64,000 nt of DNA from Rhodopseudomonas faecalis (GTDB taxonomy: Bacteria > Pseudomonadota > Alphaproteobacteria > Rhizobiales > Xanthobacteraceae): the NCBI RefSeq assembly GCF_003217325.1, contig NZ_QJTI01000014.1, positions 1 through 64,000 on the forward strand, written 5' to 3'. The translations under genes and the position numbers were made by a program. Every line of letters starts with the position of its first letter. Within the stretch, counting starts at the first letter, position 1. Positions 1 to 64,000 of the stretch are shown here, piece by piece. Below the pieces are notes generated by a model. It saw only the letters and a program-made list of their open reading frames with translations. It was not told where the DNA came from and did not search any database.

Positions 1-179
1 GCCTCTGGCAGGTGCCACGCGCCTTGCGCGGTGAACGCCTCGCCGTGCGGCCGCTCGACCAGGACGGTCGCTATGGAATCTTCTTCGGATCGTGGTCAGT
101 CGCAACGATCGACTTGACCACGCCCAAAAGTGTCAGTGATGTCCCCGAACAGGTGTCCGACATGTCCCCGGGCTAAACA
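1..179 (+). mobile_element. Right end of an insertion sequence, ending ...ACA at 177-179
   Basis: The window opens inside an insertion sequence. Its transposase stops at 174-176, and the trinucleotide ACA at 177-179 is the complement of the TGT that starts many IS481-like elements. From position 180 the sequence continues as a family A repeat that lacks its last 13 nt. The IS boundary is therefore placed at 179/180. The boundary is inferred from the truncated repeat, because the other IS end lies outside the window. Confidence 0.6.
3..176 (+). CDS. C-terminal end of an integrase-core transposase (partial)
   Basis: The frame is open from the first base and encodes 57 residues beginning LWQVPRALRGERLAVRPLD and ending EQVSDMSPG before TAA. 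The ending resembles the C-termini of DDE integrase-core transposases (IS481 or ISNCY type) that are common in Bradyrhizobium and relatives. The catalytic domain is off the left edge, so family and integrity cannot be judged. The family name is from memory of similar tails, not from a search. Confidence 0.55.
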   Translation, partial: LWQVPRALRGERLAVRPLDQDGRYGIFFGSWSVATIDLTTPKSVSDVPEQVSDMSPG

Positions 180-256
180 CTTGTCGCGGGCATCCACGTC
201 TTGAAAGCGCTTCATGATCAAAGACGTAGATGGCCGGGACGAGCCCGGCCATGACG
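180..256 (-). repeat. Family A repeat, truncated by the IS
   Basis: Read on the minus strand this has CGTC, hairpin I (ATGGCCGGG with CCCGGCCAT), hairpin II arms (CTACGTCTT with AAGACGTGG), and then only the first arm of hairpin III (ATGCCCGCG plus loop acaag). The expected second arm and closing GACG are missing exactly where the IS ends. This indicates that the IS inserted into the repeat. Confidence 0.8.
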
Positions 257-328
257 TTCAATAATCAGCGTTGCTATCAGACCCAAAGGAGGGCCTTCGG
301 CTCTGATGTCCTCAGAACCGAATGATCA

Positions 329-844
329 CTAGCGCGCCGTCACCACCACCGTGGTGCCGACCTTGACGCGCTGGAAGAGGTCGGTGACGTCGTCATTATA
401 CATGCGCACGCAGCCATACGAGACATAGCCGCCGATCGACTGCGGCCGGTTGGTGCCGTGGATGGCGTATTCACCGCCAGCCAGCGTCATGGCCGCGGCC
501 CCCATCGGGTTCTGCGGGGTGCCGCCCGGAATCACGTTCGGCATATCGGGATTGTCGCGGCGCACGTCGGCCGGCGGCGACCAGGCCGGCTCGCGATATT
601 TGCCGTCGATCCGGGTGATGCCCGACCACTGCTTGCCGACCTTGCCGACCCCGACCGGATAGCGAACGGCGTGCTGTTCATCGATCACGTAATACAGCCG
701 GCGCTCCCTTGTCTTCACCACGATGGTACCGGGCGAGTAATCTCCGCGAAACGCGACGACGTCTGGGCGGGCTTCGGCCTGCGGCGCGGCAAGCAGCGCT
801 CCAGTAATCAGGCTGGCGGCGGCAAACATCATCGTCAATCGCAT
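329..844 (-). CDS. L,D-transpeptidase (YkuD family), secreted
   Basis: A 171-residue protein with an N-terminal signal peptide (about residues 1-25, ending AEA) and a YkuD domain. L,D-transpeptidases make 3-3 cross-links in peptidoglycan or attach proteins to it in the periplasm. The catalytic signature is intact: His129 in HGTNRP and the S-Y-G-C-V-R motif with Ser142, Cys145 and Arg147. The ATG at 844 is chosen because GGAG lies 8 nt upstream and the signal peptide starts there; a longer frame to 922 has no such signal. It is monocistronic, between the IS remnant and tolC. Confidence 0.9.
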   Translation of the reverse strand: MRLTMMFAAASLITGALLAAPQAEARPDVVAFRGDYSPGTIVVKTRERRLYYVIDEQHAVRYPVGVGKVGKQWSGITRIDGKYREPAWSPPADVRRDNPDMPNVIPGGTPQNPMGAAAMTLAGGEYAIHGTNRPQSIGGYVSYGCVRMYNDDVTDLFQRVKVGTTVVVTAR

Positions 845-922
845 CGGTATCTCCGGTCCAATGGCCGCATCAGCGGCATAAGCAATATCGTGAAGGGGCC
901 GGCAAACGGCCCGGTCGCGCAA

Positions 923-1470
923 ATGTCTGGGAGGAAATGATGGGGGGCGGTCTTTACCGATCAGTTGCCGACGCCGCTCTCAAATCGCTCCGGCGCACCG
1001 ACCAAACGGCAATCGCTGGATCAAGTAAATAGCGCGCAAACAACAGCGGCCGACAAAGCACCAAAAAATATCAATCGCCGACATCAACTCTGCGCAAGGC
1101 GATAGCTGAGGCATTCGCTGGCCGCCCAAGGCTGATTGCGGCCGCCGCCCGAACATGACGATGATGACGGGGACAGCCTCCTCACAGCTTGCCGATCGAG
1201 CGTTGGCTGCGGCGCGATCCGCCCGGCGGCAACGCGGGAGACGGGGCATGCGCAGCCAGCGCATGGCGGCCACGCTGCGACAAACCGTCCGCCGGCACGC
1301 GCCTTAGTTCGCCTCATTGCCAGCTGATTGTCAGGAAAACCCGGATATATCCTGCAATGCGAACAATCGTTGCCGATCAAAGCCCTTTGACGCGACGACT
1401 CGCGATTCCGGCCCGGGCGATGTAAGACGGGCGCAGTGCAGTACAGGTTTCTCTCACGGTAACACTGACG
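923..1470. other. Intergenic gap of about 550 bp without a supported gene
   Basis: The gap lies between the divergent L,D-transpeptidase and TolC genes. Short open frames exist on both strands, but none has a convincing ribosome site, domain or signal peptide. It presumably carries both promoters, but no -35/-10 pair was convincing by eye. Confidence 0.5.
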
Positions 1471-2892
1471 ATGGTTCTGAAATCCATGAGCGCAACACGG
1501 ACGTCCGGTCGCCTGGTTCGACGCGGAGTGGCCATGGCGCTCGGTGCCTGGCTCGGATTGACCGCGGCCGACGTTGCGCGGGCGGAATCGCTGTCCGACG
1601 CATTGGTGAAAGCCTATCAGAGCAATCCGCTGCTCAATGCCGAGCGGGCGCGCCAGCGCGCCACCGACGAAAACGTGCCGCAGGCGCTGGCCGGCTACCG
1701 GCCGCAGATCATCGCTAGTCTGAGCGCGGGGCTGCAATCGGTGCGCAATACGCTGGTCGACAATACGCTGCAGACCGCGACGCTGAAGCCGTGGACCGTC
1801 GGCGTTACGGTGAGCCAGAATTTGTTCGACGGGTTCCGCACCAGCAACAGTGTGCGCGCCGCCGAATTGCAGGTGCGCGCCGGCCGCGAGGCGCTGCGCA
1901 ATGTCGGCCAGGGCGTGCTGCTCGACGCCATCACCGCGTTCACCAACGTGCTGGCCAATCAGGCGCTGGTGGAAGCGCAGCGCTCCAACGTCACCTTCCT
2001 GCGCGAAACGCTGAACATCACCCAGCGCCGTCTCAGCGCCGGCGATGTCACCCCGACCGACACCGCCCAGGCCGAGGCCCGCCTCAACCGCGGTCTCGCC
2101 GATCTCAATGCCGCCGAAGTCAATCTGGCGGTCAGCCAGGCGACCTATGCCCAGGTGATCGGCCAATCGCCGGCGCGGCTGAACGCGCCCGACCCGATCG
2201 ACCGGCTGCTGCCCGGCAACCGCGAGGACGCGATCGCGCAGGCCCATAAGCAGCATCCGGCGGTGATGGCGGCGAGTTTCGACGTCGATGTCGCCAGCAC
2301 CGCGGTCAAGATCGCCGAAGGCGGGCTGCTGCCGACCCTGACGCTGCAGGGCACCGCCAGCCGGGATTCCGACACCGACACCTCGCTGGGCGTGCGGCGC
2401 TCCGGCCAGGCCAGCGTCGGCGGCCAGCTGGTCGCCCCGGTCTATGATGGCGGCGTCGCCGCCTCGCAGACCCGGCAGGCCAAGCAGGTGGTGTCGCAGA
2501 GCCGCCAGGTGCTCGACCTGATCCGGAACCAGTCGCGCACCGCCGTGGTCGGCGCCTGGGCCGCCAATGTCGGCGCCAAGGTCGCGGTCAGCGCTGCCGA
2601 ATCCGAAGTGCGCGCCGCCACGGTGGCGCTCGACGGCGTGCGGCGCGAGGCCCAGGGCGGCCAACGCACCACGGTCGATGTGCTGAACGCCCAGCAAGAT
2701 CTGGTCGCCGCCAAGGCGCGCCTGATCAGCGCGCAGCGCGACCGCGTGGTGGCGTCCTATACGCTGCTGAGCGCGGTCGGTCGGCTCGACGTCAAAACAC
2801 TCGGCCTGAAAACGCCCGACTATCTGCCCGAAGTGCACTATCACCAGGTGCGCGACGCCTGGCACGGGCTGCGCACGCCGTCGGGTCAGTAA
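1471..2892 (+). CDS. tolC: TolC-family outer-membrane channel protein
   Basis: A protein of 473 residues (468 if the in-frame ATG at 1486 is used). It has a signal peptide ending about ADVARA, followed by ESLSDALVKAYQSNP, the typical start of a mature TolC repeat. Two long helical repeats (roughly residues 45-240 and 250-450) fit the TolC fold, which forms a trimeric barrel and periplasmic tunnel for type I secretion and RND efflux. No export ATPase or adaptor gene is nearby, so it probably serves several systems. The start choice between 1471 and 1486 is open because neither has a strong ribosome site. Confidence 0.9.
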   Translation: MVLKSMSATRTSGRLVRRGVAMALGAWLGLTAADVARAESLSDALVKAYQSNPLLNAERARQRATDENVPQALAGYRPQIIASLSAGLQSVRNTLVDNTLQTATLKPWTVGVTVSQNLFDGFRTSNSVRAAELQVRAGREALRNVGQGVLLDAITAFTNVLANQALVEAQRSNVTFLRETLNITQRRLSAGDVTPTDTAQAEARLNRGLADLNAAEVNLAVSQATYAQVIGQSPARLNAPDPIDRLLPGNREDAIAQAHKQHPAVMAASFDVDVASTAVKIAEGGLLPTLTLQGTASRDSDTDTSLGVRRSGQASVGGQLVAPVYDGGVAASQTRQAKQVVSQSRQVLDLIRNQSRTAVVGAWAANVGAKVAVSAAESEVRAATVALDGVRREAQGGQRTTVDVLNAQQDLVAAKARLISAQRDRVVASYTLLSAVGRLDVKTLGLKTPDYLPEVHYHQVRDAWHGLRTPSGQ

Positions 2893-2991
2893 CCGCCCGT
2901 CATACCATCGGGTCGTATCATTGGCCGTCATATCCGCGCGTGTCGCTTGTATCCACGCGGCGTTCGGCTGCTGAGCAGCCACAATTGACAA

Positions 2992-3486
2992 TCATTCTTG
3001 ACGAGGACCGTCCGGCGCTGACTGCGGCGGCGCAGCAATCAGCGCGCGGTGATAGACGTCAATAAATTCAGCGGGCATGCGCCGCGGCCGGCCGCTGCTG
3101 AGCTCGATACTCACCAGCTGCCAGCGGCCACGCATAATGATTGCACGATCGCGCGGCCGGATCAGCTGAAAGCTGCGCTGCATGGTCAGCTTGCCATCGC
3201 TGGCGGTGATCCAGGTGCCGAGCAGCAGCTGGTCGCCTGCAAAACTCGGCAGCAGATAATCATACTCGCCCCGGCGAATCGCCACCGCGCGGTCGAGCCG
3301 CTGCCAATCCGCCAGACACAGGCCAAGCGCTTCCGAATGCGCCCAGCCGATGCTGTCGCACCAGCGCACATAGACCGCGTTGTTGGTGTGATTGAGCCCG
3401 TCAATATCAGCCGCGGCGGGCGACACCGGCAGCACGAAGGGCGACGGGAAATCCCAGGCGAAATCGGAAACGGAAGGTTCGGTCAT
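2992..3486 (-). CDS. Acyl-CoA thioesterase, hotdog fold (4HBT type)
   Basis: A 164-residue protein with a single hotdog domain. The segment DIDGLNHTNNAVYVRWCD matches the catalytic-helix signature of the 4-hydroxybenzoyl-CoA thioesterase/YbgC family (D-x-x-x-H-x-N-N). It probably hydrolyses a short- or medium-chain acyl-CoA in the cytoplasm; the substrate cannot be read from sequence. The start at 3486 (MTEPSVSDF) is preferred over an upstream frame whose residues look non-coding. It is convergent with tolC. Confidence 0.8.
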   Translation of the reverse strand: MTEPSVSDFAWDFPSPFVLPVSPAAADIDGLNHTNNAVYVRWCDSIGWAHSEALGLCLADWQRLDRAVAIRRGEYDYLLPSFAGDQLLLGTWITASDGKLTMQRSFQLIRPRDRAIIMRGRWQLVSIELSSGRPRRMPAEFIDVYHRALIAAPPQSAPDGPRQE

Positions 3487-3650
3487 CAGGATGCTCGCCC
3501 CGCGGGGCACGAATCGCCCGCCCGGGTTTAGCGCATCCGCAGCGCGTTGCCAGCCCTTGGGTCGCCGGCGTCGCGTAAACCATATTGCGTTGACCGGCGC
3601 CGAATGGGATCCACGTCCTGAGCACACCAGAATTTGCAATGGAGACCGCC

Positions 3651-3956
3651 ATGACCACCACGCTGCTGCAATTCGACTTCCCGTTCGAGGGCCCTTGGGG
3701 GCCGGAGATGACAGCCGCATTCGGCGAGCTGGCGCAGGACATCGCGGCGGAAGACGGTCTGATCTGGAAAATCTGGACCGAGAATCGCGCCGAGAATCGC
3801 GCCGGCGGCATCTATCTGTTTCGCGATGCCGAGGCGGCCGAACGCTATCGCCAAAAACATGCGGCGCGGCTGACGTCGTTCGGCATCACCGGCATCGTGG
3901 CGCGCGCTTTTGCGACCAACGCAGACCTGTCGGCGATCACGCGCGGTCCGTGCTGA
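3651..3956 (+). CDS. YdhR-family putative monooxygenase
   Basis: A 101-residue protein resembling the YdhR family of small ferredoxin-like (dimeric alpha+beta barrel) proteins annotated as putative mono-oxygenases. Visible features are TLLQFDFPFEGPWG at the N-terminus and GLIWKIWTENRAENRAGGIY in the middle. No cofactor motif is expected in this family and its substrate is unknown. The ATG at 3651 is used because GGAGA lies six bases upstream; an upstream ATG at 3639 would overlap that site. Confidence 0.8.
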   Translation: MTTTLLQFDFPFEGPWGPEMTAAFGELAQDIAAEDGLIWKIWTENRAENRAGGIYLFRDAEAAERYRQKHAARLTSFGITGIVARAFATNADLSAITRGPC

Positions 3957-3969
3957 GCGGATGACGCGA

Positions 3970-3993
3970 GGCAGCCCGTACCAGCGGGCTGCC
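3970..3993. repeat. Inverted repeat after the YdhR-like gene
   Basis: A perfect 9-bp stem (GGCAGCCCG with CGGGCTGCC) and 6-nt loop lies 14 bp past the stop codon. There is no T-run, so termination is possible but unproven. Confidence 0.5.
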
Positions 3994-4195
3994 GGCGACC
4001 GCCGTTATGATCGCGGCGAACGGAAACTCTGCGCACACACAACGGAAAACGCCGCAGCACGCGGCGACAGCAGCAGCGCTTCAGGACCATGACGCGCGGC
4101 CACGGCCGATCGCAGCCGGAGGGCTGCCATGACGTCTTTATAAGCTGAATGGATTTTGCTGCTGAGGGCGAGGCATCAAGCTGAACGAAGCAGCT

Positions 4196-4280
4196 TGGTG
4201 CCCAGGAGAGGACTCGAACCTCCACGGTGTTACCCACTGGTACCTGAAACCAGCGCGTCTACCAATTCCGCCACCTGGGC
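4196..4280 (-). tRNA. tRNA-Leu, anticodon CAG
   Basis: On the minus strand the acceptor arms GCCCAGG and CCTGGGC pair. The anticodon stem CTGGT/ACCAG encloses the loop TTCAGGT, giving anticodon CAG (reads CUG codons). A long variable arm typical of class II tRNAs, the TTCGAGTCC T-loop and an encoded 3' ACCA are present. CUG is the dominant leucine codon in this G+C-rich genome. Confidence 0.97.
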
Positions 4281-4414
4281 CCGGGCGGGTTAGTAGGGGG
4301 CCGCGAGCGACTTGTCAAACAGGTTTCGCACTTTGGCGTCGCAATGTTGACGGCTGTTGACAGAAACTGCGAAAACAAAAGCAGTTTCACAGAGATCGCG
4401 ATCAGGACAGCGCC

Positions 4415-5401
4415 ATGGCTTCGCATTCCGACACCCTTGTCACGGTTTTCGGAGGTTCCGGATTCCTCGGACGCCACATCGTCAGCGCGTTGGCACGGCA
4501 CGATTACCGAATCAGGGTGGCGGTGCGCCGTCCGGACCTCGCCGGACATTTGCAGCCGCTCGGCCGGGTCGGGCAGATTCACGCCGTGCAGGCCAATCTG
4601 CGTTACCCCGAATCGCTGGCCGCGGCGGCGCGCGGCGCGGGCGTGGTGATCAATCTGGTCGGCATCCTGGCCGAGACCGGCAAGCAGACTTTTGACGCCG
4701 TGCAGGGCCAGGGCGCCGGCGCGGTGGCGCAGGCCGCCGCCGCGGTGGGCGCGCGCATGGTGCATGTCTCGGCGATCGGCGCCGACGCCAATTCCAGCTC
4801 GCGCTACGCCACCGCCAAAGCCGCCGGCGAGCGCGCCGTGCTGGCCGCGGTGCCGTCAGCGGTGATCATGCGGCCGTCGGTGGTGTTCGGCCCCGAGGAT
4901 CAGTTCACCAACCGCTTTGCCGCGCTGGCGCGGCTGTTGCCGGCGCTGCCGCTGGTCGGCGGCGGCGTCAACAAGCTGCAGCCGGTCTATGTCGGCGATG
5001 TCGCGCAGGCGGTGGCGGCCGCGGTCAATGGCCGCGCCAAGCCGGGCGCGATCTATGAGCTCGGCGGGCCGGAAGTGCTGACCATGCGCGAGGTGATCGA
5101 GATCATCTTGCAGGTGATCCATCGCCGCCGCCGGCTGCTGTCGCTGCCGTTCGGGCTCGCCAAGGCGCAGGCGATGCTGCTGCAATTTGCGCCGGGCATG
5201 CTGCAATTGACGCCCGATCAGGTCGAGCTGCTAAAGGTCGACAATGTGGTGTCCGATGCCGCCAAGGATGCCGGGCTGACGCTGCAGGGCCTTGGCATCA
5301 CGCCCGATTCGCTCGAGGCGGTGGCGCCGTCTTATCTGTGGCGGTTCCGCAAGACCGGCGAGTTTTCCAACGGCGCAGGCAGCGAACGCAACTCGAGCTG
5401 A
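4415..5401 (+). CDS. NAD(P)-binding epimerase-like protein, complex I NDUFA9 family
   Basis: A 328-residue extended short-chain dehydrogenase-like protein. The Rossmann motif GGSGFLG is at residues 13-19, and the segment SRYATAKAAGERAV carries the Y-x-x-x-K positions of the fold. The overall sequence (MRPSVVFGPEDQFTNRF, QPVYVGDVAQAV) matches the family named after the NDUFA9 subunit of mitochondrial complex I. In bacteria these are usually not integral complex I subunits and their role is unsettled (quinone or isoprenoid metabolism has been suggested). The stop codon lies inside a short tandem repeat. Confidence 0.85.
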   Translation: MASHSDTLVTVFGGSGFLGRHIVSALARHDYRIRVAVRRPDLAGHLQPLGRVGQIHAVQANLRYPESLAAAARGAGVVINLVGILAETGKQTFDAVQGQGAGAVAQAAAAVGARMVHVSAIGADANSSSRYATAKAAGERAVLAAVPSAVIMRPSVVFGPEDQFTNRFAALARLLPALPLVGGGVNKLQPVYVGDVAQAVAAAVNGRAKPGAIYELGGPEVLTMREVIEIILQVIHRRRRLLSLPFGLAKAQAMLLQFAPGMLQLTPDQVELLKVDNVVSDAAKDAGLTLQGLGITPDSLEAVAPSYLWRFRKTGEFSNGAGSERNSS

Positions 5402-5446
5402 CGCGAGGCGCAAGCTGACGCGGCGTGCAAGCTGACGCAGGCGGGC
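5396..5446 (+). repeat. Three 17-bp tandem repeats spanning a stop codon
   Basis: Three imperfect units each starting AGCTGACGC are at 5396, 5413 and 5430. The first contains the TGA (5399-5401) of the NDUFA9-like gene, so the duplication added copies downstream without changing the protein. A G+C-rich inverted repeat follows at 5441-5462. Confidence 0.8.
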
Positions 5447-5481
5447 GCCGCGCAGGCGCCCCGCCGGGATTGGACGTGTGA

Positions 5482-6288
5482 TTAGCGTCCGAACGCCAGC
5501 GCGATCAGGCCGAGCGTGCCAACCAGCACCCGCCACCAGGCAAACAGCGTAAAGCCGTGGCGGGTGACATAGGTCAGGAAGGTCTTCACCACGATGATCG
5601 CGGTGATGAACGACACCACAAAGCCGACCGCGACCACCAGGCCGTGATCCATCGTCATCTCGCCGTGGCTTTTGTACAGATCGTACACAAAGGCGCCGAG
5701 CATGGTCGGGATCGCCAGGAAGAACGAGAATTCGGCGGCGGCGCGCCGGTCAGCGCCGAGCAGCATGGCGCCGACGATGGTGGCGCCGGAGCGCGACACG
5801 CCGGGGATCATGGCGATGCACTGCACAAAACCGATCGCCAGATAAGTGCGCAGCGGAAATTCGGTGGCCTCATGGTGCACCGGCTGCAGCTTGAGCTGAT
5901 CGACCCAGAGCAGAATACCGCCGCCCAGGATCAGCGTGAAACACACCACCCAGGGATTGAACAGATAGGCCTTGATATAGCTGCCGGCGGTGGCGCCGAT
6001 CACCGCGGCCGGCAGGAACGCCACCAGCACGCCAATCACGAACCGGCGCGCCGCCGGATCGCTGAACATGCCCAGCGCGATCTTCGACAGCTTGGTGAAA
6101 TACAGCGCCAGGATCGCCAGAATGGCGCCGAGCTGGATCAGAATCGCAAAGCTTTTCCAAAAACTGCCCTCGCCGAGATCAAAAAACCGCTCGGCCAGCA
6201 ACAGATGGCCCGTGGAGGACACGGGCAGAAATTCGGTCACCCCCTCGATCACGCCGAGGATCACCGCGCGCAAAATATCGGCTAACAT
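5482..6288 (-). CDS. uppP: Undecaprenyl-diphosphatase
   Basis: A 268-residue polytopic inner-membrane protein of the BacA/UppP family. It dephosphorylates undecaprenyl diphosphate to recycle the lipid carrier for peptidoglycan and polysaccharide synthesis. The two family signatures are intact: [14 protein letters not shown] at residues 15-28 (catalytic Glu region) and [10 protein letters not shown] with the conserved Arg. About eight hydrophobic segments are visible. The length is normal for the family. It is convergent with the NDUFA9-like gene and stands alone. Confidence 0.96.
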
Positions 6289-6465
6289 GAAAGCAAGTTC
6301 CGTGATGAATGGGATCGGCCCGGAAAAAGCCGAGTTCTTCTCGCCTATTCGTCCCAGGGCCGCAACGGCAAAGATTGCAGAGTTGCGGCCAAGCGGGCCT
6401 GAAGCCGCTGCCGCGGGGCCGGCAAGGTCAGGAATTGTTAAGCACCCGATCCCTATTTAGGTTGC

Positions 6466-7158
6466 ATGTATACGTTGTTTCACCACCCGTTTTGCCCGCT
6501 GTCGCGGTTCGTCCGCCTGGCACTCGGGGAGCATGGCCTTGACCTGCGGCTGGTGGAAGAACGGCCTTGGGAGCGCCGTACCGCGTTCCTGTCGCTGAAC
6601 CCGGCCGGCACCACCCCGGTGCTGATTGCCGATGCCACCCCCGCGATCCCCGGCGCCGGCATCATTGCCGAGTACCTCGACGAAACCCACGGCGCCGCGA
6701 TGGGCGACCGCCGGCTGCTGCCAAGTTCGATGGATGACCGCATCGAAGTGCGGCGGCTGATGGCCTGGTTCAACGAAAAATTCTTTGAGGAGGCCAGCGG
6801 CCCGCTGGTCACCGAACGGATCTACAAGCGTTTCATGAGCGAGGAAGACGGCGGCGGCCCGCCGTCGATGGACGTGATCCGCGCCGCGACCGCCAATGTG
6901 CGCTACCATCTCGCCTATATCGGCTGGCTGGCGCGCACCCGGAACTATCTCGCCGGCGATCTGATCACCTATGCCGACCTCGCCGCCGCGGCGCATCTGT
7001 CGGCGATCGATTATCTGGGCGATGTGCCATGGTCCGAGGACGAAGCGGCAAAGGCCTGGTACCAGCGGGTGAAATCGCGCCCGTCGTTCCGGCCGCTGCT
7101 CAGCGAATGGCTGGCCGGGGTGCCGGCGTCGCGGACCTATGTGGACCTCGACTTCTGA
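6466..7158 (+). CDS. Glutathione S-transferase family protein
   Basis: A 230-residue cytosolic GST-like protein. A thioredoxin-fold N-terminal domain (residues 1-80, with [14 protein letters not shown] and [21 protein letters not shown] containing the glutathione-binding turn) is followed by an all-helical domain with the [19 protein letters not shown] capping box. The Cys at residue 10 is in the position used by Cys-type GSTs. The substrate is unknown. It overlaps or abuts queG, suggesting joint transcription. Confidence 0.88.
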
Positions 7159-8285
7159 CACGTCCCAACGATCTTAGCCCGCAACTGGCCGAGCAGGCGC
7201 GCGCGCTTGGCTTTGATGCCTTCGGGATCGTCGCGCCGGACGCGATCCCGTTTGCCGCCGCGCGGCTTGAGGCGTTTCTGGAATCCGGCGCCCACGGCAC
7301 CATGGAGTGGCTGGCCGCCCATCGCGACCGCCGCGCCGACCCGCGCGTGCTGTGGCCGCAGGTGCGCTCGATCATCATGCTTGGCATGAATTACGGCCCG
7401 GATGTCGATCCGCGGCCGCTGCTGCAGATGCGCGAGCGCGGCGCGATCTCGGTCTATGCCAAGGGCGACGATTATCACGACCTGATCAAGCCGCGGCTAA
7501 AGACGCTGGCGCGCTGGCTGATCGCGCAGGCCGGCGGCGACGTCAAAGTGTTCGTCGATACCGCGCCGGTGATGGAAAAGCCGCTGGCGCAGGCGGCAGG
7601 ATTAGGCTGGCAGGGCAAGCACACCAATCTGGTGTCGCGCGATCGCGGCTCCTGGCTGCTGCTCGGCGCGATCTTCACCACGCTGGAATTGCCGCGCGAT
7701 GCCGGCATGGATGAGCGCTGCGGTTCGTGCCGCGCCTGCCTCGACGCCTGCCCGACGGGGGCGTTTCCGGCGCCGTATCAGCTCGATGCCAGGCGCTGCG
7801 TCTCCTACCTCACCATCGAGCACAAGGGCCCGATCGCCCCCGAACTGCGGCCGCTGCTCGGCAACCGCATCTATGGTTGCGACGACTGCCTGGCCGCCTG
7901 CCCCTGGAACAAATTCGCGGAAATCGGCCGTGAGGCGAAGCTGGCGGCGCGCGAGGCGCTGCGCGCCCCGACGCTGGCCGAACTGGTGACGCTCGATGAT
8001 CCAGGCTTTCGCGCGCTGTTCAGCAAATCGCCGATCAAGCGCATCGGCCAGGCCCGCTTCATCCGCAATGTGCTGATCGCGATCGGCAATTCCGGCTCAG
8101 CGGAACTGGTCGCCAGCGCCAGATCCCGGCTCGCCGACCCCGAGCCGATGATCCGCGGCGCCGCAGTGTGGGCGCTGTCACGGCTGCTGCCGCCCGAGGA
8201 ATTCGCCGCGTTGGCGGCAGCTCATTGCAGCTGCGAAAGCGATGACAGCGTCGTGCAGGAATGGCGGCTCGCGGTCGCGTCATAG
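7107..8285 (+). CDS. queG: Epoxyqueuosine reductase
   Basis: The cobalamin-dependent iron-sulfur enzyme that reduces epoxyqueuosine to queuosine in the wobble base of GUN-anticodon tRNAs. Two ferredoxin-type Cys clusters, [12 protein letters not shown] (about 7720-7756) and CDDCLAACP (about 7880-7905), flank [16 protein letters not shown], and a HEAT-like C-terminal tail follows. The start is uncertain. No ATG, GTG or TTG lies between 7110 and the start of conserved sequence near 7165, so the ATG at 7107 (392 aa, overlapping the GST gene by 52 bp) is used. A non-standard start nearer 7155 is possible. Confidence 0.9.
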
Positions 8286-8358
8286 AAGGGCGGAACCGCG
8301 CCGGCAGCACCCCCAGCCTCCGCTTGTACCAACGGCGATTGATACCAACCGATCCGCA

Positions 8359-8448
8359 CGTCATGGCCGGGCTCGTCCCGGCCATCCACGTCTTTGATCT
8401 TGCAGCGATTTTAAGACGTGGATACCCGCGACAAGCGCGGGCATGACG
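8359..8448 (+). repeat. Family A repeat (90 bp)
   Basis: CGTC, hairpin I (ATGGCCGGG with CCCGGCCAT), hairpin II (CCACGTCTT with AAGACGTGG, 18-nt loop), hairpin III (ATACCCGCG with CGCGGGCAT, one mismatch), GACG. It sits between the convergent queG and hydrolase genes. The flank just before it (ACCAACCGATCCGCA) is shared with the copy at 16523. Confidence 0.92.
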
Positions 8449-8471
8449 GTCATTGATACAACCCGATGGTA

Positions 8472-9275
8472 TTAGTCTCTGCAAAATTCCTTCAGCGTCG
8501 CGATCAGCCGGGCGATGTCCTGCGGCCGGCTCAGGCGATGGTCGCCATCCTGGATCATGGTCAGCACCACGTCGTCGCAGGGCAGCCGATCGGTCAGCGC
8601 GAACGCATGGCGCCACGGCACGTCTTCATCCTTGGCGCCTTGCAGAATCCGCACCGGGCAGCCGGTTTCGATCGCGCCGCCGAGCAACAGGTGATTACGG
8701 CCATCCTCGATCAGCTTCTTGGTAATCGGATAGGCCTCGCCATAGGCGGAGGGCTGCGCCCACTGGCCCTTGCTGTCGATCTCGGCGCGGATTTCCGGCG
8801 AAAAGTTCTGCCACATCAGCGCTTCGGTGAAATCCGGCGCCGGCGCGATCAGGATCAGCGCCGCCAGTCGGCCGCGGTAGCGCTCGGGATGGCGGGCCAG
8901 TTCGCGCGCCAGCAGCAGCGCCATCCAGCCGCCCATCGACGAGCCGAGCACGATCTGCGGGCCCTCACAGTGAGCCGCAAACACCGCCAGCGCCTCTTCC
9001 AGCCAACGCGAAATGGTGCCGTCGACGAAGCGGCCACCGGATTCGCCATGGCCGGAATAATCGAAGCGCACGCAGGCCCGGCCGGTCTCGGCGGCAAAGT
9101 CATCGACCGCCACCGCCTTGGTGCCGCCCATGTCGGAGGCAAAACCGCCGAGCCAGAACAGCCCCGGGCTCTTGCCGCTGCGGCTACGCACCGCGATGCG
9201 GCGGGCCTCATCACCCGTGCCGACCTCAATGAAAGCCGGCGCACCGGCGGACGGTTGTTGCTCTGCGATCGTCAT
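8472..9275 (-). CDS. Alpha/beta hydrolase (carboxylesterase or thioesterase type)
   Basis: A 267-residue cytoplasmic alpha/beta hydrolase. The nucleophile elbow GSSMGG places the catalytic Ser at residue 113. A late DGDHRLS supplies the His, and KDEDVPW is a plausible acidic position. FDYSGHGESGG is the usual oxyanion-side strand. The family includes bacterial relatives of ABHD10 and other short esterases; the substrate is not predictable. It is single, divergent from infC across about 350 bp. Confidence 0.85.
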   Translation of the reverse strand: MTIAEQQPSAGAPAFIEVGTGDEARRIAVRSRSGKSPGLFWLGGFASDMGGTKAVAVDDFAAETGRACVRFDYSGHGESGGRFVDGTISRWLEEALAVFAAHCEGPQIVLGSSMGGWMALLLARELARHPERYRGRLAALILIAPAPDFTEALMWQNFSPEIRAEIDSKGQWAQPSAYGEAYPITKKLIEDGRNHLLLGGAIETGCPVRILQGAKDEDVPWRHAFALTDRLPCDDVVLTMIQDGDHRLSRPQDIARLIATLKEFCRD

Positions 9276-9629
9276 GACTCACCTCACCCCGCTGGTGTGC
9301 GGCGCCGGCCGGCGGCCGTCAACCATCGTACAGCGACACGCAAACGGGAACTTTGGGGCCGCGCCCCGCTTATTTGTAGGTCGTTCTACGCGCCCGGGGC
9401 CCCGCGGCGTTGCCGGAAAGCCTCTTAGACGATGGTTTTGACGCGCTTCTGTACGGGTTTGCTTGCCGTCGCAGGCGGTTTCCGTCACACTGTCAAGTGA
9501 TCAGCCAGTGGACTGCGGGTTCGCATCCGGTTGTGCCCGGGCTTGAAGCCGGCCGCGGAATCTGATCCCAAACCCGCACGCTGAACTGATCGTTTCGCCG
9601 ACTTCGTTCACAATATTGGAGAGATACCC
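9276..9629. other. Divergent intergenic region between hydrolase and infC
   Basis: About 350 bp expected to carry promoters for both genes and the infC leader. I see no convincing promoter, riboswitch or small gene. Short open frames here have no ribosome site. Confidence 0.4.
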
Positions 9630-10169
9630 ATTCGCCGTCCCAACAGAGCCCCGCCCACCGTCGCCAAGGATGGGCCGCGCACCAACGATGAAATCCGCAA
9701 TCACGAGATCCAGCTGATCGACCAAGCTGGCGTCAACCATGGCAAGATCGAAACGATCGTCGCCATCAAGATGGCCGCCGAGGTCGGACTGGATCTGGTC
9801 GAGATTTCGCCGAACACTTCGCCTCCCGTCTGCAAGATCATGGACTACGGGAAGTTCAAGTATTCGGCGCAAAAGAAGGCCGCCGAAGCTCGCAAGAAGC
9901 AGAAGATCGTCGAGATCAAGGAGGTCAAACTCCGCCCGATGATCGATGATCACGATTACAACGTGAAGATGAAGGCGATGCAGCGGTTCTTCGAGGAAGG
10001 CGATAAGGTGAAGATCACCTTGCGCTACCGTGGCCGCGAAATGGCGCACCAGGACATCGGCACCAAGCTGTTGGAGAAGGTGAAGAGCGACGTGGCGGAA
10101 TACGCCAAGGTCGAGCAGGACGCCCGCTTCGAAGGCCGCCAGGTGGTGATGGTGCTGGCGCCGCGCTGA
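9630..10169 (+). CDS. infC: Translation initiation factor IF-3, ATT start
   Basis: A 179-residue IF3, which binds the 30S subunit, checks start-codon pairing and prevents premature 50S joining. The N-terminal domain ([17 protein letters not shown]) and C-terminal domain ([26 protein letters not shown]) are complete. No ATG, GTG or TTG gives the N-terminal domain. The codon ATT at 9630-9632, with GGAGA at 9618-9622, gives the normal full length. AUU is the known infC start in other bacteria, where IF3 represses its own rare-start mRNA; the same autoregulation is inferred here. Confidence 0.93.
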
Positions 10170-10203
10170 ACCTCGTTCCGCCGCCAAAATCTCCGTTCGG
10201 CCA

Positions 10204-10242
10204 ATACGGCCCGTCAGACACCTGGCGGGCCGTATGGTTTTT
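10204..10242 (+). terminator. Rho-independent terminator after infC
   Basis: A perfect 10-bp stem (ATACGGCCCG with CGGGCCGTAT) and 12-nt loop are followed by GGTTTTT. It separates infC from rpmI-rplT, which therefore needs its own promoter. Confidence 0.85.
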
Positions 10243-10544
10243 GATTCGTTAACGATTGGCCCGGCATTGGCTTCGGGGAAGCCGGCCGCAGGACGGCCTG
10301 CCGAGACGGCCTTTCGAATCGGCCTCAACCGCTGCTGCAGCAGCCGGTTAGCCGTTGCCAAGCCGGCATAGCTCTGTCATAAGCGCAACCTTCATCGCCC
10401 GGCTGATCAAGGGCTGCCGTGTCGATGACCCCGTGCGAGCTGTTCACTCCCGAGAACAGGCATGCACATTCAACGCTCTAGCGAGCATTTAGTCGGCCAG
10501 CTGCCCCTCCGGGCGGATCAGCTATGGCCAATCAGGAGAGCCAA
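10243..10544 (+). other. Long leader region upstream of rpmI
   Basis: About 300 bp between the infC terminator and rpmI, with several short inverted repeats (for example CCGGTTAG...AAGCCGGC near 10343). L35-L20 operons are often autoregulated by L20 binding to such a leader. I cannot assign a known leader structure by eye. Confidence 0.35.
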
Positions 10545-10745
10545 ATGCCCAAGTTGAAGACGAAATCGGGCGCCAAGAAGCGATTCAAGGTGACCGGCAC
10601 CGGCAAAGTGGTTTCGGCCCATGCCGGCAAGCGCCACGGCATGATCAAGCGGACCAAGAAGCAGATTCGTCAGCTGCGCGGCACCCGCATCATGTTCAAG
10701 ACCGACGGCGAGAACATCAAGCAGTATTTCCTGCCGAACGCCTGA
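10545..10745 (+). CDS. rpmI: 50S ribosomal protein L35
   Basis: A 66-residue, very basic protein starting [18 protein letters not shown], the L35 signature, and ending YFLPNA. The ATG at 10545 is preceded by AGGAGAG; an upstream in-frame ATG at 10524 would add seven residues not typical of L35. It is followed by rplT, 86 bp downstream, in the standard L35-L20 pair, with a small hairpin at 10754-10770 between them. Confidence 0.97.
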
Positions 10746-10831
10746 CCGTTCCAGCCGCTCCCTGAGCGGCGACCTCATCGGGCCGCGCCCGCGCGGCTAG
10801 CATCCAACAAATCAGATGAAGGAGATCAGTC

Positions 10832-11191
10832 ATGGCGCGCGTGAAACGCGGTGTGACGGCTCACGCCAAGCACAAGAAGGTCTACAAGGCAGCCAAGGGC
10901 TTTTCCGGCCGCCGCAAGAATACCATCCGCGCCGCCAAGGCCGCGGTTGACAAGGCGGGTCAATACGCCTTCCGCGACCGCAAGCGGAAGAAGCGCACGT
11001 TCCGTGCGCTGTGGATCCAGCGCATCAATGCCGCGGTCCGTCCGTTTGGCATGACCTACAGCGCGTTCATCAACGGCCTCGCCAAGTCCGGCGTGATCGT
11101 TGACCGCAAGGTGCTGTCGGATCTGGCGATCCGTGAGCCCGCGGCGTTCCAGGCGATCGCCGAGAAGGCCAAGGCCGCGCTCGCGGCCTAA
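10832..11191 (+). CDS. rplT: 50S ribosomal protein L20
   Basis: A 119-residue protein, full length, beginning [23 protein letters not shown] with a basic N-terminal tail and the compact domain containing [19 protein letters not shown]20 binds 23S rRNA early in 50S assembly and commonly represses its own operon. AAGGAGA precedes the ATG. Confidence 0.98.
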
Positions 11192-11200
11192 GTCCGTGTC

Positions 11201-11275
11201 CCCTCTCTCGCACCGAGAGAGGGTCGAACGGCTGCAGCGGCGCCCGCGCCGCTGCGCAACGTTCGGGGTGGGGTG
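11201..11275 (+). repeat. Family B palindromic unit upstream of pheS
   Basis: A perfect 10-bp hairpin (CCCTCTCTCG, CAC, CGAGAGAGGG; 11201-11223) is followed by a second perfect hairpin (GCAGCGGCGC with GCGCCGCTGC; 11234-11255) and then the G-rich tail GGGGTGGGGTG typical of family B. There is no T-run. It lies in the rplT-pheS gap. Confidence 0.7.
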
Positions 11276-11380
11276 TCCTGCCGACTGACGTAAGTACGCC
11301 CCACGATTCCGTTTCACACCCACCTGCAGCGCAGACGCTGCGCTCATCCCGTTACGGGACGTGGGAGACCGGGGCGTTTC

Positions 11381-12463
11381 ATGTCCAATCTCGAATCTCT
11401 GCAGACCCAGATCCTCGCCGATATCGCCGCTGCGGCCGATGAAGCGGCGCTGGAAGCGGTGCGTGTTGCTGCGCTCGGCAAGAAGGGCTCGATTTCCGCC
11501 CTGCTGGCCACGCTCGGCAAGATGGAGCCGGAGCAGCGCAAGACCGAAGGCGCTGCCATCAATCTCGCCAAGGAGCAGGTGACCAGCGCGCTCGCCGCCC
11601 GCCGCGAGGTGCTGAAAGCCGCGGCGCTGGAAGCGCGGCTCGCGTCCGAAACCATCGACGTCACGCTGCCGCTGCGCGACAGCGCCGCTGAGCAGGGCCG
11701 CATTCACCCGCTCAGCCAGGTGTGGGACGAACTGACCGCGATCTTCGCCGATATGGGCTTTGCGATCGCCGAAGGTCCGGACATCGAGACCGACGACAAC
11801 AACTTTACCCGGCTGAACTTCCCCGAGGGTCATCCGGCCCGCGAGATGCACGACACCTTCTATTTCAATCCGAAGGATGACGGCTCGCGCCTGCTGCTGC
11901 GCACCCACACCTCGCCGGTGCAGGTGCGCACCATGCTGAGCCAGAAGCCGCCGATCCGGGTGATCTGCCCGGGCCGGACCTATCGCAGCGACTCCGATCA
12001 GACCCACACGCCGATGTTCCACCAGGTCGAGGGCCTGGTGATCGACAAGGGCAGCCACCTTGGCCACCTGAAATGGATTTTGGCCGAGTTCTGCAAGGCG
12101 TTCTTCGAGGTCGACAACATCAACATGCGGTTCCGGCCGTCGTTCTTCCCGTTCACCGAGCCGTCGCTGGAAGTCGATATCCAGTGCCGCCGCGATAAGG
12201 GCGAGATCCGGTTCGGCGAGGGCGAGGATTGGCTGGAAATCCTCGGCTGCGGCATGGTCCATCCCAACGTGCTGCGCGCCTGCGACATCGATCCCGAAGT
12301 TTACCAGGGCTTTGCCTGGGGCATGGGCATCGATCGGATCGCGATGCTGAAATACGGCATGGCCGATTTGCGCCAGCTCTTTGAAGCCGACGCCCGCTGG
12401 CTCAATCACTACGGCTTCAAGCCGCTCGACATCCCGACGCTGGCTGGGGGCCTCAGTTCGTGA
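11381..12463 (+). CDS. pheS: Phenylalanine--tRNA ligase alpha subunit
   Basis: A 360-residue catalytic subunit of the alpha2-beta2 PheRS. The N-terminal coiled coil (about residues 1-85) is followed by the class II catalytic core with [17 protein letters not shown] and [19 protein letters not shown]-like motif 3 appears as [17 protein letters not shown] near the C-terminus. It charges tRNA-Phe together with PheT. The two subunits are normally adjacent; here an 850-bp segment with a nuclease gene separates them. Confidence 0.98.
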
Positions 12464-12509
12464 TGACCGGCTCGACTGCGGCTGTTAGCATCGCCGCAAG
12501 GTACGTCCG

Positions 12510-12538
12510 CCCCCCTCTCCCGCTTGCGGGGGAGCGGG
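12510..12538 (+). repeat. Family B-like palindrome after pheS
   Basis: An inverted repeat centred on CTCTCCCGCTTGCGGGGGAG, 47 bp after the pheS stop. It is a different subtype from the DUF559-flanking palindromes 115 bp downstream. Confidence 0.65.
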
Positions 12539-12652
12539 CTGTCCGTGCCGCCCCTGTGCTTTCAGAACGCCGTCCGCCCCTCACCACATTGAATGCGGCC
12601 AAACTTATCTCCAGTATCGGCCAGCTCGGCAGCGTCGAGCTTGGCGGGGTCG

Positions 12653-12691
12653 TTCCCTCCCCCCTTGTGGGGGAGGGTCAGGGAGGGGGGG
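12653..12691 (+). repeat. Left inverted repeat of the DUF559 unit
   Basis: A palindrome of CCCTCC...GGAGGG type with central TTGTG, followed by TCAGGGAGGGGGG. It ends nine bases before the DUF559 start codon. Confidence 0.9.
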
Positions 12692-12699
12692 CAGCAGCA

Positions 12700-13125
12700 A
12701 TGCCCCGCATCAAAGTTAGTCCGGTACAGCGCGGCCGCGCCAAAGCGCTGCGGCAAACAATGACGCCCGCCGAGACGCTGCTGTGGCGCCACATTAAAGC
12801 GCATCGCATCAATGGTCTCGGTTTCCGGCGGCAGATGCCGTTCCGCAACTATGTCGTCGATTTTGCCTGCCTGTCAGCAAAACTGATCGTTGAACTCGAC
12901 GGTGCGTCGCATGATGGCCTCGCCGCTCAAGGCGCTGACGCGCACCGCGATGCTTTCTTCGCCTCGCAGGGCTTTGTCGTCATGCGCTTCACCAATGAGC
13001 AGGTGAAAACCAATCTCGAAGGCGTGGTGGAAGCTATTCGTCAGGTCGCAAGCGAGCGCCTGCGAGTTAGCCCCCCCTCCCTAACCCTCCCCCACAAGGG
13101 GGGAGGGAATGAAGAACTCAAGTGA
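12700..13125 (+). CDS. DUF559 endonuclease-domain protein
   Basis: A 141-residue protein of the DUF559 family, which belongs to the PD-(D/E)xK nuclease superfamily (relatives of very-short-patch-repair Vsr). The expected catalytic positions are visible: Asp54 in YVVDFAC, Glu65 and Asp67 in LIVELDG, then His71. Its activity is undescribed as far as I know. The ATG at 12700 starts the conserved part; the open frame upstream reads through palindromes and is not typical protein. Residues about 125-137 (PPSLTLPHKGGGN) are encoded by the right inverted repeat, so the gene's 3' end and the repeat are fused. Confidence 0.85.
   Translation: MPRIKVSPVQRGRAKALRQTMTPAETLLWRHIKAHRINGLGFRRQMPFRNYVVDFACLSAKLIVELDGASHDGLAAQGADAHRDAFFASQGFVVMRFTNEQVKTNLEGVVEAIRQVASERLRVSPPSLTLPHKGGGNEELK
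13071..13109 (-). repeat. Right inverted repeat of the DUF559 unit
   Basis: The reverse complement of the left arm with one mismatch (A for G at 13083). It is translated as the C-terminus of the DUF559 protein, which stops 16 bp beyond it. Confidence 0.9.
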
Positions 13126-13140
13126 CGCTGGCGTTGCGGG

Positions 13141-13305
13141 ATGCGCAACGCTCTTCGTCTTTTTTGGTTTGAAAACATAGGCAGGCGTGATTTTGCCCGA
13201 CATGAGCGACAACTCGCTGACGTGCTGCAGGCAATAAGAAACGACTGCTTCAAGAAGACACGGCTTTCCATTGCGGAGGCCTCAAAACTACTGCTGATGC
13301 AGTGA
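13141..13305 (+). CDS. Possible small ORF, 54 codons, before pheT
   Basis: An ATG at 13141 opens a 54-residue frame ([20 protein letters not shown]...ASKLLLMQ) ending 13 bp before pheT. It is in the same frame as the DUF559 gene, five codons past its stop. I do not recognise it. There is no strong ribosome site. It may be a pheT leader peptide, a remnant of cargo beside the DUF559 unit, or chance. Confidence 0.25.
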
Positions 13306-13318
13306 GGTCGTTAAAACC

Positions 13319-15748
13319 ATGAAATTCACCCTCTCCTGGCTGAAAGATCATCTCGACACCGACGAGTCGCTCGACAAGCTCGCCGACAAGCTCACCATGA
13401 TCGGGCTTGAGGTCGAGCACCTCGAGGACAAGGCCAAGGCGCTGGCGCCGTTCGTGATCGCCAAGGTGATCACTGCCGAACAGCACCCCAACGCCGACCG
13501 GCTGCGGGTGTGCATGGTCGATATCGGCCAAAAGAATTCGGCCGGTGAACCCGAGCCGGTGCAGGTGGTATGCGGCGCGCCCAATGCCCGCGCCGGCCTG
13601 CTGACCGTATTCGCCCCGCCCGGCACCTATATTCCGGCCAAGAACATCACGCTCAGCATCGGCACCATTCGCGGCGTCGAAAGCCGCGGCATGCTGTGCT
13701 CGGCCGCCGAGCTGGAAATCTCCAACGATCATGACGGCATCATCGAGCTGCCGGCCGATGCGCCGGTGGGCGAGCCCTATGCCGCCTTCGCCGGCCTCGG
13801 CGATCCGGTGATCGAGATCAACCTGACGCCGAACCGCCAGGACTGCACCGGCGTGCACGGCATCGCCCGCGATCTTGCCGCGGCCGACATGGGCAAGCTC
13901 AAGGACCCGGCGATCAAGGCGATCAAGGGCGAGTTCCCGTGCCCGGTGAAGGTGATCGTCGAAGACGAAAAACTGTGCCCGGGCTTTGCGCTGCGGCTGG
14001 TGAAGGGCGTCAAGAACGGCCCCTCGCCGGAATGGCTGCAAAAGCGCCTGACCGCGATCGGGCTGCGCCCGATTAACGCGCTGGTCGACATCACCAACTA
14101 CATGACGTTTGACCGCGGCCGGCCGCTGCATGTGTTCGACGCCGCCAAGGTCAAGGGCGACCTCACGGTGCGCCGCGCCCGCGCCGGCGAAACGCTGCTG
14201 GCGCTCGATGGCCGCAGCTACACGCTCGATGAGCGCGTGTGCGTGATCGCCGACGAGCATGGCGTGGAATCGCTGGCCGGCATCATGGGCGGCGAAGCCT
14301 CCGGCTGCTCGGACGACACCACCGACGTGCTGATCGAATCGGCGCTGTGGAACGAGATCAACATCGCCCAGACCGGCCGCCGGCTCGGCATCAATTCCGA
14401 CGCGCGCTATCGCTTCGAGCGCGGCGTCGATCCGGCATTCATGGTGCCGGGGCTGGAACTGGCCACCAAGCTGGTGCTGGAAATGTGCGGCGGCACGCCG
14501 TCGGAAGCGGTGGTGGTCGGCCAGCGCTTTGGCGATGACCGCATCATCGAATTCCCGCTCGCCGAGGTGAAGCGGCTGGCCGGCATCGAAGTGCCGCTGC
14601 CGGAAATCCGCCTGATCCTGCAACGGCTCGGCTTCAGCATGGCCGGCCAGGGCGATACCGTGAAGGTGGCGGTGCCCTCCTGGCGCAGCGACGTGTACGG
14701 CAAGGCCGACATCGTCGAGGAAATCGTGCGCATCGTCGGCGTCGATCAGGTGCCGCTGACGCCGTTTGCCCGGGGCGAGTCGCCGCGCAAGCCGGTGCTG
14801 ACCCTGATGCAGAACCGCACCCGCCGCGCCAAGCGCGCACTGGCGGCACGCGGCATGGTCGAGGCCGTGACCTGGTCGTTCATCGCCAAGGCAGAAGCCG
14901 AAGCGTTTGGCGGCGGCCAGCCCGAATTGGCGCTCGCCAATCCGATCGCGTCCGACCTGTCCGACATGCGGCCGAGCCTGCTACCGGGCCTGATCACTGC
15001 CGCGCAGGCCAATGCCGATCGCGGCTTGGCCGATCTGGCGCTGTTCGAGGTCGGCCAGGTGTTCAAGGGCGACCAGCCGCAGGATCAGCTGATGGCCGCG
15101 AGCGGCGTGCGCCGCGGCTTTGCCTCGGCGCAGGGTCTTGGCCGACATTGGTCCGGCACCGCCGCTGCAACTGCGCTCGATGCCAAGGCGGACGCCTTCG
15201 CCGCGCTCGCCGCCGCGGGCTGCCCGATGCAGGCGTTGCAAATCGCCACCGGCAAGGCGCTGCCGTCCTGGCTGCATCCTGGCCGCTCCGGCGCGATCCA
15301 GATCGGGCCGCAGAACGTGCTCGGCTATTTCGGCGAACTGCATCCGCGCGTGCTGGAGCAGCTCCATGCCGACGGCCCGGTGGTGGCGTTTGAAGTGATC
15401 CTCGACAAGATTCCAGAGGGCAAGGCCAAGGCGACCCGCGCCAAGCCGACCTTGGAGCTGTCCGCGTTCCATCCGGTGTCGCGCGACTTCGCGTTCATCG
15501 TCGATCGCGGGGTTTTGGCCGGCGATCTGCTGCGCGCGGCGCAAGGCGCCGACAAGAAGCTGATCACCGCCGCCACGGTGTTCGACGTCTATGAGGGTAA
15601 GGGCATCGACGCCGGCAAGAAGTCGGTGGCGATCGCGGTCACCATTCAGCCGCGCGAAAAGACCCTGACCGACCAGGAGATCGAGGCAATCGCCGCCAAG
15701 ATCGTGGCCGAAGTCACCAAAAAGACCGGCGGCGTGCTGCGCGGCTAA
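13319..15748 (+). CDS. pheT: Phenylalanine--tRNA ligase beta subunit
   Basis: An 809-residue protein with the full bacterial PheT domain order: N-terminal tRNA-binding OB domain ([16 protein letters not shown]), B3/B4 editing domain ([20 protein letters not shown]), B5 domain, catalytic-like core, and C-terminal ferredoxin-fold anticodon-binding domain ([18 protein letters not shown]). It edits mischarged Tyr-tRNA and supports PheS. The start [14 protein letters not shown] is typical. A large antisense open frame across it is a codon-bias shadow. Confidence 0.98.
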
Positions 15749-15786
15749 CCCCGCCAGCACGATCGTCTCCCCACACATTATCCGCA

Positions 15787-15868
15787 CGTGATGGCCGGGC
15801 TGGTCCCGGCCATTGACGTCTCTGATCCTGCGAAGCTTTTAAGTAAAGCGGCAAGCGCGGGCAGGACG
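15787..15868 (+). repeat. Family A repeat, degenerate (about 82 bp)
   Basis: Hairpin I is intact (ATGGCCGGG with CCCGGCCAT). Hairpins II and III are decayed (TGACGTCTC, AAGCGGCAAGCGCGGGCAG). It lies between the convergent pheT and the membrane-protein gene. Confidence 0.75.
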
Positions 15869-15903
15869 GCCATTGATCCGACCCGACGATACGCCCCGAA
15901 GCT

Positions 15904-16461
15904 TTAGCGCGCGGCCTTGCGGCTGGCGCGCACGCGGCGGCGTAGTTCGCCGATCCGGCGCAAGGTGCGCTGCGCCCAGCCATCGCCGCTGCTGTTGAGC
16001 AGCTCAGCCATCTTCGCTCTGATCTGCGCCATGATCGGCGCCACGATAGCGTGCGCCTTGGCGCGCAGATCAATCACGAACCGGTACACCGCCGCGAACC
16101 AGTTGAGCTGCAAAAGCTTGGGCTTGGTGACGTCGAAGATGAAGGCGGCGACGCCCAGCCCAATCAGATGGGCGAAGGCGAAGATCGCCAGGCCGCTGCT
16201 CCAATGACCGCCGGCCATCAGCGCCAGCGCCAAGAATTTCAGCGGATAGAGCGGCGCCACCGGCACCAGAAACACCAATAGCGCCGCGGACGGCGACAGC
16301 CGCTCGACCCAGCCCGCCAGCCACGCTTTCAGCTCGCGCAGCGGGATCACGGCGACCAGGCGCGCCACCACTGGCGCCAGATGATCCCAGAACCACGCCT
16401 CGATCAAAAAGATGATCGCGAGCAACACCCACAGCGGTTGCAGCAACCGGCGCTTCATCAC
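15904..16461 (-). CDS. Conserved membrane protein of unknown function
   Basis: A 185-residue protein. A hydrophobic N-terminal segment (LLQPLWVLLAIIFLIEAWFW) and two or three further membrane segments (PSAALLVFLVPVAPLYPLKFLALALM, LAIFAFAHLIGLGVAAFIF) are followed by a basic amphipathic C-terminus rich in Arg and Lys. I do not recognise a named family; similar proteins occur in Rhizobiales as hypothetical proteins. It is flanked on both sides by family A repeats and stands apart from the lpd cluster. Confidence 0.75.
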   Translation of the reverse strand: MMKRRLLQPLWVLLAIIFLIEAWFWDHLAPVVARLVAVIPLRELKAWLAGWVERLSPSAALLVFLVPVAPLYPLKFLALALMAGGHWSSGLAIFAFAHLIGLGVAAFIFDVTKPKLLQLNWFAAVYRFVIDLRAKAHAIVAPIMAQIRAKMAELLNSSGDGWAQRTLRRIGELRRRVRASRKAAR

Positions 16462-16522
16462 TGACCCTCGCTCCGGTAAATCCGGATCGCCTCACACCAA
16501 CGGTGATACCAGCCAATCCGCA

Positions 16523-16613
16523 TGTCATGGCCGGGCTCCGTCCCGGCCATCCACGTCTTTGATCTTGCAGCGCTTTCAAGACGTGGATGCCCGCGTCAAG
16601 CGCGGGCATGACG
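16523..16613 (+). repeat. Family A repeat (91 bp)
   Basis: Outer TGTC/GACG, hairpin I (6-nt loop), hairpin II (CCACGTCTT with AAGACGTGG, 18-nt loop) and hairpin III (ATGCCCGCG with CGCGGGCAT, 5-nt loop) are joined without linker bases. It lies between lpd and the membrane-protein gene, both on the minus strand. Confidence 0.93.
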
Positions 16614-16637
16614 AGCCAATGGCCGGAGCCGTTTGTA

Positions 16638-18041
16638 TCACATATGGATGGCGCGCTTGGCCACCGAAAGGGCCGCCTCCTTGATCGCCTCCGACCGGGT
16701 CGGGTGGGCGTGGCAGGTGCGCGCCAGATCTTCGGCCGAACCGCCGAATTCCATCAGCACCGCCGCTTCATGGATCAATTCGCCGGCCTCGCGGCCGAGA
16801 ATGTGCACGCCGAGCACCCGGTCGGTGCGGGCGTCGGCCAGCACTTTGACGAAGCCATCGGTGGTCTGGTTGACCTTGGAGCGGCCATTGGCGGTGAACG
16901 GGAACTTGCCGACCGTGTAGGCGATGCCGGCCTCCTTCAGCTCCTCCTCGCTCTTGCCGACGCAGGCCGCTTCCGGCGTGGTGTAGATCACGCTCGGAAT
17001 CACCTCATAATTGACGTGTCCGGCCTTGCCGGCGATCAGCTCGGCGACCGCCATGCCTTCGTCCTCGGCCTTGTGCGCCAGCATCAAGCCGCGCACCACG
17101 TCGCCGATCGCATAGACGCCGGGCACGCTGGTGGCGAAGTGATCGTCGATCTCGATCCGGCCGCGCGCATCCGTGGCGATGCCGGCCTCTTGGAGGCCAA
17201 GATGGCGGGTGTAGGGAATGCGGCCGATCGCGACCAGCACCACGTCGGCTTCCAGCGTTTCGGCCGCGCCGCCGGCGGCGGGCTCAATGGTGGCGCGCAG
17301 CATCGGCCCGGAACTATCAACCGCGGTGACCTTGCTGCCAAGCTTGAAGGCAAAGCCCTGCTTTTCCAGAAGGCGCTGGAACTGCTTGACCAGCTCGCCA
17401 TCCATGCCGGGCACGATCCGGTCCAAAAACTCGACCACCGTGACCTCGGCGCCGAGCCGGCGCCACACCGAGCCAAGCTCGAGCCCGATCACGCCGGCGC
17501 CGATCACGAGCAGCTTGCCCGGCACCTTGTCGAGCGACAGCGCGCCGGTCGAGGACACGATGCGCTTTTCATCGATCTCGACGCCCTTGAGCGGCGCCAC
17601 GGTCGAGCCGGTGGCGATCACGATCGACTTGGTCTCGACGGTCTGCGACGCGCCGTCAGCGCCGGTCACTTCCAGCCGGCCGGTGCCGAGCACCTTGCCG
17701 GTGCCGCGCAGCACGTCGATCTTGTTCTTCTTGAGCAGGAACTCGACGCCTTTGACGTTGCCGTCGATGCCCTGCTGCTTGAACGCCATCATCGCCGGCA
17801 GATCGAGCGCCGGCTGGCTGACGCCGATGCCCATCTTGGCGAAGCTGTGGCCGGCTTCCTCGAACAATTCGGAGGCATGCAGCAGCGCCTTCGACGGCAT
17901 GCAGCCGATATTGAGGCAGGTGCCGCCAAACGTGTCGCGGCGCTCCACCACCGCGACTTTCAAGCCGAGCTGGGCGGCGCGGATCGCACAGACATAGCCG
18001 CCGGGGCCGGTGCCGATGACAACGAGATCGTAAGTGGCCAT
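16638..18041 (-). CDS. lpd: Dihydrolipoyl dehydrogenase (E3)
   Basis: A 467-residue FAD flavoenzyme that reoxidises the dihydrolipoyl group of the 2-oxoglutarate dehydrogenase E2 using NAD+. GTGPGGYVCAIRAAQLG binds FAD at the N-terminus. The redox pair is Cys42/Cys47 in GGTCLNIGC. The NAD motif GAGVIGLELGSVW and the C-terminal dimer motif HAHPTRSEA with the active-site His are present. It is the last gene of the minus-strand cluster sucA-sucB-MAPEG-SDR-lpd, supporting assignment to the 2-oxoglutarate complex. Confidence 0.96.
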   Translation of the reverse strand: MATYDLVVIGTGPGGYVCAIRAAQLGLKVAVVERRDTFGGTCLNIGCMPSKALLHASELFEEAGHSFAKMGIGVSQPALDLPAMMAFKQQGIDGNVKGVEFLLKKNKIDVLRGTGKVLGTGRLEVTGADGASQTVETKSIVIATGSTVAPLKGVEIDEKRIVSSTGALSLDKVPGKLLVIGAGVIGLELGSVWRRLGAEVTVVEFLDRIVPGMDGELVKQFQRLLEKQGFAFKLGSKVTAVDSSGPMLRATIEPAAGGAAETLEADVVLVAIGRIPYTRHLGLQEAGIATDARGRIEIDDHFATSVPGVYAIGDVVRGLMLAHKAEDEGMAVAELIAGKAGHVNYEVIPSVIYTTPEAACVGKSEEELKEAGIAYTVGKFPFTANGRSKVNQTTDGFVKVLADARTDRVLGVHILGREAGELIHEAAVLMEFGGSAEDLARTCHAHPTRSEAIKEAALSVAKRAIHM

Positions 18042-18073
18042 GCTTGCAGTCCTGTCATTGCCGGGCGGCGATG

Positions 18074-18820
18074 CTAACGCCCGCCCGAAACATCGATAAT
18101 GGTCGAAGTGATGTAGGAAGCCTGGTCGGACAGCAGCCAGACCACGGCATTGGCAATCTCGGTGACGGTGCCGACCCGCTGCATCGGCACATGGGTCGCC
18201 AAGCGCCGGGCACGGTCCGGATCGCCGCCCGAGGCGTGAATGTCGGTATCGATCAGTCCCGGCCGCACCGCCACCACGCGAATGCCTTCGGCGGCGACTT
18301 CATGACCAAGCCCGATGGTGAAGGAATCGATCGCGCCCTTGGAGGCGGCATAGTCGATATAGGTGTTCGGCGAGCCGAGCTTGGCGGCCACCGAGGAAAT
18401 GTTGACAATCACCCCGCCGGCGCCGCCATGGCGGGTCGACATGCGTCGCACCGCCTCGCGCGCGCACAGCATGCTGCCAATGACATTGACCGCGAACATG
18501 CGCTCAAGGCGCTGCGCCGACATTTGCTCGAGCCGGCTGGTCGGGGCGACGATGCCGGCATTGTTGACCAGCGCGCCAAGCGGTCCGAGCTGATCGGCGG
18601 CCTTGAACAGCGCCAGCACATCGCGCTCATCGGCAAGGTCGCAGCGCACCGCGCTGGCTATGCCGCCCGCAGCCGCGATCGCCGCGCAGGTGTCGTCAGC
18701 CGCCGCCGAATTGCTGGCATAGCCGATCAGCACCTGATCGCCGCGCGCCGCACAGGCCAGCGCCACGGCGCGCCCGATGCCGCGGCTGCCACCCGTGACG
18801 ATGACCACGCGATTGGCCAT
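18074..18820 (-). CDS. Short-chain dehydrogenase/reductase
   Basis: A 248-residue classical SDR. The cofactor motif TGGSRGIG is at residues 9-16, LVNNAGIV is the structural NAG motif, and the catalytic Tyr-Lys pair lies in YIDYAASKGA. The C-terminus YITSTIIDVSGGR is typical of glucose/ribitol-type SDRs. The substrate is unknown. It is placed within the sucAB-lpd cluster, 32 bp before lpd. The start at 18820 (MANRVVIVTGG) is chosen because the upstream frame is Cys/Trp-rich and non-conserved. Confidence 0.88.
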   Translation of the reverse strand: MANRVVIVTGGSRGIGRAVALACAARGDQVLIGYASNSAAADDTCAAIAAAGGIASAVRCDLADERDVLALFKAADQLGPLGALVNNAGIVAPTSRLEQMSAQRLERMFAVNVIGSMLCAREAVRRMSTRHGGAGGVIVNISSVAAKLGSPNTYIDYAASKGAIDSFTIGLGHEVAAEGIRVVAVRPGLIDTDIHASGGDPDRARRLATHVPMQRVGTVTEIANAVVWLLSDQASYITSTIIDVSGGR

Positions 18821-18872
18821 GCTTGCTCCCGAACTCGATCCTAAGCGAGGCGACCGGAGCGGTCCGCTCACC

Positions 18873-19277
18873 TCACCCGACGAACAGCCGCACCAGCATG
18901 GCCAGCAGCGCCAATAGCGACACGAACCAGACCACACTGCGCAGCAGCGGCACATGCACAAGATAGGCCGGAACGTACAGCACCCGCATGGTCAGCCAGG
19001 AGACCGCACCAATCGCGCCCAAACCACCGCCGCGATCCGTGACGGTCAGCGCCAGGGCCAGCGCCACGAACGCCGGGTAGGTTTCCAGAAAATTGCGGAA
19101 CGCGCGCGCGGCGCGCCCGGCAAACACGCTGTTCACGGCGCGCGGCTGATCACGCGGCCCGGCCTGATAGGCGCCGCCCAGCTCGACGGTGGTCGGCACC
19201 GAGGCCAGGAACAGCTGCACCAACAGCAGCACCACGCTCAGGCCCAGCACCACGATTTCAATCGGCAGCGATTGCAT
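18873..19277 (-). CDS. MAPEG-family membrane protein
   Basis: A 134-residue protein with four predicted membrane segments, including the N-terminal IEIVVLGLSVVLLLVQLFLA. RAFRNFLETYPAFVALALAL is the Arg/Asn/Glu signature region of the MAPEG family (membrane-associated proteins in eicosanoid and glutathione metabolism). Bacterial members are poorly characterised and may bind glutathione. It lies between sucB and the SDR gene, apparently co-transcribed. Its link to 2-oxoglutarate metabolism is unknown. Confidence 0.82.
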   Translation of the reverse strand: MQSLPIEIVVLGLSVVLLLVQLFLASVPTTVELGGAYQAGPRDQPRAVNSVFAGRAARAFRNFLETYPAFVALALALTVTDRGGGLGAIGAVSWLTMRVLYVPAYLVHVPLLRSVVWFVSLLALLAMLVRLFVG

Positions 19278-19350
19278 GTTTCCCCCTCACCAAGCGGGCA
19301 CCACGATCAGCGCCCGCCGCGTCACGCTGCAAGTTAGTCGCTGCGCGCCG

Positions 19351-20685
<1,335 letters not shown>

Positions 20686-20791
20686 GGTGGCTTTCCTCTC
20701 GGGATCGCGGCGGGCTGTGGCCTGCGCTTCGCCCTGATCATTTTCGGTAAGAGTAGTTCGCTCCAGCCTGATTGGCGAGCTGCGGGCGCTG

Positions 20792-23749
<2,958 letters not shown>

Positions 23750-24073
23750 GGTTCCGTCCTGATCTGATTTCGCACGACCGACATCATGCTGATGCGGCAG
23801 GCCGGATCAGCAAGATAGTGCACCTTTACTCACAAAACACGGAAATGGTAGCGCCAAACGCACAAGTAGTGAATTTGGCCTTCAATTTTTCGACAAGAGT
23901 GGCGCGGAGCCATGCAAAACCGCGGTGAGGTGGCTGGTGCCGGCCTGTCCTGGCCGCTGTAGCAGGGGCGCACAAACGCGCCGGCAGCACGATCGCACCG
24001 GCATCGCGGGCCGCAGCCCGCCGCGGCGCTGGCGCGAGGCGACCGCTCGCCGCCACACAACCCATGCGGGCAC
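23750..24073. other. Intergenic region upstream of sucA
   Basis: 324 bp between the end of the EamA transporter gene and the sucA start, both on the minus strand. It must hold the sucA promoter if sucA is transcribed apart from sucCD. No site was convincing by eye. No gene is supported. Confidence 0.4.
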
Positions 24074-25000
24074 TCAGTTCTCGTCGCGACCGACCAGCAC
24101 CGCACCGATGATCAGCACCGCCCCTGTGATCATCACCGCGGTTGGAATCTCATTCAGCCACACGAACGCGCCAAAGATGCCGAACACCGGCACCAGCGTG
24201 AGCCACAGACCGGCTGCACCCGGGGTCAGATAGCGCAGGCCGATCAGATACAGCCAAAAGGCAATGGCATACTGAACCACTCCGGACGCAGCGGCATAGG
24301 CCAGCGTCGATAGCGACAGGTCGCCGAGAACCAGCGGCTCAATCTCCGCGGCCAGCACAGCGCCAGCCACCGCCAGCACGAAGACCAGGCCAGCCAGCTG
24401 CTGCGCCAGCGCCAGCGTCGCGGCGGGAAAATGACCGGCCACCCTGGCCGACAGCACCACATAGGTTGCGGCCGAAAAGGTCGCCAACACGATCAAGCCG
24501 TCTCCGGCCGCACTGCCCTGGCCGGCGCCCAGCAGTGTTTCGCCGGACACCAACAACAGCCCGACCACGGCGATGACGATGCAAATCCCGAGTCGCAACG
24601 ACGGCTGCTGCCTGAGAAACAGCCAGGCGATCACGACGATCATGATCGGTTCGGTGGCGCCAATCACCGAAGCGCTGCCGGCGGTCGTTAACGACAGCCC
24701 GACCAAGCCGATCGAGTAAGTCAGGCCCGGTTCCAGGATGCCGATCGTTGAGGCGCGCCACAGGCGCGGCGATCGAAAGTGCCGCGGACTGTGCGGCAAA
24801 GCCAGACCTGCGAGCGCCACCACGCTTGCGACCAACTGAATGACGAGCAGCTGCAAAGGCGGCACGGTGTTGAGCAGATCGCGCGACATCACCGTTGAAA
24901 AGCCCCAACACGCCGCCGATCCGACCATGGCCACAATGGCCAACACCCCTCGGCCGGAAACGACATTGGCATTGGCAACGCTGCTCGGATTATCGGTCAT
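24074..25000 (-). CDS. EamA-family (drug/metabolite) transporter
   Basis: A 308-residue integral membrane protein with about ten hydrophobic segments arranged as two EamA repeats (each roughly 130 residues; second repeat from about DGLIVLATFSAATYVV). DMT-superfamily exporters of this kind move amino acids, metabolites or drugs. The ATG at 25000 overlaps the TGA of the marR gene as ATGA, indicating translational coupling; a start at 25018 is also possible. The pairing with a MarR regulator suggests an inducible efflux pump; the ligand is unknown. Confidence 0.88.
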   Translation of the reverse strand: MTDNPSSVANANVVSGRGVLAIVAMVGSAACWGFSTVMSRDLLNTVPPLQLLVIQLVASVVALAGLALPHSPRHFRSPRLWRASTIGILEPGLTYSIGLVGLSLTTAGSASVIGATEPIMIVVIAWLFLRQQPSLRLGICIVIAVVGLLLVSGETLLGAGQGSAAGDGLIVLATFSAATYVVLSARVAGHFPAATLALAQQLAGLVFVLAVAGAVLAAEIEPLVLGDLSLSTLAYAAASGVVQYAIAFWLYLIGLRYLTPGAAGLWLTLVPVFGIFGAFVWLNEIPTAVMITGAVLIIGAVLVGRDEN

Positions 25001-25509
25001 CCTGATAATTCCTTCCATTTGGCGTCAACGGGGCAGTCGTGGGGGACGCAGCATTCCTCCTCACACATCCGGCAAAAGCGGTAGCCGAGCTGACGCTCGG
25101 TCAGAAGGCCGCGCAGCATCCTGTCGAGATAACCACCAAGCTGATGCACCTCGTCTGCCGACAGTACGGCGAGTGCGCGCTCCAAAATCCTGGCGCGCTG
25201 TTTCAAGACAGAACGCCGCAACTTAGTGCCGGCAGGGGTCAGATGAAGCCGCACCGTGCGGGCATCCCGGCCTTCGCGGCGCCGGACAATGCCGTCCTTC
25301 TCCAACCGATCCACTAAGCGCACCGCGCCGCTGTGCGAGAGATTGAGCGCACGGCCAAGCTCCTTGATCGGAATACCAGGATGAGCACCAAGCATGATCA
25401 GCGCGGACGCGGTTTCACCGGAGGTCTGCAGCGTGTCGTTGACGGCAGCCCAGATTTCATCGGCAAGAACGATCGAGAGGGCGCCCAGCATGTTACCGAC
25501 TTTCCGCAT
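24997..25509 (-). CDS. MarR-family regulator with Cys-rich C-terminal tail
   Basis: A 170-residue winged-helix regulator. IPIKELGRALNLSHSGAVRLVDRLEKDGIV is the recognition helix region and RREGRDARTVRLHLTPAG the wing. After the dimerisation helices it carries an unusual tail, FCRMCEEECCVPHDCPVD, with five Cys and one His in about 15 residues. That arrangement suggests metal binding or thiol sensing. It precedes and overlaps the EamA gene and has a palindromic site just upstream, so autoregulation and control of the exporter are inferred. Confidence 0.9.
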   Translation of the reverse strand: MRKVGNMLGALSIVLADEIWAAVNDTLQTSGETASALIMLGAHPGIPIKELGRALNLSHSGAVRLVDRLEKDGIVRRREGRDARTVRLHLTPAGTKLRRSVLKQRARILERALAVLSADEVHQLGGYLDRMLRGLLTERQLGYRFCRMCEEECCVPHDCPVDAKWKELSG

Positions 25510-25521
25510 CTAATCTCTCAT

Positions 25522-25540
25522 TATATGCGCCGCACATATA
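25522..25540. promoter_or_regulatory. Palindromic operator candidate for the MarR protein
   Basis: A 19-bp near-perfect palindrome with outer arms TATATG and CATATA (8 of 9 base pairs match around a central C). It lies 13 bp upstream of the marR start, the usual position of a MarR autoregulatory operator. It is also 170 bp from the divergent gene at 25712, near which ATATGCGC recurs at 25647. Confidence 0.6.
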
Positions 25541-25711
25541 TTAGCTCACTGTAGCGATAATTGACCTCGCTGCTGCGGAGAAACGTGGAGCTGCGACATT
25601 GTGCGGCATTCATCGCGCTCAACCGATAAGTGCACCATCGTTCTGTTATATTAATATGCGCGCAACACACAATCCTAGTGAATTGAGAGCCACCCACATA
25701 AGGGACATGCC

Positions 25712-26815
25712 ATGCTTCTCTCTGCCAATGGGATTTTGGAAGTCAGTTCTCTCAACGACCTCCTCGACCGTGCTGAAAAACACGCCCCCGACACCAGCTA
25801 CGGCGACGACATCGACACCGCAAATGCAGTGTTGCTCGATCCTCAGAAGTCACATGAGGAGCGGCACGCCGCGTTCTTAGCCTGGGCGTCTCGGCACCAG
25901 CCCTGTCTTTTCGGCCGTCTGGGCTCGCGTGAAATGCAGGGGATCTGCATCGACATGTGCTGGATCGATGAAGACGAGATCGCGCTCGGCGACGATTTCG
26001 TGAGCCGCAAGATCCAAAGAACGCGTCAGGAATGGAAGGAGCGTGCGGCAGCAGGCATCGCCCATGGCTTCCTGATCATGTTCAATGGGCCGCGACTTGC
26101 CCGCCTGAAACCCGGCACTGACTTACTCGAAATCTGCGAAAAGATCGCCAATCTGTACTTGGTCGAACACGCGCCGATCAAACGTGATGTGATCTACACG
26201 GAGTCAGTACCGCTGCGAGGGAGCAGCCTCAGCGTCTTCAAAGCCGGCATCAATATTTTCTATCCATCGGCTCATCGCACGCGGAACCATGATCGACGCA
26301 TACCCGGCGGCTTGGTGATTTCCGTCAATAGTCCGGGACATTGGGCAAATTCGCTGGTGATGCGCGGGCTGGTCCCTTCGCTCGATGACGCCGTGACAAA
26401 GGTGATGGAGATTACCCTTCGTTCGATTGGAAATGGCGGGATCGGCCATGACAGCATGCCGAGCGTCAGCTGGCACAATGTTGAAAACGATCCGGACTGT
26501 CTGGCGCAGCGCCGAAAGCTATCTAAGCTGCCGCACTACGTGCCGGACAATCATTCGCAGCGGGCGTACAGCGCCCTTTATCACACCGATGTCTTGGTAC
26601 CGACCGACGTGACCATCGATGGAACGATCGATCCAGATATCGCGGCTTGCGAACATTGGCGGCACCTGATCATCGACTACATTTCCGTGCAGGAGCAAGC
26701 GCACGACCACATCAACTACGCATTGTTCCACGGCCACCCGATCCCCGACGAAGCGCTCTATCACAATCCGTGGTCCCCGAGACGGGCGGTCAATTCGCCT
26801 CGCAACGAAGCTTAA
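25712..26815 (+). CDS. Unrecognised 367-aa protein divergent from marR
   Basis: A soluble-looking 367-residue protein that I cannot place in a family with confidence. It has no signal peptide or membrane segment. HQPCLFGRLGSREMQGICIDMCW near residues 63-85 recalls the Pro-Cys-x-Phe-Gly motif of the YqcI/YcgG haem-oxygenase-like family, but the rest does not obviously follow. Many His residues occur toward the C-terminus (HTDVLVP, EQAHDHINYALFHGHP). AAGGGA lies upstream of the ATG. Codon use is less G+C-biased than in its neighbours, suggesting acquisition. Divergence from marR-eamA suggests shared regulation. Confidence 0.7.
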   Translation: MLLSANGILEVSSLNDLLDRAEKHAPDTSYGDDIDTANAVLLDPQKSHEERHAAFLAWASRHQPCLFGRLGSREMQGICIDMCWIDEDEIALGDDFVSRKIQRTRQEWKERAAAGIAHGFLIMFNGPRLARLKPGTDLLEICEKIANLYLVEHAPIKRDVIYTESVPLRGSSLSVFKAGINIFYPSAHRTRNHDRRIPGGLVISVNSPGHWANSLVMRGLVPSLDDAVTKVMEITLRSIGNGGIGHDSMPSVSWHNVENDPDCLAQRRKLSKLPHYVPDNHSQRAYSALYHTDVLVPTDVTIDGTIDPDIAACEHWRHLIIDYISVQEQAHDHINYALFHGHPIPDEALYHNPWSPRRAVNSPRNEA

Positions 26816-26920
26816 GGCCAACACTCCTTAATCGCGACACTCATGCGTACGCTTGTGTTCGGCGCGGCCATGACACGCTGATCGGTTGGCATCCGTTGGC
26901 ACTGGTATAGGACGCTTCAT

Positions 26921-26951
26921 GCTCGCCCGAGACAAATCGTTTTGGGCGAGC
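26921..26951. repeat. Inverted repeat after the 367-aa gene
   Basis: A perfect 8-bp stem (GCTCGCCC with GGGCGAGC) has a 15-nt loop containing TCGTTTT. It may terminate transcripts from either side; there is no U-run after the stem. Confidence 0.4.
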
Positions 26952-27006
26952 ATTGGCGCGGAGCGATCAAGGCTGAGCGAAATGCGCGCGCATTCACCGG
27001 CTTTTT

Positions 27007-27615
27007 TCAGCCTTGGTGCTTAGTTTGACCACGGCGGTTGGATTTCATCCAGCGCATCAGCGGGCGGGTTGGCGACCGGCGGGCTACTTCGACGAAGCCG
27101 AGCTTGGCGAAGGTTGCGGGCGTGCCGACGAACCCCTCGGATGAGCTTGTCGCTGCCTCATTGGGACAGGCCTCGACGCAGGACGCGCCGCAGGCGAGCG
27201 CGTAATCAACGGCGGCCTTGATCAGGTGAGCGGTGAGGCCGTGACGGCGAAAGCCAACCCGTACATAGAGGCAGGAGATGAACCAGCAGGTCTCGACCAG
27301 CTGGTCCGGCAGCGGCGCGGCGACACGCGAGCGCATCAACACCGGATAGGCGCTGCGCGGCGCCACCGCACACCAGCCGACCGCCTGATCATCATGGATC
27401 GCCAAAATGCCGAGCGGCTGCGCCGAATCGGCCAGGCGGTGCAGCGCGGCTTTGCGCGCGTCCTTGCCCATGGCGTTGAAGCGGCTGCGGCTGACCCGCC
27501 ACCACATGCACCAGCAGCCGCTGTCCGCGCCGCGCTCGGGTCCGAACAGATCTTCCAGCAACGGCCAGCTTGCAGCCGACAGCGGCACGAAACGCAGATC
27601 GCGAAGATCGGTCAT
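27007..27615 (-). CDS. GNAT-family N-acetyltransferase
   Basis: A 202-residue protein with the GNAT fold. The acetyl-CoA loop region is LYVRVGFRRHGLTAHLIKAAVDYA (motif A, here with R-R-H-G-L). A C-terminal FAKLGFVEVARR strand is typical of the family. An unusual N-terminal WLL-like segment contains SGCWCMWWRV. The substrate is unknown. It lies on the minus strand between sucCD and the marR-eamA pair, with its own gap on each side. Confidence 0.82.
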   Translation of the reverse strand: MTDLRDLRFVPLSAASWPLLEDLFGPERGADSGCWCMWWRVSRSRFNAMGKDARKAALHRLADSAQPLGILAIHDDQAVGWCAVAPRSAYPVLMRSRVAAPLPDQLVETCWFISCLYVRVGFRRHGLTAHLIKAAVDYALACGASCVEACPNEAATSSSEGFVGTPATFAKLGFVEVARRSPTRPLMRWMKSNRRGQTKHQG

Positions 27616-27692
27616 GCGGCCCTCGATCGCAGGTCAGAGCGAACGACCGGCGGCGCCGCGTGCCAACCGCCCGCCCTGCCGGTCACGAGGCG

Positions 27693-27737
27693 TCAAAAAA
27701 GAAAGCCTCGGCTCTGAGTCAATCAGAACCGAGGCTT
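27693..27737 (-). terminator. Rho-independent terminator of mdh-sucC-sucD
   Basis: On the minus strand a 15-bp stem (AAGCCTCGGTTCTGA with TCAGAGCCGAGGCTT, one mismatch) is followed by TTCTTTTTT. It lies 71 bp past the sucD stop, so transcription of sucCD normally ends before sucAB in this genome. Confidence 0.92.
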
Positions 27738-27807
27738 GCGATAAATGGCCGGTCGCGGGCGTTTTGCCGCAACCAACGGGCCTAACGAGCGGAGGCCGCT
27801 CGCGCGA

Positions 27808-28692
27808 TCAGCGCTTGAGCACTTCGACCAGCGTGCTGCCGAGCCGGGCCGGCGACGGCGACACGGTGATGCCAGCGGCTTCCATCGCCGCGATCTTCGA
27901 GGCGGCGTCACCCTTGCCACCCGAGACGATCGCGCCGGCATGGCCCATGCGGCGGCCGGGAGGAGCGGTACGACCGGCAATGAAGCCGACCATCGGCTTC
28001 TTGCGGCCGCGCTTGGCCTCGTCGATCAGGAACTGGGCGGCGTCTTCTTCGGCCGAACCACCGATTTCGCCGATCATGATGATCGAGGTGGTCTTGTCGT
28101 CGGCCAAAAACATCTCCAGCACGTCGATGAATTCGGTGCCCTTGACCGGGTCGCCGCCGATGCCGACCGCGGTGGTCTGGCCAAGGCCGGCCTGGGTGGT
28201 CTGGAACACCGCTTCATAGGTCAGCGTGCCGGAGCGCGACACGATACCGACCGAGCCGGGGCGGAAGATGTTAGCCGGCATGATGCCGATCTTGGACTGG
28301 CCCGCGGTGACCACGCCCGGGCAGTTCGGGCCGATCAGGCGCGACTTGGAGCCGGCCAGCGAGCGCTTGACGCGCACCATGTCCAGCACCGGAATGCCTT
28401 CGGTGATACAGACGATCAGCGGGATTTCCGCATCGATCGCCTCGCAGATCGCGTCGGCCGCGCCCGGCGGCGGCACATAGACCACCGAGGCGTCGGCCCC
28501 GGTCTTCTCACGCGCCTCGCGCACGGTGTCGAACACCGGCAGGCCGAGATGAACCGAGCCGCCTTTGCCCGGCGAGGTGCCGCCGACCATCTTGGTGCCG
28601 TAGGCGATCGCCGCTTCGGAGTGGAAGGTGCCGTTCTTGCCGGTGAAGCCCTGGCAGATGACCTTGGTGTTGCTATCGATCAGGACGGACAT
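27808..28692 (-). CDS. sucD: Succinyl-CoA synthetase alpha subunit
   Basis: A 294-residue ADP/GDP-forming ligase subunit. Residues 1-30 ([23 protein letters not shown]) form the CoA-binding start. The phosphorylated active-site His lies in [14 protein letters not shown]. With SucC it converts succinyl-CoA to succinate with substrate-level phosphorylation. It starts one base after the sucC stop codon, a tightly coupled pair. Confidence 0.98.
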
Positions 28693-29892
<1,200 letters not shown>

Positions 29893-29939
29893 TCTGACGG
29901 CCCTCGGACCCTTGAGCGTTTATGACTAATTGAGTGCGA

Positions 29940-30989
<1,050 letters not shown>

Positions 30990-31043
30990 TCAAGGTGCGG
31001 TTCGCCGAATTGTTAGCCATGCCGCCGCGGCAGGCGGCTTTGA

Positions 31044-32231
31044 TCAGGTTTCGACCAGGCCGGTGGTGGATTCGCTGGCGCTGGAGTCGCTGCGGCCATG
31101 CGGCCGCGCCAGGTAGGATTCCGAGCCCATTTCGATCAAACGCGAGGCCGTACGCTGGAATTCCATCGCCTCGATGCCCTGATCGGCGCAATACAGTTCG
31201 GCCGGCTCAGCGGCCGCCGAGGCCATCAGCTTAACGCCATTGTCGTACAGCGCATCGACCAAAGTGGTGAATCGTTTGGCCTCGTTGCGCTGCGCCAGAT
31301 CCATCGCCGGCACGCCGTCGATCAGGATGGTATGGTATTCGTGCGCCAATCGCAGGTAATCGGACGCCGCAAGCGGCTGCTGGCACAGATCGGCGAACGA
31401 AAACCGCGCGACGTGGTGATCGGCGCGCGGCACCCGCAAGATCCGGCCCTTGATCGAGATATCGCGCGGCTGACCCTTGGCGCCGCCGGTGAGGCGCGCC
31501 CAGGTGGCGTCTATCCTCGCGGTGGCGTCGGCATCGGCCGGCACCAGCCAGGTCTTGGCGCCGGCCAGCTTCTCCAGCCGGAAATCGGTGCGGGCATCGA
31601 GCCGCAGCACGTCCATGCGCTCTTTGAACTGGCCGATGAACGGCACAAACAGCGCCCGGTTCAGGCCGCCGCGATAGAGATCGTCGGGCGCGACATTGGA
31701 GGTCGCCACCACCACCGTGCCGAGCTCGAACAGCTTGGAGAACAGCCGCCCCAAAATCATGGCATCGGCGATATCGGTGACGTGAAACTCGTCAAAGCAC
31801 AGCAGCCAGGATTCCTCGAAAATCGAGGTTGCCGTCAGCGCCACCACATCGGCATCGGCGAGTTCGCCGCGCGCGATGTTTTGGCGGAACGCATAGATGC
31901 GCTCATGCGCTTCGGCCATGAATTCGTGGAAATGGGCGCGCCGCTTCAACGCCACCGGGCTGCTCTCGTAGAACAGGTCCATCAGCATGGTCTTGCCGCG
32001 GCCGACCTCGCCATGGACGTAGAGGCCGCGCGGCGGCGGCGGCAGCTTGTCGGACTTGAATAGCCGGCCGAAAAGCCCCTGTTTTTTCGAGGGTTTATAG
32101 CCCGTGAGCGACTGCTCCAGCGCTGTGAAGGCCACGACCGCGTCGGCCTGCGCCGGGTCGGGCTCGATGGCGCCAGACGACAGCAGGGCCTGATAGTGAT
32201 CGCGAAAACTGGCCGGAGCGATATGCAGCAT
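31044..32231 (-). CDS. zapE: Cell division ATPase ZapE (AFG1-like)
   Basis: A 395-residue AAA-type ATPase. Walker A is GEVGRGKTMLMDLFYE, Walker B is LLCFDEFHVTDIADA, and sensor-like VATSNVAPDDLYR follows. ZapE in E. coli binds FtsZ and acts in division under low oxygen; the mitochondrial homologue AFG1/LACE1 acts in respiratory protein turnover. It lies upstream of mdh on the same strand, 135 bp apart. The start at 32231 (MLHIAPASFRDHY) is preferred; a GTG at 32258 is an alternative. Confidence 0.93.
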   Translation of the reverse strand: MLHIAPASFRDHYQALLSSGAIEPDPAQADAVVAFTALEQSLTGYKPSKKQGLFGRLFKSDKLPPPPRGLYVHGEVGRGKTMLMDLFYESSPVALKRRAHFHEFMAEAHERIYAFRQNIARGELADADVVALTATSIFEESWLLCFDEFHVTDIADAMILGRLFSKLFELGTVVVATSNVAPDDLYRGGLNRALFVPFIGQFKERMDVLRLDARTDFRLEKLAGAKTWLVPADADATARIDATWARLTGGAKGQPRDISIKGRILRVPRADHHVARFSFADLCQQPLAASDYLRLAHEYHTILIDGVPAMDLAQRNEAKRFTTLVDALYDNGVKLMASAAAEPAELYCADQGIEAMEFQRTASRLIEMGSESYLARPHGRSDSSASESTTGLVET

Positions 32232-32348
32232 GGCGCTACTTACCGCATCAACCTGCACAAAAATGCAAGCTGAATCGCGCTGCGGTGCAGTACCAGGGGC
32301 CCGTCAACAACTGCTGATCGGCTGCCAGACCAGGTACTGAGCCGCTTG

Positions 32349-32885
32349 CTACGCGGTCAGCGCATAGCTGTCCTCGACCACATAGGGCCCGCCGCCGGTC
32401 GAGGCGCGCGAGGAAAACAGCGCAAAACGCGAGGCGGTGAAGGTGCGCGTCGGATAGTAGCCGCGCAGCGACAGGTAGTTGGCGACGTCCTGGGGCGAGA
32501 CATCGCGCAGCCGCGCCAGCGTGATGTGCGGGGTGAATTTGCGGGCATCCGGGCCAAGCCCGAGCCGCTGCATGATCCGCTCAAGCTCGGCCTGCAATTC
32601 CAACAGCGGCCGGGTCGGCAGCACCGAGGCCACCACCGCGCGCGGCTTCTTGCCGCCGAAGCTGGCCAGGCCCTGCACCGTCACTTCGAACGGTTTTCGG
32701 TTGATGCGCAGCAGCAGCGAGGCGATTTCATTGGCGGAGCTGGGATCGATGTCGCCGATGAAGCGCAGCGTGACGTGGTAGTCCTCAGGCTCGATCCAGC
32801 GCGCCCCAGGCAGACCGCCGCGTAACAGCGAGAGCGTCTGGCTGATCTCGTCAGGAACTTCCAACCCAGCGAACAAGCGCGGCAT
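32349..32885 (-). CDS. thpR: RNA 2',3'-cyclic phosphodiesterase
   Basis: A 178-residue protein of the 2H phosphoesterase superfamily. The two catalytic H-x-T/S-x motifs are HVTL (in EDYHVTLRFIGD) and HITL (in FTPHITLARL). The family opens RNA 2',3'-cyclic phosphates and was first known as a 2'-5' RNA ligase. The ATG at 32885 has GGAGA upstream and gives the usual MPRLFAGLEVPDEI start. Confidence 0.94.
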   Translation of the reverse strand: MPRLFAGLEVPDEISQTLSLLRGGLPGARWIEPEDYHVTLRFIGDIDPSSANEIASLLLRINRKPFEVTVQGLASFGGKKPRAVVASVLPTRPLLELQAELERIMQRLGLGPDARKFTPHITLARLRDVSPQDVANYLSLRGYYPTRTFTASRFALFSSRASTGGGPYVVEDSYALTA

Positions 32886-33006
32886 CGCAACTCTCCGATG
32901 CAGGAGCACAGACCGAATCAACGACACTCAAGTCGTAACGCAGGAATGTAACAGCGCGAAGGGAGGGCCCGAAAAGTGCTGTGAATCCCTCGCCTTGCGC
33001 CAAGTG

Positions 33007-33720
33007 TTAACCGCGTTGCCGGCGGATCGCTCCAATGAACGCCTCCACCGTCGGCAGGATGTTGGCGACGATGGCCTCGACGCCGGCCTCGGTCGGGTGC
33101 AGGCCGTCGGGCTGATTGAGCCGCTCCACCGTGGCCACCCCCTCCAGGAAGAACGGGTACAGCGGCACTTCGTACTGCTTGGCCAGCTCCGGATAGATCG
33201 CGTTGAACTTGGCCGCGTATTGCTCGCCATAGTTCGGCGGCGCGTACATGCCACACAGCAGTACCGGGATATTGCGCGCCTTCAGCCGCTTCAAAATCTC
33301 CTCGAGCGATTGCCGCGCCACCTGCGGGTCGATGCCGCGCAGCGCGTCATTGGCGCCGAGTTCCAGGATCACGCCGTCGACGTCTTTGGGCAGCGACCAG
33401 TCGAGCCGCGCCAGCCCGCCCGAGGTGGTGTCGCCGGAGACGCCGGCATTGCTGATTTCGACCGTAATACCCTTGTCGCGCAACGCTTTTTGCAGCTTGG
33501 CCGGGAACGCCGCCGAGGCCGGCAGTCCATAGCCCGCGGTCAAGGAATCGCCGAGCGCCACCAGTTTGAGCGGCCGTTCCGCCGCCGTTTGCGCCAAGCT
33601 CGGCCCGGCCATGGCGAGGCCGAGCGCCACCGCCAGCACCGCCCGCCTGCAAATCCGGCTGGCCTGCCTCTCGATTGCGCCAAACCAATCGCCATATGGA
33701 ACGACCATGGACAGTGTCAT
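33007..33720 (-). CDS. tesA: Arylesterase / lysophospholipase, SGNH hydrolase
   Basis: A 237-residue periplasmic GDSL hydrolase. A signal peptide with a long n-region ends about GPSLAQ. Block I is ALGDSLTAGYG (nucleophile Ser), block III ELGANDALRG, and block V QPDGLHPTEAG with the catalytic Asp and His. It matches TesA. The ATG at 33720 has GAGG upstream. Its first 14 bases overlap, head to head, the start of the ABC ATPase gene on the other strand. Confidence 0.92.
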   Translation of the reverse strand: MTLSMVVPYGDWFGAIERQASRICRRAVLAVALGLAMAGPSLAQTAAERPLKLVALGDSLTAGYGLPASAAFPAKLQKALRDKGITVEISNAGVSGDTTSGGLARLDWSLPKDVDGVILELGANDALRGIDPQVARQSLEEILKRLKARNIPVLLCGMYAPPNYGEQYAAKFNAIYPELAKQYEVPLYPFFLEGVATVERLNQPDGLHPTEAGVEAIVANILPTVEAFIGAIRRQRG

Positions 33721-34447
33721 CACAACCTCATCACCGGCGGGCCGCGCGCCCGACACCATTGTCATTACAGACGTCGACCTGTCGCTGGGGACGGGCGCGG
33801 CACGGGTGCATATCCTTAAGGATATCAGTCTGCGCGTCGGCTCCGGCGAGGCGCTCGGCCTGATCGGACCATCAGGCTCGGGTAAATCCACCCTGCTGAT
33901 GGTGATGGCGGGACTGGAGCGCCCCGACAGCGGTGAAGTGGTGGTCAGCGGCACCTCGTTCAATGCTTTGAGCGAGGACGAACTGGCGCGGTTTCGCGGC
34001 CGGCAGGTCGGCATCGTGTTCCAGTCGTTCCATCTGATCCCGACCATGACCGCGCTGGAAAACGTCTCGGTGCCGCTGGAACTGGCCGGGGTGCCGGATG
34101 CCGCGGCGCGCGCCGCGCGCGAACTGGCCTCGGTCGGGCTTGGCGAACGGCTGCACCATTATCCGACGCAATTGTCGGGCGGCGAGCAGCAGCGCGTCGC
34201 GCTGGCGCGGGCGCTGGCGCCCGATCCGGCGATCCTGGTCGCCGACGAGCCGACCGGCAATCTCGACGAGGCCACCGGCAAGCAGATCGTGGACCTGCTG
34301 TTCGCCAAACATGCCGAGCGCGGCATGACGCTGGTCTTGGTCACCCACGACAGCTCGCTGGCGCAGCGCTGCGACCGCGTGGTGCGGCTGCGCTCCGGGC
34401 GGATCGACAGCACCGCGCCGCCGCAGCGGCTGCGGGCCGAGGCGTGA
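33707..34447 (+). CDS. ybbA: ABC transporter ATP-binding protein, YbbA/LolD type
   Basis: A 246-residue ATPase. Walker A is GPSGSGKST, the signature LSGGEQQRVALARAL, and Walker B ILVADEPTGNLD, of the MacB/LolD subclass that powers FtsX-like permeases. With the downstream 858-aa permease and the divergent tesA it reproduces the tesA/ybbA/ybbP arrangement known from E. coli. The ATG at 33707 is the first residue of the expected N-terminus. The substrate is unknown (lipid or lipoprotein-related export is plausible). Confidence 0.92.
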   Translation: MDSVITTSSPAGRAPDTIVITDVDLSLGTGAARVHILKDISLRVGSGEALGLIGPSGSGKSTLLMVMAGLERPDSGEVVVSGTSFNALSEDELARFRGRQVGIVFQSFHLIPTMTALENVSVPLELAGVPDAAARAARELASVGLGERLHHYPTQLSGGEQQRVALARALAPDPAILVADEPTGNLDEATGKQIVDLLFAKHAERGMTLVLVTHDSSLAQRCDRVVRLRSGRIDSTAPPQRLRAEA

Positions 34448-34477
34448 TGCCGATGCGGACGCCCAGCCGTTTCCCGA

Positions 34478-34567
34478 CGTCATGGACGGGCGCGTCCCGG
34501 CCATCCACGCCCTCCACGCCGAGCTGCCTTCAAGACGTGGATACCCGCGACACGCGCGGGCATGACG
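34478..34567 (+). repeat. Family A repeat inside the ybbA-ybbP operon (90 bp)
   Basis: Outer CGTC/GACG and three hairpin arms are present, but several stem positions have drifted (ATGGACGGG, CCACGCCCT, ATACCCGCG). It lies 31 bp past the ybbA stop, within an apparent two-gene operon. Confidence 0.85.
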
Positions 34568-34641
34568 AGTGCAGGGCGGGAGACGCGGCATGAGCGGCCG
34601 GATGAGCGACATGGCGACGATTTCGATGAACGCCCCTCCCC

Positions 34642-34725
34642 CGTCATTGCGAGCGCAGCGAAGCAATCCAGGGCCGCACACCGCAGCTGCTGGCTGGCTT
34701 CGTCGCTCTGCTGCTCGCCATGACC
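34642..34725 (+). repeat. Family C inverted repeat (GCGAGCG...AGCAATCC type)
   Basis: The left arm CGTCATTGCGAGCGCAGCG and a degenerate right arm (CTTCGTCGCTCTGCTGCTCG then CCATGACC) are imperfect inverted copies. It resembles a widespread Bradyrhizobiaceae intergenic repeat. Only one copy is seen here, ending 32 bp before the permease start. Confidence 0.6.
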
Positions 34726-34756
34726 GCGTTCGTTCTAACCCGATGGGCAAGGCCTG

Positions 34757-37333
34757 ATGAGCGTGCTGTCCGAGCCGATGTCACCGCCGCGCCGGCTGAC
34801 GCTGGCGTTCCGCTATGCGCTGCGCGAATTGCGCGGCGGCCTGTCCGGCTTTTACGTGTTCATCGCCTGTATCGCGCTCGGCGTGCTGGCGATCGCCGGG
34901 GTCGGCTCGGTGGCCGCCTCGCTCAGCGAGGGGCTGGCGCGCGAGGGCCGCGCGCTGCTTGGCGGCGACGTGGCGTTCTCGCTGATCCAGCGCGAGGCCA
35001 AGCCCGAGGAACTGGCCTATCTGCGCTCGCGCGGCACGGTGTCGCTGGCGACCACACTGCGCGGCATGGCGCGCACCGATGACGACCGGCTGGCGTTGGT
35101 CGAGCTGAAAGCGGTCGATGACGGCTACCCGTCGATTGGCCGGCTGACGCTGGCCCCGGAACTGCCGACCCCCGAGCTGCTCGCCGAACGCGACGGCAGC
35201 TTTGGCGCCGCCGCCGACGCGGCGCTGCTGGCACGGCTCGACCTCAAGGTCGGCGACCGCGTCCATGTCGGCCAGGCGGCCTTCACGATCCGCAGCCTGA
35301 TCAGCGGCGAGCCCGACAAATTGTCCGGCGCGGTCGGGTTCGGCCCGCGCTTTCTGATCAGCGAGGCGGCGCTGCGCGCCACCGGGCTGTTGCAGCCCGG
35401 CACCTTGGTGCGCTGGACCTATCGCGTGCTGCTGGCCGACAACGGCGCCGATGACCGCGCCGCCAAGGCGCTCGCCGATGCCGCGCGCACCGCGCTGCCG
35501 CAGGCCGGCTGGGAGATCCGCACCCGCGACAATGCCTCGCCGCAGCTGGAACGCACCATCGCGCGCTTCACGCAGTTTTTGACCCTGGTTGGCCTCGCCG
35601 CGCTGCTGGTCGGCGGGGTCGGCGTCGCCAATGCCGTGAAAAGCCATGTCGATCGCCGCCGCGAGGTGATCGCCGCCTTCAAGGCGCTCGGCGCCAGCGC
35701 CGGCGATGTGTTCATCATCTATCTCACCCAAGTGATGATGCTGGCGCTGATCGGCTCGGTGATCGGGCTTTTGCTCGGCGCCGCGCTGCCGTTCGTAATC
35801 GCCGGGCTGTTCGGCGCGGTGCTGCCGCTGCCGGTGGTGCCGACGCTGCATCCGGCTGAACTTTTGCTGTCGCTGATCTATGGCCTGTTGACCGCGCTGG
35901 CCTTTGGGCTGTGGCCGCTGACCCAGGTGCAGGACGTGCCGGTGGCGGCGCTGTTTCGCGACGCCGGCAGCGGCGACCGCCGGCGGCGGCCGCGGCGCAA
36001 GCACCTGATCTGGATGGCGGTGGTGATCGGGCTGCTGATCGCGGTGGTGATCGGGCTGTCCTACGACAAGCGCGTGGCCGCGGCCTTCGTCGGGGCGGCG
36101 CTGGTGGTGTTCGCGCTGCTGCGCGGCATTGCCGCGGCGCTGATGGCGCTGGCGCGCCGGCTGCCGCGCGCGCAAAACACCATGCTGCGGCTGGCGGTCA
36201 GCAACATCCACCGCCCCGGCGCGCTGACGCCGTCGGTGGTGCTGTCGCTTGGCCTCGGCCTCGCGGTGCTGGTCACGGTGACCCAGATCGACGGCAATCT
36301 GCGCCGGCAATTCTTGGCCGCGCTGCCGGAACGGGCGCCGTCGTTCTACTTCATCGATATCCCCTCGGTGGACACCGACCGCTTCGCGGCGTTCCTGAAA
36401 CAGCAATCGCCCGCCGCCACCATTGAGGACGTGCCGCTGCTGCGCGGCCGGATCGTCGCGGCGCGCGGCCTCAAGGCCGAGGAGCTAAAGCCCTCGACCG
36501 ACGCCGAATGGGTGCTGCAGAGCGACCGCGGCCTGACCTATGCCGCCGAGCCGCCGCGCGGCTCCAAACTGGTGGAGGGCAATTGGTGGCCGGCTGATTA
36601 TGACGGCCCGCCACTCGTTTCGTTCGAGAAGAAGCTCGCGAGCGGCCTTGGCCTGAAGATCGGCGACGAAGTGGTGGTCAATGTGCTCGGCCGCGAGATC
36701 ACCGCCACCATCGCCAGCCTGCGCACCGTCGACTGGCAGAGCCTCGGCATCAATTTCGTGCTGGTGTTCTCGCCGAACACTTTTGCCGGCGCGCCGCATA
36801 CCCACGTCGCCACCCTGACCGAGCCGCACGGCGGCTCCGCCGCGGGCGACGGCGCCATCATCAAGGCGGTCGCCGACGCCTTCCCGATGGTGACCAGCGT
36901 GCGGGTGCGCGAGGCGCTCGAGACCATCGGCGGCGTGGTCAACAATCTGGCATTGGCGGTGCGCGGCGCCAGCGCGGTGACGCTGATTGCCGCGATCCTG
37001 GTGCTGGGCGGGGCGCTCGCCGCCGGCCATCGCCACCGCGTCTATGACGCGGTGATCCTGAAAACCCTGGGCGCCACCCGCGCGCGGCTGCTCGGCGCCT
37101 ATGCGCTGGAATATCTGCTGATCGGGCTGGCGACCGCGCTGTTCGCGGTGCTGGCCGGTTCGGTCGCGGCCTGGCTGATCGTCAGCCGGCTGATGACGCT
37201 GAGCTTCGTCTGGCAGGCCGGCAGCGCCAGTGCGGTGGTGCTGGCGGCGCTGGTGCTGACCGTCGGGCTCGGGCTGATCGGAACCCTGCTCGCCCTCAAC
37301 CAGAAGCCGGCGACGGTGCTGCGCAATCTGTGA
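34757..37333 (+). CDS. ybbP: ABC transporter permease, YbbP type
   Basis: An 858-residue inner-membrane protein with one N-terminal membrane segment, a periplasmic domain, three central segments (FTQFLTLVGLAALLVGG...), another pair around 415-460, a second periplasmic domain (500-720) and three C-terminal segments. This is the duplicated FtsX/MacB permease layout of YbbP. It partners the YbbA-like ATPase and probably works mechanically on envelope substrates rather than as a classical importer. Some relatives are annotated as lipoprotein-releasing or glycosyl-transporting; the substrate here is unknown. Confidence 0.9.
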   Translation: MSVLSEPMSPPRRLTLAFRYALRELRGGLSGFYVFIACIALGVLAIAGVGSVAASLSEGLAREGRALLGGDVAFSLIQREAKPEELAYLRSRGTVSLATTLRGMARTDDDRLALVELKAVDDGYPSIGRLTLAPELPTPELLAERDGSFGAAADAALLARLDLKVGDRVHVGQAAFTIRSLISGEPDKLSGAVGFGPRFLISEAALRATGLLQPGTLVRWTYRVLLADNGADDRAAKALADAARTALPQAGWEIRTRDNASPQLERTIARFTQFLTLVGLAALLVGGVGVANAVKSHVDRRREVIAAFKALGASAGDVFIIYLTQVMMLALIGSVIGLLLGAALPFVIAGLFGAVLPLPVVPTLHPAELLLSLIYGLLTALAFGLWPLTQVQDVPVAALFRDAGSGDRRRRPRRKHLIWMAVVIGLLIAVVIGLSYDKRVAAAFVGAALVVFALLRGIAAALMALARRLPRAQNTMLRLAVSNIHRPGALTPSVVLSLGLGLAVLVTVTQIDGNLRRQFLAALPERAPSFYFIDIPSVDTDRFAAFLKQQSPAATIEDVPLLRGRIVAARGLKAEELKPSTDAEWVLQSDRGLTYAAEPPRGSKLVEGNWWPADYDGPPLVSFEKKLASGLGLKIGDEVVVNVLGREITATIASLRTVDWQSLGINFVLVFSPNTFAGAPHTHVATLTEPHGGSAAGDGAIIKAVADAFPMVTSVRVREALETIGGVVNNLALAVRGASAVTLIAAILVLGGALAAGHRHRVYDAVILKTLGATRARLLGAYALEYLLIGLATALFAVLAGSVAAWLIVSRLMTLSFVWQAGSASAVVLAALVLTVGLGLIGTLLALNQKPATVLRNL

Positions 37334-37625
37334 TTGCGGGACCTCGAAAATGGCCCGGAAACCGGGGGTTTTTCCTGAACCGCGGCGGAGAACTTCTTAA
37401 CCTCAATGCCCTAGCGACATTCAGCCGCGCGTGGAAGCTTGCGGGGAATGTGTTAGTTTCCCAAATATCCACTCGGTACAGGCGTCGGTTCTGCCGACCC
37501 GGATTGCAGCTCGGACGGTAATCGGGAGATGCAATCGGCGTCATTGAGACGATCCGACTCCTGATAGAGACTCGCATTTGCGCCGTAGAACCTCCTGCGG
37601 CCTCACAACCCACGGGAATTCGCCC
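37334..37625. other. Intergenic region before the Bax inhibitor-1 gene
   Basis: 292 bp. One possible promoter-like A+T-richer stretch is around 37440-37480; no consensus pair is convincing. No gene is supported. Confidence 0.35.
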
Positions 37626-38417
37626 ATGTCGGACTTGGACCGTAACTACGCATCGCCTTTCGGCCGGGCTGCGACCCGCGTCGACGCCGCGACCGTCGAC
37701 GCCGGTCTGCGCGCGTATATGCTGCGCATCTACAATTACATGACGATTGGCCTCGCCATCACTGGCGCGGCTGCACTCGGCGTTTACATGGGCGCGGTGA
37801 CGCCCGACGCCGCTGGCGCTGCTGGGCGGATAGGCAACACCTATCTCACCACTTTCGGCGTCTATATGTTCGCCAGCCCGCTTAAGTGGCTGTTCATCCT
37901 GGCGCCGCTGGTGATGGTGTTCGCCATCTCCTTCGGCATCAACCGCCTGAAGCCCGCGACCGCACAGCTGCTGTTCTGGGCGTTCTCGGCGTTGATGGGC
38001 ATCTCGCTGTCGTCGATCTTCCTGGTGTACACGCACACCTCGATCGTGCGGGTGTTCTTCATCACCGCGGCCTCGTTCGGTGCGCTGAGCCTGTACGGCT
38101 ACACCACCAAGCGTGACATGACGGCGATGGGCTCGTTCCTGATGATGGGCCTGATCGGCATCATCATCGCCAGCCTGGTGAACCTGTTCGTCGCCTCGTC
38201 GATGCTGCAGTTCATCGTGTCGGTGGTGGGCGTGCTGGTGTTCGCCGGCCTGACCGCCTGGGATACCCAGCGCCTGAAGAACGAGTACATCTACGGCTAC
38301 GCTTCCGAAGGTGGCGAAGTCGCGGAGCGGGCCGCCATCACGGGTGCGCTGTCGCTGTACTTGAACTTCATCAACCTGTTCACGCTGCTGCTGCAGCTGC
38401 TGGGACAGAAGGAATAA
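37626..38417 (+). CDS. Bax inhibitor-1/YccA family membrane protein
   Basis: A 263-residue protein with seven predicted membrane segments, opening MSDLDRNYASPFGRAATRVDAATVD and containing the family segment GLTAWDTQRLKNEYIYG near the C-terminus. BI-1/YbhL/YccA proteins modulate proton or calcium leak, and YccA restrains FtsH proteolysis. The specific role is not known here. It is monocistronic with a strong terminator. Confidence 0.94.
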   Translation: MSDLDRNYASPFGRAATRVDAATVDAGLRAYMLRIYNYMTIGLAITGAAALGVYMGAVTPDAAGAAGRIGNTYLTTFGVYMFASPLKWLFILAPLVMVFAISFGINRLKPATAQLLFWAFSALMGISLSSIFLVYTHTSIVRVFFITAASFGALSLYGYTTKRDMTAMGSFLMMGLIGIIIASLVNLFVASSMLQFIVSVVGVLVFAGLTAWDTQRLKNEYIYGYASEGGEVAERAAITGALSLYLNFINLFTLLLQLLGQKE

Positions 38418-38444
38418 CGGGTTCGCCCTTACGCCCCGCAACGC

Positions 38445-38473
38445 AAAGCCCCGGCTTCGGCCGGGGCTTTTTT
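38445..38473 (+). terminator. Rho-independent terminator after the BI-1 gene
   Basis: A perfect 10-bp stem (AAAGCCCCGG with CCGGGGCTTT), loop CTTCGG, then further Ts. Confidence 0.95.
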
Positions 38474-38532
38474 GTGTGCGATCTAACCTGATGTTCTGAC
38501 GCGTTTTTCAGGTGCGTGGCGCTCACTCCGCG

Positions 38533-38624
38533 CGTCATGGCCGGACATCGTCCCGGCCATCCACCCCTTTGATCCATCACCGCGCGCAAGACGTGGATGC
38601 CCGCGACCAAGCGCGGGCATGACG
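38533..38624 (+). repeat. Family A repeat (92 bp)
   Basis: CGTC; hairpin I (ATGGCCGGA with CCCGGCCAT, 6-nt loop); a weakened hairpin II (CCACCCCTT with AAGACGTGG); a perfect hairpin III with loop ACCAAG; GACG. It follows the BI-1 terminator. Confidence 0.9.
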
Positions 38625-38695
38625 GGTCATTGAGGGGGTGCAGATGGCACCTCGTTCCGATTCCATCGCCTCCGAATCTGTCCTAGCCTCCCGCC

Positions 38696-39253
38696 ATGTC
38701 TGAATTCGCCATGTCTGAATTGATGCCTCAATGCGCGGTTCGTCCCGCCGCCGCGACCGACCTGCCCGCCATCACCGCGATCTACCGGCAAGCCGTTGAA
38801 CAGGGCACCGCCTCGTTCGAGCTGACGGCACCGAGCCTGCAGGAGATGATGCGCCGCTTCGCCACCCTGACCGAAGGCGGCTTTCCCTATCTCGTGGCGT
38901 GCAGCAGTGACGAGCTGGTCGGCTATGCCTATGCCGGGCCGTATCGGCCGCGGCCGGCCTATCGCTTCACGGTCGAGAATTCGGTTTATCTCGCCCCCGC
39001 CGCGCAGCGCCGCGGCATCGGCAAACAATTGCTGCGCCGGCTGATCGCGGAATGCGAGGCGCGCGGCTATCGGCAGATGATCGCGGTGATCGGCGATTCC
39101 GAAAATGCCGGCTCGATCGGCCTGCATCGCAGCCTGGGTTTTACGCTGATCGGCACCCACCCCAATGTCGGCTTCAAATTCGGGCGCTGGCTCGACAGCG
39201 TGCTGATGCAGCGCGCGCTCGGCGAGGGCGCGGACACGGTGCCGGCCACCTGA
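38696..39253 (+). CDS. GNAT acetyltransferase, phosphinothricin-acetyltransferase-like
   Basis: A 185-residue GNAT of the Pat/YncA group. Visible features are TDLPAITAIYRQAVEQGTASFEL, the acetyl-CoA loop AAQRRGIGKQLLRRLI and IAVIGDSENAGSIGLHRSLGF. Relatives acetylate phosphinothricin, methionine sulfoximine or other small amines; the physiological substrate is unknown. The start could be 38696 or the ATG at 38711, both in a short MSEF/MSEL repeat. A family B composite repeat lies 39 bp after the stop. Confidence 0.88.
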   Translation: MSEFAMSELMPQCAVRPAAATDLPAITAIYRQAVEQGTASFELTAPSLQEMMRRFATLTEGGFPYLVACSSDELVGYAYAGPYRPRPAYRFTVENSVYLAPAAQRRGIGKQLLRRLIAECEARGYRQMIAVIGDSENAGSIGLHRSLGFTLIGTHPNVGFKFGRWLDSVLMQRALGEGADTVPAT

Positions 39254-39291
39254 GAGATTTCAAAACCGGCTCCCCCGGCGCCGGGCCGGCT

Positions 39292-39425
39292 CCCTCGCCC
39301 CGCTCTTGCGGGGAGAGGGGTGGGGTGAGGGGCTGCTGAGTCCGCGATCCGCCGCAACGCCCCCTCACCCGATCCGGCTTCGCTGCGCGTCGCCAGATCG
39401 ACCTCTCCCCGCAAGCGGGGCGAGG
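39292..39425. repeat. Family B composite: two palindromes facing inward
   Basis: The left unit is palindrome CCCTCGCCCC...GGGGAGAGGG plus the tail GGTGGGGTGAGGGG. The right unit is CCCCTCACCCG plus palindrome CCTCTCCCCGCAAGCGGGG. The palindromes are outside and the tails inside, the same orientation as around the DUF559 gene, but with only a 30-70 bp spacer and no gene. It lies between convergent genes. Confidence 0.85.
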
Positions 39426-39435
39426 TACAAACCAA

Positions 39436-39804
39436 TCACACCAGCGCCAGCTTGCGATCGATCGCCAGCAGCACCCGGTCGAGATCGTGGCCGCGGCGCA
39501 GGATCAGGCCGGTGGCCGAGATCACGCTATAGGCGCCCTGTTTGCGCGCCAGCCGCGGGTCCTTTTCGATGCGGTACAGCGGAACTTCGGAGGAGCGGCG
39601 AAACACTGAAAACACCGCGCGATCCTTGAGGGCGTCGATGGCGTAATCGCGCCATTCGCCCGCGGCTACCATCCGGCCGTACAGATTGAGGATGCGGTTC
39701 AGCTCGCCGCGATTGAACATGACGCCTTGAGGGGCCTGGAGCGACGCAGACGCGCGCTCCGCGGCCTGTATATCGCTGGGGTCCCCCTCTGAGTGCAAAC
39801 TCAT
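39436..39804 (-). CDS. DUF2794 domain protein
   Basis: A 122-residue protein containing MFNRGELNRILNLYGRMVAAGEWRDYAIDAL and FSVFRRSSEVPLYRIEKDP, the hallmark of DUF2794, a family largely confined to Alphaproteobacteria with no known function. It is soluble and has no catalytic motif that I can identify. It ends 10 bp from a family B composite repeat. Confidence 0.85.
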   Translation of the reverse strand: MSLHSEGDPSDIQAAERASASLQAPQGVMFNRGELNRILNLYGRMVAAGEWRDYAIDALKDRAVFSVFRRSSEVPLYRIEKDPRLARKQGAYSVISATGLILRRGHDLDRVLLAIDRKLALV

Positions 39805-40197
39805 GGCAGTCTCCTGTTACAGCGCTGACATGATTGCGCTCCCGGCGAAGCGCCGCAAGTGCAGTTTCGGCGGGGCAGATCGCCGCTACCGGCGCGGCCG
39901 CCCCATCTGGATACCATCACGCAATCGTTGGCAGAATCCTTATTGCCGCCCAATTTCGGCCCACAGCCGGCCGCTGTGCCCGGCGATAGTTCACCTGTGC
40001 GTTGGCCCGATCCGGTCGGTCCTGGATTCCTCAGCCCCCAGCCCCCGGGTCCGGTTGGGTCGGGCCTGTACGCCGCGAATTATCCCCTCCTATGGCTGGC
40101 GTTTTGCCGGCCATTTTCTTTTGTCCATTTTCCTTTTGTCCTTTGGCAGCGTGGTGCCCGGCCGGCGTTGTGCTGCAGCGCGGTCACTGCAGCGTGG
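39805..40197. other. Intergenic region with short tandem repeats
   Basis: 393 bp without a supported gene. It contains a T-rich tandem pair (CCATTTTCTTTTGT at 40111, CCATTTTCCTTTTGT at 40125) and the first unit of the 14-bp repeat that crosses the DUF1223 stop codon. Confidence 0.55.
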
Positions 40198-40218
40198 TCA
40201 CTGCAGCGTGGTCAGTGC
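40177..40218 (-). repeat. Three 14-bp tandem repeats spanning a stop codon
   Basis: Units AGCGCGGTCACTGC, AGCGTGGTCACTGC and AGCGTGGTCAGTGC are in direct tandem. On the minus strand the DUF1223 stop lies in the middle unit, so the C-terminal codons and the stop have been duplicated outward. Confidence 0.85.
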
Positions 40219-40962
40219 CGCACCGAGCATGGTGCCGGGATGATCGCGATTGCCGTTCTGCACGAACACCACCGCGCCATCGACACCCTCGCCGACGAGA
40301 TTCTCCAGCGGCACATTCCAGTGCGCCGGCTCGCCGTGCCAGTCGCCGAGCTTGAGCCAGTTACGCACCACGTTGTGATAGGTGACGCTGCGCCCGCGGT
40401 TCTCGCCGCGACCGATGGTGATCGGCACTTCACGCACGATCGCGCAAACCCAGACCTCGCCGCTGGCACCGCTCTGGCCCTGCGGCACGGTGACCTTGAG
40501 TTCATTGCCTTCGCGGCTGAGCGCAACTGGCACGGACATCGCGTCGGACTGCTGCGCGCTGGCGCGGATCGCGCGATCGATCTCGGCGCGGTCGCTACCA
40601 ACCACCTGCTGCTGGCCGTTGACGATCAGTTGCGGGGTGTAGATTTCGCGATCGCCGCGCTGTGCGGAGTAAGCGCGCTGCCGCGCGGTGAAGCGCGCAT
40701 CGGCCAAGGTGTCTTTCCAGCCGAGATAGTCCCAGTAATCGACCGGCAGACTGAGCGCGATCACCGACGGATCACGCGCCAGCTCGCCGACAATGCGGTC
40801 GGCGTCTGGACACGATGAGCAGCCTTGGGAGGTGAATAGTTCAACGACGGCGCGCGGGCCGGCGGGCGTGGCCGGCGCGATGGCGATCGGAAGGATCAGG
40901 GCGATAGCAACGCAAGCAAACGATACCAGCCACCGATGATCCAATCCGCTCCACTTCGTCAT
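40198..40962 (-). CDS. DUF1223 secreted thioredoxin-like protein
   Basis: A 254-residue protein with an N-terminal signal segment (WLVSFACVAIALILPIAIAPATPAG) followed by VVELFTSQGCSSCPDADRIV, a C-x-x-C thioredoxin-like active site. PVDYWDYLGWKDTLADARFTARQRAY and TPQLIVNGQQQVVGSD are hallmarks of DUF1223. The family is periplasmic and of unknown redox role. The start at 40962 gives the signal peptide directly. Confidence 0.88.
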   Translation of the reverse strand: MTKWSGLDHRWLVSFACVAIALILPIAIAPATPAGPRAVVELFTSQGCSSCPDADRIVGELARDPSVIALSLPVDYWDYLGWKDTLADARFTARQRAYSAQRGDREIYTPQLIVNGQQQVVGSDRAEIDRAIRASAQQSDAMSVPVALSREGNELKVTVPQGQSGASGEVWVCAIVREVPITIGRGENRGRSVTYHNVVRNWLKLGDWHGEPAHWNVPLENLVGEGVDGAVVFVQNGNRDHPGTMLGAALTTLQ

Positions 40963-41097
40963 CGCGAGCCACGTATTGGTTATGTGGCGCGCGCGATACG
41001 CGCGCCACACCCAGGAACGAGCCTTCGGAGGTGGGAAGGCACCTTGTCTTAGGCGGCCTTCCGATCACCTGCCACTCACTTCGCAGTGAGGCTCGCG

Positions 41098-43815
41098 TTA
41101 CGCGGCAAGACGGCGCAGCACGTAGTGCAGGATGCCGCCATTGCGGTAGTACTCCAGCTCGTCGAGCGTATCGATCCGGCACAGCAGCGGCACGCGCCGC
41201 ACCTTGCCCTCGGCCGAAGTGATTTCCGCGGTCAGCGTCTGGCGCGGCTTGAGGTCACCCTCAAGGCCGTGAATGGTCACGGTCTCATCGCCCTTCAGGC
41301 CAAGCGACTGCCAGGAGGTGCCTTCCTCGAAGGTGAGCGGCAGCACGCCCATGCCCACCAGGTTGGAGCGGTGGATACGCTCAAAGCTCTGGCAGATCAC
41401 CGCGCGCACGCCGAGCAGGCGCGTGCCCTTCGCCGCCCAGTCGCGCGACGAGCCGTTGCCATATTCGGCGCCGGCGAACACCACCAGCGGCACCTTGTCG
41501 TCCTGATACTTCATCGAAGCATCGTAGATCGACATCTGCTCGCCCTTCGGCCAATACTTGGTCAGGCCGCCTTCGGGAATATTGCCGTCGGCGCCCTTGA
41601 GCATGTGGTTCTTGATGCGGATATTGGCGAAGGTGCCGCGCATCATCACTTCATGATTGCCGCGGCGGGTGCCGTACTGATTGAAGTCGGCCGGACGCAC
41701 CTGGCGATCCGACAGATACTTGCCGGCCGGCGAAGTCAGCTTGATCGAGCCCGCCGGCGAGATGTGGTCGGTGGTGATCTTGTCGCCGAACAGCGCCAGA
41801 ATGCGCGCGTCGACCACGTCGGTGATCGGCTCGGGTTGCTGGGTCATGCCTTCGAAATAAGGCGGGTTCTGCACATAGGTGGACGCCATGTTCCACTTGT
41901 AGGTGTCGCCCGCCACGGTCTTGACTTTGCGCCAATTGGCATCGCCATTGAACACGTCGGCGTACTTCTTCTTGAAGATGCGCGCGGTGACGTACTTCTT
42001 GATGAAGGCGTTGATCTCCTTGGTGGTCGGCCAGATGTCCTTCAGATAGACCGGCTTGCCGTCGCTGCCGGTGCCGATCGGCTCCTTGGAGAGATCCTTG
42101 GTGACCGTGCCGGCCAGCGCATAGGCGACCACCAGCGGCGGCGAGGCCAGATAGTTGGCCTGCACGTCCGGCGACACGCGGCCCTCGAAGTTGCGATTAC
42201 CCGACAGCACCGCGGCGGCGATCACGCCATTGTCGTTGATCGACTTGGAGATCGGCTCCGGCAGCGGGCCGGAATTGCCGATACAGGTGGTGCAGCCGAA
42301 GCCGACCAGATTGAAGCCGACCTGATCAAGATCAGCCTGCAGCCCGGAGTTAGCAAGATATTCGGCAACCACCTGCGAGCCCGGCGCCAGCGAGGTCTTA
42401 ACCCACGGCTTGGCCTTGAGACCCTTGGCGGCGGCCTTGCGCGCCAACAGACCGGCACCGATCAGCACGCTCGGATTGGAGGTGTTGGTGCAGGAGGTGA
42501 TGGCGGCGATCACGACGTCGCCATGGCCGATGTCGAACTTCTTGCGTTCGACCGCGTAGCGCGAGCCGTCGAGCGCCTTCTTGTATTCGTTCTCCATCGC
42601 CGCGGCGAAACCCTCGGCCACCGCGGACAGCGCCACGCGGCCTTCCGGACGCTTCGGGCCGGCCAGCGACGGCTCGACCTTGGCGAGGTCCAGCGTCAGC
42701 GTTTCGGTGAACACCGGATCCTGCGAGGCGGCGGTGCGATACAGGCCCTGCGCCTTGGAGTACTTGGTCACCAGATCGACGCGCGCGGTCTTGCGGCCCG
42801 AGGTCTTCAGGTAATCGACGGTTTCCTTGTCGACCGGGAAGAAGCCGCAGGTCGCGCCGTATTCCGGCGCCATGTTGGCGATGGTCGCCTTGTCGGCCAC
42901 CGACAGATTATCGAGGCCGGGGCCGTAGAACTCCACGAACTTGCCGACCACGCCCTGCTTGCGCAGCATCTGGGTGACGGTCAGCACCAGGTCGGTGGCG
43001 GTGACGCCTTCCTTGAGCGCGCCCTTGAGCTTGAAGCCGACCACTTCCGGCAGCAGCATCGACAGCGGCTGGCCGAGCATCGCGGCTTCCGCCTCGATGC
43101 CGCCGACGCCCCAGCCGAGCACGGCGAGGCCGTTGACCATGGTGGTGTGCGAGTCAGTACCGACCAGCGAATCCGGATAGGCGACCTCGAAGGTGCCGGT
43201 CTTGCGGCCGATGGTCATCTTCTCCTTCTTGGTCCAGACGGTCTGCGCCAGGTATTCCAGATTGACCTGGTGGCAGATGCCGGTGCCGGGCGGCACCACC
43301 GAGAAGTTAGAGAACGCCTTCTGGCCCCACTTCAGGAATTCGTAGCGTTCCTTGTTCTGCTTGTATTCTTCGGCGACGTTCTTGCCGAACGCCTTGTTGT
43401 CGCCGAAGAAGTTCACGATCACCGAATGGTCGATGACGAGGTCAACCGGCACCAGCGGGTTGATCTTCTGCGGGTCGCCGCCGAGCTTCTCCATCGCGTT
43501 GCGCATCGCGGCGAGATCGACCACCGCCGGCACGCCGGTGAAGTCCTGCATCAGCACGCGCGCCGGGCGGAACGCGATCTCGTGCTCCAGCTTCTTCTTG
43601 CGCATCCACTTCGACACCGCCTGGATGTCGGCCTTGGTCACCGTGCGGCCGTCTTCGTTACGAAGCAGGTTTTCCAGCAGCACCTTCATCGAGTACGGCA
43701 GGCGGGAAATCCCTTTCAGACCGTTCTTCTCGGCGGTGGGAAGGCTGTAATACACGTAGGTCTTGCCGCCGACCGTTAAGGTCTTCCGGCATTTGAAGCT
43801 GTCGAGAGAGGTCAT
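41098..43815 (-). CDS. acnA: Aconitate hydratase A
   Basis: A 905-residue enzyme that isomerises citrate to isocitrate with a [4Fe-4S] cluster. The cluster Cys lie in [12 protein letters not shown] and [38 protein letters not shown] is the N-terminal active-site block. C-terminal domain 4 includes [16 protein letters not shown]. The length is normal for AcnA/IRP1-type. An Irr-like palindrome lies 112 bp upstream, in the region shared with ccmA. Open frames antisense to it are shadows. Confidence 0.98.
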
Positions 43816-43927
43816 GTGAGGCGGTCCCGATTATCGTTGCGCAACCGGCTCACAGGTCCAGGACGGCCGAAAAGGCGGGTCGAGTGGCTTGCGGGCGCCG
43901 ATTGAGTGCTGCATCAAGTGCGGGGCT

Positions 43928-43944
43928 TATAGAATCTTTCCAGA
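43928..43944. promoter_or_regulatory. Possible Irr (iron control element) box
   Basis: TATAGAA-TCT-TTCCAGA matches the rhizobial Irr consensus TTTAGAA-N3-TTCTAAA at 11 of 14 defined positions. It lies between the divergent acnA (112 bp from its start) and ccmA (82 bp). Iron control of aconitase by Irr is reported in rhizobia. The match is imperfect, so this is a suggestion. Confidence 0.4.
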
Positions 43945-44026
43945 GACATCGCCACAGCGACAATTGATCCGGGACAATGCGCAGCAGCTTTGATCCGGCA
44001 GAGGCGGCGCGGATAGGACGGCAAGG

Positions 44027-44629
44027 ATGCGGCTGGCGGGGCAGGGCTTACGATGCGTGCGGGGCGGCCGCGAAGTGTTTGCCGCGCTCGATTTTTCCGC
44101 GGAGAGCGGCGAGGCCGTGGCGGTGGTCGGCCCGAACGGCGCCGGCAAGACCTCGCTGCTGCGGCTGATCGCCGGGCTGCTGCAGCCGGCTGCGGGGACG
44201 ATCACGCTGCACGGCGGCGATGACGAAATGTCGCTGGCCGAACAGGCGCACTATCTCGGCCACCGCGATGCACTCAAGCCCGCGCTCAGCGTCGCTGAAA
44301 ATCTCGATTTCTGGCAGCGCTTTCTTGGCGGCGAACCGGCCGATGCCGCCGAGAGCCTCTCGGCAGTCGGGCTGGCGCATATCGCGCATCTGCCGGCCGC
44401 TTACCTGTCGGCCGGTCAGCGCCGGCGGCTGTCGATCGCGCGGCTGATCGCGGTGCGCCGGCCGCTGTGGCTGCTCGACGAACCGACCTCGGCGCTCGAT
44501 ACCGCCGGTCAGCAGATGTTTGCCCGGGTGGTTGCCGGCCATCTCGCAGGCGGCGGGCTGGTGATCGCCGCCACCCATCTGCCGCTCGGCATCGATACGC
44601 GCGAACTGCGCATCCGGGGGATGGTGTGA
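44027..44629 (+). CDS. ccmA: Cytochrome c maturation haem exporter ATPase CcmA
   Basis: A 200-residue ABC ATPase. Walker A is [18 protein letters not shown], and the signature is [15 protein letters not shown]. It has the CcmA-specific early Gln/Arg region and the short length of the family. With CcmB, CcmC and CcmD it releases haem-loaded CcmE in the periplasm for cytochrome c assembly. It is first gene of ccmABCDG. The ccmB start is displaced 286 bp downstream by a repeat insertion. Confidence 0.95.
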
Positions 44630-44666
44630 TGGAGGACTGCTTGACTGCACTGGCTTGCCGCTGCTC

Positions 44667-44882
44667 GGCACCCCCACCCCGGCCTCCGCAGAGCTTGTGC
44701 CCGGACGGCGCGCAGCGCCGATCCGGGTGCTCGGCCAACCCTCCCCGCAAGGGGGAGGGAGATCGCAGCCGCTCTGCCCTCATCGAACTACGCCCGCGTC
44801 GCGTCGCAGCCTTCCTTGTCCCTCCCCCTTGTGGGGAGGGTGGCCCGGCGCAGCGCAGCGAAGCCGGGTCGGGTGGGGGTCC
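44667..44882. repeat. Family B composite between ccmA and ccmB
   Basis: The outer ends CACCCCCACCCCGGCC (44669 on) and GGGTCGGGTGGGGGTCC (to 44882) are inverted. The inner palindromes CCCTCCCCGCAAGGGGGAGGG and CCCTCCCCCTTGTGGGGAGGG are also inverted. Here tails face outward and palindromes inward, opposite to the DUF559 unit. No gene lies within it. Confidence 0.85.
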
Positions 44883-44915
44883 GCGCCACCAGCCTCTCAC
44901 CACAAGAGCCGCCAC

Positions 44916-45584
44916 ATGACCGCGCTGATCGCCCTTATTCGCCGCGAATTGCGCATTGCGCTGCGGGTCGGCGGCGGCGCGCTGATCGGCGTGCTGTTCT
45001 TCCTGGCCGTGGTGGTGCTGATGCCGTTCGCGATCGGCCCCGACCTGCAATTGCTGCAGCGGCTCGGCCCTGCGGTGCTGTGGCTCGGCGCGCTGCTCGC
45101 CAGCCTGTTGACGCTCGACCGGCTGTTCATGGCCGATCACGACGACGGCTCGCTCGATCTGATCGCGATGAGCCGCACCCCGCTGGAACTGGCGTGCGCC
45201 GCCAAGGCGCTGGCGCATTGGCTGGCGGCCGGCGTGCCGCTGGTGCTGGCGACCCCGGTGCTGGGGCTGCTGCTCAACCTTGACGCCGCCGCCTCGGCCG
45301 CGATCGCCGCCACGCTGCTGGTCGGCACCCCGGCGCTGACCTTCACCGGCATGATCGGCGCGGCGCTGGCGGTGACGCTGCATCGCGGCGGCCTGCTGAT
45401 GGCGGTCTTGGTGCTGCCGCTGTCGATCCCGGTGCTGATCTTCGGCGTCGCCGCCGCCAGCGCTGCGATCACCGGCCCGGTGGCCTTTGGCACCCCGTTC
45501 CAGATCCTGTGCGGGCTCAGCCTCGCCAGCCTGGTGATCGGGCCGTTTGCCGCAGCCGCTAGCCTGCGCCAAGGGCTCGATTGA
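44916..45584 (+). CDS. ccmB: Cytochrome c maturation membrane protein CcmB
   Basis: A 222-residue protein with six membrane segments, starting MTALIALIRRELRIALRVGG. It holds the CcmB landmarks FFLAVVVLMPFAIGPDLQLLQRLGPAVLWLGALLASLLTLDRLF and DGSLDLIAMSRTPLELA. It is a permease partner of CcmA. The open frame extends 87 codons upstream through the repeat, but these residues (PSPQGGG, PSPLWGG) are repeat-derived. The ATG at 44916 gives the family start. Confidence 0.95.
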   Translation: MTALIALIRRELRIALRVGGGALIGVLFFLAVVVLMPFAIGPDLQLLQRLGPAVLWLGALLASLLTLDRLFMADHDDGSLDLIAMSRTPLELACAAKALAHWLAAGVPLVLATPVLGLLLNLDAAASAAIAATLLVGTPALTFTGMIGAALAVTLHRGGLLMAVLVLPLSIPVLIFGVAAASAAITGPVAFGTPFQILCGLSLASLVIGPFAAAASLRQGLD

Positions 45585-45649
45585 ATGCGGAATTGTTAAC
45601 CACTGTTGGCGGATTGCTTGTGCCGCCGTCGCCGACTATCAGGTTGCCC

Positions 45650-46390
45650 ATGACGCTGCTCAATCTTGCCAATCCGACTAGGTTCCTGACGCTGGCCCAG
45701 CGGCTGTTGCCGTGGCTGGCCGCGCTGACCGCCATTTTGCTGGTCACCGGCCTGACGCTGGCGGCCATGGCCCCCGACGACTACCAGCAGGGCGCCACCG
45801 TCAAGATCATGTTCGTGCATGTGCCGAGCGCCTGGCTGTCGATGTTCGTCTGGGGCGTGATGAGCCTGTCGGCATTCGGCACCCTGGTATGGCGTCATCC
45901 GCTCGCCGATGTCGCGGCCAAGGCCGCGGCGCCATTCGGCGCAGCCTTCACCTTCCTGGCGCTGGTCACCGGCTCGCTGTGGGGCCGGCCGATGTGGGGC
46001 ACCTATTGGGAATGGGATGCCCGGCTGACCTCGATGCTGATCCTGTTCCTGATGTATCTCGGCCTGATCGCGCTGTGGCGCGCGGTCGAGGACCCGAGCC
46101 GCGCTGCCCGGGCTTGCGCGATTTTCACGCTGGTCGGCGCCATCAACCTGCCGATCATCAAATTCTCGGTCGATTGGTGGAACACGCTGCACCAGCCGGC
46201 CTCGGTGATCCGTTCCGGCGGGCCGACGCTCGACAAATCGTTCCTGATCCCGCTTCTGGTGATGGCGATCGGCTTTTCGCTGATGTTCATCACCCTGCAT
46301 CTGGCGGCGATGCGTAACGAAATCCTGCGGCGCCGGATCCGCTCGCTGCAATTGCTGCAGGCCAGCCAGCAGCAGCCGGGGGTGGCGTGA
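45650..46390 (+). CDS. ccmC: Haem exporter/handling protein CcmC
   Basis: A 246-residue protein with six membrane segments and the tryptophan-rich motif [13 protein letters not shown], which with flanking His residues binds haem and passes it to Ccm[18 protein letters not shown] is the first conserved His region. The ATG at 45650 ([13 protein letters not shown]) is preferred; a longer frame from 45581 overlaps ccmB. Confidence 0.96.
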
Positions 46391-46572
46391 TGATCTCGCT
46401 TGGACCCTATGCCGGCTTCATCGTGTCGTCCTATGCGGTGGTCGCCGTGGTGGTGGCGCTGCTGATCTTCTGGGTGATGCTGGATTACCGTCGGCAGAAA
46501 GCACGGCTGCGCGATCTGGAGCGCGCCGGCGTGACGCGGCGCTCGCGACAGGGCGGATCGGAGGCTTCATGA
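46390..46572 (+). CDS. ccmD: Haem exporter protein CcmD
   Basis: A 60-residue small membrane protein: [41 protein letters not shown], a single membrane helix followed by a basic cytoplasmic stretch, as in CcmD. It is needed for release of holo-CcmE from the ABC complex. ATG at 46390 overlaps the ccmC TGA as ATGA. Confidence 0.92.
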
Positions 46573-47171
46573 CCCGCCGCCCACCGCCTTCGCCCAGCGC
46601 GCGCAGCAGCCGCCGTTCGATCATGGTGATGCTGCCGCTGGTCGGCTTTGCGATGCTGTTCGCGCTGTTCTGGGTGCGGCTCGGCGGCGACCCCAGCAAA
46701 ATCCCCTCGGCGCTGATCGGCCGCCCGGCGCCGGCGACGGTGCTGCCGGCGCTGCTCGGCCTCACCCGCAATGGCGAGGCGGTGCCGGGACTCGATCCCG
46801 CCGCCTTCCTGGGCAAGGTCAGCCTGGTCAATGTCTGGGCGTCGTGGTGCGTGCCATGCCATGACGAAGCACCGCTCCTGACCGCACTCGGCCGGCAGGA
46901 TCCGCGCTTCCAGATCGTCGGCATCAACTACAAGGACACCGCCGACAATGCGCGGCGTTTCCTCGGCCGCTATGGCAATCCGTTTACCATGGTCGGGGTC
47001 GATGCCAATGGCCGCGCCGCGATCGAATGGGGCGTCTATGGCGTGCCGGAAACCTTCGTGATCGGCCGCGACGGCAAGATCGCCTACAAGCTGGTCGGCC
47101 CGATCACCCCGGAAAACCTCGAGACGGTGCTCAAGCCCGCTCTGGAGAAGGCGCTACAGGCGCCGTCCTGA
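46569..47171 (+). CDS. ccmG: Thiol:disulfide interchange protein CcmG (DsbE)
   Basis: A 200-residue membrane-anchored periplasmic thioredoxin. An N-terminal anchor ([16 protein letters not shown]) and the active site [15 protein letters not shown] are present, with [17 protein letters not shown] including the cis-Pro. It reduces apocytochrome c or CcmH before haem attachment. It overlaps ccmD by four bases. CcmE, CcmF and CcmH are not in the window. Confidence 0.96.
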
Positions 47172-47296
47172 GCCAAGCGCATTCAGCATAATTATTTTTG
47201 GCGTTTATCTGCGGTTCATTTCCGCGCCTTGGGCGCGCCATGAATCGGAGAGTTAGTAGCAGCCGTGATCAACAACGTCCTTGGAGGACAGATCCG

Positions 47297-47680
47297 ATGC
47301 GTATCACCAAGCTTGCTACTCTCGCCGCCGCCACTTTGTCGCTCGGCCTGCTGGCCGCCGCGCCCAGCTTCGCGCAGGCGCCGCAGCCGACCGAAAAATC
47401 CGACAAGATGGCGCCGCCGATCGCCACCAAAACCTCGCCCACTGCTGGCGCCAAGTCGGAGCCTGCCAAGACCGAAGCCACCAAGCACGAGCTGCTTGAT
47501 ATCAACTCGGCGAGCGCCGAACAGCTCGACGCGCTGCCCGGCATCGGCAAGGCCTATTCCGCCGCGATCATCAAGGGCCGGCCGTATAAGGGCAAGGACG
47601 AGCTGGTGCAGAAGAAGATTGTGCCTGAGAAGACCTACGACGGCATCAAGGACAAGATCATCGCCAAGCATAAGAGCTGA
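47297..47680 (+). CDS. Secreted helix-hairpin-helix (ComEA-like) protein
   Basis: A 127-residue protein with a signal peptide (MRITKLATLAAATLSLGLLAAAPSFAQ), a Lys/Pro/Ala/Thr-rich linker and a helix-hairpin-helix domain (LLDINSASAEQLDALPGIGKAYSAAIIKGRPY) like the DNA-binding part of ComEA. Periplasmic HhH proteins of this size are common in Rhizobiales and may bind DNA during uptake; no competence genes are nearby. GGAGG lies ahead of the ATG at 47297. Confidence 0.9.
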   Translation: MRITKLATLAAATLSLGLLAAAPSFAQAPQPTEKSDKMAPPIATKTSPTAGAKSEPAKTEATKHELLDINSASAEQLDALPGIGKAYSAAIIKGRPYKGKDELVQKKIVPEKTYDGIKDKIIAKHKS

Positions 47681-47688
47681 TCGGACGC

Positions 47689-47714
47689 CGGGCGGCGGCG
47701 GCCACCGCCGCCCG
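47689..47714. repeat. G+C-rich inverted repeat after the HhH gene
   Basis: A perfect 10-bp stem (CGGGCGGCGG with CCGCCGCCCG) with a 6-nt loop, 8 bp past the stop, without a T-run. Confidence 0.55.
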
Positions 47715-47826
47715 CACCGACTATCATTGAACCTCGTCTGCTGATTGGTAGCGGATCGCCGGCACCCCCGGCGGTCCGTTTCTTATAGGACCAGCGCACG
47801 GCAACTGATCTCATCAGCGGGGGCCT

Positions 47827-47870
47827 CGTCATCGAAACGTAAATGGCCGGGACGAAGCCCGGCCATGACG
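47827..47870 (-). repeat. Family A mini-repeat (44 bp)
   Basis: On the minus strand: CGTC, an intact hairpin I (ATGGCCGGG, CTTCGT, CCCGGCCAT), a short remnant TTACGTTTCGAT, then GACG. Hairpins II and III are deleted but the CGTC/GACG ends remain. It lies between convergent genes. Confidence 0.8.
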
Positions 47871-47904
47871 TGCGGAGTGGAGGATTACTATCAGGCGTGG
47901 GCGA

Positions 47905-48561
47905 TCAGCCCTTCGACGATTCCCTGGTCGCGTTCTTGAGCTCGTCCTTGGACACGTCGCCTTCGTCGGCGGCGCTTTGCTCGAGCGTCACCGGCTCGAG
48001 CTGATGGCGCTTGATGAACGGCATCTGCGTCACCGCAAAGGCCATGGTCAGCGGCACCATGCCGAACACCTTGAACGCCACCCAGAAATCAGTCGACTGC
48101 GTGCGCCACACGATCTCATTGACCACCGCCATCGCCAAAAACCACAGCGCCCAGCGCCAAGTCAGCGTGCGCCAGCCCTGCGGCGTCAGGTTGAACATCT
48201 GGTCGAACATGATGGCGATGAACGACCGGCCGAACAGCAGGCCGCCGCCAAGCACCGCGGCGAACAGCGTGTAGATGATGGTCGGCTTCATCTTGATGAA
48301 GGTTTCGTCCTGCAGCAGCAGCGTCAGCGCGCCGAACACGATCACCACCACCGCGGTGACGATGGTCATCATCGGGATATGCCGCGTCACCCAATAGGAC
48401 ACCGCGATCGCGACCAGCACCGCCACCATGAAGGCGCCGGTGGCGACGAACAGATGAAACTTGGCGTTGACGAAGAAGAACACCAGCAGCGGCCCGACCT
48501 CGGTCGCAATCTTGAACAGCGGATGCGGCCGGTTTGGTTGCAGCACGGTGTTGTTGTCCAT
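47905..48561 (-). CDS. yciB: Septation/inner-membrane protein YciB (IspZ)
   Basis: A 218-residue polytopic protein of the YciB/IspZ family with about five membrane segments, including [46 protein letters not shown] and [20 protein letters not shown]. Family members interact with envelope-elongation and division proteins. The C-terminus has an extra acidic/polar tail. The ATG at 48561 follows a T-rich stretch; a TTG one codon upstream is not needed. Confidence 0.94.
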
Positions 48562-48570
48562 CAAAAACCC

Positions 48571-49521
48571 TCAGCTCGCGTTGTCAGTCCCGGCGATCGC
48601 TTTGGCGAAATCGGCCGCGGTGAATGGCGACAGATCTTCGACGCCCTCGCCGACCCCGATGAAATGCACCGGGATTTTGTGCTTCTCCGCCAGCGCGACC
48701 AGAATACCACCGCGCGCGGTGCCGTCGAGCTTGGTCATCACCAGGCCGGTGACGCCGGCGGTGCGTGAAAACGCCTCGACCTGCGACAGCGCGTTCTGGC
48801 CAACCGTGGCGTCGAGCACCAACAGCACCGCATGCGGCGCGCTGGCATCGACCTTGCGGATCACCCGCACGACCTTTTCCAGCTCGCTCATCAGCTCGGC
48901 GCGGTTCTGCAACCGGCCGGCGGTGTCGATCAACAGCACGTCGCGGCCCTCGGCCTTGGCCTGGGTCAGCGCGTTGAACGCCAGGCTGGCGGCGTCCGAC
49001 CCCTGGGCGCCGGCCACCACCGGGGTGCCGGTGCGCTCGCCCCACACTTTGAGCTGCTCGATCGCGGCGGCCCGGAACGTGTCGCCGGCCGCCATCATCA
49101 CCTTGCGGCCTTCGCCGGACAGCCGCGCCGCCAGCTTGCCGATGGTGGTGGTTTTGCCGGACCCATTGACGCCGACCATCAGGATCACGAACGGCTTGTG
49201 GTCACCGTCGATCACCAGCGGCTGCGCCACCGGGGCCAGGACCTTTTCGACCTCGGCGGCGACGATCGCTTTGACATCGCTCGCCGAAATCATCTTGTCA
49301 TAGCGGCCTTCGCCGACCGCCGCGGCAATGCGCGCGGACACGTCGGTGCCGAGATCGGCGCGCAGCAGCACGTCCTCGATCTCCTCGAGCATCGCTCGGT
49401 CGAGCTTGCGCTTGGAGACGAATTCGGCGAGCGCGGTGCCGATCGAGCTTGAGGTGCGCTTCAGGCCGTCGGACAGCCGACGCCACCAGCTCGGTTTTTT
49501 GGTTTCAGATGTGTCGTTCAT
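48571..49521 (-). CDS. ftsY: Signal recognition particle receptor FtsY
   Basis: A 316-residue SRP GTPase. The N domain (about 1-90) is followed by the G domain with G1 GVNGSGKTTTIGKLA, the DTFRAAA insertion-box motif, DTAGRLQNRAELM (G3), TKLDGTARGG (G4) and GVGEGVEDL (G5). It docks SRP-ribosome complexes at the membrane with Ffh, encoded at 55.8 kb. Unlike E. coli FtsY it lacks a long acidic A domain, as in many Alphaproteobacteria. It lies nine bases upstream of yciB on the same strand. Confidence 0.97.
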   Translation of the reverse strand: MNDTSETKKPSWWRRLSDGLKRTSSSIGTALAEFVSKRKLDRAMLEEIEDVLLRADLGTDVSARIAAAVGEGRYDKMISASDVKAIVAAEVEKVLAPVAQPLVIDGDHKPFVILMVGVNGSGKTTTIGKLAARLSGEGRKVMMAAGDTFRAAAIEQLKVWGERTGTPVVAGAQGSDAASLAFNALTQAKAEGRDVLLIDTAGRLQNRAELMSELEKVVRVIRKVDASAPHAVLLVLDATVGQNALSQVEAFSRTAGVTGLVMTKLDGTARGGILVALAEKHKIPVHFIGVGEGVEDLSPFTAADFAKAIAGTDNAS

Positions 49522-49549
49522 CGGGAGGCTGTGTTAGCCGTTTCGTGCC

Positions 49550-50512
49550 ATGAACGAAAGTGACATTGAGACGGCTAAGGAACTTAGCGCCGAGGAGATC
49601 CTGGCGCGGGTGCTGCACCGCGACGGCCTGATGCTGGTGATCGACAAGCCGGCCGGGTTGCCGGTGCACCGCGGCCCCAAGGGCGGACCGAACCTGGAGG
49701 CGTCGTTCGACGCGCTGCGCTTTGGCCTGCCGCGGCCGCCGGTGCTGGCGCATCGGCTCGACCGCGATACCTCGGGCTGCCTGGTGCTCGGCCGGCACCG
49801 CAAGGCCACCGCGACGCTCGGCCTGCTGTTCAAGCACAGCAAAATCGCCAAAACCTATTGGGCGGTGGTGGAGGGTGGCCCGGACGAGGACCACGGCACC
49901 ATCGACCTGCCGATCGGCAAGCGCAACGCTGAGCGCGGCTGGTGGCAAAAGATCGATCATGACGAGGGGCTGCCGTCGCTGACCAAATGGACGGTGCTGG
50001 GGCGGTACGTGCCGGAGGGCGCAGCCGCAGCCCCTGCGACAGAGCCGGAGGGGTCGGCTGCAAACAACTCCCCTCCCCCTTGCGGGCAGGGGTCGGGGGT
50101 GGGGTGCGACAGCGGCGATCTCTCCTTGGGACACCCCCCACCCCAACCCTCCCCCGCAAGGGGGGAGGGAGCGCGCGGCGCCCCTGGCAACGCCTCCGGC
50201 GAAACGGCGGTAGAGTCCAGCCAAACGGCGGCAGAGCATGCCGCGAGCAGCGGGCGGCTGACCTGGCTGGCGCTGGAGCCGATCACCGGCCGCACCCATC
50301 AATTGCGGGTGCATTGCGCGGCGATGGGCTGGCCGATCGTCGGCGACAACATCTATGGCAACGGCCCGCGGTTCGGCGAACCGACGCTGCATCTGCACGC
50401 CCGGCAGATTTCGATTCCGCTATCGCGCAACAAGCCGCCGGTGGTGGTGACCGCGCCAGTGCCGCCGCATCTGCACCAGCGCATGCGCTCCTGCGGCTGG
50501 AACGGCGAGTAG
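49550..50512 (+). CDS. RluA-family RNA pseudouridine synthase with a repeat-derived insert
   Basis: A 320-residue enzyme. Conserved parts are [18 protein letters not shown], the catalytic HRLDRDTSG with Asp71, and [31 protein letters not shown]. It isomerises specific uridines in rRNA or tRNA; the target is not assignable. About 80 residues (153-235) interrupt the domain between the TKWTVLGRY and GRLTWLALE strands. Their centre is translated from a family B composite repeat ([29 protein letters not shown]). The frame stays open, so the protein may still fold with the insert as a surface loop. Confidence 0.88.
50069..50172. repeat. Family B composite inside the pseudouridine synthase gene
   Basis: The left unit is CCCTCCCCCTTGCGGGCAGGG plus tail GTCGGGGGTGGGGTGC. 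The right unit is CACCCCCCACCCCAACC plus palindrome CCCTCCCCCGCAAGGGGGG. Palindromes are outside and tails inside, as in the DUF559 unit and the 39.3-kb composite. It is read in frame without a stop. Confidence 0.9.
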
Positions 50513-50598
50513 TTAGTTCGGTTGTCGCGGCAATTAGGCCGTTACCATTGGCGCGCCACTCACACTAACATTGGCGCGTCACAACTAACGTCTCAGCA

Positions 50599-50688
50599 CG
50601 TCTTGGCCGGGCTCGTCCCGGCCATCCACGTCTTTCCTCTTGAACGATCACCTAGACGTGGATGCCAGCGGCCAGCGCGGCCATGACG
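50599..50688 (+). repeat. Family A repeat (90 bp)
   Basis: CGTC; hairpin I (TTGGCCGGG with CCCGGCCAT); hairpin II (CCACGTCTT with AGACGTGG); hairpin III drifted (ATGCCAGCG with CGCGGCCAT); GACG. It lies between the convergent pseudouridine synthase and mtaB genes. Confidence 0.88.
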
Positions 50689-50709
50689 CATGTGTGCGTG
50701 AGCGCCGAA

Positions 50710-51975
50710 CTACACAGTCAGCCGCTGGCTATCGTGTCCGGCGATGGTGACCGCAACCACCGAGCCGACCACGCCACCTTCGATCGCCACCGGCAAAAAA
50801 TGTTCGGTGCGGCCTTGGGTGACGCTTTCAATCAGCACCTGGCGGGGCTGGCCGATCTCGGCGGCAAACCGCCGCTGCAATGCCGCCTCGCCCACCGCGC
50901 GCAGCCGCTTGGCGCGTTCCTTGATCACGCCGCCATCGAGCTGCGGCATGTTGGCCGCCGGCGTGCCGGGCCGCGGCGAATAGGGAAACACATGCAGCAG
51001 GCTGAGCCCGCAATCCTCGACCAGATCGAGCGAACCGGCAAAGGCCTGCTCACTCTCGGTCGGAAAGCCGGCGATCAGATCGGCGCCGAGCGCGATCTCC
51101 GGCCGCAGCCGCCGCAACTGCTCGCACAGCGCGATTGCATCCGTGCGGCGATGGCGGCGCTTCATGCGCTTCAAGATCAGATCATCGCCCGATTGCAGCG
51201 ACAAATGCAGATGCGGCATCAGCCGCTCGTCATTGGCGATCACATCGAGCAGATCGTGATCGACCTCGATGGAATCGATCGACGACAGCCGCAGCCGCTT
51301 CAAGTCGGTGACTTCGCGCAATATCTGCCGCACCAGGCCGCCGAGCGCCGGCGCGCCGGCAAGATCAGCGCCGTAGCTGGTGAGATCGACCCCAGTCAGC
51401 ACGATCTCGCCATGGCCGCGCGCCACCAGCGTGCGTACCTGATCGATCACCGCCGCGGGCGGCAGCGAGCGCGACGGGCCGCGGCCATAAGGAATGATGC
51501 AGAAGGTGCAGCGGTGATCGCAGCCATTTTGCACCGGCACGAATACCCGCGGCAGATCGCGCGCGACCCGCTCAAGCGGCATCGGCGCCATGGCGCGCAC
51601 CGCCATGATATCGCCGACCGCGATCTTTTTCGCGGCGTCATCGCCGGAAGATTCATCGAGCGTCTGCTGCAGCGCCTGCCAGGCCGCGCCGCTCAGCTTG
51701 TCATGATTGCCGAGCACGCGGTCGACTTCCGCCATCGCGGCGAACATCTCGGTCTCGACCTGGGCGGCACAGCCAGTGACCACGATGCGCGCCTGCGGCC
51801 GCTCGCGTTTCAACCGGCGAATCGATTGCCGGACCTGCGCCACCGCTTCCCTGGTGACCGCGCAGGAATTGACCACGATGGTATCGCGGCAGCCGGCCTG
51901 CTCCGCTTCGCGGCGAATAAGCTCAGCTTCAAAGGCGTTCAGTCGGCAGCCGAATGTGACGACCTCGACGGCCAT
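50710..51975 (-). CDS. mtaB: tRNA (N6-L-threonylcarbamoyladenosine-37-C2)-methylthiotransferase
   Basis: A 421-residue radical-SAM methylthiotransferase. The N-terminal UPF0004 domain has Cys in TFGCRLN, VNSCAVT and VTGCAAQ. The radical-SAM motif is CDHRCTFCIIPYGRG. A C-terminal TRAM-like region ends the protein. It converts t6A37 to ms2t6A37 in ANN-decoding tRNAs. The ATG (51973-51975) overlaps the last base of the dapF stop, so the pair is translationally coupled; the frame upstream of it is a dapF shadow. Confidence 0.95.
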   Translation of the reverse strand: MAVEVVTFGCRLNAFEAELIRREAEQAGCRDTIVVNSCAVTREAVAQVRQSIRRLKRERPQARIVVTGCAAQVETEMFAAMAEVDRVLGNHDKLSGAAWQALQQTLDESSGDDAAKKIAVGDIMAVRAMAPMPLERVARDLPRVFVPVQNGCDHRCTFCIIPYGRGPSRSLPPAAVIDQVRTLVARGHGEIVLTGVDLTSYGADLAGAPALGGLVRQILREVTDLKRLRLSSIDSIEVDHDLLDVIANDERLMPHLHLSLQSGDDLILKRMKRRHRRTDAIALCEQLRRLRPEIALGADLIAGFPTESEQAFAGSLDLVEDCGLSLLHVFPYSPRPGTPAANMPQLDGGVIKERAKRLRAVGEAALQRRFAAEIGQPRQVLIESVTQGRTEHFLPVAIEGGVVGSVVAVTIAGHDSQRLTV

Positions 51976-52841
51976 CAGGCCGCGCCGGCCAGCAGCGCCG
52001 GATCGATCGTTCCGGAAAATTCGAAAGTGGCGCTGCCGGTCATCAGCACATGATCGTCGCGCTCGCGCCACTCGATGACCAACTCGCCGCCCGGCAGCGT
52101 GATCTGCACCTTGCGATCGGTGCGCCGCAGCCGCGCCGCGGCGACCGCGGTGGCACAGGCCGCCGAGCCGCACGCCTTGGTCAGCCCGACGCCGCGCTCC
52201 CAGGTCCGGATCACGATATGGCCGCGATCGACGATCTGCGCGAGCGTGATATTGGCGCGCTCCGGGAAGATCGGATGGTTTTCCAACAGCGGCCCGAACC
52301 GGGCGAGGTCATGGGCGTGCACGTCATCGACCCAGAAGATCGCGTGCGGATTGCCCATCGACACCACCGAGGGGGTATGCAGCACCGGCGCGTCGATCGG
52401 CCCGATCTGCAATTCGATGGTGCGGGTATCGGCGAACTCCTCGGCCAGCGGAATGTCCTGCCAGCCGAGCTTGGGCGCGCCCATATCGACGGTAAAAAGT
52501 TCGGGCGCGGTCCCGCGCCAGCAATGCAGCAGGCCGGCCCGGCTTTCAAAGGTCAGCGCGCTCTGCTCGGTGCCGGCAAACACCTGCTGCGCCACGCAGC
52601 GCATGCCATTGCCGCAGGCGCTCGATTCCGAACCATCATTGTTAAAGATGCGGATGAACGCATCGGTGCCGGCCACGCGCGGCGGCTGCAGCACCATCAG
52701 CTGGTCATAAGGCACCTGTTTGGCGATCGCGCGCGCATCGGCCGCGGTCACCGTCACCGGATCGACGCGCAGATCGAGCACGACGATCTCGTTGCCGATG
52801 CCGTTCATTTTGCTGAATTTGCGATTGGCCAGCGTATTCAT
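51975..52841 (-). CDS. dapF: Diaminopimelate epimerase
   Basis: A 288-residue cofactor-independent epimerase converting LL- to meso-diaminopimelate for lysine and peptidoglycan. The two active-site Cys are in [10 protein letters not shown] and [29 protein letters not shown] is the family N-terminus. It is followed directly by mtaB, an arrangement common in Rhizobiales. Confidence 0.97.
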
Positions 52842-53020
52842 GTCACCATCCTGCCGCGCTTATATGGCGAATGACGGCGGATTGGCCAGTGGGGCGAATC
52901 CGCAGCCGCAACGCGGCGCCAGCGCGTCCGGCAGGCGACGATGCTGCGGCTGCGTGTTAGCATGAGGATGATGAGCCGGTGGGGCCGGGGTTGCGCAGGC
53001 TCAGGGGCTTTGGAGAGACA

Positions 53021-53929
53021 ATGACGAAGGGTTTTTATGTTTTTGGCCGCGCGATGCTGGCGGCAGCGGCCTCCGCCGGCCTGACCGCCGCCCTGACCGC
53101 CGCCCTGGCGCTGGGCGCCGCGGGCGCGAATGCCCAGACGCCGGCCGCTGCACCGGCCGCCGCGCAGCCCGCCCAGCCGGACGCGAAATCGGACGGCAAG
53201 ACCGAGGCAAAGCCGGATGCGAAACCCGAGCTGAAGACGGACGCCGCCAAAACCGCCGAGCCCACGGCCAAGCTATCGCCGGGCGAGCCGGGCAAGGCCG
53301 CCGCCGAGACGCCGGCCGCCAAGACGGCGACTGAACCGGCCAAGCCTGCCGATCCGGCCAACCCGGCCGCGGCTCAGCCGGCGGCGCAGCCGCCTGCGGC
53401 CGCCGAAGCCCCTGTGCCGGCGCCGGCACAATCAGTCACCCCGCCGCCCGCGGCCAAGGTGCAGAGCGCGGACCCGTTCGGCGAGGAAGTGACACTGGCC
53501 ACGAAGAATGTGGTGATCCTCAAGGGCAATGCCAGCTGGGACAACGCCTTCGAGAGCCTGGTCGAGTCGCTGAAATCGCTGCAGGCGCTGCTCGACAAGC
53601 AGGGCCTGAAGGCCGCCGGCAACATGATGATCGTCTACACCTCGACCGACGACACCGGCTTCACCTATCAGGCGGAAATCCCGGTCGATCAGGAGCCGAA
53701 GAATCTCACCAAGGCGATGAGCTACGGCAAGTCACCGGAGGGCCGCTCGCTGAAATTCGTCCATCGCGGTTCTTACGACAACATGGACAATACTTATGAG
53801 GCGATCACCAATCACCTCGACGAGAAACGACTGGAAGCCAAAGACACTTTTATTGAAGAATACATCACCGATCCGCTGAAGACCGCCGAGGACAAGCTCG
53901 TCATCAATGTCTATGTCCCGCTCAAATGA
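53021..53929 (+). CDS. Secreted protein with Ala/Pro/Lys-rich linker and GyrI-like domain
   Basis: A 302-residue protein. The signal peptide (about 1-38, ending GANAQ) is followed by a low-complexity linker of about 110 residues rich in Ala, Pro, Lys, Glu and Thr. A C-terminal domain (about 150-302) resembles GyrI-like small-molecule-binding domains: NNVVILKGNASWDNAF-like start, YQAEIPVDQEPKNL, KFVHRGSYDNMDNTYEAI, DKLVINVYVPLK. GGAGA precedes the ATG at 53021. An exported GyrI-like domain is unusual. The ligand is unknown. The next gene, 9 bp on, is also secreted. Confidence 0.78.
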   Translation: MTKGFYVFGRAMLAAAASAGLTAALTAALALGAAGANAQTPAAAPAAAQPAQPDAKSDGKTEAKPDAKPELKTDAAKTAEPTAKLSPGEPGKAAAETPAAKTATEPAKPADPANPAAAQPAAQPPAAAEAPVPAPAQSVTPPPAAKVQSADPFGEEVTLATKNVVILKGNASWDNAFESLVESLKSLQALLDKQGLKAAGNMMIVYTSTDDTGFTYQAEIPVDQEPKNLTKAMSYGKSPEGRSLKFVHRGSYDNMDNTYEAITNHLDEKRLEAKDTFIEEYITDPLKTAEDKLVINVYVPLK

Positions 53930-53938
53930 GGTCGCGAC

Positions 53939-54637
53939 ATGTACCGTCTGCTGTTGACCGCTGCCGCCGCGCTGATGGCGGCGGTGCCGCCTGCTCTCGC
54001 TGAAACGGCGCTGCCTCCGGCGATTTCGGTGGTCGGCGAAGCCTCGATCCAGGTGCCGCCCGATCTTGCCACCATCGACGGCGGCGTCAGCATCGACGCC
54101 AAGACCGCCAAGGAGGCGGCCGCCGCCAATGCCGAGGCCATGACCAAGGTGATGCAGGCGCTGAAAGCCAGCGGCATCAAGGACGAAGACCTGCAAACCT
54201 CGCGGCTGTCGCTGCTGCCGCAATATGCCGCACCCAGCCGCCCGGGCCCGAACAGCCTGACCGGATATCGCGCCAGCAACCGCGTCACCGTGCGGCTGAC
54301 CGACGTCAGCAAGGTGGCGAGCGTGATCGACACCCTGGTCAGCGCCGGCGCCAACGAGATCGGCGGCATCAATTTCACGGTGGCAGCGCCATCGAAACTG
54401 CTCGACCAGGCGCGTGACAAGGCAATGGCCGACGCGCGCCGCAAGGCCGAAATCTATGCCCGCGCGGCCGGCGTTACGCTCGGCGCGCCGCTCTCGATCG
54501 CCGAAGACACGGCGCAAACACCCACTGCCTATCGCCGGATGGCGACCGGCCTCGCCGCCGCTGCGCCGGTGGCGGTGGGAGAAGAAACGCTGTCGGTCAA
54601 TGTCAGCGTGTCCTGGGCGATCAAACAGGCGCAGTAA
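53939..54637 (+). CDS. SIMPL-domain (DUF541) periplasmic protein
   Basis: A 232-residue protein with a signal peptide (MYRLLLTAAAALMAAVPPALA) and a SIMPL/DUF541 domain. Visible features are ISVVGEASIQVPPDLATIDGGVS, SRLSLLPQYA, GYRASNRVTVRLTDVSKVASVIDTLVSAGANEIGGI and AMADARRKAEIYARAAGV. Bacterial members (such as BP26 of Brucella and YggE) form periplasmic oligomers of unclear function linked to oxidative stress. It follows the GyrI-like gene by 9 bp, a probable two-gene operon. Confidence 0.93.
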   Translation: MYRLLLTAAAALMAAVPPALAETALPPAISVVGEASIQVPPDLATIDGGVSIDAKTAKEAAAANAEAMTKVMQALKASGIKDEDLQTSRLSLLPQYAAPSRPGPNSLTGYRASNRVTVRLTDVSKVASVIDTLVSAGANEIGGINFTVAAPSKLLDQARDKAMADARRKAEIYARAAGVTLGAPLSIAEDTAQTPTAYRRMATGLAAAAPVAVGEETLSVNVSVSWAIKQAQ

Positions 54638-54838
54638 CCCCGTTGCGGGTCCGCACCGATGCGATTCTGAGCGTCGCAGTATCGCAATCAAAACCGTCGT
54701 CTGAGCAGTCGGGCGCGACGCTCACCACAGCGGGCGCGCCGCAGCCTCGCGGAATTCCGTCCTACGGTACCGGGCAGGCCGTGACGGCGCGAGATATTGG
54801 CCATTGTGACGTTTTCCGCCGGCATCCTGAAACCGTTT

Positions 54839-54856
54839 TGTCATACAAAATTGACA
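54839..54856. promoter_or_regulatory. PpsR/CrtJ-type binding site 1
   Basis: TGTC-N10-GACA (TGT-N12-ACA), the consensus of the photosynthesis-gene regulator PpsR, is matched at all eight defined positions. The TTGACA within it could be part of a promoter. Confidence 0.8.
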
Positions 54857-54864
54857 TTGCGAGT

Positions 54865-54882
54865 TGTCATGCGCGATTGACA
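54865..54882. promoter_or_regulatory. PpsR/CrtJ-type binding site 2
   Basis: A second exact TGTC-N10-GACA, 26 bp after the first. PpsR usually binds two such sites cooperatively and represses pigment and antenna genes under oxygen. Confidence 0.8.
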
Positions 54883-54906
54883 AAAACGAGAACAGGATTA
54901 GGTTTG

Positions 54907-54926
54907 GCATCACTTGATTGTGATGC
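54907..54926. promoter_or_regulatory. Perfect inverted repeat near the puc start region
   Basis: GCATCAC, six bases, GTGATGC. It overlaps TTGAT-N4-ATGCA, a partial match to the FNR/FixK box TTGAT-N4-ATCAA. The regulator is not identified. It lies 25 bp after PpsR site 2. Confidence 0.5.
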
Positions 54927-55121
54927 AGTCCTGCAGACTGCGCTACGTCGAGCTTGGATTGAAGCGATCACCGCTGCGACTGGCATCGCACGGTCGAAGG
55001 CGCGGTGGTCCACCTAATACGGTTGTTGCGTCAGCCGTGCGGTTTGATTCAGCAGCTGCCTAAAAAACCCAACGTGCGGGTCCAGCACGGAACTATCCTA
55101 GGTTTCTGAGGAGACTAAGTG

Positions 55122-55277
55122 ATGGCAGACGATCCGAACAAGGTCTGGCCGACTGGCCTGACGATTGCGGAGTCCGAAGAGCTCCACAAGCATGTGATCG
55201 ATGGCACCCGCGTTTTCGGCGCGGTCGCGATCTTCGCTCACTTCCTGGCGTTCGTTTACACGCCCTGGCTGAAATAA
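55122..55277 (+). CDS. pucB: Light-harvesting LH2 beta polypeptide
   Basis: A 51-residue antenna polypeptide: polar N-terminus ([29 protein letters not shown]), one membrane helix ([16 protein letters not shown]) with the bacteriochlorophyll-binding His40, and C-terminal TPWLK. GAGGAGA precedes the ATG. It pairs with pucA, 25 bp downstream, to form the LH2 ring subunit in the intracytoplasmic membrane. It is too short to appear in many gene calls. Confidence 0.96.
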
Positions 55278-55302
55278 TCGATCGCACTGAGGAGTTGAGA
55301 TC

Positions 55303-55509
55303 ATGAATCAAGGTCGTATCTGGACCGTTGTGAATCCGGGCGTGGGCCTGCCGCTGTTCCTGGGCAGCGTCGCCGTCATCGCGATTCTCGTTCACGCCGC
55401 CGTGCTGAACAACACCACCTGGTTCCCGAAGTACTGGAACGGCGGCGGCGCCACCGCTGCTGCTCCGGTTGCGGCGCCCGCGGCGCCCGCTGCTCCGGCC
55501 AAGAAGTAA
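55303..55509 (+). CDS. pucA: Light-harvesting LH2 alpha polypeptide
   Basis: A 68-residue protein starting [21 protein letters not shown], with the B850-ligand His31 in the membrane helix. Residues Tyr44-Trp45 (FPKYWNGG) are the hydrogen-bonding pair of B800-850 complexes; low-light B820 or LH4 types differ at these positions. The C-terminal tail is an Ala/Pro repeat ending APAKK. A B850-type spectrum is inferred. No pucC or other photosynthesis gene is adjacent, so this is one of the dispersed puc pairs typical of R. palustris. Confidence 0.96.
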
Positions 55510-55529
55510 GCTTTTTAGCTGACCGTCAG

Positions 55530-55563
55530 ACCCCCGGAAGCCACGCGGCTTTCGGGGGTTTTT
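55530..55563 (+). terminator. Rho-independent terminator after pucBA
   Basis: A 13-bp stem (ACCCCCGGAAGCC with GGCTTTCGGGGGT, one G-T wobble), 4-nt loop, then TTTT. It isolates pucBA from ffh. Confidence 0.93.
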
Positions 55564-55780
55564 CGTTGTGGGGCGGATCTTGTCGGGGATGGCGTGCATA
55601 TCCTTGACTCCAGCCGCGGCGGCGCGCTAAGCGTGGCTGCTTCTCTCGAAAAGAGTTTCTTTTCGACCCGCCGACTGGTCCTGGAGGCCAGAGGTCAACG
55701 CCCGACAGCGCTGTGCGCCCTCGGGCGCAATCGTGTTTGTGCATGGTCCTTTCGCTAGGACCGCTGGGTGGATTGAGCCG

Positions 55781-57316
55781 ATGTTCGACAATCTGTCGGA
55801 AAAGCTTGGTGGCATTCTCGATCGACTGACCGGGCGCGGTGCGCTCAGTGAGGCCGACGTCGATGCGGCGATGCGTGAAATCCGCCGCGCGCTGCTGGAA
55901 GCCGACGTCGCACTGGAAGTGGTGCGCAGCTTCACCGAGCGGGTGCGCGAGCAGGCGGTCGGCGCCACCGTGGTCAAGTCGGTCAAGCCCGGCCAGATGG
56001 TGGTCAAGATCGTCCATGACGAGCTGGTCGCCACGCTCGGCTCCGACGTTCAGGCGCTCGATCTCAACACCGTACCGCCGGTGCCGATCATGATGGTCGG
56101 TCTGCAGGGCTCCGGTAAAACCACCACCACCGCCAAGCTGGCGCGCCGCCTGACCGAGCGCGACAAGCGCAAGGTGCTGATGGCCTCGCTCGACGTCTAT
56201 CGCCCGGCGGCGATGGAGCAGCTCGCGGTGCTCGGCCGCGATCTTGGCATCGACACGCTGCCGATCGTTGCCGGCCAGCAGCCCGCGCAGATTGCCCGCC
56301 GCGCCATCGAAGCCGCCAAGCTCGGCGGCTATGACGTGGTGATGCTCGATACCGCCGGTCGCACCACGCTCGACGAAGCGATGATGACCGAAGCGGCCGA
56401 GATCAAGGCGGTCGCCAATCCGCACGAAGTGCTGCTGGTCGCCGACAGTCTGACCGGCCAGGACGCCGTCAATCTGGCGCGCGCCTTCGACACCCAGGTC
56501 GGTCTGACCGGCATCGCGCTGACCCGTATCGACGGCGATGGCCGCGGCGGTGCGGCGCTGTCGATGCGCGCGGTCACCGGCAAGCCGATCAAGCTGATGG
56601 GCACCGGCGAAAAGACCGACGCGCTGGAAGATTTCCATCCGAGCCGCATCGCCGGCCGCATTCTCGGCATGGGCGACGTGGTGTCGCTGGTCGAAAAGGC
56701 CGCCGCCACGCTCGACGCCGAAAAGGCCGCGGCCGTCGCCGAGAAGATGCGCAAGGGCAAGTTCGACTTGGTCGATATGCGCGATCAGCTGCTGCAGATG
56801 TCCAAGATGGGCGGCATCGGCGGGCTGATGGGGCTGATGCCCGGCATCGCCAAGATGAAGAACCAGATTGCCGCCGCCGGCATCGACGACAAGATCCTCA
56901 ATCGCCAGATCGCGATCATCGATTCGATGACCCGCGAGGAGCGCAAGAACCCGGACATTCTCAAGGCCAGCCGCAAGAAGCGCATCGCCGCCGGCTGCGG
57001 CCTCAAGGTCGAGGACGTCAACAAGCTGCTCAAGATGCATCGCAACATGGCCGACATGATGAAGGCCGTGGGCCGCGGCAAGGGCGGGCCGATGGCCGGC
57101 CTCGCCAAGGCGATGGGTTTTGGCGGCGGTCTGCCGTCCGCTGAAGAAATCAAAGCCATGCAGGAAAAGGTGCAGGGCGGCGAACTTCCCGAACTGCCGA
57201 AGGAACTGCCGTCCAGCCTGCGCGGCGGCCTGCCCAACATCCCCGGCCTCACCGGGATGAGCGGCAAGCCGACGCTGCCCGGCCTCGGCGGCTTCCCGTT
57301 CGGGAAGAAGAAATGA
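55781..57316 (+). CDS. ffh: Signal recognition particle protein Ffh (SRP54)
   Basis: A 511-residue GTPase. The N domain starts MFDNLSEKLGGILDRLTGRG. G-domain motifs are GLQGSGKTTTTAKLA, DVYRPAAMEQL, DTAGRTTLDEAMM and TRIDGDGRGG. The Met-rich M domain (from about 325: LLQMSKMGGIGGLMGLMPGI...) ends GLGGFPFGKKK and binds 4.5S RNA and signal sequences. It partners FtsY. The start at 55781 is used; the longer frame has non-conserved residues. Confidence 0.98.
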   Translation: MFDNLSEKLGGILDRLTGRGALSEADVDAAMREIRRALLEADVALEVVRSFTERVREQAVGATVVKSVKPGQMVVKIVHDELVATLGSDVQALDLNTVPPVPIMMVGLQGSGKTTTTAKLARRLTERDKRKVLMASLDVYRPAAMEQLAVLGRDLGIDTLPIVAGQQPAQIARRAIEAAKLGGYDVVMLDTAGRTTLDEAMMTEAAEIKAVANPHEVLLVADSLTGQDAVNLARAFDTQVGLTGIALTRIDGDGRGGAALSMRAVTGKPIKLMGTGEKTDALEDFHPSRIAGRILGMGDVVSLVEKAAATLDAEKAAAVAEKMRKGKFDLVDMRDQLLQMSKMGGIGGLMGLMPGIAKMKNQIAAAGIDDKILNRQIAIIDSMTREERKNPDILKASRKKRIAAGCGLKVEDVNKLLKMHRNMADMMKAVGRGKGGPMAGLAKAMGFGGGLPSAEEIKAMQEKVQGGELPELPKELPSSLRGGLPNIPGLTGMSGKPTLPGLGGFPFGKKK

Positions 57317-57386
57317 GCCGTCGCGTCCTGACGAGCTGACCAATCACCGAAATAGCAAACTCAACGACCTCACTTAGGAGATATTG

Positions 57387-57710
57387 ATGTCCGTCGTTAT
57401 CCGCCTCGCCCGTGCCGGCACCAAGAAGCGCCCGTTCTATCATGTGGTGGTTGCCGACTCGCGCTTCCCCCGCGACGGCCGCTTCATCGAGCGTCTCGGC
57501 TACTTCAATCCGCTGCTGCCGAAGGACAACGAAGCCCGCCTCAAGCTCGACCTCGACAAGGTCAAGGATTGGGTCGCCAAGGGTGCGCAGCCCTCGGACC
57601 GCGTCGCCCGTTTCCTCGACGCCGCCGGCATCAAGAAGCGCGAAGCCCGCAACAACCCGGTCAAGGCCGTGCCGCGCAAGGAGCGCAAGGCCGCCGAAGC
57701 CGGCAAGTAA
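57387..57710 (+). CDS. rpsP: 30S ribosomal protein S16
   Basis: A 107-residue protein, [26 protein letters not shown] onward, with [19 protein letters not shown], the S16 core, and a basic C-terminal extension usual in Alphaproteobacteria. AGGAG precedes the ATG. It starts the conserved rpsP-rimM-trmD-rplS group. Confidence 0.98.
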
Positions 57711-57719
57711 GCCGCTCGG

Positions 57720-58367
57720 TTGGCGCCGGTGAACGCAGGCAAATCGGCCAATGACGGCCCGGCCACCCCCTCGTCCCAACCGGACGAAGGTCAGCGCCGT
57801 GCCGATCCGCCGAATGTGGCCAGCGCACCGGCCAAGGCGGCCGATAAGCGGGTCTGCATCGCCAGAATCGGCGCGCCGCATGGCGTGCGCGGCGCGGTCA
57901 AGCTGTGGCCGTTCACCGAGGACCCGCTCGCGATCCTCGATTACGGTCCGCTGACCAGCAAGGACGGCCATCGCCGTTTTGTGGTCGAGACCGCGCGCGA
58001 AGCCAAAGGCCATCTGGTGGCGACGCTTGAGGGCGTTGCCAGCCGCAATGATGCCGAACGGCTCAATGGCGTCGAGCTCTATATCGACCGCGATCAGCTG
58101 CCGGGCACCGACGCCGACGAATACTACCACGCCGACCTGATCGGCCTCGCCGCGGAAACCACCGCCGGCGAGGCGCTCGGCCGGGTGATCGCGGTCCATA
58201 ATTTTGGCGCCGGCGACATTTTGGAAATCGCGCCGCCGTCCGGGCCGACGCTGCTGCTGCCGTTCAGCAATGCGGTGGTGCCGACCGTCGATATCGCGGG
58301 CGGCCGGCTTTTGATCGAGCCGCCCGGCGAGATCGAGGGCGATACGCCCGACCATCCCGAGGCCTGA
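57720..58367 (+). CDS. rimM: 16S rRNA processing protein RimM
   Basis: A protein of up to 215 residues. The RimM N-domain ([25 protein letters not shown]) is followed by a PRC-barrel ([13 protein letters not shown]...GDILEI) and a C-terminal acidic tail. It assists 30S maturation with S19. The first about 42 residues (Ala/Pro/Asp-rich) are not conserved, and the start is uncertain: TTG at 57720 or GTG at 57729. Confidence 0.92.
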
Positions 58368-58381
58368 GCCTCCACCACAGC

Positions 58382-58468
58382 CGTCCTGCCCGGGCTTGTG
58401 CCGGGCATTCGGGTTTGTGTACCTCGCAACGAACAAGCCCTTACATGGCCGGACAACCGGCCATGACG
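58382..58468 (-). repeat. Diverged family A repeat within rimM-trmD (87 bp)
   Basis: On the minus strand: CGTC; hairpin I (ATGGCCGG, TTGT, CCGGCCAT); hairpin II with different bases (GGGCTTGT with ACAAACCC); hairpin III (TGCCCGG, TGCCGGGC-like core, loop ACAAG); GACG. The sequence has changed but the three-hairpin layout is kept. Confidence 0.75.
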
Positions 58469-58487
58469 ATTTGCAGGTTTGGCCCTG

Positions 58488-59216
58488 ATGACCTGGCGCG
58501 CCACCGTCCTCACGCTGTTTCCCGACATGTTCCCCGGGCCGCTCGGCTTCAGCCTCGCCGGCCGCGGGCTGGCGACCGGGCTATGGAGCCTGGAAGCGCG
58601 CGACATTCGCGACGCCGCCACCGACCGCCACCGCAGCGTTGACGACACCCCGGCCGGCGGCGGCCCGGGCATGGTGCTGCGCGCCGACGTGCTGGCCCGG
58701 GCGATCGACGCGGTGCCGGACCTTGAGGGACGGCCGCGGCTGGTGATGAGCCCGCGCGGCCGGCCGCTGACCCAGGCGAGGGTTGCGGAACTGGCGGCCG
58801 GGCCGGGTCCGCTGATCGTGTGCGGCCGTTTTGAGGGCATCGACCAGCGCGTGATCGACGCCAGACAGCTCGAAGAGGTCTCGATCGGCGATTATGTGCT
58901 GTCGGGCGGCGAAATCGCCGCGCTGACGCTGATCGACGCCTGCGTCCGGCTGCTGCCCGGGGTGATGGGCAAGCTGGAATCCTCGACCGACGAGAGCTTT
59001 TCGGCCGGCCTCCTCGAATACCCGCAATATACCCGTCCGCAGCTGTTTGAGGGCTTGCCGATCCCGGAAATCCTGCTGTCGGGCGACCATGCCAAGGTCG
59101 CGGCCTGGCGCCGCGCCGAGGCGGAACAGCTCACCCAAACCCGGCGTCCGGACCTGCTGGCGGCATCGCGACACCCCGTTTGCCAAAAACCGCCAAAAAA
59201 CGCGACGGATGGGTGA
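58488..59216 (+). CDS. trmD: tRNA (guanine-N1)-methyltransferase
   Basis: A 242-residue SPOUT methyltransferase that makes m1G37 and prevents frameshifting. [56 protein letters not shown] and the knotted SAM-binding [13 protein letters not shown] are intact. The ATG at 58488 follows a diverged family A repeat that fills the rimM-trmD gap; a TTG at 58479 is in frame but less likely. Confidence 0.97.
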
Positions 59217-59330
59217 CAACGGTTTTCCGATGCCTTATAGGAGCCCCAAATCCGCGAACAGGCAGGATAACTGGATACTCGCGCAGCCTTATGCCGGGAT
59301 GGCCGGGCGCGCTGCCGATGGAGAATTGCA

Positions 59331-59714
59331 ATGAACCTGATTCAGCAGCTCGAGAAAGAGCAATTCGATAAGTTGTCCGCCGGCAAGGACATTCCGGAAT
59401 TCGGACCGGGCGACACCGTGGTCGTCAACGTCAAGGTGGTCGAAGGCGAGCGTTCGCGCGTCCAGGCCTATGAAGGCGTTTGCATCGGCCGTTCCGGCGG
59501 TGGCCTGAACGAGAGCTTCACCGTGCGCAAGATTTCGTACGGCGAGGGCGTTGAGCGCGTGTTCCCGCTGCTGTCGCCGATGATCGACTCGATCAAGGTG
59601 GTGCGCCGCGGCAAGGTGCGTCGCGCCAAGCTGTATTACCTGCGCAATCTGCGCGGCAAGTCGGCCCGCATCGTCGAGAAGAAGCAGGACCGCGCTGCGG
59701 TTGCCGCGAAGTAA
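59331..59714 (+). CDS. rplS: 50S ribosomal protein L19
   Basis: A 127-residue protein with [39 protein letters not shown] and [21 protein letters not shown], complete L19. It binds at the 30S-50S interface. It is the last gene of rpsP-rimM-trmD-rplS, followed by a terminator. Confidence 0.98.
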
Positions 59715-59740
59715 GTTCGCGCTCCCATCCAATCTGCGGA

Positions 59741-59766
59741 AAAGCGCGGCTCAGCCGCGCTTTTTT
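59741..59766 (+). terminator. Rho-independent terminator after rplS
   Basis: A perfect 11-bp inverted repeat (AAAGCGCGGCT with AGCCGCGCTTT) around one base, followed by TTT. Confidence 0.93.
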
Positions 59767-60022
59767 GTTGCCCGGCAGCATGAGCCGACCTGCGATTTCC
59801 GAGCGTTGTCGGCCGCGTGCGACGTGGTATAGGAATGGAATGTTTCCAGATCGCCTGCCCGCAACCTTGATCGTGCTCGACGACCGCAGCCGCCTGCCTT
59901 GGCGGTTTTTCGGACGTCTCACCACCGCCGGGCTGATGAACTGACGCGATTGCGCGCAGCGACCTGATCACCTGCGCACCCTGCTGCTCCGACAATTCAA
60001 TTTGGTTTCGAGGACTGACGCT

Positions 60023-61435
60023 ATGTCCGCTGCAAAGCCCACCACGCTGTACGACAAGATCTGGAACGACCATCTGGTCCATGAGGCCGAGGACGGCACC
60101 TGCCTGCTCTATATCGACCGCCATCTGGTGCACGAAGTCACCAGCCCGCAGGCGTTCGAAGGTCTGCGCACCGCCGGCCGCAAGGTGCACGCGCCGGAGA
60201 AAACCTTGGCCGTGGTCGATCACAACGTGCCGACCACCGATCGCAGCAAGCCCAATCCCGATCCGGAAAGCGCCGATCAGATCGCCGCGCTCGCCGAAAA
60301 CGCCCGCGAATTCGGCATCACCTATTTCAACGAATTCGATAAGCGCCAGGGCGTGGTGCACGTGATCGGCCCGGAGCAGGGGTTTACGCTGCCCGGCACC
60401 ACCATCGTGTGCGGTGACAGCCACACCTCGACCCATGGCGCGTTCGGCGCGCTGGCGCATGGCATCGGCACCTCGGAAGTCGAGCACGTGCTCGCGACCC
60501 AGACGCTGATCCAGAAGAAGGCCAAGAACATGCGCGTGACCGTCGACGGCAAGCTGCCGGACGGCGTCACCGCCAAGGACGTGATCCTGGCCATCATCGG
60601 CGAGATCGGCACCGCTGGCGGCACCGGCTATGTGCTTGAATATGCTGGCGAAGCGATCCGTTCCCTGTCGATGGAAGGCCGCATGACGGTCTGCAACATG
60701 TCGATCGAAGGCGGCGCCCGTGCCGGCCTGATCGCGCCCGACCAGAAGGCCTATGAGTTCCTCAAGGGCCGCCCGCTCGCCCCGAAGGGCGACGCCTGGG
60801 AAGCCGCGCTGCGCTATTGGGATACGCTGCGCTCCGACGACGGCGCGCATTTCGACACCGAGCTGCGCCTCGACGCCGCGGCGCTGCCGCCGATCGTCAC
60901 CTGGGGCACCTCGCCGGAAGACGTGATCTCGATCACCGGCCGCGTGCCGAACCCGGCCGACATCGCCGATGAAGCCAAGCGCATCTCCAAGGAGCGCGCG
61001 CTGGCCTATATGGGCCTGACCCCGGGCACCAAGATCACCGACATCAAGATCGACCGGATGTTCATCGGCTCGTGCACCAACGGCCGCATCGAAGACCTGC
61101 GCGCCGCGGCCAAGATCGCCGAGGGCAAGACCGTCAACGCCAATGTCAACGCCATCATCGTGCCGGGCTCGGGCTTGGTGAAGGAACAGGCCGAGGCCGA
61201 GGGTCTGGACAAGATCTTCATCAAGGCCGGCTTTGAATGGCGCGAGCCGGGCTGCTCGATGTGCCTCGCCATGAATCCCGACAAGCTGGCGCCGAATGAG
61301 CGCTGCGCTTCGACCTCGAACCGCAACTTCGAAGGCCGCCAGGGTTTTAAGGGCCGCACCCATCTGGTGTCGCCGGCCATGGCAGCTGCGGCGGCGATCG
61401 CCGGCCACTTCGTCGACGTCCGCGACTGGAAGTAA
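60023..61435 (+). CDS. leuC: 3-isopropylmalate dehydratase large subunit
   Basis: A 470-residue aconitase-family subunit of leucine synthesis (2-isopropylmalate to 3-isopropylmalate). Cluster Cys lie in [12 protein letters not shown] and [35 protein letters not shown] is the substrate-binding block. GAGG lies upstream of the ATG at 60023. LeuD, its partner, is 1.75 kb downstream with three small genes between. Confidence 0.98.
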
Positions 61436-61493
61436 CGACAGCGGAAGCAACAAGGCTGGAAGTCATCACTTCCAACTTGCCACACCGAAACGC

Positions 61494-61518
61494 AACAGGC
61501 GCCCTCGCGGCGCCTGTT
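61494..61518 (+). terminator. Likely terminator after leuC
   Basis: A perfect 10-bp stem (AACAGGCGCC with GGCGCCTGTT), 5-nt loop, then TTGCTTT. Confidence 0.8.
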
Positions 61519-61576
61519 TTGCTTTGTGGCTCGGTTGATAGCAGCGGCGGTTGATACTCACCTCGCCGCCTCTCCG

Positions 61577-61666
61577 CGTCATGGCCGGGCTCGTCCCGGC
61601 CATCCACGTCTTTGAATTGGCACCGCCGCTAAGACGTGGATGCCCGCGACAAGCGCGGGCATGACG
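61577..61666 (+). repeat. Family A repeat, reference copy (90 bp)
   Basis: The most perfect copy: CGTC; ATGGCCGGG, CTCGT, CCCGGCCAT; CCACGTCTT, 18 nt, AAGACGTGG; ATGCCCGCG, ACAAG, CGCGGGCAT; GACG. All stems are perfect and no base is unpaired between them. It lies between leuC and the convergent small secreted gene. Confidence 0.95.
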
Positions 61667-61718
61667 AGTCATCGGTTCGGCCGATGGATTAGTTCACGCG
61701 CTACGCGCGCAAGAATAA

Positions 61719-62027
61719 CTACCAAGACGGATCGAGCCCGTAGCCGTGATAGAATGGAAAGAACGGCGACATGCCACTCGGCCGCGCTGGCGTGAGCGCG
61801 CGGGCATCGCTGGGGCGCTTGGCGACGCGGCTACCGCGGCGATGATGATAGCGGGCGCGCTGAGCATCGCGGCGCCGCGCGCTGAAATCAGTTACGGGCG
61901 TCGTCATCGCAGCCAAGTCGTCGCTGATCACACAAGGCGAGGGCGACGCCTGGCTGGCCGCGGCGGGGCTGGCCAGCGCGGCCAGCAGCAAGGTGGCAGC
62001 AATACACAATCCGACCCGGGCACTCAT
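61719..62027 (-). CDS. Small secreted protein of unknown function (102 aa)
   Basis: The signal peptide MSARVGLCIAATLLLAALASPAAAS is followed by a short mature part rich in Arg, Ser and Pro that ends SPFFPFYHGYGLDPSW. I recognise no family. GGAGA lies just upstream of the ATG at 62027. The mature region has no conserved Cys pair (one Cys). It may be genuine, as the signal peptide is clear. Confidence 0.55.
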   Translation of the reverse strand: MSARVGLCIAATLLLAALASPAAASQASPSPCVISDDLAAMTTPVTDFSARRRDAQRARYHHRRGSRVAKRPSDARALTPARPSGMSPFFPFYHGYGLDPSW

Positions 62028-62245
62028 GGCTGTCTCCATGCGCGGCATTGGGCAACGAGCGAACGCGCGCGACTTGAGCAGTGTCAAACGAACAGGGCGC
62101 CGGTTCGCGCAACCAAAACCCGTCACACCAAAAAGCTAAAGCGCTTTTGGTTGTGAGGACATCACAACCGACGGTCAAATTTGATGGTTCGCGCGTGCCC
62201 GGCGCGAACCGAAATCCGGCTCGCTCCCAGCCGCCGCGCCACGCC
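62028..62245. other. Intergenic gap between two small secreted genes
   Basis: 218 bp between two minus-strand genes. Slightly A+T-rich around 62130-62180 (AAAGCTAAAGCGCTTTTGG holds a short inverted repeat AAAGC-GCTTT). No gene is supported. Confidence 0.35.
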
Positions 62246-62572
62246 TCAGCCGCGCCGCCAAAAGCAATTCATGCGCGGCACGATCACCGTGCCGCTCGGC
62301 CGGTATTCCTGCACATAATAGGCGGTGCAATCGCGCACCGCGTTGCGGCCGGGGAAATAGCGCGGATAGACGCCGTAACCATCGGGCTGATAGCGCGGAT
62401 AGACCCGCAGCCGGGTCGGCGGCCGGGAGCTACGGCTCTGCGCCGACAGTTCGGTCGGCGCCGCCGTTACGGCCGCGCTGCTGGCGCTCTGCGCCGCCGC
62501 CGTGCCGGCCAGCGTCGGCAGTCCGATCATGGCCGCGATCAACGCCAATTCGATGATACCAAGCCGCCTCAT
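62246..62572 (-). CDS. Small secreted Tyr/Arg/Pro-rich protein (108 aa)
   Basis: The signal peptide MRRLGIIELALIAAMIGLPTLAGTAAAQS is followed by a mature part with an internal near-repeat (RVYPRYQPDGYG, GVYPRYFPGRNA) and CTAYYVQEYRPSGTVIVPRMNCFWRR. Its two Cys could form a disulfide. Similar proteins appear as hypothetical envelope proteins in Bradyrhizobiaceae; the role is unknown. A GCAGG ribosome site precedes the ATG at 62572. Confidence 0.75.
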   Translation of the reverse strand: MRRLGIIELALIAAMIGLPTLAGTAAAQSASSAAVTAAPTELSAQSRSSRPPTRLRVYPRYQPDGYGVYPRYFPGRNAVRDCTAYYVQEYRPSGTVIVPRMNCFWRRG

Positions 62573-62685
62573 CCTGCACCCCCGCATCCGCGCCCCGAGC
62601 GACGGTCTCCGATCGGCACCGTGCCGTCAACACTATCGCGAGGAGACTTTTTGCGCATCCGCGGCCGATCTTCTACGATGAAACC

Positions 62686-63102
62686 ATGTGGATCACTGCA
62701 AAATCGCCATCGCTCGCCGAACTGGAGCAGATGGCTCATGAAATGTTCGCCGGCCTGCCGGAGGATTTCCGCGCGCTGTGCGAGGGGCTGATCATCCGGG
62801 TCGATGATTTTCCGACCGAGGAGGTGATGAACGAGATCGGCGCGGAGACCGAATTCGACCTGCTCGGCCTGTTTCAGGGCGTTGGCCTGCCGCAGCAGAG
62901 CCATGACGACATCGCCCGGCTGCCCAACATGATCTGGCTGTATCGCCGCCCGATCCTGGATTATTGGGCCGAAAACGACGAAACGCTCGGCCATGTGGTG
63001 CGCCATGTGCTGGTGCACGAGATCGGCCACCATTTCGGCCTGTCCGACGAGGACATGGAGGCGATCGAAGCCGAGGCCGAGGAAGACGCGCTGCCCGGCT
63101 AA
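62686..63102 (+). CDS. Zincin-like metallopeptidase family protein (DUF1025)
   Basis: A 138-residue protein with the zinc-binding HVLVHEIGHHFGLSDEDM (H-E-x-x-H) and an acidic C-terminus (EAIEAEAEEDALPG). Members of this small family have a minimal metzincin-like fold; natural substrates are unknown. It lies 84 bp before leuD on the same strand. Confidence 0.92.
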   Translation: MWITAKSPSLAELEQMAHEMFAGLPEDFRALCEGLIIRVDDFPTEEVMNEIGAETEFDLLGLFQGVGLPQQSHDDIARLPNMIWLYRRPILDYWAENDETLGHVVRHVLVHEIGHHFGLSDEDMEAIEAEAEEDALPG

Positions 63103-63186
63103 CGGCGATCATCAATCGGCAAAAACGCCCTTGGAGCGGCGCGGCTGCCGGGCTAAAACGCCGGTCTCATCAGGGAAATCATCGAC

Positions 63187-63792
63187 ATGGACAAGTTCAC
63201 CACGCTGGAAGGCGTCGCCGCGCCCTTGAAGATCATCAATGTCGATACCGACATGATCATCCCCAAGCAGTACCTGAAGACCATCAAGCGCACCGGTCTC
63301 GGCAAGGGCCTGTTCTCGGAACAGCGCTATCGCGACGACGGCAGCGAGAACCCGGACTTCGTGCTCAACAAGCCCGCCTATCGCGGCACCAAGATTCTGA
63401 TCGCCGGCGACAATTTCGGCTGCGGCTCGAGCCGCGAGCACGCGCCCTGGGCGCTGCTCGATTTCGGCATCCGCTGCGTGATCTCGACCTCGTTCGGCGA
63501 CATTTTTTACAACAACTGCTTCAAGAACGGCGTGCTGCCGATCCGCGTGTCGCAGGCCGATCTCGACAAGCTGTTCGACGACGCCGAGCGCGGCTCGAAC
63601 GCCACCATGACCATCGATCTGCCGAACCAGGAAATCCGTGGTCCGGACGGCGGCAAGGTCAAGTTCGAGATCGATCCGTTCCGCAAGCACTGCCTGATCA
63701 ACGGCCTCGACGATATCGGCCTGACGCTGGAGAAAAAGGCCGCGATCGACAGCTTTGAGGCCAAGGCCAAGCAGGAACGCGCCTGGGCCTGA
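63187..63792 (+). CDS. leuD: 3-isopropylmalate dehydratase small subunit
   Basis: A 201-residue protein: [25 protein letters not shown] and the swivelling-domain motif [22 protein letters not shown]. It forms the isopropylmalate isomerase with LeuC. A perfect inverted repeat follows it at 63801-63825. Confidence 0.97.
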
Positions 63793-63800
63793 TCTGGTCA

Positions 63801-63825
63801 CGGCCGCCACAGCGCGTGGCGGCCG
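63801..63825. repeat. Inverted repeat after leuD
   Basis: A perfect 10-bp stem (CGGCCGCCAC with GTGGCGGCCG) with a 5-nt loop, 9 bp after the stop. There is no T-run, so it may be a weak or Rho-assisted stop. From 63826 to the end of the window I see no supportable gene. Confidence 0.55.
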
Positions 63826-64000
63826 CTCACTACTCCCGAGCCTTCGTCTGGCCCGCTGACGGGCCGGACATGCCGCCGCTCCGCAATCAGCTCGGACGCG
63901 CGGCGCAGCAACTTTTGCGCGATGTGACGCGCACCCGCCGGGCCATGATCAGCCTGCGCTGACCCCGGTTTTCAGCATGATTTCTTGCACAGATTGGACA

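Follow-up and report, generated by a model that had tools for sequence, protein, structure and literature searches.

The window (the whole 64,000-nucleotide stretch of Rhodopseudomonas faecalis DNA analyzed here) carries, between pheS and pheT, a DUF559 nuclease gene enclosed by inverted arms, and each arm has the layout of a potential triplex motif. Motifs of this kind lie close to almost all of the short DUF559 genes that we sampled, in the bacterial family of the window and beyond it. We judge it somewhat better than an even bet, with a probability of about 0.57, that this unit is one locus of a REPtron-like repeat-nuclease system in which both the enzyme and the DNA structure differ from those of REP/RAYT, the enzyme being unrelated. 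In the parts of the literature covered, no report linking DUF559 to triplex repeats was found.

The nuclease unit and its surroundings in the window

The nuclease gene runs on the plus strand (12700..13125) from an ATG at 12700 to a stop at 13125 and encodes a 141-aa protein of the PD-(D/E)XK type, which matched the PF04480 (DUF559) profile at E=1.4e-37 (128.3 bits versus a cut-off of 20.6). As originally predicted, the catalytic residues Asp54, Glu65, and Asp67 are intact; they are invariant in a 29-sequence DUF559 alignment, as are R18, E25, W29, R44, Q45, G68, D80, R83, and R96. By profile, the protein is close to the "Endonuclease-Like Protein" 3hrl (E=2.7e-40) and also matches the mobile-intron nuclease 3r3p (E=7.5e-6), which we take to be I-Bth0305I; however, no intron is known at the window unit, which has repeats instead. 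No PDB Vsr chain was among its 14 profile matches up to E 10. The reading frame is also open upstream, from a GTG at 12460 at the pheS end, via the left arm, and into the nuclease (12460-12699), and going by this open frame, a longer nuclease protein including the left arm is possible.

The left arm (12650..12692, plus strand) consists of a C-rich/G-rich 9-bp hairpin (CCCTCCCCC, the 5-nt loop CTTGT, and GGGGGAGGG), a 3-nt linker (TCA), and the purine strand GGGAGGGGG, which is the mirror image of the purine side of the stem, GGGGGAGGG, and is aimed at the nuclease gene. The right arm (13070..13112, minus strand) is an inverted copy built around the same kind of hairpin; the arms are 43 nt each, are 95% complementary, and have 377 nt between them, bearing out the near-perfect inverted repeats described at the outset. 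The right arm doubles as coding sequence for the nuclease C terminus, again as predicted, and of 31 flanked family units, 26 have their stop codon in or past the 3' arm. The proposal that nuclease and palindromes form one unit is supported. The original prediction overlooked that, through its G-rich tail, each arm belongs to a type of potential triplex motif already known. By energy alone, the hairpins do not stand out: their DNA folds (-11.5 and -11.8 kcal/mol) were equalled by 13 and 6 of 200 shuffles. Allowing up to three mismatches, the window gave four matches to the pattern CCCTCCCCCTTGTGGGGGAGGG, two of which are the arms, compared with a mean of 0.00 and a maximum of 0 in 100 shuffles.

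Both arms show the layout of the PIT/TM_ECO repeats: Y-stem, loop, R-stem, short loop, and mirror R-strand. The TM pattern published by Holder et al. in 2015, CCCTCNCCC-N3-6-GGGNGAGGG-N3-GGGNGAGGG (PMC4666352), is matched by the window arms only with up to three mismatches, at 12655-12689 and 13073-13107, and no exact match occurs in the whole window. Holder et al. counted 3610 copies of TM-type repeats in 262 proteobacterial genomes and linked them to genome instability. The available portions of their paper assign the repeats no function or origin, state that mobility activities were never found near TM_ECO, and find nothing in favor of a stable triplex forming in vivo, although triplex formation by TM_ECO has been reported in vitro (PMC4666352). 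PIT/TM_ECO repeats were, in those portions, described without an enzyme, whereas the nuclease link comes from this work.

The inward gene-less pairs claimed at 39.3 kb and 50.1 kb do exist, at 39290..39427 (about 30 bp between arms; the sister genome G089 has a different repeat here) and at 50071..50169 (motifs at 50071-50103 on the plus strand and 50135-50169 on the minus strand, with up to three mismatches; also present in G089), and they look like derivatives of the nuclease unit, as had been suggested. Two related palindromes missing from the original prediction face outward at 44741..44838 (44.74 and 44.82 kb). In the genome of the window, the gene-less pairs L014, L016, and L019 have two arms facing across a short core. 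One simple palindrome pattern occurs 135 times in this genome, and the reversed pattern 3 times. Of the four DUF559 matches in the genome, three are short genes enclosed by inverted arms whose class differs from gene to gene, and the fourth lies in a 402-aa frame near a contig end, with no arms in view. A profile search of the same genome with PF01797 (Y1 HUH tyrosine transposase) gave 0 matches. A dispersed repeat of another kind, about 108 bp long, lies at 38525-38633 and has dozens of matches in G089; it reads like what we take to be a CGTC-type REP. G089 also carries, at locus L241 opposite position 50608 of the window, a 1274-bp insert that is absent from the window.

The unit is bordered by pheS (11381..12463, plus strand) on the left and pheT (13319..15748, plus strand) on the right. 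An empty site, sought in relatives, was found in G089, the nearest sister genome (PheT, 99% identity across 202 aa), in which pheS and pheT overlap as ATGA with nothing between them. In 13 of 15 congeners, the gap holds another nuclease (41-46% identity) with other palindromes; the remaining two are G089 and G125, the latter with an unrelated insert, namely, 699 bp of another sequence (L148) in which neither a DUF559 match nor such a palindrome was found. With different nuclease units, an unrelated insert, or nothing in one gap, the pheS-pheT gap is therefore a multiallelic slot. The unit of the window, which is of class B, is found again beside pheT in L027 (72% protein identity) and between pheS and pheT in L118 (67%). 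Between pheS and the left arm lies a degenerate palindrome of another class (CCCTCTCCCGCTTGCGGGGGAGCG, 12513..12536), possibly the remnant of an earlier slot occupant. Occupancy varies similarly at the L002 slot, where the 15 resolved genomes (16 sampled) comprise 5 with a nuclease unit, 6 with a gene-less pair, and 4 with other repeats, and repeats reading like CGTC REPs share slots with DUF559 units. CGTC REPs of alphaproteobacteria are palindromic and, in the available portions of the source, are reported without a dedicated transposase (PMC3733652); they occur in the same bacteria but are unlike the DUF559 arms in sequence. On plasmids, the DUF559 gene L383 of Sphingomonas parapaucimobilis lies between NAD(P) transhydrogenase subunit genes, an operon interruption like that of pheS-pheT, and those of the Deinococcus plasmids L378 and L379 lie at two distinct points within an hpa catabolic cluster.

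Inverted arms and triplex motifs across DUF559 loci

Inverted arms were scored by aligning the left flank of each gene to the reverse complement of its right flank. In the family sample (40 DUF559 loci, each taken from a different genome, leaning to strong members because they were chosen from the best-scoring matches listed), 31 of 40 loci scored at least 20, whereas control placements (13-28 per locus) never exceeded 16. Measured against other ORFs, and with one contig-end locus counted as a miss, 30/40 family loci reached this score versus 1/289 ORFs (small ORFs, 0/97). DUF559 genes elsewhere in the genus are likewise flanked: all 31 loci with enough sequence scored at least 27 (some of them genes already counted in the family sample), and 19 of 20 further loci scored at least 26, with an exception at 10. 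Two outcomes originally named as refuting, unflanked DUF559 genes in the genus and arbitrary genes flanked equally often, were accordingly not borne out. Seven leftover genus loci comprised three that scored 39-45, one at 17, one at 16 (not these palindromes), and two at 9-10. The diverged short DUF559 genes L357 and L358 (G190 and G170; 99-103 bits) were without palindrome arms of this kind and are perhaps decayed units.

Thirteen further family loci included seven that scored at least 21, and in all 13 the best left arm, or half of it, contained a CCTC-type palindrome (14-36). At the phylum level, arm scores of at least 16 were found at 14/30 and 15/19 loci (together, 29/49), and among distant loci from a scan of named genomes at 9/13; the other four distant loci scored 10 or less, although one of them, L027, does have both arms (the match coordinates ran past the right one). 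A Bacteroidaceae locus (L036) has a perfect 42-bp arm pair, and arm pairs were also found at Legionella worsleiensis, Prevotellaceae, and Planctomycetota loci. From the plasmid collection, 9 of 45 matching records were taken, one of which is an E. coli chromosome filed there, and 3 of the 9 (two Deinococcus and Azospirillum lipoferum) scored at least 16. Long-ORF proteins with a DUF559 domain scored 9-12 in 16/16 cases. Overall, DUF559 was present in 181/198 family and 112/299 phylum genomes sampled.

The scan for triplex motifs, with criteria fixed after the arms had been seen, required an 8-nt Y-stem, an R-stem with no more than one mismatch, and a mirror third strand with no more than two, within 350 bp of the gene on either side and strand; because the gap could be as wide as 45 nt, arms that contain an additional hairpin were also counted. 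Such a motif lay within 350 bp of 119/123 short DUF559 genes (family, 39/40; further family, 13/13; phylum, 47/49; distant, 12/12; plasmid collection, 8/9), compared with 33/2000 random placements, which were drawn from 1.6 Mb of four congeners and are unmatched in composition to the other groups. With the third strand held within 6 nt, the counts were 93/123 (26/40, 11/13, 38/49, 12/12, and 6/9 in the same order) versus 13/2000 background placements. None of the 16 long-ORF DUF559 genes had a triplex motif nearby.

Inward motifs on both sides were found at 35/40 family loci versus 0/549 same-locus controls and, with the strict gap, at 17/40 versus 0/548. The exact published TM pattern occurred on both sides of 11 and on at least one side of 19 of the 40 family loci, as opposed to 0 and 2 of 565 controls. 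In the other groups, both flanks bore inward motifs at 25/49 phylum, 3/12 distant, and 1/9 plasmid collection loci, and at least one outward motif was present at 17/40 family, 42/49 phylum, 11/12 distant, and 7/9 plasmid collection loci. Inward symmetry is weaker outside the family; the inward unit is therefore a family pattern, and elsewhere proximity is the constant.

Descent, repeat abundance, and the E. coli gene ycjD

Comparison of 52 of the 61 genus matches above 99 bits placed them in 10 shared contexts, and nucleases from the same genome were at most 61% identical. The original prediction of an autonomous, inserted unit is, if taken to mean a recent insertion, not supported by these shared contexts, which come without recent duplication, and recent transposition of the nuclease was rejected on the low identity of same-genome copies. 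Purifying selection on the domain region was evident in three ortholog sets (7, 7, and 5 sequences), with median omega values of 0.121, 0.092, and 0.125. Given the 10 contexts, the identity ceiling, and an omega of about 0.1, the nuclease is not copied around the genome as an insertion sequence would be. Neither near-identical copies nor target-site duplications, by which insertion sequences are recognized, were found; the latter were looked for at pheS-pheT, the L002 slot, the 39.3-kb site of the window, hrpB-mrcB, and tauD-hemB, some of which are swapped slots.

Arm similarity tracks protein identity (Mantel r 0.28; 0/2000 permutations as strong) in the 75 of 104 loci with an arm score of at least 16, with pairs at or above 85% identity left out. 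Of the nucleases in this set, the four most closely related to that of the window (52-69%) have its class-B palindrome core. Common descent contributes to this link, since L118, one of those four, and L027 also share the pheS-pheT location. In 4 x 400 kb of congeners, a small sample, no correspondence was found between dispersed repeat type and resident nuclease type: type-A repeats (one mismatch allowed) numbered 10 in G108, which has a type-A nuclease, and 8 in G190 and 4 in G125, which are without one at its usual place. Across 198 family genomes, DUF559 and palindrome counts correlated (Spearman 0.62; reversed pattern, -0.23), a correlation that follows lineages, ignores kinship and genome size, and includes the flanking arms in the palindrome count. 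A DUF559 match better than about 1e-25 was present in 76/80 family genomes with at least 50 palindromes. Y1 (PF01797) transposases, the kind of enzyme that goes with the REPs described so far, had matches at E<=0.001 in 46/198 family genomes, with palindrome medians of 62 in genomes with a Y1 match versus 31 in those without. A PADLOC search for a defense role returned one weak match, DpdF (E=0.00065).

These features recall the REP/RAYT systems. According to the portions of the sources available, tnpA_REP genes are palindrome flanked and usually single copy, with no evidence for mobility of their own, and REPs are present in many copies elsewhere, often as inverted pairs, with an abundance that correlates with tnpA_REP (PMC8266576; PMC3733652). 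Likewise, the DUF559 gene is flanked by inverted repeats that are also found gene-less, less strongly so outside the family, and is single copy per type rather than duplicating. The analogy originally drawn with REP/RAYT holds in the family, where 35/40 loci are enclosed by inward motifs. The enzyme, however, is a PD-(D/E)XK nuclease and not an HUH tyrosine nuclease, and DUF559 arms carry a mirror purine strand. A common GTAG tag at arm ends was not found by eye; L104 alone among the 40 family arms ends in GTAG.

The DUF559 gene of E. coli K-12 is ycjD, and TM_ECO copy 9 lies about 166 bp from its stop; the chance of a TM_ECO site within 350 bp is about 0.4%. MG1655 has 23 TM_ECO copies, five inverted pairs among them (PMC4666352). 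These repeats resemble those of the window in arm layout and inverted pairing; the E. coli copies are intergenic. Copy 9 points away from ycjD, which thus has one outward and no inward motif, and a degenerate palindrome overlaps the ycjD 3' end. An inverted pair at hrpB-mrcB of MG1655 is absent from strains MS1494 and 254D-1, with no visible target duplication, and O157:H7 strains without ycjD retain the hrpB-mrcB stretch at full length. The ycjD gene and its flank were found in 3364/5426 E. coli genomes. In three ycjD-minus strains examined, the eef operon occupies the same fabI-sapF slot (L386, L387-L389), so that the slot is taken by either ycjD, with its triplex repeat, or the eef efflux operon; this occupancy follows phylogroups and was published as a loss of eef (PMC12817139).

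Repeat copies were compared in an even sample of 60 from 5393 matching E. coli records, with matching places counted as copies on the basis of the listed query positions rather than one at a time. The 37 ycjD-positive records had a median of 18 other matching places (11-26) versus 4 (1-18) in the 23 ycjD-negative records (p=2e-9), a contrast that is confounded by lineage: the records are not independent, because ycjD and eef presence follows phylogroups, and kinship and genome size are ignored. At least 11 matching places were present in 9/23 ycjD-negative records.

Proposed working of the system and rival explanations

We infer that the DUF559 system recognizes, cuts, and mobilizes the arms and that the cell benefits from it. 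An arm could fold when single stranded, for example, on the lagging strand or during repair, and the nuclease may then recognize the folded arm and cut near its edge. Cut arm pairs would be copied or joined into breaks in intergenic DNA, with slots already holding repeats as the preferred targets, and the nuclease gene would be maintained by selection as the repeats it serves are dispersed and decay. The variable motif direction outside the family and the poor match between repeat types and resident nucleases speak against this reading, and a caretaker role would produce an association as well. Because short DUF559 genes in the genomes sampled nearly always lie beside triplex-type repeats, their product is a strong candidate for an enzyme responsible for spreading or maintaining such repeats. 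More tentatively, and at slightly less than even odds, DUF559 may represent a second, unrelated family that evolved the REP/RAYT way of life across several phyla and that recognizes and spreads triplex-forming arms, which would explain the origin of PIT/TM_ECO and make ycjD the resident enzyme of K-12.

Alternatively, though this seems unlikely to us, the nuclease could be a caretaker, that is, a Vsr-like repair enzyme acting on folded hairpins, triplexes, or mismatches that stops repeats from blocking replication and does not spread them. Genomes with the nuclease would then tolerate more repeats, and the gene would adjoin repeats that regulate or protect the nuclease. Caulobacter VsrA, which has a DUF559 domain and was placed in the PD-(D/E)XK superfamily, is reported to be required if a methylase mutant is to mount an SOS response (PMC12907096), and a YcjD profile detected Vsr (PMC1189080). 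The window unit differs from Vsr-like endonucleases in having repeats, with no methylase gene seen adjoining. One gene copy per type, purifying selection, and the many nonfamily loci with only a one-sided or outward motif would also suit a caretaker; however, such a role leaves unexplained the inward enclosure in the family (35/40), the similarity link between arms and nucleases, and the replacement of whole nuclease-plus-arm units in one slot. Less probable still is a homing-like behavior, in which the nuclease would cut unit-less slot alleles and the unit would be copied in by recombination, with the arms as borders and the gene-less pairs as decay products. The profile similarity to 3r3p and the slots with different occupants (pheS-pheT, the L002 slot, and fabI-sapF in E. 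coli) point this way, but palindromes far outnumber nucleases in the genome of the window (135 versus 4) and lie at many places, and homing alone gives no dispersal to new sites.

We regard as very improbable an ordinary autonomous insertion element, comprising a gene and terminal repeats, with gene-less MITE derivatives. It would account for the gene between inverted arms and for the gene-less inward pairs, but not for the confinement of 52 of the 61 strong genus matches to 10 shared contexts, the divergence of same-genome copies (at most 61% identity), or the lack of a target duplication at the slots compared. Chance, or G+C-rich terminator-like DNA around small genes, has next to no probability. 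Such palindromes are common in these genomes, yet inverted arms were seen at 1/289 other ORFs (0/97 small ones), and triplex motifs were seen at 33/2000 random placements and 0/16 long-ORF DUF559 genes; a chance association is refuted by these controls.

In sum, the reading of the window unit as one locus of a REPtron-like repeat-nuclease system offers a new functional lead for DUF559, and a specifically associated nuclease provides a testable enzyme for triplex repeats in E. coli K-12 itself. If this reading is true, partnerships of the REP/RAYT kind would have arisen more than once, from unrelated enzymes.
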